A stretch of 59,305 bases of DNA from Saccoglossus kowalevskii (taxonomy: Eukaryota; Hemichordata; Enteropneusta; Harrimaniidae): NCBI RefSeq assembly GCF_000003605.2, contig NW_003107089.1, positions 491,772-551,076 on the forward strand. Reading direction: 5' to 3'. The position numbers and the translations under genes are program-made. The notes under the pieces are model-generated. The model was not told where the DNA came from and ran no database searches. It saw only the letters and a list, made by a program, of their open reading frames with translations. This document shows, piece by piece, positions 1-59,305 of this stretch. Position 1 is the stretch's first letter. The number at the start of each line of letters is the position of its first letter.

Positions 1-99
1 CAAAAAAGCACATTTTGTGCATATTTCAAATTACAGTGTCCAAAAAAAATATACTAACACAATTTTTAAATTCATCCAATAAGCTTTCCGAAAATATAT

Positions 100-345
100 A
101 GATTTGTACAGTTTGTGTGTGGCTTGTGTACAGTTTGTGTGTGGTTTGTGTATGATGTGTACAGTTTGTGTGTGGTTTGTTTATGATTTGTGTGTAGTTT
201 GTGTATGATATGTACAGTTTGTGTGTAGTTTGTGTACAGTTTGTGTGTGGTTTGTGTACAGTGTGCGTGTGGTTTGTGTATGATGTGTACAGTTTGTGTG
301 TGGTTTGTGTATGATGTGTACAGTTTGTGTGTGGTGTTTAGAATT
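100..345. repeat. GT-rich minisatellite
   Basis: Degenerate tandem repeat built from TGTACAGTTTGTGTGTGG and TTTGTGTATGATG blocks, alternating irregularly in units of about 15 to 31 bp. It gives a spurious repetitive open frame on the - strand rich in Thr, His, Asn and Tyr, which I treat as non-coding. Confidence 0.85.
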
Positions 346-399
346 TGCACCTTCTTTATCATTTCATAATACTATGTCATTCTGTTTTCTATCTAATAG

Positions 400-567
400 G
401 GATTTCAACATGAAGCTTTAAACAGACCAGATTATTTTATGGAATTGAGTGAATACTCCTCGTCTTAAAAAATATGTAAATATCTTTAGTGAAGAACGAA
501 AAATAATTTTTTTATTAAGATGTTTAAGGAAAAAAATACCAAAATATCAATTGCTTGCACAAGATTA
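400..567 (+). pseudogene. Upstream exon of hydroxylysine kinase-like gene, frameshifted
   Basis: An acceptor (TCTAATAG) precedes position 400 and a donor (GTAC) follows 567. The first part reads GFQHEALNRPDYFMELSE in frame 1. Near 450-456 the homology moves to the next frame, reading TPRLKKYVNIFSEERK and onward to about 563. Together these match the stretch just before the HGD catalytic loop in HYKK/AGPHD1 kinases at the right spacing from the next exon. No single frame is open across the exon, and the end phase of the shifted frame does not fit the next exon's best acceptor. Either this copy is a pseudogene or the assembly has small indels here. Known: the family is about 370 aa. Inferred: the homology of this exon. 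Confidence 0.45.
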
Positions 568-989
568 GTACTTTTATTACAGAGCATTACATTATGTGAA
601 TGTAATGAATGATGGGGTATTTTTTTCTCCATTATTTAAAAAAATGAGTTTTAAAAGTTTTAAGAAATGTAATGCAATTTTTCTTTAACATTGTGCTTTA
701 TGGTATTATTGTAGAAGTAGATTTTTTTGAAAAATATTAGGACGAATTTCTCAAAAATATTGTTTTTTATTTGGTTATACATTAGGCTGTTTCTTTTGTG
801 AGTTCTAAAGACAGAAGTGCTACATTAATCATCAGGTCACATGTAAAAATAAACCATATATTCAAATTTAAGTGGATAATATAGCCTTGATGCCATGAGT
901 GTCAACTTGATCGCCAGTAAGTTCTATCAACTGATATTTATTTATTCACATGGTTTATTCCTTATGCGCAAACACATAGAAATTGATAG

Positions 990-1453
990 GTGCCATTCAT
1001 GGTGATTTTAATGAGTTCAACATTCTTGTTGCTCCAAAAGAAGTGAACAGTAACATTGTAACTGGAAAATCAGGAAGCTACACTTATGAAATATGTGGTA
1101 TATTAGATTTTGGTGATGTCCAATATAATTATTACGTCTTTGATGCTGCCATTGCAATCATGTACACAATGTTACAGAGCCAGGATCCTATCACTGCTGG
1201 TGGTCACGTGCTTGCTGGATACCTGTCAACATTTCCTTTATCTGAGCTTGAGTTGGATGTAATATATTATTGTATAGGTGCTCGGATTTGTCAGTCGCTG
1301 ATTTTAGGAATGTACACATACACTCTCCATCCAACTAATACATATTTACTAGACACCCAAGAAACTGGTTGGAAAGTATTGGAATTATTGTATTCTACTT
1401 CAAAAGAAGAAGTTGATAAATCATGGAACACAATTGTTTCTTGTAGCTGTTAA
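990..1453 (+). CDS. Hydroxylysine kinase-like, 3' terminal exon (partial gene)
   Basis: The last coding exon of an aminoglycoside-phosphotransferase-fold kinase resembling hydroxylysine kinase (HYKK/AGPHD1), which uses GTP to phosphorylate 5-hydroxy-L-lysine in lysine and collagen breakdown. Visible are the catalytic loop IHGDFNEFNIL (pattern HGDxxxxN) and, about 30 residues later, the metal-binding ILDFGD. These are followed by the family-typical YYVFDAAIAIMYTM, GGHVLAGY, ARICQSL and ETGWKVLE segments, then a TAA stop. The acceptor is taken at AG 988-989, which leaves a split Gly codon; an alternative acceptor at 978-979 would add four residues. No start lies in this exon: the 5' exons lie upstream, one at 400-567 with a frame lesion and the rest outside the window. 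Family assignment is firm; whether the locus is functional is unclear. Confidence 0.8.
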
Positions 1454-1631
1454 TTCAAGATGAGTAAAATGCTATTTTGTCCATTGTACCAGTAATCTAA
1501 CAATTCATGATATCGACGTGGAAAGTCAAATCTATGTAACTATATAACATACCTGACAAGTACTTCATAATGAACATGTACTCTAGAAACTGGTTGTCCT
1601 ATTTTGTTGTTTATTTCTGACAATATAAGCA

Positions 1632-1637
1632 AATAAA
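1632..1637 (+). terminator. Probable polyadenylation signal of the HYKK-like gene
   Basis: AATAAA lies 179 bp after the stop codon at 1453, on the same strand. It is the first canonical hexamer downstream. Confidence 0.45.
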
Positions 1638-2658
1638 AAGCTTATGTAATACGTTGATGTTGGCTATCCTAAGTAATTAATTCCCACAATAAACAAAACT
1701 GTACAACATAACATCCAAGATTCGAATTCTATTTTAGATTTTTTATAACATGTGTGTTCTTTAACATATGCAATTGCCAGTTTTTTTTAGGTATGTTGTC
1801 ATTGAAAATGGATGATTGACCATCACCAGCGGCAGTGTCCTGCATCAATTTGGTTTACAATGAATGAGATTTAATCATTTCGGGACGACATCTTCAATTC
1901 TCTATTTTTAATGACTATTTTTGAAATCTGTGGTCATTTTTTTTTATTTTTACTTCTTCTTGAGAAGTTGTGATTAGTTGTGTAACATTGGGGAAACACT
2001 CAACACAATCCAACACTAATTCACAGACATATCCTACAACCCAACATTGGCCTTGTATTGGGATGCTTTGTCAATGCAATTGTGTCTAAAATATTTAGGT
2101 AAGATTTGGTAATATTAATTATAATTCACAGACTTTCCTACAACCCAAGTTTTTGAATCTACTTCTTGGATACTATTAAATTGATAAGATCTAAACATAA
2201 TAGAAACAGCAGATCTATTTCGACCGTCACGTCGCTTGTTTATATTAGTATTTTAATCGTCCTTGTGTATTATATAAAAATAGAGCATCATAAATAATTT
2301 ATTTTTGTAATATTAAATTATATATTAAATTGAAAAATCTTATAAATAAAGGAGCAACGGCTAGTTCGTTTTCATTGGCCACGATCCTTATATTATATAT
2401 ATATTATTGTTATATCTGCACCAACATGTAATTATTTCTTTCACCATCACACAAAAAGAAAATCAAATTTCAGAATGATGAAAGCATTAATAGTTTTTTG
2501 ACAATGAAGGTTTTAATTTTTTTGAAAAAACAACAACATAATTTGTGTAGAATCATTGATTTTACGCTATGGTTAATTAGAAATGCTTTAAAAAACGTCT
2601 CCGTTGTTTGCCATATTCATAAGATCATTTCTTCATATATCTTTCTAATATTGGCCAG

Positions 2659-2799
2659 AATTCTTTGACCTAAGTATTTTAACTACCTACAATGAAGTGA
2701 ATTACAATTTCAAAAATATTGAAATTCGTGTCAAAAATGTGCCAGAAAAAGAAGATGCTGACGTGGTATGCTTATCTGGTTGGCTACGTACTGTAAGAG
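2659..2799 (+). other. Orphan candidate exon, phase 1-1, 141 bp
   Basis: A pyrimidine-rich tract and CCAG acceptor precede a 47-codon stop-free stretch ending at a GTAACA donor. The reading includes FKNIEIRVKNVPEKEDADVV and CLSGWLRTVRG, with a codon mix more coding-like than its surroundings. The exon is symmetric (phase 1 in, phase 1 out). GWLRTVR faintly recalls the OB-fold start of class II aminoacyl-tRNA synthetases, but this is too short to call. No partner exon was found within 2 kb, so it may be a relic or belong to a gene with long introns. The rest of 1454-4339 shows no other gene I can support. Confidence 0.3.
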
Positions 2800-3430
2800 G
2801 TAACATTAAATCTCGCATTGCACACTCTTAATTTAAACAACTGATTGGAACATACTAGTAATATGCCGATTGTTATTATACATATAAAAGCTGAACAGTA
2901 CATCACATGTAAATATAAGTTACATGCTCGATGCACTACAATGCATCATTGTAAAAATTGTCATGTTCCTGGCAGAGTTGGCACATAAATCTGACTCAAG
3001 AGACAAACAGGCCGCAATTTATAATATAAATGCCATGTTAGTTGAATAAACAGCTGTCGTATAATAACAATTCAGTGGAGAGAGTTATTTTAATTTAAAT
3101 CTCAATGGAAATGACAGGATAGACGTCAGGTCATTTGATCACAGTGTAGTCTAATAGACTAAGTGCAAAATGTAGTGAGATATATATGAGATTTACTACT
3201 GTAGCATAATTTAAAAAAATGGAACTTGAATATTTCCGACTGTACTCAAAATATCTGCAATCAATTTTATTGCAGAAACTATCCACCCCATAGGAATAAT
3301 AAGGTTGTACTTTTGATTCTACACTAAAATATGATACTATGTATACACAAAACCACTCGACCACGGCGTGTTTCGATGTTGGCGTCACATTTTTCAGACA
3401 GCAGTTCAAGTCGACAGTTTGTTCAGCAAT

Positions 3431-3475
3431 TTTGTTTGTTTGTTTGTTTGTTTGTATGTTATTTCGCTCTTCCAT

Positions 3476-3550
<75 letters not shown>

Positions 3551-3552
3551 TC
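3431..3552. repeat. (GTTT)n and (TTTA)n microsatellites
   Basis: About 24 bp of TTTG repeats at 3431-3454 are followed after a short spacer by roughly 79 bp of near-perfect ATTT/TTTA repeats at 3474-3552. The overlapping open frames here (FIYLFIYLF and similar) are repeat artefacts. Confidence 0.95.
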
Positions 3553-4351
3553 TATCTACAGGATTCATTTATTTACAGGATTCATACAAACGATAAAATC
3601 TTAAATATACAAAATGGATAAAAACAAGAGAAAACCACAAATAACTGTAAAAAACAATAACAAAGGAATTTCAATTATTAAAATTATCACACTTTTCACT
3701 GATTTTTAACTAAAAATTTACTCCATTTTTTTATGAAATGCGTTCTTCCAAAAAAACAATGATTTATTTTTGTCCAGAAAGATTTCTTCTTGTTCTGCCT
3801 TTGCACATTTGATGTGTTTAGCTCGGGGGGGGGGGGCGTCAGCAACAACAAGGTCTTCCACTGACGAAACACTTTCTCTTTGATGATTATGAACTTTGAA
3901 ATGTATACCTTTTTCTCTGTGAAATTCCAAACGCACATGCGTAAAAATGAGAAAAATGGCAAAAATCAATTAATATCATTTAAACAAAATGAATCACTTA
4001 TGTAACTAAAAGCAGCTGTCACATTGATTGACATGTTTAAAATAATTTTATTATTAACCTTCACACCATGCTGTGTCATAAATCTATTCAGCTCAGAATT
4101 AGTCACAGATGAAACTATAATCGTATTCATTCATCACACACTATTGTTCCATACGCATTGCATGCTTTTTGACTGTTTGTTAAAACTCGTTTCTGATTGG
4201 CTAGCTAACACATAACCTTCTAAAATAATCGATACACACCTTGCTATGTTACGTGAAATAATGTTTCTGTCATTCCCCAATACTGCAGAATGCTGCTAAC
4301 CAAGTAACGTTTCTCTTTGGTGACGTATGGTTTTCACAGGGGAACAGTGGG

Positions 4352-7300
4352 ATGGATCTAATTAATAATCTCAGCAAAGGATTGGGCACTGGATTGCAGG
4401 AAAATCAATCGACAATTAAGAATATCGTGATTGCAATTAGTACCGTGGGTGGTGGCCAGGTATTTCACAACAAAGTGTTTGTCTGTCCGTGCACCAACAG
4501 AGTTATCTACGGATTGACGTACATGTTTGCTCCCGCCGTCATATTGCTGTGCCTTGGTGAGTAACAGTTTTTACAAACAATACTACTAATACGGCAAACC
4601 TGAAAAAAGACTTAAACAATTAAACATCCAATATTGAGAAACTAATAAATAACGTGTTGATGTGCAAGAGTATTACCAAAAAATGTTCGACTGTGATGTC
4701 TTATACTATAAAGGTATGGGACCAATGCTAATTAACAAAAGAATATACAATTAAGGTGTTCTGAAGATGAAGAATAAGCGGAATATTCGTTACTCGTCAT
4801 CAAATAATGATGCCCCTGGGAGAATACAAGCACCGATTAGTTTAGATTGCGGTATTCAATCAAATAGATGGGGGTGTACACATTATCAAAATATTTTGTT
4901 TCAAAAGCGTCACATAATTATTTTTGAATGTTACACATGTCATTATATTCTCGAGTTTTTATCTGAGTATGAAATACTTGTTTGGAGATCACAAAATGAA
5001 CAGTTTTGTAAGCCATTTTAAAGCAATATTTCATAAACATGAAATCACCATGATGGCAACCTTGTAACTACATGATTTTTTCAACAAATATAATCAAATG
5101 GTAAGTGGTTCAAAAAGCCTTATTTTTCACGGATATTTGTCCTTTGTTTTTTTGTTTTTTTTTGTTTTGTTTTCTGACAATACAATTTAACTAATCATTG
5201 TCCGTGGAACACAAATTTGATTGAAACAAGGTCGGTATTAAATCTCTCTATTAGGCCACACTGATTTGATTTTATGGATGACATCTTCTGAAGACCCCAA
5301 AACTAATGCGAGAGGGCGAAAAAAAAAAATCGGCCAAAAAAAATAAAATGCTGCTAAAACCACAGGATTACGGAGCTATTATTACGAATTTAACCACAGT
5401 GTATCAAAAAACAACAAATCTTTATTTGTAGGAGGCACATGTTGATGTACACATTTCGTACTGTATTACTGTCACAGGTATCATCACCTTTGATTTTGAA
5501 AAGGCAAGAGGATAAGGCAGATGTTAGCTTTGCCAAAGGCATACACATCAACTCAATAATAAAGAAAAACTTACTGTGTTGTATTGAAAAAAATAATTAA
5601 TTAAAAATGAACAATAAGTTTGTCAACAGCAACCTGGAAATTAACTTCTTTGACATTCAAACTACAGCTTTTAAAGTGACACTTCAGATAGACTAAGTGT
5701 AGACACAAATGCTCTAGAACTACTTCAACTATGTAACAAATTATAAGAGGCTCGATATTGAAAAAAACACACACACCAACGTCACCCCGTAAGGGACTTC
5801 GGCCAAGGAGCTTCTGCTGCTTTCGTTGCAGTTTTGTCGACTTCAATGCGGACAAAGCAACCGAACTGATTTGTCGCCTGACCGACTTTTAGGCCACCAT
5901 ACACCTCCACTCTTCTCCCATTTCTCTCATCATTGCAGAAGAAACGCGGGACAGCCACTCTGGACAATATGTTCTCAAAGTTGTCTGGGCAAAACACGCT
6001 TGCCGCTACCGACCTCTCGTATAGCTGTGTAAACGTCTCCCTGGCCAAGTCAATTGCGTACCAGTCTACAACAATCCCTCCGTTTTACCCCTCAACTTGT
6101 ATGCTCACGTATTTTGGTGGTGTGGTCGCCATGTTGGATCATTTATGGCAAAATTTGCATGTTTTGAGACAATCTCTTTCCCATAGGTCTTTGCGCTTTA
6201 CGTAACGCCCATCTAACTGTGCGGAGTTTGGTTTTGGAGTAGTCCAAAACGAGTTTTACGACAAGTCGGCGCTTTGCGACAATATGAGTCGGCAAGTTCT
6301 GGACAGAAAACCGATCTGTGGAGACTCGTCGTCGGAGATTTTTTTTTTTTTTTTTTTTGAGAACAGGCGAAAACTAATGCGCGCGCGGATGTCATCCATA
6401 ACATTAAATTGGTGTAGCCTTACTATTATTCACAGAACACATTACACGCACGTGTGTCGTACAACCATACGCAAGCCAAAGTTTGACCAATTGTGATTAG
6501 TTGGCAAATTGAAAAAAAAAGACGCAACAGATTAAAATCATTACTTGAATGTATTAGTCCACTAGAATGAAATGGAATATACAAAATACACACAGGCAAT
6601 GGTTACACATTGACGTCATACTATGATGACGTGTTCCTATTATTTATGTATTAATAACTAATGAATTATTCCAACCATTGCATGCATGTTCAACATACGA
6701 GGGCGGGCTTAACTTTCTGTCATAATCGAGTTCCTTCAATAAATATGATAAAATATTTTTGATTGGTCAAATAACCGAGTTGGATACGATGTGTGATTCG
6801 TCAATTAATCAATTGAGATGAAGACTCCGGTGTAAGATTTATTATTTACAACTCACCATCTAGTTAGATTATTAACAAGTAAATATTCACATAAATAGTT
6901 CTGAGGATATTATTAAACAATTAATGAATATGGACATTTTAATACGCCCCTTGTTATCACAGGTGTTCTGATAAACAATACGACCTGGAGACTAGTCACC
7001 GGATGTTGCCGAATTCACTCCGTGAAAGACAAATGGCAAAAAGGCCGCCGTGTGGGTCAAATTGTTGTAAAAGCTTGCCTGGCACCATCTGCGTGGATAT
7101 TTATCTCATTATTAAAAGGAGAGTAAGTTTATTTTCTCAACTATTTAAAATATGTTAGTTTATTGGTCAATGTGGGAATGTCGTTATCAATGCATCTTGT
7201 TGATAATTTAAATAACCATCTACTGTGTATATTAAATACGTTAGGTTGATATCTTTCAATAAAGGTTCTACGGATGCGGTCAATCCACTGTACCCTGTCA

Positions 7301-8399
7301 GAATGCAAATGATAAAGTAGTTGTGTCCAATGAAGATAAAGCTATCTCTCAAATGTTTGGATGGATACTCGCCGTAGTGGGCGTTTTAATAATAATACTC
7401 ACTTACTGTCTTAGTCGAAGTTTTGGTCGATTCACCTATGCACAAAGACAATATGCAATGTTTTATAGTGCGGCGGAAAAGCAACTGTTTGAAATAAAAG
7501 CAAAGGTAAATAATAGTTTGTCTTGTCTCTTGATTCAATGAAATGTGAAAATTCTATAGTATTATTCAATATTATTATGCATCTGTCATCGTAACGCCAT
7601 AAGTTACAGCGTGCCGTAATTTTGCGGTATTGCACTGGGTATTTTCATCCTACCATATAAGGAAATGTGAATTCCAAATTTGGAATGATTACGCGCTTAA
7701 GCGTCCTCTAATAATAAAAACAAACATGGCTGCCACCAGGGTTTGACCGGACTCCACACAAAGAAGTTCGCTGATTTTGTTCTAAACATTTTGGATTTCG
7801 GAAGGAAGGAAAAGATGTACAATAATAAGGCTATTACGAGGATATCTCAAAGTATGCGCTCAGACAGTACACCGTCGCATCGACCACCGCTGCGAGTCGG
7901 TCGATACTCCAGCTGTACTTTCTACGTACATACTTTGAAGTGTCTTTTTAATAACCTCATAGTATCCTCAGTATGTGTACAAAATCACAAAAGTGGTTAG
8001 AGGTTAAGGCGCCACAGTCGCGCAACCTTCGTTCGAATTTCGTGTAAATAATAAGCAAGGTATCAAACCTATTATTTTTTACAGGAGCTTGCAAAGAAAG
8101 AAGCCGACATAAATACTGAGAAATTTTTTGATCAACAAGTCATTGCTCCAGCCCCCCTGCTGACCAATGATGAATGGCGGGATATGCAGAATGCCTGGGA
8201 TACCGTCACTGTTATTGGTTCATGCCGTGGTGGAGGACGAGGCTACACTCCCCTCTATCACTGGGCGAAATTTGGTTCTGACGGCGAGTGCGTTGAGCCG
8301 GCAAGCACGCTATCGTCAACGTCGTTGAAAGGTGAAACAGTCGAATTATTAAAATCGGAATGTCACAATGTGCCCGTTTACGATTCTACCAAGCGTTAG
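4352..8399 (+). CDS. CALHM-like channel A (calcium homeostasis modulator family)
   Basis: Four coding exons: 4352-4556, 6963-7122, 7265-7505, 8085-8399; phases 1, 2, 0; 306 aa. The family (Ca_hom_mod, FAM26) forms large-pore, voltage- and calcium-sensitive plasma-membrane channels that can release ATP. Exon 1 begins with MD like other members, has TM1 (about residues 22-37), then the hallmark CPC motif at Cys45 and Cys47 and the start of TM2. Exon 2 holds GVLINNTTWRLVTGCCRI, a basic cytoplasmic loop and TM3 (KACLAPSAWIFISLL). Exon 3 holds two extracellular-loop cysteines (YGC and VPC), which probably pair with the CPC cysteines, and TM4 (WILAVVGVLIIILTYCL). Exon 4 is the cytoplasmic C-terminus with GYTPLYHWAKF, shared with B and C. 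An acceptor (TTTTCACAG) lies 12 bp before the ATG, so a 5' non-coding exon probably lies upstream. Diverged from B and C, so the older paralogue. Confidence 0.88.
5782..6132 (-). pseudogene. Unidentified coding remnant inside CALHM-A intron 1
   Basis: On the - strand, an ATG at 6132 (MATTPPKYVSIQVEG) meets TAA at codon 16. The same frame then stays open for about 100 more codons to 5782, with protein-like composition (segments DWYAIDLARETFTQLYERSV, FCPDNFENILSRVAVPRFF, GLKVGQATNQFGCFVRIEV). A coherent frame broken by one stop suggests a decayed transposon ORF or retrocopy. A poly-T run at 6340-6358 lies on its upstream side. I do not recognise the family. Confidence 0.35.
6339..6358. repeat. 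Poly-T run
   Basis: About 20 consecutive T in CALHM-A intron 1. On the - strand it is a poly-A tract 5' of the coding remnant at 5782-6132, so it is not that remnant's 3' tail. Confidence 0.8.
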
Positions 8400-9207
8400 T
8401 AGTTAGACGAGGGACATTCTAGTCATCTGTCCACTCATAATTTAAATGCCACACCAAACAATGCGAGTATGTTTTGTGGGTATTTACCATGAATCAATAT
8501 TTTATGATATACATTATTTTGATTTCGCCGATAAACAAGCGCTCTGTGTAAACATACAATTAGTGTCTCATAAACGCACTTATTTCGGAGATATAATTTT
8601 GTTTTGTGAAATGCATTGTCAAGTTTCAACTATGTGAAAGCCGAAATTGCACTACTAAATTTAGTTCCAAAAGCAGTCAATAAAATTTGGACATAGTTGC
8701 ATTATACTTCAGCAGATTTTGCATAGAAAGGAAAGCAGAAGGCAATTGTTTAAACTGATCATTTCCTCAAATTATCACATCCCACACTGTCACTCGATAA
8801 GAGAATTGAATATCTTTTTAATTCACCGTACATTGTTTATTAATACAGAGCGTAATCATGGTAATATAACTATGACATACATACACAAACAACTTAAAGA
8901 CAGGAAGGTACTTACCATATATAATTGACTACAATCTTACACAATATGCTATCAAATATGTTGCCGCCCTGCGGACCATAATTTGGAAATTGTTTGAATT
9001 GATATTCCATTAGCAGTTCATTTGACAAATACTATATGCCATCTTATGAGTCCGTGATATGTAATGTTGTGAGTATTCGTCGTTAAACCCTTCTGCCATC
9101 TTTGTGCTAATTAAAAGTAACCAGCGACCCTTACCATAGAACATTGTAATAACTGAATTCATATCATTGAACAAGGATATTTTATCCGGCTGGACTACGA
9201 TTACCTC

Positions 9208-9599
9208 CTACCATTGTTTATCTAGTGAAATATCTGCATGATCATTTCTTTGTACATACAATCGTAGTGTAACAATGTAATATACTAATATACTTTCAAA
9301 TCGAAAACAACTGTTTTTAGTGTTGGTATTTTGAGCTCCGCCTGCCATTCTGTGTGTCTGATTTGTACATAATTTAGAAACATGGCTATTGGTCGATCCA
9401 TAATTGGGAATTCTGATATGTATTGGCATGTACGAACACTCACTAGGATGCAACGCAATCTCACCAGTCATACACAATCCTAAATTTACATTAATAATAA
9501 TAAAGTAAGATCCTCCGCAAGATGTGTTTTCTATAATCACGTTCAGAAACTGTTTTTTGTATGCAGTAAGTATGTCGCCGCATTCATAAACCCCTCCTG
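9208..9599 (-). other. Candidate orphan terminal exon, - strand
   Basis: Stop-free for about 130 codons on the - strand, unusually long for this AT-rich DNA. It starts at a good acceptor (GGCTTTTTCAG) and ends at TAG. The reading contains GGVYECGDILTAYKKQFLNV, ENTSCGGSYFIIINVNLGLC and SECSYMPIHIRIPNYG with six cysteines, which looks extracellular. I recognise no family, see no upstream exon with a compatible phase and find no AATAAA soon after the stop. It may be a chance ORF or a relic. Confidence 0.25.
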
Positions 9600-9941
9600 A
9601 AAAAGCCAATGGCATGTCTAGCTTATATTGAATATCTAAGCTATATAAGCCAGATCTTTATCAGATTCATCTAAGTTCTTAATCAATTTTTTTTTCGAGA
9701 TTTTTAACATTTGTTTTTTTACCATCAAAATGGGCTTCAAATGACATTTCTCCAGTATTTATTCAGAGTATAGCCGTAACCACTTTGAATCTTTGGTCCT
9801 TTCCAGCATGACTGTCCCAAAGCTGTGGGTTCCTGTGAACACACAAATGTTACGATCTATATTTTTTTCAATTTGACTTGTCTATTTTAATTTGGCTTAC
9901 TGAATAGAATTACATTACACTTGTTTGTACATCTTTGAAAT

Positions 9942-10010
9942 TTTATTACCGGGCAAGCTGTGACTTTATTACCAGGCAAGCTGTGACCTTATTACCGGGC
10001 AAGCTGTGAC
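9942..10010. repeat. 23-bp tandem repeat, three copies
   Basis: Three near-identical copies of TTATTACCGGGCAAGCTGTG plus 3 bp, differing only at the GGG/AGG position and at one junction base. Otherwise 8400-11430 shows only the weak exon candidate at 9208-9599 and no gene I can support. Confidence 0.85.
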
Positions 10011-12260
10011 CTGTATTCGCACTCCATAGAAACACAGGGAAAGTGTTAACTAATTTTGTATGTGAAGACACGTCTGATTGCTGATATACAGGCAACACCC
10101 GGTTGCTAAGCAGTCAGAAACCTGCGTGATTGCCAAGTGCCAACACCCCGAGTTTGTGATTCCCCGTAGTGACTTTAGTAGAAACTAACTAGTTTGGTGA
10201 GATTATCTACTAACAATCTTTGAGTAACTTCCAAGTCTTGGCGTGTTTCATGTCTCTATGCATAAGTCTATTTGAATGGGTGTACATCAACGATCACTGT
10301 ACCTCTGCTGATATGTGAGTGTCCCCGACTCGAAGAATCTCACTTCCGATATCCTGACCACACCCCGAACAATATACATCCGACTCTACACTTTTACATT
10401 TGTGAAACGACGGTTGAAAACACATTTACTCTAAAGCATGGTATGCTTCAGAATTTGTCTTGAATTTATCTTGGCTGAGTCCCAGGGCTTTTTATGTCTT
10501 TTTCGAACGAATGTCTTACCTGCGAGTCGGAGTGAAGACAACGCCACGCTTGTGATGGAGTAACTTGTGATGTGGTTTGACCAATATAAAGATTGAAAGA
10601 CAAAAATGTCGAACAAATTGCAAATTATTTTCTTCAATTTTGAGATATTTTTTTCCAGGATAATGTTGCTGCAATGTTGTCTTTCACTCTTAGTCTAAGA
10701 TAATAGACTATTAAATGTGTATGTTATTTTTCTAAATATTATGAAACTTTCTATGTATTTTTTTTAAAAATCTACCTATTTTAATGGACAAACCTCCGAG
10801 CGTATCGTACGCGATTGCCGAACATCAAAATGCTGAAAATGGTAAAGGATGTCACGCGATACGTTATGTCGATTATTTGTGGTATCTAGCTGGTGGTCGT
10901 CACTCGTCCCGCTGTTTACTGGTTGGCCAAATGCGTCCATGCATCAAAATGATTTTAACACTATTTATTTATATGTGAAAATGGACAAAATAGAGAGGAC
11001 CCAGGTCTACGTCGATAAAACCCAGAACACTCAAAGGGGTGTGTAATATCGATTATTCCCGATCATTATGCGATGGCCGCGTTTGGTCACGGATAAAATT
11101 CGCCCTGCAAGCAATCAGCGGCTGCTGAAATACGAGAGAATGAAAATTTCAGATCTCGAGCATAAGGTTGTGCTGATCTATCACCAAGTATTGCTCTCGG
11201 TAAACAAAATGCATAACAAACCATTCATATGTCAGAAGACTTAAGTTGATATTTCCATTTTGAAACTTGAGGTGTTAGTGTAAACTGTAAATGTGTGAAG
11301 GTTATATAGGATTTATTTTTTCTTTCGAAATTATGTCGATAACTCTGGGCGCAAAGATGAAACGACAGGTTAACCAATCACTGTACATCTTTTGAATAAA
11401 GGTCATTAATATTCCGACAATCCTACAATTACGCTGGCAGATTTTGTAAATTCTGGGAAGATATGTAATAATACAATGACTCGCGAAAATCCAACCACGG
11501 AATATACCTCATCACGAGTGAAATTTACTTCTATACTGCAAAAACTAAACAATGTAAACCAAATGTCACAATTACACTTATGGTCAAGCAGCTGAAATAC
11601 GACAAACTCGTCACGCAGTTCGCGAGACAAGACCACACAGCTGATCAAAGTAAAGCGAATAATGTTAAACGTTGTAGCATTTATTATCAACACCATCAAT
11701 TCGTGAGTTGTATGGTATTCCTATATTTAACATAAACAACTTGAGTGTGCGACTGACTGACACGTGGCATGTTTTGGTCTTGATTCTACAGATCTCTACA
11801 GATGGTCTGGGGTGAAAACAAATAGGTAACCGTACCTTAAAAATTCACAAAACATCGAAATAAATGGATAGCCAGCATTCACACAAATGAACAGAAATAT
11901 TACGAGAAGCAAATCCGGTTAGGGGAAGTGACATAGTGACCGTGGAAGTTTGTGACGTCACAAATAACACAATAATACCCATTATTATTAATGTAGACAT
12001 CTTGAGTGTGTGGTGACATATTTACGTAACTGTAGCCACATTGCATCACACATATTGGATAGATACTGTCAACGTCATCCAACATATATGTTCATTTATT
12101 AGATATGGCCCAAAGCGTGCCCACTATGCGCATTCACATAGCGTTTACAACCGGTTATTAGTCCATGCAGTAATGCGAGATGTTTATTGGTATTTATCGT
12201 ATTGGTATTTCAACGGAATGACATACAAAATCCTTCACATATGGCCGGTGTTCTAGAGTT

Positions 12261-12420
12261 ATGGATATAAGTTACAGTTTATGGAAGAATGAAATTAAAG
12301 CGCTGTTTATTGGGATCATTCTTACGAGATTGGTAACACAATTTCAGACTGCGTTGGCTTGTGTCGCGGTTACTTCTTGTCCAGAGAATTATCTTAAAAT
12401 ACCAGGGAAACCATTGAAAG
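12261..12420 (+). other. Leader exon of CALHM-B (5' UTR or N-terminal extension)
   Basis: Ends at a GTGAGT donor and is conserved in unit 2 (18733-18902). From the ATG at 12261 the frame is open for 53 codons (MDISYSLWKNEIKALF, TRLVTQFQTALACVAV, ending IPGKPLK). It splices in phase into exon 1 just before the conserved MDQLKY start, which would add 56 residues including a hydrophobic stretch. In copy C the same ATG frame is broken, so 5' UTR is the safer call. The true 5' boundary of the exon is not determined. Confidence 0.5.
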
Positions 12421-13418
12421 GTGAGTTAAAGATGTATTAGAGTAGAGAGTTGATTTCCCAAGTGTTATCATATGAGAACAATAACGAGATACTAGTATAA
12501 TTCAGTTGCATTGCACAAGGTTTCTCTAGAATATGTTCTGTTAACGTATTATTATTCCTTACTACCTCAGTGACGACACAAACTCTAATGAAAGACAAAC
12601 AGAGAAAGACTACACCACTGATTCAAGGGATTGCATGCTAGTGTTTATGTGGTTCACACCACGACACTATTCTTTGAATTTTTGAATCCAACTTCAAACC
12701 AATAAGGGGTTGACCACTATAAATTTAGGAGAAGATGACAAATTTGCAAAATAAAAACATTTTTTACAGAGCAAATTTCGAAAATAAAAATTTGACAAAG
12801 AAAAACTGTGCATTATTTATAAAATACACACACAATCTCACCTCCCATATTTACTCTACTTATCATAATAAACATATTTGGTTCTCATAAAAAGTGGTCA
12901 GCTCATAATGTCAAAGGCAATTTTTTCTGTAAATCGCACATATTTGTTTTGAAAAAAACAAACAATTCCACTGGTTCGTGGTGGGGGTAAGGATGACTTA
13001 TGATCTAGACAACATGACCGTTTAGAAAGGTTAAACAATTAATAATTGCGTGAGGTCTCATCTTCCATTATTTACCCCACTATGCATGATTCGTAATGCT
13101 AATTTTGTAGTTGTATATGTATTCAAAAAATCAACAGTGTCATTTCACGGAAATGTATTCAACGTACTAACTGTTTAAGTTTTAATATACTTAAAAGCTA
13201 ATTTGCATATTCAATATGACCAAATATTGTAGAATTTTTCCCTTGGTGGTTACATGACACGCAGTCTTTGCAATATTTAAACGGTAGGAAAAACAAAATG
13301 TGAAATAAATAATTAAACTGCGCATGCAACTACAGCTTGTAAAAACAACAATTAACAAAATTACCACACAGTTTATTCAAAAAATTCTTCGATATTTCGT
13401 TTATTTTCAGAAATAGTG

Positions 13419-15721
13419 ATGGATCAACTCAAGTATATCAGCAAAAAAATGGGTAACATTGTGACGGAAAATAATACAACTCTTACAAATATTCTGATCG
13501 CATTAACCACTGTGGGCAGCGAAGAGATCTTTCAAGTTACGGTGTTTTCCTGTCCATGCACCAACAGATCTCTCTATGGATTTATGTTCATTTTCTCTCC
13601 TGCATTTTTCTTATTATGTCTCGGTGAGTATGTACACTCGTTAGTTTTTTTTCCCACTAGGAATTAAACACAGACTGCATTGTCACTGATGTGCAAGAAT
13701 GTTACCGATTCCCTTGACAATATACACAGGAATGTATACGCTGAATAAAAATGTTCCAAACGTACTCAGAAAAATGAAGCGTTTCTAATAAATACAAGTT
13801 TCTTTCTGAAATGAGCACCCGGGTAATCAAACAACCGCCAAAAATATGTGGGAAGTAGATTTCCACAAAATAAAACACAGACTGCATTGTCACTGATGTG
13901 CGAGAAATCACGCGCGCAATGGTCCAAACATGATGATGACATTTTGTTGACAGAGACGGCATTTTCTGCTATTGTATTTGGCATTGTAGTCTTGAATTAT
14001 ATCACATTTTGGTCTCAATCCATGACACAAACACGTGATAACGAGCATGTAACAAGGGATATAATCTTTCTTAACATTCCTCATCTATGAATGTTTTCGA
14101 TCTGTAACGTCCAATCTGGACCAAGATAATAATTTACATTCTTATTATTCATTTAAATTTGCATACCGGTGTGGTATTATAATAAATCGTATTTTTCAAA
14201 TCATTGTGTATTTTTTTAAAGAAAGATAACGATTAGTTTGTAATTAATAAATCAATCAATAATAATAAATCATATATTAAGTAAATTGAAATACGGTAAA
14301 ATGAGTCTAACTGGTCTGTACATACCTGTATATATCATTTACCGCCGGAAAGTTGTACGTAAATATGTTTAGGAGTGGTTCCTTAGAATATAATGTCGGA
14401 AGTCACCCACGTGATTTTATAATATATTTGATTTCATAATTATAGAGTGCATTAAAACTCACAATTTCAATAATGTAATGCTCATTTAAACTGTCTTGTC
14501 ACAGGTATACTTATAAATAATAGAACTTGGGAAATAGTGAATGGATGTTGTCGAATTAAAGCTTTGTGTGGTGGGCACGCCACTGGGCAACGATGTCTCC
14601 ATTTGTGTCAGATGGTGGCGAAGTCGTGTCTAGCGCCCTCGGTGTGGATATTTGTGTCTTTTATGGATGGAAAGTAGGTCTTAGTATGTGACTATATTTC
14701 TTCGATTTTAGAGTCTTGTCAAATTGTTTGTTATATGTTTGCAAGTTTTGTTTTCAGTGTATTACAGCGCATACAATATTCGTAACATTGCAATCTATCG
14801 ATTTTGTTTTGATTACCATGGATATTGCAACGTGTGATTATACGAAGGAAGCTGTACATTATCCATACGAATCCCTATTTCCGATCACCTCCGCTTGGGT
14901 GAAGTTGATGGGGTTATTGAACAGTAATAAGAACTTTCCAAGGGAAGTTGCCCGTACGGATCTCGTCGCTGTAATCAAGTTCATAGTGTTAAATCATTCT
15001 TTTTTCTTGCAACTTCATACTGCAACGCAATAAATGAACAGATCTACAGTAATTGTAAATTGTTGTTAAAATAGGTACTACGCATGCGCTAAATCCATTG
15101 CACCCTGTGACGTACCAGATACAGTAGTATTACTGTCCAATCAAGATAAAGCTGTCTCTCACGTGATTGGTTGGGTATTTGCTGTGGTGTGTGTTGTCAT
15201 AGTAGTACTGAGTTATTGCCTGAATCGATGTTTTGATCGCTTCACCTACGCACAAAGACGATATGCGATATTTTATAATGAAGAAGAAAATGAGATGTTT
15301 GACATCAGAGCTAAGGTGAAATTGCTTTATTTTATATTACCTTAACACGTGTAACAATGAGACCAATCACAGAATTTGTAAATTAATTGTGCGTGTTCCA
15401 TCTATGTTCAAATTTACCAATCACAATAATTGTTTACAGGATCTTGCAAAAAAGGAAGTTGACATGAATACCAAAAAGTTCTTCAGTCAAGACATTCTAG
15501 AATCAGAACCACCGCTGACCGATGACGTATGGCGCGATGTGAAGAAAGCATGGGATTCCATCACCATTATTGATTCACGTTATGGTGAGAAAAGAGGGTA
15601 CACACCTCTCTATCACTGGGCCAAATTTGAAGCAGGCGAGGAGCCCGATAAAGAGACACCTCAAATGGAAATGACGTCGATTCTACCTGAGAAATCATCA
15701 CCATCGACTGAAGAAGTGTAA
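13419..15721 (+). CDS. CALHM-like channel B
   Basis: Four coding exons: 13419-13623, 14505-14673, 15075-15315, 15440-15721; phases 1, 2, 0; 298 aa. Same architecture as gene A: N-terminal MDQLKYISKKMG, TM1, CPC motif (VFSCPCTNRSLYG), TM2, exon 2 loop with TM3 (APSVWIFVSFM), exon 3 extracellular cysteines (YACAKSIAPC), TM4 (WVFAVVCVVIVVLSYCL), FDRFTYAQRRYAIFY, and exon 4 with GYTPLYHWAKF. Exon 2 is 9 bp longer than in A, adding three residues to the cytoplasmic loop. The stop is TAA straight after EEV; copy C reads on for about 14 more codons, and the homologous DNA persists past the stop in B, so B was shortened by a nonsense change together with a 1-bp deletion. The start is chosen at the ATG matching the family N-terminus; an acceptor ending at 13410 joins the leader exon. 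Confidence 0.87.
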
Positions 15722-15951
15722 TACCCCCAGAACAAATTGAATTATTAGCTACTGAGTAACAAAATAACACATATAGGACACTGTCAGGGTTATATATGAC
15801 AAAAGTATTGTAATTATAGGTCTGATTATAAACTTTGGTGTGTCTATTTACTAATCAATGATGTAATTCTATCACCCCCTCCAAACAGATTCGCCTTGAG
15901 GTATTTTCTAAACATTGAACAGTCTGGTGTTAGATTTGAAGACAAATGTAT

Positions 15952-16001
15952 GTACATTAATTAGCCAAATTATTTTTTTGTATTTTTATAAATTAATGTA
16001 C
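15952..16001. repeat. Imperfect hairpin 3' of CALHM-B
   Basis: GTACATTAATTA is mirrored by TAAATTAATGTAC around an AT-rich loop. The equivalent site after CALHM-C is a nearly perfect palindrome (22843-22884). Confidence 0.6.
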
Positions 16002-16175
16002 AGCTTAAATGAATTACAATTCTACGCGCCGACATATACATAAGACAATATTATGTTACTTAATTACCTGATGATACGAAAGTTAGATATTTACTCGTTT
16101 AAGATTTAGACACTCTTAGTAGCTAACAATAAATTTATGAGAACATAACGCAAATGACAAGTAATCTCCAAGTAC

Positions 16176-16892
16176 TAAACAGCTATCACGGGGAAAATTC
16201 TCTTCTCTCGGGGTCTCTACACTTGTCAGGGGGGAATCTCGTCTTGTCTCTCTATCTCGTCCCCTCGAGGTACGGGATCGGGAAAGTCACTTTAACTTTA
16301 CAGTCAAATAAGACACACACAACGAAATACGTTTCAGCTCTCGTCTTAGTCGGTCAATCGAGCACTCTATAAGACACAGCGCCCTGGGGATTTCACAAGG
16401 CTGACCCAAGACTCTCTTAGACTGCGTCAACACTCGCCCCAAGACTCTCCAGGACTGCCCTAGACTGCGTCAACACTCGCCCCAAGTCTCTCCAGGACTG
16501 AAATACGACTGCGTCTCTCGACCGCGTCTATCGTGCTGTGCTCCCCAAGACCAACTCAAACTCTCTTTATTCATTTTCAAAACTTTAACCAATTACAAAG
16601 CAGTAAAAAGACTCTAAGGCGTAACCTTCAATCATAAAGCCAATAACACTGAGTACTGAATACGTCATATCTTTTGATTAATCGTTCACTACATTAATAA
16701 CTATGGATATAAACTGCCAGAATGGCGACGGTTATCTGGTAATTAGTTCCAAATCACTGAGCCAAGTTCCGTCCAAAACTTCAAATAGGCCTAAACGATG
16801 ACAGACATAACACAGCAATTCAGCTAATAATCAGCTAATTAAGTCGGTTAACAGATACGCATAAACAAATTCATGACACAGCCACCAACTAC
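16176..16892. mobile_element. 717-bp insertion in unit 1, flanked by TAC
   Basis: Unit 2 reads CAAGTACACACTATAAT without interruption at 22994-23010. In unit 1 CAAGTAC ends at 16175 and TACACACTATAAT resumes at 16890, so the intervening DNA is an insertion with a 3-bp TAC duplication (or a precise deletion in unit 2). The insert has its own CT-rich internal repeats: ACTGCGTCAACACTCGCCCC occurs twice within 16393-16500. No clear terminal inverted repeats or transposase frame are visible. The nearby 72-codon open frame at 16154 crosses the left boundary and is not credible. Confidence 0.65.
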
Positions 16893-17224
16893 ACACTATA
16901 ATACAAGGTCTAATATGTAGGAAAATGTATACAGACCTCAATCATCGGCATTATTATAATAATCAAATAAATTATGCTGTATACAATCCTTGTAATATAA
17001 ACCAGTTCTCAATTACAGTATTTGTTTGTATTCATTTACATGCACACTAATTTGTATACTAACTGTTTTACTTTATTTTTATCATTGCAAATACTCAATA
17101 ATAAGGAATATTGCAAATAAAAAATATTGAATTACCAACATTGAAAAAGACTTCTGTAAATTCCCAATCTGCTAGTTGTGATATATACGTTTGAACTGTG
17201 AAAAAACGTATCTATGTTTTAATA

Positions 17225-17226
17225 GA

Positions 17227-17252
<26 letters not shown>
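17225..17252. repeat. (TA)n microsatellite
   Basis: About 14 TA dinucleotides, at the position where unit 2 carries the MITE at 23359-23510. Confidence 0.9.
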
Positions 17253-17259
<7 letters not shown>

Positions 17260-18732
17260 GATTTCCTGTAAACGATTCGTATCCTGATATAGGTTTCCTT
17301 TCATCTTTCATCATCTATCTTCAATAATAATTCAATAATTTTATTTAACAATTATTCACTGTTAACTACCACCATAACTTAGTATTCTTAAAGTAAATAT
17401 TCGATTTTTCATTCCGCCAAACTTACGAACATCTTTGATGAAGCGGTTTCACCTACGCTGTCAGTTTTCGTAAAGTGTGGGAAGATATAGAATAATATCA
17501 TATCACTATGATTCACAGAAATGCACCAACGAAATACACCGCATCACGAGTAAAAGTTACTCCCATACGTGCAAACTGGACATTATGTCTGTTATAATAA
17601 GTCACAGGACTACACCTATAACATACAATGTCTGTGCAGTTTCACTGCCACTATCGATTAGTCACCGATGGTAACACGCAATAATGTAATTCAATAATTT
17701 TCACGTCGCGGATAATGTTATACGTTTGAGGACAAATGTCATAGTAACCCTAGCGTAATTTCACCAAACGCAAGGATTTGTAAATGATTAAATAGTAGTA
17801 TGTTCAATTGTCATTTCTTATTCATATTACGTTTATTTATTTCATATCAAACTCGTTCACGCGTTCTTAAAAACGATTTTACTGGGACATTTTGAAAAAA
17901 CACACATGTAAACTACAATAAATTACAAAACAATGAGGTCACGCAGATTAGCTACGACGGAGTAGCTACAAAGTTCGCGAGACAAGGTCGCACAACTGGT
18001 CGAAGTAAAGAGAATAACGATAAACGATTGTAATTTGAGTGTCGGACTCGTATCTGATGTACTCTGTTTTGATTCCTATAATATCTAAAGATGACCTGGG
18101 GTAAATTCAAATGGGAAACCGTATCTTCTACGAACAGCAGAGATTACAAACTTAACCCAGCGTTTTCCCATTAGTGCTTTTCGTATTTATTCGGTCAATA
18201 AATTAAATAATTTACAAAACATCGAAATAAAATGGACCGTGAGAGATTATTAATGGATAGCCAGCATTCACAAAAGCAACTACGTGTTGCCGACCAATGC
18301 ACAAGGAGCCCCGGTTTGGGGACAGTGGCATAGTGACCTTGGAAAAACCCGTGTCACTAATAATACAATAACACCAATTATTATCAATGTAAAGCGGCTG
18401 TGTTATATGTAAGTAACGTTAACCATATTGCATTCCTGGACACTTACAGGAACGTCAACCAACATAACATATGTCGAATTATATATGGGACAATGTAATA
18501 CAAAAATCGTTGCAACATACTTATACGTTAGACACTATGCTTGTACGCAGTAAACATGTTTGAATTATGTGGCATTAGATACAGTCCGAAGCGTGCCCAC
18601 AAAGCTAATATACATAGCGTTTACAGCTGGCTATTAGACGAGGCAGTAATGCGAGAAGGTTATTGTTGTTTATCGTATTTCGACGGAATGACATAAAACA
18701 TCTTTTACACATGGCGGGGTGTCCCAGAGTTC

Positions 18733-18902
18733 ATGGATATAAATTATAGTTTACAGAGAAGAATGATGATGTTAAAAGCGTTGTTTGTTTGGATGTATTA
18801 TTCGTACAAGACTGGTGGAACGATTTCAGGCTGCGTTGGTTTCCGCCGCGGTTACTTCTTGTCCAGCGAGTTTTCTTGAAATACCAGGGAAACCATTAAA
18901 AG
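18733..18902 (+). other. Leader exon of CALHM-C, probably 5' UTR
   Basis: Homologous to 12261-12420 and ending at the same GTGAGT donor. The ATG at 18733 is conserved, but C has a net 4-bp insertion relative to B, so that frame ends at TGA within the exon. The frame that would continue into exon 1 (AAVTSCPASFLEIPGKPLK) has no ATG. Translation therefore most likely begins at 20391. Confidence 0.5.
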
Positions 18903-20121
18903 GTGAGTTTAAATGTGTATTCGATTTGAAAGTTGATTTCCAAAGTGTTATCTTGTGAGTACAATAACGAGATACTAGTATAATTCAGGTGCATTGCACA
19001 ACGTTTCTCAAGGAATATATCTTGTTGATGAATTCGTATACCTTGCTACCTCAGTGATTTGAATAACGATTCGAGGATAATGAAGGTAAATGGTATACTG
19101 AGAAAGACTACACCACTGATCCAAGGGATTGCATGCTAGTGTTTATGTGGTTCACACCATGACATTGTCCCTTGAATCTTTGACTGAAACGTCAAACCAA
19201 TAAGGGTTTGGACACTATAAACTTAGGGGAAGATGACAAATTTTCAAAAAACTTCTTTACAGAATTAATTTTGAAAAAAAAGACAAATACTTTATTTGAA
19301 ATACACACACACACACACACAATATAACCATCACAATAAACGTATCTGACGCTCATAAAATGATATGCAGTATTGTTATATGGCGCTGTTTGCATTGCTG
19401 GAGATGTACATCCCAGTAATGTCAAAACGTAGCTTGCTGACGTAACCCAGCTGTCACTATGGTTATCGTGACAAAATGTGTTTAAATGATTATTCACATA
19501 CGCACTATGCTGCATATGTGGTCATAAATTATCACTGGTAAAATCGTTTCTTTAAATAGCACATTATTGGTTTGTAAAAAAACAATTCGCTGGCTCGTCG
19601 TCGTGATAGGAATGCCTAATGATCTAGACAACATGACCTTTCAGAGGTACAAGAGGTCATCTCGTCCTTTTGCTACCCCACTATGCATGATTCATACTGC
19701 TTTTGTGGCTGTACATGTATTTTAAGGAAATGTATTAAATGTACTAACTGCGTAAGTTTTAATTTACTTATAAGCATATTTAACATGACCAGACATTGCT
19801 TGAGGGTTATATGCGAGGCGTAGTTCATAGTCCAAAAAACTTAGCAGTGACTCCAAAAATTTCCGAGCAATGCTCGTTTACATTGTGTATCAGTCATTTT
19901 TAGTATAAATAACACAAACAATAAAAGTTACACTTTAGAAATGCTGTATTGGTAAACGAGGAGCTCAACCATCTAAGCTGCACTACACATAGTGAACAGC
20001 GACTTTATAGAAAATACTCATTACACACTTGCGATACGGTTCAAACCAATGCAGGAAACGGTAGGAAAAACACAATGTGAAATAAGTGTTTTACTGACAC
20101 AACAGCATGTAGATGTAGGTA

Positions 20122-20305
20122 GAATCAGCGTGACTGCAACTACAGTGTAGGAACAGCGTGACTGCAACTACAGTGTAGGAACAGCGTGACTGCAACTACA
20201 GTGTAGGAACAGCGTGACTACAACTACAGTGTAGGAACAGCTTGACTGCAGCTACAAGTAGGAACAGCATGACTGCATTACTACAGTGTAGGAAAACTAT
20301 GACTG
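20122..20305. repeat. 28-bp minisatellite between leader exon and exon 1 of CALHM-C
   Basis: About six to seven copies of a 28-bp unit (core GTAGGAACAGCGTGACTGCA), the first four almost identical and the last ones degenerate. Unit 1 has only a trace (GCATGCAACTACAGCTTG, near 13323), so the array expanded after the duplication. Confidence 0.9.
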
Positions 20306-20390
20306 TAGTTTTAAAACTCAGCACATTCAACACGCAGGTAGTTCTTTCTAAACATTCTCCGATATGTTGTTTATCTTAGGCAAACCAGTG

Positions 20391-22630
20391 ATGGATCAAC
20401 TCAAGTATATCAGCAAAAAAATGGGTAAAATTGTGACGGAAAATAATACAACTCTCACAAATATTCTGATCGCATTAACCACTGTGGGCAGCGAAGAGAT
20501 CTTTCAAGTTACAGTGTTTTCCTGTCCATGCACCAACAGATCTCTCTATGGATTTATGTTCATTTTCTCTCCTGCATTTTTCTTATTATGTCTCGGTGAG
20601 TATGTGCACTCGTTAGTTTTTTTTTCCCACTAAGAATTAAACACAGACTGCACTGTCACTGATGTGCAAGAATGTTACCGATTCCCTTGACAATATACAC
20701 AGGAATGTATACGCTGAATAAAAATAAAAATGTTCCAAACGTACTCAAAAAAGGAAGCGTTTCTAATAAATACAAGTTATGGTACTCGTGTTTTAAGTGC
20801 GCAATGTACCTAGCATGATAGTGATACTGTAATATGAATCTAACTGGCCTGTACATAACTGTATATATCGTTAGCTTCCTGAAAGTTGTAAGTTAATATG
20901 TTTGGGGTGATACCTTGGATACAATGTTGGAAGTCGTTACCTTTGTGATTTTATAATGATGATATATTGCTTAGAATGTATTTCTTATCAATGATAAGAT
21001 CGTTATTAAATAACAGAGGCAACGCGCATTTATCTGTATTGTCTTGTTACAGGTATACTGATAAATAATAGAACTTGGAAAANNNNNNNNNNNNNNNNNN
21101 NNNNNNNNNNNNNNNNNNNNNNNNNNNNNNNNNNNNNNNNNNNNNNNNNNNNNNNNNNNNNNNNNNNNNNNNNNNNNNNNNNNNNNNNNNNNNNNNNNNN
21201 NNNNNNNNNNNNNNNNNNNNNNNNNNNNNNNNNNNNNNNNNNNNNNNNNNNNNNNNNNNNNNNNNNNNNNNNNNNNNNNNNNNNNNNNNNNNNNNNNNNN
21301 NNNNNNNNNNNNNNNNNNNNNNNNNNNNNNNNNNNNNNNNNNNNNNNNNNNNNNCTGTGCCGAAAATACTTTGATTTTAAAGTCTTAAGTTGTTTATTAT
21401 CTGTTGAAAAGTTTTTTTTACTATTATATTACAGCAGGCGAAAATCAGATTCGTATGGGCTGTTATAAACATTGCAATTTAGACGATTTCAGACTAATGT
21501 AAGACTTTGTTTAGATATTTACTATGGCCAAGGTTTTCAATTACATATTTAGTAAATCAATTCCAGTAACATAAAAGCAAACGTTTTGCTTCAAATTGTC
21601 ACTTTTATATATTATTTCAATATTTAAATAGACAAATGAAAGGTCACACTTTCCAAGATACAATGTGTATTTGCCTCTAGTGTGCACATAAGTATTATGC
21701 CTTCGGTAGCGATCCAAATATACCAATTTCAGATTTATTACAGGAATCGTGTTATTCAGAGAGTATCAACAATTACGACGAACTTGTTCAATTCATTAAA
21801 AGTGACTCACAAACGATGGCGCTAAACTAAAATCCCACGACGAACTAAAAAAGGCTTAAAGATTAAAATTGAACATGCTAAATCATTCTTTTGTCTTGCA
21901 ACTACAAATTACAATGAAATAGATAATCAGATACAACTATGTACAATAATTGTTATGGTTTTTTTAATAGTTACTACGCATGCGCTAAATCCATTGCACC
22001 TTGTGACGAACCAGGCGCCGCAGTATTACTGTCCAATCAAGATAAAGCTGTCTCTCACGTGATTGGTTGGGTAATTGCCGTGGTGTGCGTTGTCATAGTA
22101 GTACTGAGTTATTGCCTGAATCGATGTTTTGATCGCTTCACCTACGCACAAAGACGATATGCGATATTTTATAATGAAGAAGAAAATGCGACGTTCGACT
22201 TCAAAGCTAAGGTGAAACTGCTTTTTTATTTTATGAAACATGCTTCGCAAAGGGACCAATTTCAACATTTGTTAAACAATTCCGTGTGTTCCATCTATGT
22301 TGTTTACAGGATCTTGCAAAGAAAGAAGTTAACATGAACACCGATAAGTTCTTTAGTCAAGACATTCTAGAATCAGAACCACCGCTGACCGATGACGTAT
22401 GGCGCGATATGAAGAAAGCATGGGATTCCATCACTATTATTGGTTCACGTTATGGTGAGAAAAGAGGGTACACACCTCTCTATCACTGGGCTAAATTTGA
22501 AGCAGGCGAGGAGCACGATAAAGAGACAACCCAAGAAGAAATGACATCACTCTTACCTGAGAAATCATCGCCATCGACAGAAAAAGTGAAATACACTCCC
22601 GAACAAATTGAATTATTAGCAACCGAGTGA
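20391..22630 (+). CDS. CALHM-like channel C (exon 2 largely in an assembly gap)
   Basis: Exon 1 20391-20595, exon 2 from 21053 (only 30 bp visible before Ns), exon 3 21971-22211, exon 4 22310-22630. Exon 1 differs from B at one residue (Lys for Asn at position 14) and includes the CPC motif. Visible exon 2 reads GILINNRTWK, as in B. Exon 3 carries the extracellular cysteines, TM4 and the FDRFTYAQRRYAIFY helix. Exon 4 carries GYTPLYHWAKF and runs to TGA after TPEQIELLATE, about 14 residues longer than B. If exon 2 has B's length the protein is 311 aa. Splice phases of all visible exons match A and B. No disabling change is visible, but integrity across the gap is unknown. Confidence 0.82.
21083..21354. 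other. Assembly gap (272 N)
   Basis: Run of N covering most of CALHM-C exon 2 and the start of intron 2. Open frames across it are artefacts. Confidence 1.
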
Positions 22631-22842
22631 AAGAACTATGGCACTGACATGGTCATATATGTAAAAAGTATGTTAATTATACAAGGTCAGATTATATACT
22701 GGGTCTATTTACTAATCAATGTTGGAATTCTAAGGTCCAAGGAACTTACAAATCTCCGATGATTTATCAAGAAGCGGTCGCCTATTCAATGAGATATTTT
22801 CTAAACATTGAAAATTCTGATTAGATTTGTGCACAAATTGAT

Positions 22843-22884
22843 GTACATTAATTAATACAAATCAATTTGTATTAATTAATGTAC
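22843..22884. repeat. 42-bp near-perfect palindrome 3' of CALHM-C
   Basis: GTACATTAATTAATACAAAT, a 2-nt CA centre, then its exact reverse complement. It sits 213 bp after the stop codon. In RNA it would fold as a 20-bp hairpin. Confidence 0.9.
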
Positions 22885-23358
22885 AACTGAAATGAATTAT
22901 AATTATACGCACCGATATATGATGAGGACGCTCTTAGTAACATATAAATGAATTTACAAATATGAAAACATAGCATAAACGACAAGCAATCGTCAAGTAC
23001 ACACTATAATACAAGGTAAAATATGTGCAAACATCTATGCCGACCTCAAGTCATGCAGTCCAGTAAGGAAGTCCGAAATGAGCGAGATTGTAAGCATCGG
23101 CATTATAATATCATAACAACCAAATCATTTATGCTGTTTACAATCCTTGTCTGAGTGATATCGCAGAAACCAAATTATTATTTTTGTACATGCACACTAA
23201 TTTCTATACTAACTGTTTCATATTTTCTTCTTTATTGCAAATAAGGAATATTAAAGTACCAACATGACTTTTGTAAATTCACAATAATTATCTGCTCGTT
23301 GTGATATAGACATTTGAACTAATAAATGAAATATCATTGTTTTGAGATATATACATAT

Positions 23359-23510
23359 CAGTGGCGGATCTAGGGGGTTCTTGGGGTCCGGAGCCCCCCG
23401 TTGAAAAATGTATTCAATTTGTTTTTGTATATTATAAAAAAAATCATTAACTTAGTCTGGCGATTTTAAAGTTTGGACCCCCCCATAAAAAAATCCTGTA
23501 TTCACCCCTG
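23359..23510. mobile_element. 152-bp MITE with 5-bp target duplication
   Basis: Begins CAGTGGCGGATCTAGG and ends with the inverse of CAGGGGTGAATACAGG, an imperfect inverted repeat. It is flanked on both sides by CATAT (23354-23358 and 23511-23515). Unit 1 has the uninterrupted site at the (TA)n run near 17225-17252, so the insertion postdates the duplication or was lost in unit 1. A related terminus (GGGGCGGATCTAGG) occurs at 44687. Confidence 0.7.
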
Positions 23511-23600
23511 CATATTAAAAGAATATTTCCTGTAAACGGTTCGTATTTGCTGTCATCTTATATCGTCGATTTAACTATTGTTCAGTGTGAATTACACTAA

Positions 23601-26600
23601 TTACTACAAAGAAAATATATAAACTTAGTTTTCTAAACGTAAATAAAGTGGAAATATATCTCTATATGGTATTATATTTAATATCTTAATCTGAATATTT
23701 GTGGCGTTCGTTTCAACCCTTCGTGTTTACCCATTTTTCTGCAATTTCACAAATACACTATAATGTGCATCAAGTAAGCGTCAATGATCAAATTATTATT
23801 TAGGCAAAGTGTTGTTGTTCATAGAGGGCGCTCTATTAGATGCGTATATACGTACGACATTTAATGACACTGTTGTAGCTACAGGGAATGTGTGCACATC
23901 ACATTCCACCACTGTGACAGTACATTTATGTTCTATTGTGAATTATACCTTTTGCCCTTCTAATGAATGTTCACATTGAAAACTACTTGACACGTTTTTG
24001 TCAGGTTACAAAATATCGTAGTGACTACCTTGCAAAAGCGAACACTGTCCCTGTGAATAAATTATTTCCATGCTCCAATTTTCAATCCTTCTTCAATGCC
24101 AAATTGACTGACTGATAAACTAGCACTTTTTCGGTTTTTGAGTAGGCGCTGAGCGCTCATTATCATCATTCTCTGTTTTGATTATTTTTTGTTATAATTT
24201 GTCTGTTAAATATCTATATTGCACACACAGTCGTAGACAATCTTCCACCAAGATTAAGTTACATACAAATTTTGGACATTTCTTGAATATATTGACCAAA
24301 AACTTCATTTCTGTATCCAAACTCGACCCCATTGGATATTTGTGTTAGGAGTATGTTTGACAGTTCTCCGCAAATTCTGTTCTGTTTTTAAATGATATAA
24401 GATCCGACAATCAGACATTTTCGCCAGCCAAGGTTCATTTATTCGGCCCTGGCCTCCCCATTATACCGGGTTCGTAATGACGGCCATGGAAGACCGACTT
24501 TAGCAAATCCGTTGAAATCGAACGATGATGGCAGATAATATGGCATAATTCGAATGAGCGAACCGAGTTACGTCAGCTGTCACATTTTTTGTTTCATTGT
24601 CATTCATAACTATTAATTTTTTCTTCGTTCTTTTGAAATATCCACCCATGATAAGTTTGTAGTGCAATAGATCACGTAATTAACAAGTGCTTTAATGAAA
24701 AAGTGGTTCGTATTATACCCACCTTTTTGGTTGTTGGAACTGAGCTGTATTTTTTATATCTTGCCCACTAATTAGAAAACAGGAGTTTTAATTTATTCTA
24801 TATTTTGCATGTTTCACGATTTTTGGACTGCAATATTTTTTTCAGGCTTGAAACATACGTATTATAAACTAACGTCATGGTAATTGAAACAAATAATATT
24901 TACTAAAGATGATTCACATGATGACTATGAACAGACAGAAAGTATCGTTCTACCCCAAATGTTTGGGACAAACTGTTACACAACTTTCAATACCAGGGTG
25001 TTATGAATGGGCGCCATCAAGCGATCATATTACATATATGAGAACTACTTAGTTTTTCTGTATATATTATCGCATCTCTTTTTAAGGATCATGGAGGCCT
25101 TTATCATGAATTTTTCCTCACACAAAATTATTTTTTTTCCTTTAATTTCCAAACAAAAGTTTTGGATGTTTCCGGCAATTCCACTCTACCTTTCCTTTTC
25201 GTCATATACGCTGGCCGTTCTCATGTGCTTTGCGGGAAGGCTATGTGACAATTTTGCCTATGAGAGCCATCTGTGTCGAAATTAAAGTCGGCTTTCGTTT
25301 GTGCAGTTCAGGGGTCACAATCTTGCCCGGCAATCAGTCAGCGGGATTACCTTGACAACGGGCGTAATACTAGGCAGTATTACGAAATATTGCGAGGCAA
25401 AACCAAAATACCGACAGTTCAGCTTTTCTTGATGTTATGGTGTACGCAGTGTGCATTTTATTGAGACTGTAACCAGATCTATTTGGTGTAATGGCTGTCC
25501 CGTGATCAATTGTAAGTTAAACTCACTGTCCTACATAATGTTTTAATCAACTATATGTCATTTTCAGAAATATATACACTCACTGCCACCCTCCAACGCC
25601 GCAGCAACGTTGACAGTCCGTATATTTGTGAAAATTAACATATAGTCGGTAAAAACCGAATATACGCGTGGTGGTAGTTAAACGTGTTTGATGACGCATT
25701 AATAATGACACTAGATCTAGTTACACAAGGCCGTGTCAACCACCGACGTTTTGTCGTGGAGTCCGATATTGTTCTTTCTCCGTCTATTATTATTTCTACG
25801 CCTAACCGATAGTCGTTAAGTCTCCGGCCAGTGCCCCACCCCACCACATTGAAAAGGTCTGTACGTATGCGCCACAATTTCGATCCCGTTTTGGGGATTT
25901 TCGGCTATTTTTAACAAAATGTTTTTTTGAGCAGAAAAAGAAAGTGGTTGGTTCAGTGTTCAGCCAAAAAAAATTAAACGTCGATTTTGTTGGACCCAGT
26001 TTTCAACTAGCCATGTATGTAGAACCCTACTCCAAATATAGGTGACCCCCCCCCCCGGCCTAAGTGGGGTAGTACCCTTTTGTGGCACTTGGGATTTACT
26101 TTAGTTACATATTTGTTATCGACAGTATTAGGATAATACAACGAAATCAAGATAGAGTTATACAACTATAAGTGGCACTATCCTGACAATAGAAATAAGT
26201 TGCCTGTATCGCCAGCCTAAACGAAAATGAATTTGAACAATGTTTTAGATACATGTATACCGCTTCACACAATCCTTTTTGTATTTGATTTGTGCGCATT
26301 TTAATTGTATTCACCGTAAGTATTTAACGATAACATCAATGACAGAATTATGAATGCAAAAATGGGGCCCATACCTACATTAGATTCGGGTAGACCGTAC
26401 ATCAGAGATTCTGTGACACAAATAGCATACATTATTTGACGGGAAACTCGAATCAAATTTACATTTGAGGTGACAATGGATACTTGCTCTTAATCGGCAC
26501 CAAAACATCTGTCGCAAACGCAATAGTTCAGCAATTTGTCGAGTCAATTTAAACGCGGTTTTAAAATCTACAAACTAATCAACATTTCTGCGGTCGATAT

Positions 26601-27029
26601 CTATGCCAACATTTTATTATGCTATTCAAATAAATTCTAATAGTGAAATATTTCAAAATAATGTTGAATACAGTCTAAAATAACAGAGAACATTTTCTCA
26701 CCAACTCAACGAAGGGACCTGACCTAAACAAATGAATTCATATGGCCTGGATTCCGCTCATCCCATTAAAAAGATTTGAAAAAAACAACAAAAAAAACAT
26801 GGCATTTTACCGTAAGTATTTTTGACGCAAGCCAGGATTGAAATAGTAGTCCTGTTAAATATACCCATATTCTTTGTCCCATCATGATGAAGAACAATAA
26901 CAATTCAGTAAAAATGTCCTCACTATTTATTTTTTTCAGATTTATTTTGTCTTCTCATTGGTCATTCGGACAATCACAGAGTGGTGTTTACATTATTAGT
27001 TAGTACTATTTACAGAGAACAGGATTACC
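23601..27029. other. Intergenic, no gene supported
   Basis: No open frame with credible splice sites or recognisable domains. A poly-C run (GACCCCCCCCCCCCGG) lies near 26043-26058. The 92-aa frame at 25007-25285 is hydrophobic but has low-complexity AT-driven composition and no flanking support. Confidence 0.5.
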
Positions 27030-30000
27030 ATGACCACATATATTCATCACCTTATACTTATAATTTCCTACCATACAGTTGGTAAGTTGATGAACGTTTT
27101 TGGTATCAGCACCTTTTCACCATCTGCTTGCTAGATACTTAAACTGCAAGGACAATACACAGAAAATTAAACTTATAATTTAATTAATAATTGTTCCCGC
27201 TTTTTCTTTATTACTTCTCTTCCATGTTCGTGTTTTTTTTTATTTTATGATATTGATTTTTTTAATTTTTGCGTTAATATTTATATAACATTGAATCTTA
27301 AATCTTTATATTCACATTGTTTGTATAAAAAACATTATTTGTTTCAATTGACAATCCATCTATATAAAATAGACAAGATTATAAAAGTTGTAATATGGTT
27401 TACCTTGCAGTCACCTCACAACGATGCGAATCGAACTGGTTAACTTATGCACAAAGGTGTTTTCTCTTAGAAGAAGCAGATCAACCAGTCACGTGGTATG
27501 AAGCCACGCAAGCCTGTGAGAATAAAAATGCGTACTTGGTTGTGATAGAAAGTCAAGAAATCAATGTAAGCTTACACATGTTCATCTCTTTTATAATAAG
27601 CTTCACTTGTACAGAAATATGTTCATGTATTTTGTTGACATTTTATTATGAGTTAGATTCAACATTCAGTTTTTTTACGATCAATGTTTTTTTAAACGAA
27701 ACTGAAATTTCATCATTTCTCAGGCACAACGCTGAAAGGCCCGTTCTAAATACAACAGTTTGTATTACGTTTACTTGAATTCAAAAGCATAACTATATTT
27801 TAAGGTGATGGACGCCGCGATACGCGTGTTAGAATATCACGTGAATAAACAATGTATTTACACGTATTATATATGTCGTATGAGACACATATCGACCACG
27901 ACGCTGCACATACCCGACAACAATCACCTATTGCATTTACATGATTAATTATATCCAATAGCCTAGAGATGCCCAAACATTGACAGGATGCATTGATGTC
28001 GCACATCATAGTGCTATAGTGTAATCAGCGTCAGCTGTCATGTCAAAGCGCCCCATACAGACAGCTTAAAGTGCACGTATTAGTACTACCAGAGCGAACA
28101 ACGCCCCCATGTTGTGCTAAATCGATCACATAAAGCCCGTTTCATTTTTTTCTTTACTATAATTTTTAAGTCATTCCTGCGTTTGTATGTAAATTCATAT
28201 TGGCACGAATTAATCCAGTATAACAATCTTCAGTATAAACGCAGTACATAGAACTTGCCTACTGGGGACGTGCCCACGAAATGGGTCTCGTTTTGGGGAT
28301 TTTAGGTATAAGTATCGGTCTTAATTCTGGTCAAGATAGTATAAATATCGGTAATATTTTTCCGAATTGGTATAAATAACCTGAGCATTGTGTTATTAAT
28401 ATGCTCTTATGTAAGTGACAGAGTTGTTTTTTTATGTTCAAAATACATACTTTAATAAATCAATATACAATGCAACTGTTGGCTTACATGCTCTTCTAAT
28501 AGAGCAAATACGGTAACTGTTTTATTTGCAATAACAGTGATGACAGAAATGATGCTTTGGTATAAATATGGGTATAGATTTTGCCACTATCCAGGTATAA
28601 AAATGGTCTTACTTTTGAGCACTCAGGGGCACCTCCCTACTCAGCTATGTATCAACTGCCCCCCGGAAACACGCATCCAACTTCATTTTAATTTTATTTC
28701 CCAGAGCTTCCTCCAGGAGTTGGCTACAATGAATTACTGGATTGGTCTCCATGACATTGGAAATGAGGGTACTTTCACATGGATTGATGGCGCAATATTA
28801 GACAACAAGGCATATACGTAAGTTATCCATTAGTATTACTTTATAGAGGGGGATAGCTGGTACAGTTTTACAGGAAATAAAAAGGGCTTTTTACAATTTA
28901 CAAAGAAAAAAAGACGTTTTTACAGTTCACAGTGAAAATTGAATGTTTACAGTTTACAGAGAAAATAAAGGTTATTTTACATTTTACGTAAAATTAAAAA
29001 AAAGAAAACCAAGAAAATTCTTGTACGTACCGAAAAAATTACACATTTTTACGACGTACGAACAAAATATTTGATTGATTACGTTGTACGTCTAGCCTGT
29101 GATTACAGAATTACGGAATTTATTTTTTCAATTTACGTTGTACGAACAAAAAAATATTGCAATTACGTTGAACGAAAATAACCCTTGCCCCCCTCTTTAT
29201 AGTAAACAAGCTTCTGGGGGTATGGAATTTGTATACTGCACCAGACTATGGGGAACATGTTGTTGTCTGATGAGGTACAAAATACGCAGAGACAATCTAC
29301 ATTCTTGTTGCACATTTATAACGCATATTTACTTAAATATTAATTTAGTCCAACAACATACATTAACATGTATTTATAGAGATTAACAATAATATTTATT
29401 TTCTTGTATGTCAGAAACTGGGACTCAGAACAACCTAACAATTTGGACAGCGGTGTCGGCGAAGACTGCACTGAGATGCAAATAAATGGTAGATGGAATG
29501 ATAAATCATGTGACGACACATCGACATTGGATGGTTACATATGTCAAAAAGCAATGGGTAATTTGTTCATTTCCCCAGAGGAAATGGCATCAATTACTAG
29601 ATTAAAATCTGTATACAGTGTTCTCCTATATTGTACTCACTAATGATGTTTGTTTAAATACTGCTTATATAAATTCAAAGAAATACAATTTGTACAACTC
29701 AGTTTAGTGTGTAATGTCAGTGCTACCCATACTGACGTGATGTAAACTGTGGTTAGTAGCTAGAAATTCAATGTTTGATTTTGTTTTATACATAGATGTT
29801 CCAATAAGATGTGACGAAGACAATGGGTGGATGTCCGTTAATGATAGGTGTTACAAGTATAAAGACACCGTTAAAACGTGGGAGGACGCAAAGCAATGCT
29901 GTGAGAAAATGGGTGCGGACCTCGTCAGAGTACAGAACCAGATTGTACAAGACTACGTTACTCAATTAACAACAATAACTTCACTGTGGATTGGACTCTC

Positions 30001-33000
30001 AGATAATGTAAGACAATTACGTTACTTTATTCTCCAATCATGACATGATCATGCTGCATGTTAAACATCACTATTTGATGCATTTTTGAACAGAAGACGG
30101 CGAAAACTAAAAATCAAAAATTAAGGAGTTTGTAGAAAACGATTATAGCCTTAACATTTAAAAGTACTTTGGAGATGGTCTCAGAGGTCATGCACAATTA
30201 ACATACATTAGCATATAAGTTGTAAGCATAGTTCCAGAAGCTGTTTATTTTCACAAATGTGCGTTACTTTTTACACGTTGAGAAGAGGTTCACAATTGTA
30301 AACTATAGGTGCGTCATTTTCGAGGCATCAACTCGATGTTAATTGGAAGCATATATACAAGGCAGAATTCGATACACCAACAAAAACATCTCAACGAACA
30401 TGCTGATCTCTGATTGGTATGTCGGTTAGGTGTTTGGGGTGGGTTTGCGGTGCATTGACTGTCGATTCAACTTGGCTTGTATTGTGACATATGCATGAAG
30501 CATCTATGTAACCCTGTCTGTCACATGGAAACATTATAATTCAGTGTCAGGTATATAACTATGACTAAATTTGCATATAAATTAGGTGATATAAATGGCG
30601 AATTGCAGAATACAACATAGTATAGTATTTCATTGAGATTCAATAAAACATATACAATTGCATTTTCTTGTAGTGGCTCAAGAACAAGTGATGGTGAATT
30701 TGGGTAACAACCTTGAATCAACAACGAACTGTAATTTTGTATTCAATATTGGGTCTGCTTTATAAAAGAATAAAGTATTTATAGTAACAAATATTTTTTT
30801 GGAATATACTCATAACATTTGTACCAAATGCCATTTATATATATTGTAAATTATATAATAACACGGTTGTTTGTGGTCAATGACCTTTACCGAACGAAGT
30901 TAAAAAAAATGTAAAAACACAAAACGTGTAAAATCACCAATTTAATTGTAAATTTCAATTCCTTGCAGATTAGTGACCAAAAAGGAGAGTATTCATGGGC
31001 CAATGGATCACCAATATCTTATACAAACTGGGCACTAGATGAACCACGCAATAAGTAACTATTTTATTTATTTAGTTTTATTATTTTCCTATTGTTTACT
31101 TCACACGATTTTCTTTTTCCTGTCTATCCTATATTTCACATTCCCAATAATTGCTCTAAATAAACCATTTGTAACTCAAAACGATATATTATCACTTTTT
31201 GCTTATCCAACTTTACACAAATTAAACTATGACTACACGTTCCCTCGGAAGTTGCATTTATTCGTGTTAATCAACAAACATTTGGTATATTTTTTTGTGA
31301 TAAACAACTTTCAAGTACATCTGTAGTGGTGTGCTTTGTAAGTCCTCAATATGACAAATATAGAACATTTCTTGTTCCATAATACTGTCAATGCATACTA
31401 TAGAATGAATACATTTATAGTGATGATAATGAAATCCAGATATTTGCACTGCGCTCTCCAAGTTCTGTCAAATAGACAGTGAAGTAAACCATTATCTTGT
31501 TTTCATTGTGTAGTGTCAATAATTTTTGACGCCCAATAATGCCAAATACATCGCTTTTTTTTGCTAAAATGTTGGCTGGTATTTGTCTTGCCAAATTATG
31601 TCTTAGATATATTACTTTACTATTATTTGAGACCTTTTTAACAATTCATGTTATATGCGTTGTTTCAGTGCTTTTATTCTTATTTATTTATTACCAGGCA
31701 TTAGATGCATTGTTAGGTTATATCTTATATAATCTAGATTTTCAATGGGAACAATTGTAATAGTCACGGTATGTTCTTATAATCCTCGGTTCAAATATTA
31801 CACTTGTATAAGCATATTTTATTTAATCTAGTTCCGCAGACAACTGTGTAACCGCCAAATTATCTAAGTGTGGTCAGTGGATCACGGCGTCGTGTGCGAC
31901 AAAACTACCATTTTTGTGTGAAAAACCTGAAGGTAAGTTCATATGACAATTGTCAACATATTCTGAAATGTCAGAACATTAGCTTATAGTTGATTCAGAT
32001 ACAGAGATTGAACAATATTTCGTTATTTTGATGATTCAGATAATGATTATGACTATAATATCAATCATTAATTGTACTATAGCATAATCAATGACCATCA
32101 CTCATTAAACACTATGAGAGTAATGGCCACTATAATTACGTTTGATGACGGACTGGTTATTTGTCTTCATAAATAGAATATGTCAGTACCCAAATAAAGA
32201 GGTTGTTTTACTTTAATCAAATTTTGAGAAAGTAATTCTACTTGTCAATGTTTGGTCTATGTAAACAGGTTCATGTGCACCTGGATGGAAGATATACAAG
32301 GGTCACTGTTATCAATACCAAACACAAGTTTCCTCTTCCTGGATCAATGCCAAATATACTTGTGATACGCAAGGAGCGTATCTGGTCACCATAGACACGT
32401 AAGTCATATGTGGTTTACTTAGAAACCATGCCTTCACGATTTCTTCATTAATTTAGAAATAAATAAATAATTTCTAAACAGTATTATGTAGAATAAATGC
32501 ATTAAGAGGTATAAGAAACTGAGACAAATCAACTATAAATTTCTGTTTTGCAAATTTTTGCAAATATACATGATTGGCTTCTGAAAATCACCCTGTTACA
32601 CAATTTTGTTAACAATAATATGTCTATAACACAGTTAATGAAATTAAAGATATTTTTCCGATCATTGTTTTCCAACCTATATTTTATTGTTAGACCCAAT
32701 ATGCCAGCACTGTACATGATAGTTCATTTGTTCAAGTTAATACAATCATGAGCTGGAGGGATTACAAGATGGTATAGCAAACATTCTGATTTCGTTTGTT
32801 GTTTTTCTGTGTTCCTATCTTCCTTCTATGTACACATTATCTGAGAATTAAATAAAATCATAATATGATAATAATTTCTTTATATTATTTCACACTGAAG
32901 AAAAGCTGAGCAAAACTATCTCATAAGTGAGTACTCAGCAGAACGTAACAACATTTGGATTGGCATATCTGGTAAGTCTGATAAACCCAGATATTATTAA

Positions 33001-36000
33001 ATCTTTATTACAGGATATAAAATTGAAAAGTTCCTACATCTCATATGAAAAAAAACAAAAACAACAACAATATATATAAATAAACAAAGAGAAAAAACAA
33101 ATATATAAAAAAAGACTTGACTTATAAATAAATTCATTGTTCTAACAATTAATAATACAATTTCCTCGAATAGACACCAGAAGTGATGGAGAGTTTGCTT
33201 GGAGTAGTGGCTGTCCTGTATCGTATACTAACTGGAATGAGGCGCACCCACTTAATATGTTTGGACAAGAAGATTGTGGTACAATTTTTACTGGTGAGGC
33301 ATACATAGTTAATCATGATTGCGATATCATACTAACAGACGTAACCATATAAGTTGTTCAGCGCGTGAAACTGATCCACCCGTTGGCAGCGTGTGTAGAA
33401 TATTATTTTGAAAACTAACTGTAATAATATTGTCTGCAAAACCTTTGCAACATTGTTCTGTAATCACAGTCGTTAAATATACATCAGTCGATTCAAATAT
33501 CTCAGTTTGTTCAAAAATAATTAATCACATTTATACTCAGGGGCATCAAAAAGGATACATATCGGCAGATTAAAGGTTGGGACAAGCTTTGACCTATTGA
33601 CATCGTTCCCTTAAATTTTAAAGGTGGGTATTCTGGTGAACGTAAATGGCGAGAAGACGGACGCTGTGGACATGAATACCCGTACAACGGAGAACCTGCT
33701 GAGTGTGATCCAAATCATGGCAAACCATGTTGTTCTTCAAATGGATTGTGTGGAAATACCGAAGATCATTGCATGTGTGCCACATGTACTGACTACACTC
33801 AAATATATGGTTAGTGATGATGTGTTTTGATTTCAATTCTTCAGATTTCATCTTAATAATCAGAGGGTCTATATAATCTCGCATTTATATTGTGTAAACA
33901 TCATGTACAACATGCCCAGCCGTTATTCAAATTAACAATCCAAGAACACAAAATACATGATTGACAAACAATATGTGAGTGATAGTTCGTCAAAAGTAGA
34001 AATAAAGTAGAAATCCAATAAATCCAATCAAAAGCAAAAATGCAAAACATAACAAAATCATCTCATTATTAAGTGTATAACAATTGATTTTAAAATGGTC
34101 ACTAAAGCAATGTTTTCATTCTACTAGGGATTGGCCAGTGGAGTGCATCAGATTGCTATCTTCAGAGAGGCTTTATTTGTGAAATACAAGCTGGTAAAAC
34201 ACATGTGTGGTTTCATAGATACTTAAGTTTGTTTGTCTGTGCGTGGTTGATAATGTAATGAAATGTGTACCAGATCATTTTTAATCAGTTATTCAGACAT
34301 CTTTCTACTGTGTCTATATTCGTCTTATAAACAATAGTTAAACTTCTGACTAAATGCTACAGCTACAATTAGCAAACACTCGGTGGGAATAATTGTGTGT
34401 GATATTGCATAGCTATCTAGTGAATCAATCAAATCAATTCAAATCCAATTGTCCAACCTTTGTTCATTCACAGATATTGATCCAACATCGCCAGTTCAGT
34501 CGGTTGTAGATGTGCACTGTGATGTGGCATGGGACCTTCACGGTGACTACTGTTATTTATTTGAAACTAATAAACTTGCCTTTCACGAGGCAGAAGCTGC
34601 TTGTGAACAAATGGATGCTAAATTGACAAGCATATTGAACTTATCAGAGCAGAAATTTATCAGTGGTGGGTAGTATTTTACTTACTGAATTATGGCACCT
34701 CTTTTGTTTTCCAAGATTAAAAACAATCCATTGTGTAATCTATTTTTCTGAGAGAGTTAATACAAATTGCATAATCTAATTTTCACATTTAGGTCGAATT
34801 GACAATCGTCGTACTCCAATGTGGTTTGGGTTGCATGACAGAAACCACGAAATGCAGTGGGAGTGGACAAGTGGAGACGAGGTAAGTCAATAACTCACTT
34901 CATTATTCAATAGATTTGACCTTGTCCAGTTTCCCACGCCAAAAATTGTAGTGTTACTGTTTGAAGCAGATTATTACTAACTAAATATATTTGACCTGTC
35001 CATATATTCGTATATAGTCAGGTGTTAGGTTAACTACAAATTTGAATCAAAGTTTGTACTTTTTATATGTATTTTATTTTCGTCACAATCATGCAAAAAC
35101 AAGAAGTATTCATTCACTTACTGTGTTGTTTAATTCCATAGTATAGCTTCACAAACTGGGCTGATGGGGAACCCAATAACTATTTCCAAGTAGAAGACTG
35201 TGCTCATATAATTGTAGACGAATCAAGGAATGGTGAATGGAATGACATCACTTGTGATACTGATTTAGGATATATCTGTAAAAAGAGAAAATGTGAGTAT
35301 ATACAAGTAAATGGTGTGTTATCCGTCTATTTCACAGTTTGGAAATTAGCTAAAATGTTGTTACGTCAAGGTAATCGTGACCCGTCCAGAGTGACATTCC
35401 AGCATTTGGACAATCCGGACATCTGTCCACGTCTGTGTGTGTGTGTGGGGGGGGGGGAGTTGTCATGAAACAACAGAAAGAAGTAATAAGAGTTTGTTGG
35501 GGTCCAATATTTTAAATCAATATCTCTTGGGTGTAAGGTAAATATGACTTCACTATGTAAATCGACAGATTATCACCTGATCAATTTTACTACGTTAAGC
35601 CATACTTACCTTACACCCAAGATATATTGATTTAAAATATTGGACAGTGTACAAAAACTTACCAAGGATGCGTGTAATGTGGTCGGAACCCAAGAACTAC
35701 AACATTAGTTGATCATTTAATCCAAGTCGAAAGGGGCACACAATATAAAAACCCGCACACAACTATTAAAAGAAGTAGGATAGACTTTGGGTTCCAAATT
35801 ATTATTTTTGTTATCTAAAAAGATAAAACACATGTTGCCAACAGTTTACTGAAGGAAATGTTTCAAGCGGCGAAATCCTTGTATTCATTTGAAATGTTAC
35901 TACTGGGGGGTACTATGCAAATAGCAAATAACACAAGGGGACCTAAATACAAGTTGAAAAGTGAGCACATAAAAAGTTTTTAGCTCAGGATCCGATACTA

Positions 36001-39000
36001 GTTTTTTCTGCTTTCCTGTGCTATGATGTACTTGTGCACACCACCATTTCAGCATGTAAACTGTAAAATAGGGTAATAGTATGTTTCACTCTTTGGCTAA
36101 TGATTCTATGGCATGTGCCTGTGTTCTGTTTCCTGCTCGTATAATATTCAAACACCTGTCTGGCATTGCCAGATGACAGCTTTTAATTCGATCCCCTTCT
36201 CGCTGCACCCTGTCCATGACGTAAGCAACTATTGTTGTGTTGTTGCAGAGAACTATAACTACTTTTCTGTTGAGAACAAACATCCCCAATATGTTTATGG
36301 GTCGCATCACTCCCTGTGTGTTCCATCTCACTAAATTTCACATCCATGAGTTGATGGAGTGATCTGCAATCCCTGCCAAATATTTTGTCCACCCTCCCGT
36401 ACCGAGCGGGTAGCTTGTCTCCCTATAAAAATTGCCTATTTTGCTAATAATTCCACTTCCCGCACTATCACATTTGCATTTAGTTAATCAGCGGGTAGAC
36501 ACATTGATAATTAATTTCTCATTAATAAAGGTTGGTTGTCAAACATAATCATGGGACCATCTCTATTTCGGATGTGTTATAGCCCATTAATGGTCTTCCT
36601 TGCCACCAAATGTTCGCCTAATGAAACTCAAAATCATCGTCATGTAATAGTCAACAATTTATTACCAGTAAAATGGGAGGGAGACTGTGCATTGTAATTG
36701 CTTGTTTTATTATATTTTTATGATTTGTTACAGATGAGGGCGTTTTCACAGCTCCTCCACCACAAGTGCGTAAGTGAATTATATATAACTCATTTATAAA
36801 TACTGGTAACCCATTCATTACTTCTTGTAGCCATATATTAATACTGGTAACCAATATACCAGTACTTGTAACACATTTATTAGTACTGGTAACCCATTTA
36901 TTAGTATTAGTAACTTATTTATTAGTACTAACCTAATTAAAAGTACTGGTAACCCATTTATTGAAACAGGTAACCCATTTATTAGTAATGGTAATCCCTT
37001 TATTAGTATTGACAACCTATACAATATATAGTAAGGTTATATTGATTCTGGTAACCAATGTATTTGTACCAGTAATCCATGTATTGGTGATGACAATGGT
37101 AATACACACTAGTATATTCCTACTAGTAATTAGTCCTAGTATACCATGAGTTACTCCTTGCCAAGGGTACATTGATTTGAATTCCGCAGATGCCAGTAGT
37201 AAAAAGTTCTTTTCATCCAAGGTGCAAACTCAGCATTTTGCAGCAGCGCACAACGAGGTTGGCTTATTAATTAAGCTCTGCCGAGCGTCCCACCTCGTTG
37301 TTGTCATATAAATATTAGTTTAGTTGTTATTTGTAATGATAACACATACACTGTTACTGGTAAATATTTTTTGGTACTGGTAACTAAGATATTAATACTA
37401 ATAAATTGTAATCCATATTAGTATCGCTAACCGACACTTTAATTCTGTCAATCCTGTATTGTATTGTAATGATAACCCATACATCGATTATTTTACGTCT
37501 ATGATAATGCTATTTCAAACCATCTTTTTGGCGACAGTGTGGCGAATTTGCATCAGATTTCCTGATATTGGTACTGGTACTGGTAACATATATCTAAATA
37601 TCAGTATTAGTAAACCATATAGATTGCTGTATCACTGGGTTTCTTTTTTTTAATTAAGGTTACCAATCAACAGAATCAACAGAAACAATATCATCCAACA
37701 AAACGTGTCCACAATGTGGTACATGGACGGAAAATGAAGACCACTGCTATATCATTATCAAGATCGAAAAAAACTGGCCAGAAGCATGGTTTGAATGCAC
37801 TAGATATGGCGGTTATTTATTGACTATTAGCAGTCAAGAGGAAAATGATTACATTCATAGTATACTAAAGGGTGATACAGGGAATTTGTGGATTGGTTTA
37901 AAAAAGAACATACTTGGTACGTTATAAGGGTGTATGATTGGACCATTCGAATTAAATCAACGTCTTCTCACTTAACCTCCCACACAGTATGATTGTACGC
38001 TTCCACGTAAATCAATGTCTTATCACCTAGCCTCCCACACAATATGATTGCATGTTTCTACATAAATCAATGCTTTATCACCTAGCCTTCCACACTGTAT
38101 GATTGCACGATTCAACGTAAACCAATGTCTTATCACCTTGCCTCCAACATAATATGATTGCATGATTCAACGTAAACCAATGTCTTATCACCTAGCCTTC
38201 CACACAATATGATTGCACGATTCAACGTAAACCAATGTCTTATCACCATGCCTCCAACACAATATGATTGCACGATTCCACGTAAATCAATGTCTTATCA
38301 CCTTGCCTCCAACATAATATGATTGCATGATTCAACGTAAACCAATGTCTTATCACCTAGCCTTCCACACTGTATGATTGCACGATTCAACGTAAACCAA
38401 TGTCTTATCACCTTGCCTCCAACACAATATGATTGCATGATTCAACGTAAACCAATGTCTTATTACCTAGCCTTCCACACTGTATGATTGCACGATTCAA
38501 CGTAAACCAATGTCTTATCACCTTACCTCCAACACAATATGATTGCATGATTCTACATAAATCAATGTCTTATCACCTAGCCTTCCTCACAATATGATTG
38601 CACGATTCTACGTAAATTAACGTCTTCTCACTAAGCCTCCCACAGAATATGATTGCACGATTCGACTTAAATCAATGTCTTCTCACTCAGCCTCCAACAC
38701 AGTATAATTGCACGATTACAAGTAAATCAATGTCTTTTCGCTTAGCTTCCCACACAATATGATTGCGCGATTCGACTTAAATCAATGTCTTCTCACTTAA
38801 CCTCCCACACAGTATGATTGTACGATTCCAAGTAAATTAATGTCTTATCACCTAGCCTCCCACACAGTATGATTGCACGATTCCAATTGAATCAATGTCT
38901 TCTCACCTAGCCTCCCACACAGTATNNNNNNNNNNNNNNNNNNNNNNNNNNNNNNNNNNNNNNNNNNNNNNNNNNNNNNNNNNNNNNNNNNNNNNNNNNN

Positions 39001-40479
39001 NNNNNNNNNNNNNNNNNNNNNNNNNNNNNNNNNNNNNNNNNNNNNNNNNNNNNNNNNNNNNNNNNNNNNNNNNNNNNNNNNNNNNNNNNNNNNNNNNNNN
39101 NNNNNNNNNNNNNNNNNNNNNNNNNNNNNNNNNNNNNNNNNNNNNNNNNNNNNNNNNNNNNNNNNNNNNNNNNNNNNNNNNNNNNNNNNNNNNNNNNNNN
39201 NNNNNNNNNNNNNNNNNNNNNNNNNNNNNNNNNNNNNNNNNNNNNNNNNNNNNNNNNNNNNNNNNNNNNNNNNNNNNNNNNNNNNNNNNNNNNNNNNNNN
39301 NNNNNNNNNNNNNNNNNNNNNNNNNNNNNNNNNNNNNNNNNNNNNNNNNNNNNNNNNNNNNNNNNNNNNNNNNNNNNNNNNNNNNNNNNNNNNNNNNNNN
39401 NNNNNNNNNNNNNNNNNNNNNNNNNNNNNNNNNNNNNNNNNNNNNNNNNNNNNNNNNNNNNNNNNNNNNNNNNNNNNNNNNNNNNNNNNNNNNNNNNNNN
39501 NNNNNNNNNNATCACCTAGCCTCCCACACAGTATGATTGCACGATTCCAATTGAATCAATGTCTTCTCACCTAGCCTCCCACACAGTATGATTGCACGAT
39601 TCCAGTTGAATCAATGTCTTCTCACCTAGCCTCCCACACAGTGTGATGGAACGATTCTAAGTAAATCAATTTCTTATCACCTAGCCTCCCACACAGTATG
39701 ATTGCACGATTACAAGTAAATCAATGTCTTCTCACTAAGCCTCCCACACAATATGATTGCACGATTCGACTTAAATCAATGTCTTCTCACTTAGCCTCCA
39801 ACACAGTATGATTGCACGATTACAAGTAAATCAATGTCTTCTCACTAAGCTTCCCACACAATATGATTGCACGATTCGACTTAAATCAATGTCTTCTCAC
39901 TTAGCCTCCAACACAGTATGATTGCACGATTACAAGTAAATCAATGTCTTTTCGCTTAGCTTCCCACACAGTGTGATGGAACGATTCTAAATAAATCAAT
40001 GCCTTATCACCTATCATCCAATACAGTATAATTGCACGATTCCAAGTAAATCAATATCTTCTCACATAGTCTGCCACACAATATGATTGCACGATTAAGA
40101 AAATAACCACATGTGCTTGAATAAATTACAATATTGTATTGATTCATTATATTCCAAAGCGTATTATTATTGCTTAGGGAGGAATCAACATCAGTAGATG
40201 TTTTATATTTTATTGAATCACTTAGGGGTTTTTGAATGGATAGACAATGATAATATGCCTTATTCCAACTGGGTAGCAGGGGAGCCTAACGACAACGATG
40301 GAATAGAAGATTGTGTGGAGATGTACGAGTCTGGACAATGGAATGACAAAGATTGCTACCATAGAACTGGATTTATGTGCAAAGCAAATAAAGGTATGAA
40401 TGAATTATCGCATATAAAATTACTTGGAAGATATATGCAAAAATAGGTTTCTGATGTATTCAGTATGATTACATAATAT

Positions 40480-40534
<55 letters not shown>

Positions 40535-41404
40535 ATTGGAATATTTTTTATTTTGTTCAATTTATCTTAAGATTACAGAACAGAAACCCCTGACTGCAGT
40601 GGTATGTATACACAAGATGAAATTTCAAATTAAATAGTGTTTTCTATTTTATGAAATTTGCAATGCCTAGTCCATGACTGGCTTATGTTTATGGGTATTC
40701 AATTACCAAGTAGAGAGATGTGTGTTAACCTGGTCTGTGTATGTCAAAATACTTTTTGGAGTAATGTCCGTTTGGTAGTTATTTGCTTTGTGCCATTGTG
40801 CTGTCTATTCTAATATTATAACGAAAACCTTGGTTAATGGCAGTTTGAAAAATTTTACATATATTGGCTGAATCCTTCTGACTTTATATTCATATAGATA
40901 ATATGAAATGACACACAGACACTACACTCGCTAGATGTATTTTATCGTATGCTATTTCTCATGCTTTCCATTCAGTGGAGCTTGGTATATGCTGCTTCAC
41001 ATAACCTTATATGAAGATATGCGTAAATCACTTCATGAATGAGTCAACTGAGTGTGTGTGTGTGTATGTGTGTGTGTATCACTTGTGTACAAAGATACCG
41101 AATACCAATAACACATTATCTACCTATGTACACTTAAATACATGTATGTATTACAGGATTAACTAATACTTCTAGAGGACTAAGTGGTGGAGCTATTGCT
41201 GGTATCGTCATTGGTTCACTTTTCGTCTTGTTTCTTCTCTATGTATGTAAAGACAAATGGTGGCCAAAGCCTTGCAAGTCGTCCAATAAAAACACACCCA
41301 CAGCTACCACTGTTAAACCTGTTGTTGAGTCTGTTGAATTCGAGAACAACCGAGCTAATGATCCAACTATTGAAATAAGTGACACGGTTGCTCTACCTTT
41401 ATGA
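27030..41404 (+). CDS. Five-CTLD type I membrane C-type lectin receptor, mannose-receptor-like
   Basis: Twenty exons in full phase agreement, 868 aa: 27030-27081, 27411-27565, 28705-28817, 29415-29557, 29796-30007, 30969-31054, 31832-31932, 32269-32398, 32901-32971, 33174-33293, 33624-33809, 34128-34193, 34474-34665, 34793-34881, 35142-35292, 36734-36769, 37659-37916, 40226-40393, 40572-40601, 41157-41404. The signal peptide is MTTYIHHLILIISYHTVG. CTLDs lie at about residues 20-153, 157-286, 288-477, 490-621 and 648-776, each with WIGL/WFGL-type cores and C-terminal cysteine pairs. Calcium and sugar motifs: CTLD1 QPN with WND; CTLD2 EPR with WIT (degenerate); CTLD3 no EPN and WSA (degenerate); CTLD4 EPN with WND; CTLD5 EPN with WND (CTLD4 and 5 mannose-type). 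CTLD3 is split by a hevein-like exon. TM helix about 798-817 (AIAGIVIGSLFVLFLLYV), then a tail of about 51 residues with no tyrosine. Likely an endocytic or pattern-recognition surface lectin. It lacks the N-terminal ricin-type and fibronectin II domains of vertebrate mannose receptors. Confidence 0.88.
28241..28664. mobile_element. Inverted-repeat transposon copy 1, in lectin intron 2
   Basis: Shares GGGGACGTGCCC, AAATGGGTCTCGTTTTGGGG, TTTTGAGCACTCAGGGGCAC and CTATGTATCAACTGCCCC with 43141-43544. The left end (ATACATAGAACTTGCC region, GTGCCC) is loosely the inverse of the right end (GGGGCAC, GCTATGTATCAACTGCC), the mark of a non-autonomous DNA transposon. It ends about 40 bp before exon 3. 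Open frames inside are not genes. Confidence 0.72.
33624..33809 (+). other. Hevein-like cassette exon inside CTLD3 of the lectin receptor
   Basis: A 186-bp exon, phase 1-1, 62 codons, flanked by TTTTAAAG and GTTAGT. The reading holds KWREDGRCGHEYPYNGEPAE, then a Cys-Cys pair in CCSSNGLCGNTEDHC and CMCATCTDY: eight cysteines. The CC-x5-C-x6-C spacing and the GxCGxT motif match hevein / type 1 chitin-binding domains. The hevein aromatic positions (W21, W23, Y30) are here Asn, Leu and His, so classic chitin stacking may be weakened. The exon lies between EDCGTIFT (exon 10) and GQWSASDC (exon 12), halves of one CTLD; skipping it keeps the frame and rebuilds an ordinary CTLD. Domain likeness is from pattern; function is inferred. 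Confidence 0.72.
35432..35458. repeat. (GT)n(G)n microsatellite
   Basis: A GT run passing into a 9-bp G run, in lectin intron 15. Confidence 0.85.
35502..35645. mobile_element. 144-bp foldback element (MITE-like) in lectin intron 15
   Basis: A 45-bp arm starting GTCCAATATTTTAAATCAAT is matched at the other end by its reverse complement (ATTGATTTAAAATATTGGAC) with only two differences, around a 54-bp centre. No target duplication is obvious. Confidence 0.8.
36795..37620. repeat. Degenerate minisatellite, GGTAACCCATTTATTAGTAC type
   Basis: Repeated TACTGGTAACCCATTTATTA motifs of about 18-20 bp at 36795-37130, with scattered relatives to 37620, all in lectin intron 16. A short inverted pair (ACAACGAGGT and ACCTCGTTGT) at 37250-37301 lies in the middle. 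Shadow frames rich in LPVLING are artefacts of the repeat. Confidence 0.8.
37931..40098. repeat. 55-bp minisatellite array in lectin intron 17
   Basis: Tandem copies of a 55-bp unit (TATGATTGCACGATTC, then AATCAATGTCTT, TCACCTAGCCTCCCACACAG). About 18 units lie left of the gap and about 10 right of it. The central units are highly alike and the edges drift, and there is a higher-order alternation of subtypes. True length is uncertain because the array spans an assembly gap. Confidence 0.95.
38926..39510. other. Assembly gap (585 N) inside the 55-bp array
   Basis: N run with array units on both sides. The gap size is probably only an estimate, since identical repeats block assembly. Confidence 1.
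40478..40530. repeat. (TTTA)n microsatellite
   Basis: About 13 TTTA units in lectin intron 18. Confidence 0.95.
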
Positions 41405-41797
41405 ACATGTATCCCTCAACATTCGAGAATAGGTATACACATGTTAAACTGTGTGAGAATGCTGTTTGCATACAATACTGAGCGACAGAAAGAAACATTT
41501 GTCAGAACTGTGTATCAACATTATCACGTTGTAGCAAGGGTAGGAGTAGGTGACGGTGTAGCAAGGGTAGGAGTAGGTGACAATCGTCACAATCTCCAAT
41601 TAACGCAATGTTTTGACGTCACAACGACTATATGATCTTTGTTTGTCCTGTTTTTACGTTCGATGTCACACATGACGCAGATTTTGAAAGAGAAATGGTC
41701 GATTTAGTATGTGAATTAGCATATTAGATGACTTTGTATATTTATATATTAAGCATAGATGTAATATCACATGATGAGCAATTCGGTCTATGTAAAT

Positions 41798-41803
41798 AAT
41801 AAA
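41798..41803 (+). terminator. Probable polyadenylation signal of the lectin receptor gene
   Basis: AATAAA 394 bp after the TGA stop at 41404, on the same strand. Confidence 0.5.
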
Positions 41804-43140
41804 CTTGCAATATTTTTGTAACAAAAGTAAACCGAATTGGTGTTAATATAATTATGACAAGAGTTTGTGTCATGGGTTATTTTTTATTACACTGTAATCT
41901 TATTTTCTTGTATTAATAGTCAAACAACCATGTTGTAATATCTGTGTGATAACCTTGTGAATTTGCGTTTGTATTTATTTATCTACCTCCACAGTTTGGT
42001 CTTTTTTGGTAAAAGTGATATTTTCGACTTCATCTTAACAACTATCAGTCCGAGTGATACTTGATCAACTTTCTATCAGCTCTGTTGCGCTAATATGTTC
42101 TTATAGGACAGCAGAACATTCTCTACCATCAGATCACTTATCTATAAAGGTCTGTATGTATATGGAGTTTGTATTGGTAATGTATGTTTATTTTCCGCAA
42201 GGTGTTATTGTGTTACATGCATCATTCAAGAAATTTGTATTTAAATGACCAGGATTGTTTTTATTAAACTATTTCAACAAACAGATATTGTTCAAATGTC
42301 TTATTTGTTTCTTGTAGATAAATGCCTATGTGTTATTGTGATTCAAAGGATCGGGTAATATGCAACACTTTATGTGAACTAAGAAATGCAGAAATGGTGT
42401 ATTAAAAAAATACTTCACATCATAGCTTGTTAGTCATTTTGCGAGATAGGATATCCTAATGGACAATTAATTAATTAGGTTAGGCGAATCAAATATATCA
42501 TATTTTGTTCGATACTGAAAAACCTAAAATATATATTATATTAATATATAAAGAAGGTAACCACAATGAAAACATAGAAGTATTACATGAGAGTTCTATG
42601 TAAATAGAAACAAAAAAGAAAACGATAATGCAGAATCCACAAACGTTTACTACAACGTAAATACAAATGTATACTTCATATGTACAGTGACACTAATCCC
42701 CGCTTGACCAATCAATGTCGCGCAACTACCGATGAATGTATTCAATTCCAATATACTGTATAACATTTTCCTAGTTGTAGTTTATCGTAACATGTTTATC
42801 TTTTGTTTATCTAGGCATGTAACTACCATTTTTATTGGAGTTTACAGAATGAATGGACAATAGCAATAACAATATGATAAAAATAGTTTGTATCTGCGTT
42901 TCAGGTCACATTTCAATGTTTCACGCTATAAATTGATTGGTACTCACTAGAAAACTAGTGTCGAGGATTTTACCTGGATACCATACCACACTGGAAAGCA
43001 AATAGTTTATGTAGATGAATTCGGTAATCCTGTGTTCGGTATGAATGATATCAAATAAATAAATATTGATTACATACAGACCATATGATTGTAATTAGGT
43101 GTAATTAAAGTGTAATACGCCGAGTATCCCCCCCCACTCT

Positions 43141-43544
43141 CCCGGTGGGCAATACATAGAACTTGCCTAATGGGGACGTGCCCCTGAAATGGGTCTCGTT
43201 TTGGGGATTTTAGGTAAGGTCTTATTTCTGGTCAAGATAGGTATAAATATCGGTAATATTTTTCCGATTAGCGAATATCTCCACCTCAGATCCCGGCCTC
43301 AGATCCATATATACATCAACCCGGAAATTAAACAAGGCAATCATTTTAATAAATCAATATATAATGCAACTGTAAAGAGCAAATACGGTAACTGTTTTAT
43401 TTGGAATAAACAGTGATGACAGAAATGGTACTTTGGTATAAATATGGGTATAGATTTTGCCACTATCCAGGTATAAAAATGGTTACACTTTTGAGCACTC
43501 AGGGGCACCTCCCCACCCAGCTATGTATCAACTGCCCCCCCCGG
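43141..43544. mobile_element. Inverted-repeat transposon copy 2, intergenic
   Basis: Second copy of the element at 28241-28664, about 400 bp, with a short internal deletion and extra sequence near 43270-43330. The ends pair: CCGGTGGGCA and ATACATAG on the left against CTATGTATCAACTG and CCCCGG on the right. Confidence 0.72.
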
Positions 43545-44685
43545 TACTTATGAACACAAATATACACCTTAATTTCTTTATTGCTTCGGTGGTTTTTGTC
43601 TTGGGTATCAAGTATATGCAAATGAATCAAATTAACCTAGTTTGGAAGGCACGGACGACGCGCAAACTGTAACTACACTTGCGTAGAAATGTTCATTTAA
43701 AAATTATGAGAACTGTTTTCACAAAACCCTCATAGACTTATCATAGAATACTGCAATACATTATAAGAGTGGGTGTGTGTGCTGATGGTAGTTTGGAGGA
43801 GGGTTTATTATTCTAATAAGTCCAAGATAATGTTTTTAATTTTCTAAGTCACCATGATCAGCATAATAAATAACATATAATTATTATTTATGATGTGGGG
43901 GTGAATAAGGAGTATGAAAAGAATCCATGCAATATCGAATCAATAATTTAAATGAATTATGATCACTCAGGACATATACAGATACTTTGGACTGATGACC
44001 AATAGGTAAAAGCTATTACCTACAATAAAGATGAATGTGACAGACGGGTGAACTATTCTAGTATGATAATGTGTATATTATTAAATGTGAGTATATTTAC
44101 ATTAGAACTGGAAAGCGCGATGGTCATGAAGGCATGTCATCGGGACAACACATTGCTGTTAACTACTGTTAATCAATACAATTAAGAATACACCTCTGAA
44201 AATACAGGTTCTTATATTATTCTTATGTATTTATAAAACCATGCTTTGGCGTCTCAGTCATTGGTCGATTTTTGTAGTGCCAAAATTCGGGCCCGGTATA
44301 TCAATCTGTAATGCATTCACTGCACTGTGTATGCGTTATTATAACTCGTACAGGGCTCAAGAATATACCCACTGAAGGGGCGCGGTAAAGACAAAAGTGC
44401 TCTATATCGAGGGCCGTAAAGTTTGACATTTTTTACAAGAGCCTTAACGAGAGCTATATATTTATAATTCACATATATTCTTATTATTTATTATGTATTA
44501 CACCCAAACATATCATCCCAAAATACAAATCATACATTTTCAATTGTTTGAAATCTGTGGCAAAAATGGCAGTTGTACACATTTCAATGAAAAACTAAAT
44601 CATTGAATCGAATTTACACTCCCCTTACTTCTGTTTATACGAGTATACAGACGCAATAAAAAATACCCAATCAAGACCACGTGAG

Positions 44686-45610
44686 CAGGGGCGGATCTAG
44701 GATTCTGGAATAGGGGGGGGCGATAAGATGGCATAAAGCCAAGTTCGCGAGCGCCGATGGCGCGAAGCCCTGTTGGTTGTTAAAAATAGGGGGGCCGCGG
44801 TCCCCTCGGACCTCATCTAAATCAGCCAATGGTGAGAATACGTCACTAACATTTTTAAACATTAAAGCCAGCTTGACACTTACACGATTTTGTGTCACGC
44901 CAGTGCGCAAACTAGTCGTGAACTGGCGTGAAGTGTGCGTAAACACGTCGTGACTGCGTGCCATGTCGGGACGAGAATTTTGAAATGTTCAAAATGTTCA
45001 CGAGTAGTTGAAGACATGTTCACCAGTTGGTGCGCGTCGCAGCGTGACCGTGCCTTCCCACTGACACGGTCACGTGTACTTCACGCATTGATGGAACGAG
45101 CAGTTATGCAGTTCATGACTAGTTTACGAGCAGTTTACGACGAGTTCACGAGCAGTTCACGACTACTGCGCAACAGTGGCGCTCGAGTCGGTGCAGGGCT
45201 TCTTGGTCACTGCTCGCCATTCCAGAGATCGCCAGTGGGGTTACCTTTTCTTGCTCTTCTGCCTCTTCCAGCCTTTTCTGCTGCTCTTCAACAATGGCTA
45301 GATCAGCTGCCAGATATAGGCATCTTCTCGTCCCTGCAATGATTGTGTCTCTGACATTCAGCATGTTGTCTCTGCCACAGCCAATCCAAAAATGACCAGG
45401 GGTTGGGGAGGCCCCCTTTTTTATATGGCGTGCCCAAGTCGGCACGCCACCGTCCGAATTGCGCAAACTCGTCGTGCCAATGCGGGCAGTGCGTAAACTA
45501 TGCGCAAACTATGCGTGAACTCGTCGTGCCAGTTCGTGTCAATGTGGACACTGATGGGCACGCATTCGTGAACTATTCGTGAACTATTCGTGAACTTGTC
45601 GTGAACTTAC
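44686..45610. mobile_element. Composite transposon debris with subterminal repeats
   Basis: The left part (44686-44830) has GGGGCGGATCTAGG plus G-rich sequence. From 44880 to 45610 the motifs GTCGTGAACT, GCGCAAACT and CGTGAACTATTCGTGAAC recur in one orientation at the right end and partly inverted at the left, as in DNA transposons with subterminal repeats. A - strand frame inside (45146-45466) contains a Glu-rich helix (AIVEEQQKRLEEAEEQEK) preceded by MLNVRDTIIAG; this loosely recalls N-termini of PIF/Harbinger transposases, but the call is weak. Apart from this element and the one at 43141-43544, 41810-45670 shows no gene. Confidence 0.5.
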
Positions 45611-45676
45611 AAAGTGCATATGCGACCTGGTTTGACCCTACTTGGATGACTAAGCGTTGTGTGATTTGTGTGGTGC

Positions 45677-45684
45677 TATAAAAG
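45677..45684 (+). promoter_or_regulatory. TATA box, putative promoter of the CYP17-like gene
   Basis: TATAAAAG. A start about 25-30 bp downstream would give a short leader ending at the donor after 45742 (CCTTACAG then GTACGT). That leader could join the acceptor at 46838-46839, 38 bp before the P450 ATG. Inferred from motif spacing only. Confidence 0.45.
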
Positions 45685-45705
45685 CCCTGATCTCATTACG
45701 AATCA

Positions 45706-45742
45706 GTCACTTGCGGTTATTACTACACCAACAGCCTTACAG
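45706..45742 (+). other. Putative non-coding first exon of the CYP17-like gene
   Basis: Bounded by the predicted start site after the TATA box and a strong GTACGT donor. No ATG inside. The left end is estimated. Confidence 0.35.
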
Positions 45743-45914
45743 GTACGTTTTATGCATTATGATATGCTATATACATGGCGGTATGTTGTATATACGATAA
45801 TTCATGATCTGTTATGTCAAACACACTTTGAATTGTGCTAACATTCAGTTTATCATCCATTTTCTCTTTCTGACCCTCAATAACTAAAAAGTTTAATAAC
45901 TTTCAAACTACTAT

Positions 45915-46195
45915 AGGGCAGTGGTCGTCACGCTGCGCATGTGCGGCCTTTTATAAACATTGATTTTCCCACAATCCAAAGCGTTCTTCTAATAGAAATC
46001 ACAAGAACGAGCTCTGACCTGGGTGCGACTTCCACTGACTTTCGTCGATACCTTCCAATCACCTAAAAATACATAATTAAAACTCGGTAACGTCTTAGTT
46101 TGTACTCGCTGATCTGCCCAAAAACCAATGTCGCCATCTTTGTTTATATGATACCCATATATCTCGCGCATGCGTGGCGCGACGACTACCGCCCT
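45915..46195. mobile_element. 281-bp inverted-repeat element upstream of the CYP17-like gene
   Basis: The left end AGGGCAGTGGTCGTCACGCT pairs with the right end CGACGACTACCGCCCT in inverse, with GCGCATG-type sequence continuing inward, giving arms of about 35 bp. No exact target duplication is seen. It lies in the putative leader intron of the P450 gene. Confidence 0.65.
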
Positions 46196-46877
46196 TTAAT
46201 AGTTCCGGTTAGCCCGCAACAGAATATTGTTGTGATAGCAACTTCACGTTCGCACATTCGGTTGACACGCCGTTGAACTATTGTTTAGAATCAACAACTT
46301 GCATGTTTAAGGTGAAGATTATAAACATACTAGCATATAACAGGAATTTGATAAATAGGTTGTTTACTTATTGTATTTAGTAATGGCAACTTTGCAAGGC
46401 TTTTGAGACACATCCCTGGTAATCACGTGATCGTGCCAACGACCGCAGCGATTGGCTGATCACATGTTTGACTTTGAATATAGAGTTTGTAACTTTAGTG
46501 AGGCGGAGAACGAGAGAACAGTACAGCTAGGGGTTACCTCAGCTGACTGCTTGTGTGAATAAAGCTGGACTATCTGTAATGAACTTATTTGTATTCATTT
46601 GGGTCGAATCTGGTATCTCTACGTGTAAGTGTGTTCAGGTAAGCGAGACGAACTTCCTTGATCCCCAAACTCAATGCTTGTGTTCACAGCAATCATGGTT
46701 ACTAACCGTGCAGCAATATACTCGACTAAGAACTCGTCTATTCAACAATGAAATGAATGAATTTTTCTACAAGGTAAATAGTCCATATTTAATCACCATG
46801 TGTAGTTGTGCTGACTATTTGATTTTGTTTTCTTTACAGACTCGCATTAAAATCTATTGACAATCCACACTGTAATC

Positions 46878-49800
46878 ATGTTGCTGGAAAGCATATTGTC
46901 TGTTAGTCTGACGTACAAATTGATAGCGGTTGTCATAATCCTATTGGTTGCCCTAATGCTATGGAGCATCCATCGACCATCTGGTATGCCCCCTGGACCA
47001 CGTGGTTTTCCAATTATCGGCAGTATGCTATGTAAGTATCATGACACTTGTTTCAATATACATGAAGTGCCAGATTAATTATAATAAGTAGTGTAGCGCA
47101 TGAATACTAATTAAAACAAAACTGTGTCGGAATTTAGTTTAGAACTCTAATGATATTCAGTAAAAGTAATATACTATTGATAGTATCGTTTTAATCATCG
47201 CTGATTGAAAGTACACACGTCAAGCTGAACAATTTGTTGGCCAAATAGTTAGCAGAAACATTAATTCAATCAAAATATTGGTGATTGTGCCTATATTGAA
47301 ATAGTTTGCCCACAAAAAAAAACTAAAAAAAAGCACTCTATTCATCCATACTTTATACAGCTTTGACTGACAATTTACACCTGGACTTTTTGCAAATGGC
47401 TAAGGAGTACGGAGACATATTTACCATCAAGTTAGGCAGTCACCAAGTGGTAATAGTGAATAGCTATGAACTGATCAAAGAAACATTGGTAAAAAAGTCG
47501 ACTGATTTTGCCGGGAGACCGCAGTCGTTTACGGGTAGGTTGTATGAATCAAAAAATACTAGAAACCGATTTTGTGTCACAAATTTAATAGAGATTGATG
47601 TATTGATGGCGAAAGCATATATTTTAGCATTTACTGTCTGTTTGTATACATGCAATATCTATACCTATATCACCTATACCAATATATATAATTTACTGCT
47701 CGTCCTAATGCAATTTCATATATTTGATAATTCGGATCGATTAAAACTTGTATTATATTTATATCAAACATAACTTTCATTATCAAGGCCATCTATTTGT
47801 GTGCATTCCCGATGTTTAAATAACATTTTAGGTTCTTTTTATAGATTCTGTTATATAAGATTTCCCTGCAGATTAAAAGGGGGTATACGCATTTTGAACA
47901 CATTCCTAATACGAAAAATCAAGTAAAAATATGAATGTAAGTGCTGGTATGCAGGCGAATAAAACGATGTTTGCAATTAGGTTTGCATAAATATATTCAT
48001 AACCGATTGATTGTGAATATTCAAATTGGTTGAAAGAGCTTTGAGACATCTGCTATTTACAATACAGGAAAAGTGTTATCCGAGGGATTTAAAGACATAG
48101 CCTTCAGTGATTATAGTCCTGCATGGAAACTGCATAGAAAGATCGCACACCAAGCAATAAGGTATCCATAATTCTCTTGCTATGCATTGAATTACAAGAT
48201 TTAGTTATCTGATATACTGGTACAACTTCCCGAACGAGCCCCCTAGATCTTTACAAAACTCGTGTGTCTACAACGATTGTTAAAAACTAATTTACCAACA
48301 CTCACTCTATACATTCAACATATATCTACTTAATATAGTGAATATATATTAATGAGGCAATGTAGATATATGTAGATATGTTTTAGGTTAATATAGACTT
48401 GTTTGACGACGACTGTGTAATAGTGCCGATCAGTCTTAAGATGATTGTTGATTGTCTACAGAAATCTCAATTGAGCTTGCATATGCATATAAATTACAGA
48501 GAAGATTCTGGTTTATATAAAGTCTCTGAGACAGCTGCTCATGCTACAGCATTTTATATATAACAGTCGTGATATAACTGTGATGACATTATATTTTCAG
48601 AAATTATGCCAGTGGTGATAAACTAGAAAACATGATGCGTAAAGACGCAATTCCCTTACTGTCACAGATACTGGAAGACAATGAAGGAAAAGTTATTGCC
48701 CCAAGACCTCTTTTATTTTTAACTGTTAACAACATCGTTGCTCAATTCTGCTTTGGTCAAAAGTAAGTGTACTCAAATGTTTCAATCATTTGCTTAACAA
48801 AGGTTTCAAAATTAACGCATACATTAATGTGTCACATCTGTCACATCTGCCACATACAAGTGTCGTCAAATTTGAAATACATGATAAAATTACCAAAGTT
48901 GTATGACATATTTCATAAAATGAAATAAACATTTTTACGTGATTTATTTTCTACATTTTGGAGAAACATATTTAACCCGGTTAATCTAGGGTTTGTGGAG
49001 AAACTGATAAAATATTATATATGTAAAATAGTATAGCAGTAGTCGATTCATTAATGTCAATTCTAGGTATACACTTGATGACCCAGAGCTTAAAGCCTTC
49101 ATGGACATTATAAACGATTTTGCAAATATAATTGGCAAAGGTTTTGTGGTCGATGTGATTCCATGGACGGCCATTTTTCCAACTTCAGCTGCTCGGAAAT
49201 TCGACAAAGTCAATAACAAATATCTTGGTATGATTTACAAGAAGTTTTGCGAGCATAGGCAGAAATTTGATGAAGGTATTTGCAATGTTCTTGTATAACT
49301 GCATAGGCTAATTGCTCTTGTTTGTATTAAATCGAGTATTAAACATTTCCGTTAGATAAATTATTATTTGAAAGGATTTTTCTGTGGTTTTCTTATACCA
49401 TTCGAAAATAGATACAAACAGCAATGCGACAGTCTGATTGGTCGAGACGTATTCGATAGATTATATTACTTAAGTAAACAATTATTCACCATATACATGC
49501 ATGCAGATTGTATTGCACTTAACTTTTCATGTATTTCTAGATAATTTGAATGACCTCATTGACTACTTACTCGATGCTCAACGCCAAGCCAAGGAAGAAA
49601 ATGCTAACATTAGTAGCCTGACAGATACACATTTGGTGCAAACAGTTTCTGACATGTTTGCAGGTTGGTCGATAAATGCCACATATTGTCAGAATTGTAA
49701 ATGCATAAATTATTATTATTAAGTTATTTACTTAATATTGTAAAATCTCTATTTTTCTACAGCTGGTATTGATACGACCACCCATACAATGGATTGGTCA

Positions 49801-50708
49801 ATCATCTTCCTCACCCGATACCCGGATGTACAGGCAAAGGTTGCTAGGGAAATCCTCGACGTAATTGGACGCGACAGGCTGCCTTTGTTATCAGACCGAC
49901 CCAATCTACCTTATTGTGATGCGGTTATCCACGAACTGATGAGAATACGTACTGTTGTGCCGATGTCTATTCCACACAAAGCATTGGTGGACTCAAGTAT
50001 TGGTAATATATTCTATTGCAATAACAACAATATATAAAACTAAAACTGACAACTTTGGAACAGTATTATAATCCCTGAAAAATTATATTAACAACAAATT
50101 CTGTTTATTGTTAGGTGGATATCTGATCCCAAAGAATACATGGGTAATGGTTAATTTATGGGCTGTACAGATGGATGAAAAACACTGGGATAACCCGCAA
50201 GAGTTTAGACCAGGTATGTTTACCGAGTAATGAAGTGGTGAGGGATTGTTTCTTAACATTGTATGAAGGTATTTGATCAGACGTTTCTTGCATGCAAAGT
50301 GTATATTTTCTTTATAAACATAACAAACATGTCTGTTATATTTTAAACTTAAATATTAATTTTACAATATCCATGAAAAACAAATGAAAAGTAAATTTAT
50401 TACTGATATTATCTGTATCACATAAATTCCATGACAATATTTATCTGTACATTTCAGAGAGATTCATAGATAAAGACGGGTCACTCAAAGCAAAACAGGA
50501 CAACTTCATCCCATTCTCAGCGGGTCGTCGTGTCTGTCTTGGGGAGTCCCTAGCTAAGCCAGAGATATTTCTGATGTTCACTTATTTGTATCAACGTTTC
50601 GCGTTTTCACAAGTGCCTGGTAAAGCATTACCAAGTCTCGAAGGAAATCTTTCTTCGTTTGTCCTTAGAGTGCCTGAATATGAAGTAGTAGTTAAAAAAA
50701 GGATATAG
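46878..50708 (+). CDS. CYP17-like cytochrome P450 (CYP2 clan)
   Basis: Nine coding exons in phase: 46878-47031, 47361-47534, 48068-48161, 48601-48762, 49067-49275, 49541-49663, 49763-50002, 50115-50213, 50458-50708; 501 aa, normal for microsomal P450s. An N-terminal membrane anchor (LIAVVIILLVALMLWSI) precedes the proline hinge MPPGPRGFPIIG. I-helix AGIDTT (306-311), K-helix ExxR (Glu363-Arg366), PERF (418-421), heme loop FSAGRRVCLG with Cys445 as iron ligand. IPHKALVDSSIGGYLIPK before the PERF region, DFAGRPQ in the B-C region, VIPW in the F-G region and LPSLEG near the C-terminus favour CYP17 (steroid 17-alpha-hydroxylase/17,20-lyase) over CYP1 or other CYP2 families. It would act in the ER with cytochrome P450 reductase. 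The substrate in this animal is unknown. Upstream in-frame TTG at 46857 is not used as start because the ATG fits the anchor. Confidence 0.9.
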
Positions 50709-51052
50709 GTTCAGCATTTACTTTAGTTCAACTTTATTTTTTCATCAAAATGTATTTGTCGATTAATAACTGAAACGTGAACGGAGAGATGTTGTAATAG
50801 ATAGTAATGAATATATAATAAGTAGCTGACTGTTGTGATGATTTGAAACCAATTTGCTGTTATGATAGTTAGAATAGATGTGCATTTACAGGCAATGTAA
50901 GTGAAGTTTTGCTTCTCATCCAGGAAAACTTGATAAATAATGCAGTGGTGTGGTATGTGTTATGATAGTTCAATACCACAACACAAATATATATTTGTTA
51001 AACGTTTACATAGTAAATAATGCTTTCGAAGACACACTTAAAATATCCTCTG

Positions 51053-51058
51053 AATAAA
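51053..51058 (+). terminator. Probable polyadenylation signal of the CYP17-like gene
   Basis: AATAAA 345 bp after the stop at 50708. Confidence 0.4.
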
Positions 51059-52523
51059 AAAAAACTGTTGACCATACTTAAATCTATTGTATGTGGCAAA
51101 CTTCGCCAGCGTACAAAGTAAATCGCAAAACAAAGTTATGTAAGACACGGGTTTCGAAAAGACGGGCGCGAATTCAGCCTACAGTATCGAAACAGTACCT
51201 TAAAGGGAGATTGACCGAAGGGTGTTGATTCTTGCAACATAGTTACGGTACATTTAATTGCTACCTTATGAGGAACATATTTTATATTTTCAATCGACGG
51301 TTCAGTGTAATATGGTGTTCGTAAATATTCCGTGCCATCTGTTTGAGAGTTCATTTGGGACACCCTCACAGAAAACAAACCAATAATACAGTAAATTCAT
51401 TTAAAAAATCCAAATTAATCTGAAATTAGGTAAGGATTAACGCTATCACAAACGAGCCTCGCTGCAACTGTATATAATCAGTATTGTATTTCTTTGTGGG
51501 TATTGCACATTTACACTGTAAAATTATATTACAGGCTCAATTGAAACAAACTTGGATTGATGTCGAAAATTACGTCATAAGTGCCGAAATATGTAAAAAT
51601 TGCAACGAATTGATTAATCAAATAAGAAAACAAGAATACGATCAGTGTTACGTTTTCACTAGTGTATGGTAAATAGTTTCCCCGGTTTTACAGGAATGCC
51701 GGTCATTTGTGGGTATGAAGGTAATAGTGAGGGAATAAAAATCAATTTCTAATACATTCATATATTTTTCTATATAATACTAAATTTGTTGGTGTACACC
51801 AGGTATGTGAATATGGTATTCGCCACATTTTGAAAATTAATCCCCAAACTCGTATTACTTTGTATCTTTTAAATGTAATATTACAAGAATTTATCAGCTA
51901 TTTATACATATTACACTCATTTTAAAAGATAGCATTGGATGGTATTTCTGAATAATAATATTGTTATAAGACATGTTTTTGTTTTTCTCGGTCATACAAA
52001 AATCGTAATAAAAGTATTATTATTTCATGAATATTATTTCTGGTTGGATGAGTTGGAGAATTTATGCAACGAGTCGGGACTCATTCGTACATCATGTAGA
52101 GCATACGAGTTTTGACCACTCGCATTCAGGTACTTTGGACTGATGATAATTTCTCATTTTCCCCAATTATCCAAATCTAGTATAATAATTATCTAATGTA
52201 TGTTCACATTGAAAGCCTCAATGTCATGACAAAAGAAAAAAACACGAATACAAAGAAAACCTACCATCGCGACCATGCACTGCGAAAAGATTTAGTTCTA
52301 TAACCTTAGTCAATCAGTTCAATTTAGACTACATGTTATGCGATGTTATTCTCATGTGATGAGAATAAATACAGGAAAACGAACATTCACTCAACACAAA
52401 ATTTGAACTCGCGTACACTTATAGAATGCCATACCCCTAAGAAGCTCGGATGAGATTTATCACACGGGTTGAGAATTGTGATGAGTATGAGAGAAAACAT
52501 CCCCAACGAGATTGAACAATCTC

Positions 52524-53109
52524 ATGCCCATGCCATTGGTGCTTGGAATTCTTCTCATATTTACAGTGTTAAAAAGTGATGCAAACCAGCTCATAGTAGT
52601 GAATCTATTATTCCGCATCAGAAAACGTATCCCCTATCATCCGAATGTAGAAGTGCTAAATACACAAACTCCTTGGCGAGTTCAGAACCGAACGATTCAC
52701 AGATCTTCCTCAGACGAGACATCCATTAAAAGTATGATATATACTTTTGCGTTTGTCTAGTTTGTCATTGTCGGCATTCCAAATGGTGCGACATAACCCC
52801 CGCTTTCGGGAAACATGTCTTTATTAACGCACCGTTGATGGCGCCTGTGCTCATTTTCTAATTCCAGCTCGTGTGTTAAATACCCTCACATGTCATTTGA
52901 TAGTCGTCTGGTCGTTCATGCCGAACTTATTATCAGAGAACGTTTTACAAAACAGTAAAATAAACGTTTCATTTATACAGAGCGTAGAAGACACTGGTTA
53001 TCTCACATTCCCAGCAGCCATAGATTCGAGATACACGTGGAGAAAAGTCGTCTCGTCAACTTTACTTCAGTGTCTCATTAAGTGCAGTGACGTTGACCTA
53101 GGACAATGA
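52524..53109 (+). CDS. Candidate two-exon secreted protein, unrecognised
   Basis: Exon 1 52524-52731, exon 2 52868-53109, joined in phase 1 across a 136-bp intron (AAAA then GTATGA; ATTCCAG acceptor), giving 149 aa. Exon 1 opens with MPMPLVLGILLIFTVLKSDA, a good signal peptide with a small-residue cleavage site, followed by a basic RIRKR (possible proprotein cleavage) and NRT and SSS segments. Exon 2 has LTCHLIVVWSFMPNLL, SFIQSVEDTGYLTFPA and a Cys pair in LLQCLIKCSDVDLGQ before TGA. Without splicing exon 1 would end at TAG 52758-52760. I recognise no family; the three cysteines do not fit insulin, IL-17 or cystine-knot patterns. It could be a small lineage-specific secreted factor or a chance pair of ORFs. 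Confidence 0.28.
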
Positions 53110-56100
53110 CATTTTACAATCTGGAGTGACAAGCCTTTTTTATTGCCGTGACTTATGGTTTATTAACCCGAACAGATAACGCAAATCAATAGACTAGCCG
53201 GATAAAGTTTTTTCTGTCACATTATTTGAACTAACCTTGATATATGGCTTGATAAAGTTTGCATATTTTCGGTGCCCTGATCACGTGTGCATAGAAAGCT
53301 GTTAGTAGAAATCGTTAGTAGGATTTCATTACAAGGCGTACCACGTGTTTTTTTATTTTAGTTTATTCATTACATTGCAATGTTTGTTATGAATGTTCTT
53401 TAAATGTATTCAACTGTAATTTTAATCTTATTTGTATTTTTTATTTTACTGTCATCTATTATGTTTCATACTGGCTTTGTTGTAAATATATTGTTTATAT
53501 GAGTTAGAGTGCTTGAATCATGTTTTCTTTGATGACGTAAGAGAAAATACGTTACACCGTCGTGAATATGGCTGAGACAACATCGACTACAAAATTGCAA
53601 AAGCTGTTGTAAGCGTATTTGTGTCTCAAACTGAATTTTAGAGATTAGCTCTCCATTCCAACACGTTTATGTGTATGTATATTATTATGACATTTTACAT
53701 GGCTCAGAAATGTTAACTATTACTGCTCGAATGTTAAAAAAAGTACACAAACGAAAACAGAAGTGTATGGTCAGCCCAAGGTTAGTAACCATGGTTAGTT
53801 TAAACATTGCCTATCTACAAGTCGGTGCCATTGTGTGTATATCTTGTGGTCGTCGTGTCAACGTCTCTTTTAGCATTGCTGGTGTACCACTGAATCTCGT
53901 CCTTGTAACTACCGTGTCGAACTTACGACGACGTAACATTTTCTAGAGAGACCACGGTATACATTATAGCATAGAAACATAGACAGAAAATAAACATATC
54001 GGCTTCGCCTATATAAACACGTTGGCCGAGGCAATGACCGCAGATCTGCTGAACTGAATCTAGTACGCACGCGCGATTATGAATTTTACGATTTATAGAG
54101 ATTAGTTTTACATATGCCTGTGACTTCCCCTGAACTGAATCCAGAGTTAGCGGGACCAGCGCAATATAAACGTGATCTTGATAATGGGATTGTGTTTTCC
54201 CCGAGTGTTCAAATAATAGAAGCTGACATTTTTTGACTAACGTTATGTAATTGAAACACGAGACAGATGGATAACAAAAGAGGCTATAGTTAATAAGGGC
54301 AACGGATTTGCTTGAGCCAGTGGTAAATTTATGTAATTGATTTTGCTGTGACAATGTATACATGTATGAACAATTACGTGAATATGGTGTTGTGTGTTAT
54401 AGGAAGTAGGTGATGTTTTAAGTCTTTTATGTCATTTGAATCAAGAGGGGGAGGTTAAAGTATTTGATCGGAAAGAATGATTATATTTGTTCTTTGGCAG
54501 TGAATGGCTTATTTGTACTTGACTGTGACCCACCCAGCACTCGATTGTAATTTGGCAGTTGCTATTAGACATCACTAGCATGACTAGTTCGAAGACAACC
54601 ATGTAAAATAATGTGAATAAAATAATCGTCTGTAATGAACAAGGAAATAATAAAGTTTTTATTTTTTTATCTTAACCAACAATAAACAACAAGTTTACAA
54701 AAAACATTCGAGTAAAAATAAAGTAAAAATAATTGTCAAGTTTAACCAATAGAAGGTACAGGTGATGGTTGAATTAAGGTGTTGAGTAGAGGAATGTTCA
54801 ATTGAACAGAACATTGTTGAAATAGACAATGCTTTGGAAATTATTGGACTTTCCATAATTAAATCTTGGGGCACATTGTAAATAACTGGCGAGAGGATGC
54901 TGAAAGCACTACCGTGCATTCAAGCATTCTCTCAACAGGTTATGCACATTTACATTATAATGAGGTAAATTAGTGTTGTAAACAGGGTGTCATGACATGT
55001 ATGATGTGTATGAAACGACTCGTGGTGCAAAAGCACATAAGAGTTGACCGAAGACCAAAATGATATGTATCACCACCGACAACCAAATTGGTAGTAGTCA
55101 TATTGCCGAAAATATTATATCTTGTTGTTTGTGCAAAGTTATGCAAAGTTACAGGGTGTCTTACAAATATACCCCCTTACTTTTGTACGTTCATCCAACT
55201 GCCCATTCAGAATGAATAGGAAATAAAGTAGGTGCAAAGAGACTATATGAAATGTAATTGTACTTCAGAGGAATATCATTGATGATATCAATCCCATCAG
55301 ACTGATAGAACCCGTAAAAGTAATGAATTTATCGCATTGCAAAGGCAATGTGCCATCTGACATATAACTGGAGTGAATTGACCATGTGCAAAGACAGCAT
55401 TATTGGTTTACATAAGACAGCCCACACACATACTGTAAGGAGTAAATTCCTGGTATCACCAATGACAGGGCTGTAAATGAGTCAACATCAATCCAGAAAC
55501 ATAGAATGTAACTGCATGGACCTGTTTGTACAGAATACCGTTCATCCCTCATTATTTATGTGGACCATGTTAAAAAGATCTCAAATCATTATGAGGCCAA
55601 TGAAAAACAAATTTGGTGTTTCCAGTATGAGGGTAAAAAATATTAGGTAGTTAGGCAGGGATTTCATTATTTTAGATTTTTTCCCCAACATGTTCAGTCT
55701 ACATCAAATACAATCATTTTAAACAATTGTGTTTTTTTTACATGATGATATTAATATAAACTTTTGTTCATTTTAGGAAAAAGTAACTCATTTCCATAAA
55801 AATAAAATTTGGCCTTAATAACGAATGACAACACATGTCATTGTTTAAGGTTGAGGTGAGTGGCACGAACTGTTGATCGTTGGCACCATTCCAAGAATGG
55901 CAGATGGCGACAGCAAAAATTTCACTGAAGTACATGTGTATGTAGACATCAGCACAAGGAATTGGCCCCTATCAGTTTCTGCCTAATAAATGACAGTTAT
56001 GTACATTCCTGCTGTGGCCATTTACCTACAATAGCAACATCACAAGCATGATTAGAGCATTTTGATGTACACATTGCAGCCATTGCAGTTTCTTGCATGT

Positions 56101-56359
56101 GACAAAAATCCGCCTAAATCACAAGAAAATTGTGGTGGGCCAAACAATGGTCATGAAAATTTGTGGAAAAGGGCAAGAGCTCTTACCTTAGTACAATGTA
56201 CGGCGTCTTCAGCTGGCTGGCAAAATAATCTACGTCATCGAAAGATGCGTCTACGTGTACTGTAGACAATTTCCACGACGCTGCATTGCATGCGTAGAGT
56301 CGACGTCACGATTTTTGCGTATCACTTTTTCTCCGCTTTTTTCAACAAATAATTCACTT
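53110..56359. other. Intergenic, no gene supported
   Basis: No domain or phase-consistent exon set was found. The 146-codon - strand frame at 53923-54363 has low coding character and no splice partners. Confidence 0.4.
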
Positions 56360-56507
56360 ACTCTAAAATATAAAAAAGAACTGCAGTCATAAGTCAAGAA
56401 TGCCAGCAAATAAAGGACTCTGCCCCACAATCCTTTGTGCGCGTTATTACGGACACGCGCAAAAAACTGTACCACGATTGTCAAATCTGGGTCAAATATA
56501 CAGTACG
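56360..56507. repeat. 148-bp direct repeat, left copy
   Basis: Matches 58016-58163 over the whole 148 bp with three mismatches; contains GCGCGTTATTACGGACACGC. The sequence outside both copies differs. Confidence 0.92.
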
Positions 56508-57039
56508 CTACTATCTTGCCACAGATTGTTTAGTAGTGGAGTGTTTGGTGACCATTGAATTAGCCCGTGATTCACATTTTATGTGTATTAATTTATTCAT
56601 CAATTTTCGTGACTAACAGTACTGCCCAAATTTTAGTCAAAAAAACGCAACTGGTGAAACGGAAGAGCATCGCTAGGCGATGGACGCAGGGCTCTTTGGC
56701 AACGACCGCAAAGAGGTCAAAATACGCGTTCTATTTTTACGCATTAAATTTGGCTCTTCCGTTTCGCCCCTCCGGAATATTCTACTTTCGCAGCCTAATC
56801 GCAGGTTTTTCGAAAAACGTCGAAAAAACACAAGAATTAGAAGAAATGTTCCTGTTTTAGGCGGATTATTGATGGAGAATAATGTCTTTACTACAAAAAT
56901 GCTGAAAAACCGTGAGTTGTTGCCTTAGTTATTTTTTTATTAGCGAAAAACTGCGAACTCGGCAAATTTGGTTGCACAACTTCCCTTTATCATATACACC
57001 CACCGACACCGATGCCAGCTGACTGTGTACAACACTGGT

Positions 57040-57600
57040 AGGAGGTAATACATTTGGGGCGAAAGTATTCAAAAATCAGTTTCTGGATGTTGCAATGGCA
57101 GTGGTGGTCCAGGATTTTTTTCCAATTAGTGACGACACGACCTACCTGTGAAGTATGAACAAAACCAGCGGAGCCAAAAAAATCACAGAGGAGTTAAAAG
57201 CCGTTGCTGGTGAAAAGTTACCCCAACTTTGGGGTCAAATTTCTCGGTAATGAAAACAGATATCAAAAATTCAAATAGTAACTTTGTGCCCACACTCAAG
57301 CTGAGTAGAATGAGATATGTCTGAAGCGTTTTATCCCAAATTTGTAGGAGGAGATACATTTGGCACGAAGCTATCCAAAAATCAGTTTTTTGGCTGTTGC
57401 TATGGCAACGGTGGGCCACTAGAGCCACTAATTAACTAGGGTGAAGGTGTGACCTACCTGCCAAGTTTGAACGAAATCGGCCAAGCCAAAGAAATCACAG
57501 AAGAAATCATACGTTAAAACACTGGAAATGTACACACACACACACACAAAACGACAAGCCGGTAGGCTGGTTGGCGATCCGCTCCGCTCAAAAACAAGCA
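57040..57600. mobile_element. Transposon tail with two degenerate internal repeats
   Basis: GGAGGTAATACATTTGGGGC at about 57040 and GGAGGAGATACATTTGGCAC at about 57346 begin two related segments of about 200 bp. Each continues through TGCAATGGCAGTGG or TGCTATGGCAACGG to GACCTACCTG and a closing AAATCACAGA stretch, and the second is followed by a CA microsatellite (57533-57548). This layout resembles tails of repetitive elements in marine invertebrates; the superfamily is not assigned. Confidence 0.5.
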
Positions 57601-58015
57601 ACATGTTTTGGATGTTTCCATGGTGTGACATGAACGTGAAGCTAACGTCGGTTTATAACTAATACGAAGTTCGCAAACACCATTCAGTCTTTAGAAGTCA
57701 CTTAGTTTATTACTAGGACCACAGTCACTCTCCTAGTAGATTCTGCTGTTACATTTATTATTACAACGGTTTTGCGATAGCATTTTCTAGAATGAAGCGT
57801 TTCCTGTAAATGCTGGAAAGCAAAACAATGAAATAACGAAATGGTAAATATTTACCTTAATTGCAGTGTGTTGACCTTCATAACAATATACTTCATAATG
57901 CAAAACACTAGTTACAGTGAGTAATTTAAATATACGACTCCTAATCGAAAAATATGACCACAGTCCAGAATTTCAGACGGATATTAAGCAACCTAAGAGC
58001 ATATCTGAAGCATTT

Positions 58016-58163
58016 ACTCTAAAATTTAAAAAAGAACTGCAGTCATAAGTCAAGAATGCCAGCAAATAAAGGACTCTGTCCCACAATCCTTTGTGCGCGT
58101 TATTACGGACACGCGCAAAAAACTGTACCACGCTTGTCAAATCTGGGTCAAATATACAGTACG
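58016..58163. repeat. 148-bp direct repeat, right copy
   Basis: See 56360-56507. Same orientation, with 1508 bp between copies. Confidence 0.92.
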
Positions 58164-58202
58164 TGTTCTGGGGTCAAACTGCGTCTATTATACCCATACT
58201 AG

Positions 58203-58681
58203 TGTCAACCATGCTCAAATAATCATTCCTCCAGTGCATCGGTTTAGGTCAGATTTATTTAAAACACGTGGCTTCTATAACATAAAAGCAATACAGACGC
58301 TGTGAAAGTAACTGTGAAACTATTTGTAACCATGAGGTAACGATCTCACTTCATGAATGACTTTAGAAATATCACACATTTCCAGTAACACAATGTAACA
58401 AACAGGTCTTAAATAAACGTTCAAAAGATTGTAGACTTACATCGTTGGGTCTCTAAAGCAGTATTTCGGTTGAAATGTTCGGTAGATGCTGCGTAGAAAT
58501 GTGCTCGTAGCTTTTCATCATGGCTGCCTATTATAAACAAGCGTTTTAGCGCGATTCGAACATGACCTGTGATGGCGCACTCTACATGCTTAGGTGGTGC
58601 TATTAGCAGCCTTTCTGTTTTGACGAATCACGAAATAAAGATAACAATTGAAATTCTAAATAAACTTGTGTACAGCACACT
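58203..58681 (-). repeat. Probable 3' LTR of the BEL/Pao element
   Basis: On the - strand, the polypurine tract AGACGGGGAG (58683-58692) is followed directly by TGTGCTGTACACAAG, the usual PPT-to-LTR junction, 65 bp after the pol stop. A - strand AATAAA lies near 58250. The far end is uncertain: candidates ending in ACA are 58203 (479 bp) or 58301 (381 bp). The 5' LTR is outside the window. Confidence 0.5.
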
Positions 58682-58745
58682 CCCCGTCTAAAATGCACGG
58701 TAGAGCGTGATTTTACCTAACATATTTACTAACTACTAACAAGTC

Positions 58746-59305
58746 TTAAATGTCCATCTTGTTGTTTCTCTGAATTAAAACAAGTTCACTAATCGGCCTT
58801 TGGTAGACACGTCTGGTGTTATCACGACAGACCATCACGTCAGCTTTCCTCACTAGGTTGTCGTCACTGGGGTACACCTTGATTATGCGAGCTAGTGGCC
58901 AGTTGTTTCGACAGTGTTCTTTGTCACGTAGCAGAACAATGTCACCTTCCTTGATGTTTAGGGTTGTTTCATTCCATTTGCGCCTTGTTTGACGGATCTG
59001 CAGAAATTCTTTCCGCCACCGAATCCAAAACTGATCGGCTAGATATTGTGTACGTCGCCACTGCTTTCTACTGTAGAGGTCTTGTTGTACAAAATCTCCT
59101 GGGGGTGGGGGCAGCGAGTGTGGTTTCATGGTCAGGATCATATCTGGACTAAGTGCTTGTGGATCATTGGCGTCAGACGGTATGGTGGTTATAGGCTTCG
59201 CATTGACCACAGCACATACTTCCGCCATGAGGGTCGTGAGAGTGTCATGTGTGAACTGTGGTCTTCCAAGCTGTACGTGCATGGATTCTAGAATACGTCT
59301 CACTG
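58746..59305 (-). mobile_element. BEL/Pao retrotransposon pol, C-terminal part
   Basis: Open - strand frame of at least 185 codons entering from the right edge and stopping at 58746. It holds the end of the integrase core (RRILESMHVQLGR, TLMAEVCAVVNAKP, ALSPDMILTMKP) and the BEL-typical C-terminal domain (DUF5641-like): RKQWRRTQYLADQFWIRW, then EGDIVLLRD, WPLARIIKVYPS, and RPISELVLI. The integrase catalytic residues, protease and reverse transcriptase would lie beyond the window. The frame is intact here, so the copy may be young. An apparent start near 59303 is only the window edge. Confidence 0.88.

Follow-up and report, generated by a model that had tools for sequence, protein, structure and literature searches.

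A hevein-like domain very probably nested within a C-type lectin domain of a predicted Saccoglossus kowalevskii receptor

How does a small cysteine-rich module come to lie in the middle of another folded domain, and what might it do there? The question is raised by a 59,305-nucleotide stretch of the Saccoglossus kowalevskii genome (contig NW_003107089.1, positions 491,772 to 551,076; GC 35%), referred to here as the window, in which an exon with the cysteine spacing of hevein interrupts the third of five C-type lectin domains (CTLDs) of a receptor-like gene. Domains are more often fused end to end than inserted one inside another, and in a limited search of the open-access literature by titles and terms we found no description of a hevein-like domain inside a CTLD.

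The gene was modelled by hand, using reading frames, splice consensus and homology, as 20 exons between positions 27030 and 41404 of the forward strand (Table 1). The model encodes 868 residues, the only stop codon being the terminal one, and its product reads in order as a hydrophobic leader, five CTLDs, a membrane span and a short tail. A Pfam scan of the whole 868-residue protein returned five Lectin_C stretches (346 bits), and each CTLD scanned singly gave one Lectin_C match (72.8 to 90.5 bits, exon 11 being left out of CTLD3). The 19-residue Kyte-Doolittle mean exceeds 1.6 in one stretch only, starting at residues 793-802 and followed by a short charged tail. Five Lectin_C stretches, a single hydrophobic stretch and a short tail are most simply read as a five-CTLD membrane protein of type I. 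The least certain exons of the model are 16 (36 nt), because it is so short, and 19 (30 nt). Within the CTLD5 intron, tandem copies of a 55-bp unit (18.1 and 10.6) lie on either side of a gap of N (37933-40096).

Table 1. Layout of the 20-exon gene model (positions are those of the window)
Feature	Position	Strand	Evidence
Exon 1: start codon and putative hydrophobic leader (MTTYIHHLILIISYHTV)	27030..27081	+	leader by sequence reading
Exons 2-4: CTLD1, QPN and WND motifs	27411-27565, 28705-28817, 29415-29557	+	Lectin_C 86.8 bits
Exons 5-7: CTLD2, EPR and WIT motifs	29796-30007, 30969-31054, 31832-31932	+	Lectin_C 74.2 bits
Exons 8-10: CTLD3 as far as strand beta3 (EDCGTIFT)	32269-32398, 32901-32971, 33174-33293	+	
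Exon 11: hevein-like domain, 62 codons, phase 1-1, eight cysteines	33624..33809	+	
Exon 12: end of CTLD3 (GQWSASDC...GFICEIQA)	34128..34193	+	
Exons 13-15: linker and CTLD4, EPN and WND	34474-34665, 34793-34881, 35142-35292	+	Lectin_C 89.2 bits
Exon 16: short linker, 36 nt, phase 1-1	36734..36769	+	gene model only
Exons 17-18: CTLD5, EPN and WND	37659-37916, 40226-40393	+	Lectin_C 90.5 bits
Exons 19-20: linker, membrane span (about residues 793-820), cytoplasmic tail, stop	40572-40601, 41157-41404	+	

Elsewhere in the window, three similar C-terminal exons lie upstream of the gene (8055-8399, 15320-15721 and 21927-22630) and suggest a putative tandem cluster of CALHM-like channel genes; the frame at 21927-22337 matches the Pfam family Ca_hom_mod (E = 3.7e-12), and the three C-terminal frames themselves gave no Pfam match. 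A cytochrome P450 exon (PF00067, E = 3.5e-12) is present downstream at 47327-47773 (+), and a phosphotransferase-like frame (APH, PF01636) at 980-1453 falls just short of its cut-off (23.1 vs 23.2 bits).

The inserted exon is 186 nt long, preceded by AG and followed by GT, and separated from its neighbours by introns of 330 and 318 bases. Direct reading of its peptide gives eight cysteines in the spacing CC-x5-C-x6-C (CCSSNGLCGNTEDHC). Exon 10 ends in ...EDCGTIFT/G at 33293 and exon 12 resumes with /GIGQWSASDC, so that the insert interrupts CTLD3 within its beta3-beta4 hairpin, between C2 and C3, the third and fourth of the conserved CTLD cysteines. An initial annotation of this DNA had described a self-contained 62-codon, phase 1-1 exon with eight cysteines splitting CTLD3 in the hairpin before the WND strand, and the model at 33624-33809 bears this out, including the outer coordinates (exon 10 starting at 33174, exon 12 ending at 34193).

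CTLD3 itself remains intact around the insert. Without exon 11, CTLD3 scores 72.8 bits against Lectin_C and covers profile positions 2-106 of 107; with it, the score is 59.3 bits over positions 2-99 (cut-off 22.6 bits). The C2-C3 spacing of CTLD3 is 76 residues with the insert and 14 without, against 13, 15, 17 and 13 in its four sister domains, which indicates a length-tolerant hairpin and a clean addition. The CTLD fold is described as having a disulfide between C2, at the start of beta3, and C3, ahead of beta5 (PMC6468738), and this bridge would close the loop that carries the insert. A tblastn search with exon 11 found no second hevein-like copy in the window (the other two rows had E values of 1.7 and 3.3). 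When the window was searched with a DNA pattern for CC-x5-C-G, only exon 11 and one other site, 14546-14571, were found; the latter is open in one frame (NGCCRIKALCGG), which by tblastn has no similarity to exon 11. AlphaFold2, given exon 11 alone as a single sequence without an alignment, returned a low-confidence model (mean pLDDT 49, pTM 0.25) that lends the fold no structural support. We are highly confident of the architecture itself, a hevein-like domain nested in CTLD3; the gene is unusual, yet built from known parts.

The identity of the inserted module was examined against PDB chain sequences with phmmer, where BbtPGRP3 came top (E = 3e-11 for 4zxm_A and 5.4e-11 for 4z8i_A). The remaining three rows at E <= 10, two plant lectins and one conotoxin (E 0.53-6.1), were not significant. 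4ZXM is reported to hold the same sequence stretch as 4Z8I, but its model shows the PGRP domain only (PMC4610682). Between exon 11 and the BbtPGRP3 chitin-binding domain, 26 of 56 residues are identical and all eight cysteines are aligned. The local alignment score of 161 was reached by none of 5000 shuffles in which every cysteine was kept fixed (mean 57.3, sd 11.3, maximum 130), and the reversed exon 11 peptide had no PDB match and no Pfam match at E <= 10. The cysteine-fixed shuffles and the reversed peptide together rule out a chance cysteine pattern, and the hevein-like identity proposed at the outset holds.

Profile searches, the check suggested for that proposal, speak for it in part. 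Pfam Chitin_bind_1 (PF00187) matches exon 11 with E = 5.7e-4, but at 20.5 bits the match falls under the curated cut-off of 27.8, and when all 868 residues were scanned at E <= 0.01 the family was not listed. The chitin-binding stretch of BbtPGRP3 is likewise under that cut-off (23.9 vs 27.8 bits). A two-sequence profile reached plant lectin-C (E = 3.4e-5), lectin-D2 (0.006) and hevein 1t0w (0.018), together with sodium channel chains at E 0.27-0.93, which we take as chance. An NCBIfam scan gave no match, and the exon 11 pattern, found once in viral contigs and 25 times in prokaryote genomes, was in no instance confirmed by tblastn; coming from viral and prokaryote collections, this result has no bearing on relatives in animals. 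The alignment with BbtPGRP3 extends past the hevein core into WR.DGRCG..YP on one side and C.C..C.DY on the other, so that exon 11 is, as judged from its alignment, the animal BbtPGRP3-like form of the hevein-like domain. Four disulfide bridges are described in the BbtPGRP3 domain, and the eight cysteines of exon 11 align with theirs (PMC4610682). Among animals, 43 hevein-like matches have been reported in Branchiostoma and 8 in arthropods (PMC5297725).

Whether either partner is likely to bind sugar can be read from its ligand residues. Calcium-dependent sugar-binding C-type lectins are described as carrying the motifs E/Q-P-D/N and W-N-D (PMC6468738). By this test CTLD1, CTLD4 and CTLD5 have both motifs and CTLD3 fails, with HPL and WSA at the places of EPN and WND in CTLD4 and CTLD5, so that by its motifs it would be a CTLD that does not bind sugar, as had been noted of the host from the start. 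CTLD3 also holds a seventh cysteine (SSGCPVSY; within 32901-33293), beyond the six of a long-form CTLD, which by analogy might pair with another chain, as described for long-loop cysteines of some venom lectins (PMC6468738). CTLD2 (29796-31932) has two extra cysteines, in QCCEK and in the beta3-beta4 hairpin (SKCGQW), making eight altogether.

For the insert, the relevant comparison is with the chitin contacts reported for BbtPGRP3, namely Ser51, Trp53, Trp55 and His62 (PMC4610682). Two of the four equivalents are kept (Ser38 and His49, in the numbering of the 63-residue stretch), and Asn40 and Leu42 stand in place of Trp53 and Trp55. The initial annotation saw in CTLD3 a scaffold showing a second glycan-binding module, which would make the insert a working binder of chitin or peptidoglycan. 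This reading draws on clear homology to a domain that, when isolated, is reported to bind chitin beads and that raises peptidoglycan amidase activity (PMC4610682), on the retained serine and histidine, and on other aromatics in the exon (Trp9, Tyr19, Tyr21 and Tyr58); but the two positions lost are those whose double alanine mutant, W53A/W55A, is reported not to bind chitin beads (PMC4610682). In nematodes, hevein-like domains that have lost the first aromatic and carry Tyr in place of the second are nonetheless regarded as possible binders of chitin (PMC5297725), which means that missing stacking residues do not by themselves disprove binding. In the insert, by comparison with the nematode domains, both stacking positions are non-aromatic; with no aromatic left there, ordinary chitin binding by the insert appears unlikely. 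Insert and host domain both lack residues that usually hold sugar, and together they probably do not form a second ordinary sugar-binding site. Of the proposed module, then, the conserved serine and histidine stand and the stacking tryptophans do not, and we consider glycan binding by the insert an unlikely reading.

How the insertion arose was addressed by mapping introns. It had been claimed that an intron and a domain were gained together here, CTLD2 having the same region in a single exon, which is correct (exon 7). The hairpin intron is indeed present in CTLD3 only (0/4 other CTLDs), but every other intra-domain intron is likewise found once: of the ten sites at which introns interrupt the five CTLDs, no two share an alignment column, and sites in nearby columns differ in phase. 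As all ten sites are unique, the uniqueness of the hairpin intron proves little, and the unsplit hairpin of CTLD2 cannot date it; dating through CTLD2 was dropped once all intra-CTLD introns had been mapped. Capture of the exon by an older intron and joint gain of intron and domain fit equally. Most simply, a phase 1 intron would have captured a class 1-1 exon, a mode with which the phase 1 borders separating the CTLDs are also consistent. The 1020 bases at 33174-34193 contain no direct repeats and no repeat flanking exon 11; a single imperfect 13-base inverted repeat lies wholly within intron 11. A repeat-borne exon was rejected, there being no direct repeats in these 1020 bases and the sole inverted repeat being confined to that intron. 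For the amphioxus domain, the authors of the BbtPGRP3 study suggested horizontal transfer from plants (PMC4610682).

Skipping of exon 11 keeps the frame and leaves 806 residues. It had accordingly been suggested that skipping restores an ordinary CTLD, and that alternative splicing could toggle the receptor between two binding modes, with exon 11 as a cassette and CTLD3 in an ordinary lectin-like or an insert-bearing form. The skipped product does have a normal C2-C3 spacing and the better Lectin_C score, but it still lacks EPN and WND, so no sugar-binding alternative would result. The in-frame skip and the higher score are compatible with a toggle, but they are expected of any clean 1-1 insertion. 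In a leave-one-out matrix built only from the 19 donors and 19 acceptors of this gene, the exon 11 acceptor ranks 16th of 19, weak and with a poor pyrimidine tract, but exons 8, 10 and 19 have weaker ones (19th, 17th and 18th), and among the donors that of exon 11 is 10th; the donor of exon 10 (14/19) and the acceptor of exon 12 (12/19) complete the junctions. With sites this unremarkable by the 19-site matrix, a splicing switch inferred from weak splice sites was dropped. The ranks neither support nor exclude a cassette exon. We judge the toggle improbable.

The same acceptor, with its poor pyrimidine tract, and the loss of two ligand positions could also mark exon 11 as a relic, or as a stray exon that is seldom if ever spliced in or that is part of another product. 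Against this stand its open frame, matching phases on both sides and all eight cysteines, and its GC and third-position GC (0.45/0.28) are like those of the neighbouring exons 10 (0.42/0.28) and 12 (0.44/0.29). Its peptide has no start methionine, and the window holds no other hevein-like copy. We regard this as the least probable reading. With no start methionine and matching phases on both sides, a separate gene was rejected.

The account that we favour, with moderate confidence, combines a shuffled hevein-like module in CTLD3, a non-glycan role and constitutive inclusion. The exon of a BbtPGRP3-type hevein-like module would have been shuffled into a phase 1 intron of the CTLD3 hairpin, where the module would fold as its own knot at the hairpin tip, clamped by the C2-C3 bridge of its host. 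Calcium-dependent sugar binding would fall to CTLD1, CTLD4 and CTLD5, where Q/EPN and WND are retained. CTLD3 and its insert would bind sugar in neither standard way, and may instead provide a protein-contact surface, a spacer or an altered-ligand site within the ectodomain. Exon 11 would most likely be included constitutively.

More tentatively, the beta3-beta4 hairpin of CTLDs may be an acceptor for whole domains through 1-1 exon shuffling, in which two degenerate sugar binders could become one composite, disulfide-clamped recognition surface with a new ligand. This single gene displays the donor, a class 1-1 exon, the acceptor hairpin (13 to 17 residues in the sister domains) and residue losses on both partners. 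If transcripts confirm the model, it would offer a compact test case for exon shuffling in the building of nested domains, and for the fate of animal hevein-like domains after loss of the stacking tryptophans.

Several known systems share parts of this arrangement. The best PDB sequence matches of CTLD3 are PLA2R, an IgY receptor, DEC-205 and mannose receptors, and the mannose-receptor family (MRC1, MRC2, PLA2R, DEC-205) has, as here, several CTLDs, one membrane span and a short tail. In that family (group VI), ricin-B and fibronectin II domains precede eight or more CTLDs. The Pfam scan of the 868 residues found neither a ricin-B nor a fibronectin II domain, which sets the present gene apart from group VI; here five CTLDs directly follow the leader, and one of them carries the hevein-like insert.

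Plant hevein-type lectins (hevein, pokeweed lectins, Urtica agglutinin) share the CC-x5-C-x6-C core with exon 11, but exon 11 is longer by its animal flanks, lacks the stacking aromatics and scores below the Pfam cut-off. The hevein-like domains of nematodes are, like exon 11, animal domains that have eight cysteines and are altered at some aromatic positions, but in the nematodes studied there they are described as partnered with chitinase and LysM domains, not CTLDs (PMC5297725). Closest is the amphioxus BbtPGRP3 domain (PDB 4Z8I), which has both the N-terminal and the C-terminal flank in common with exon 11; it is reported at the N-terminus of a peptidoglycan amidase (PMC4610682), whereas in S. 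kowalevskii its counterpart is nested inside a CTLD.
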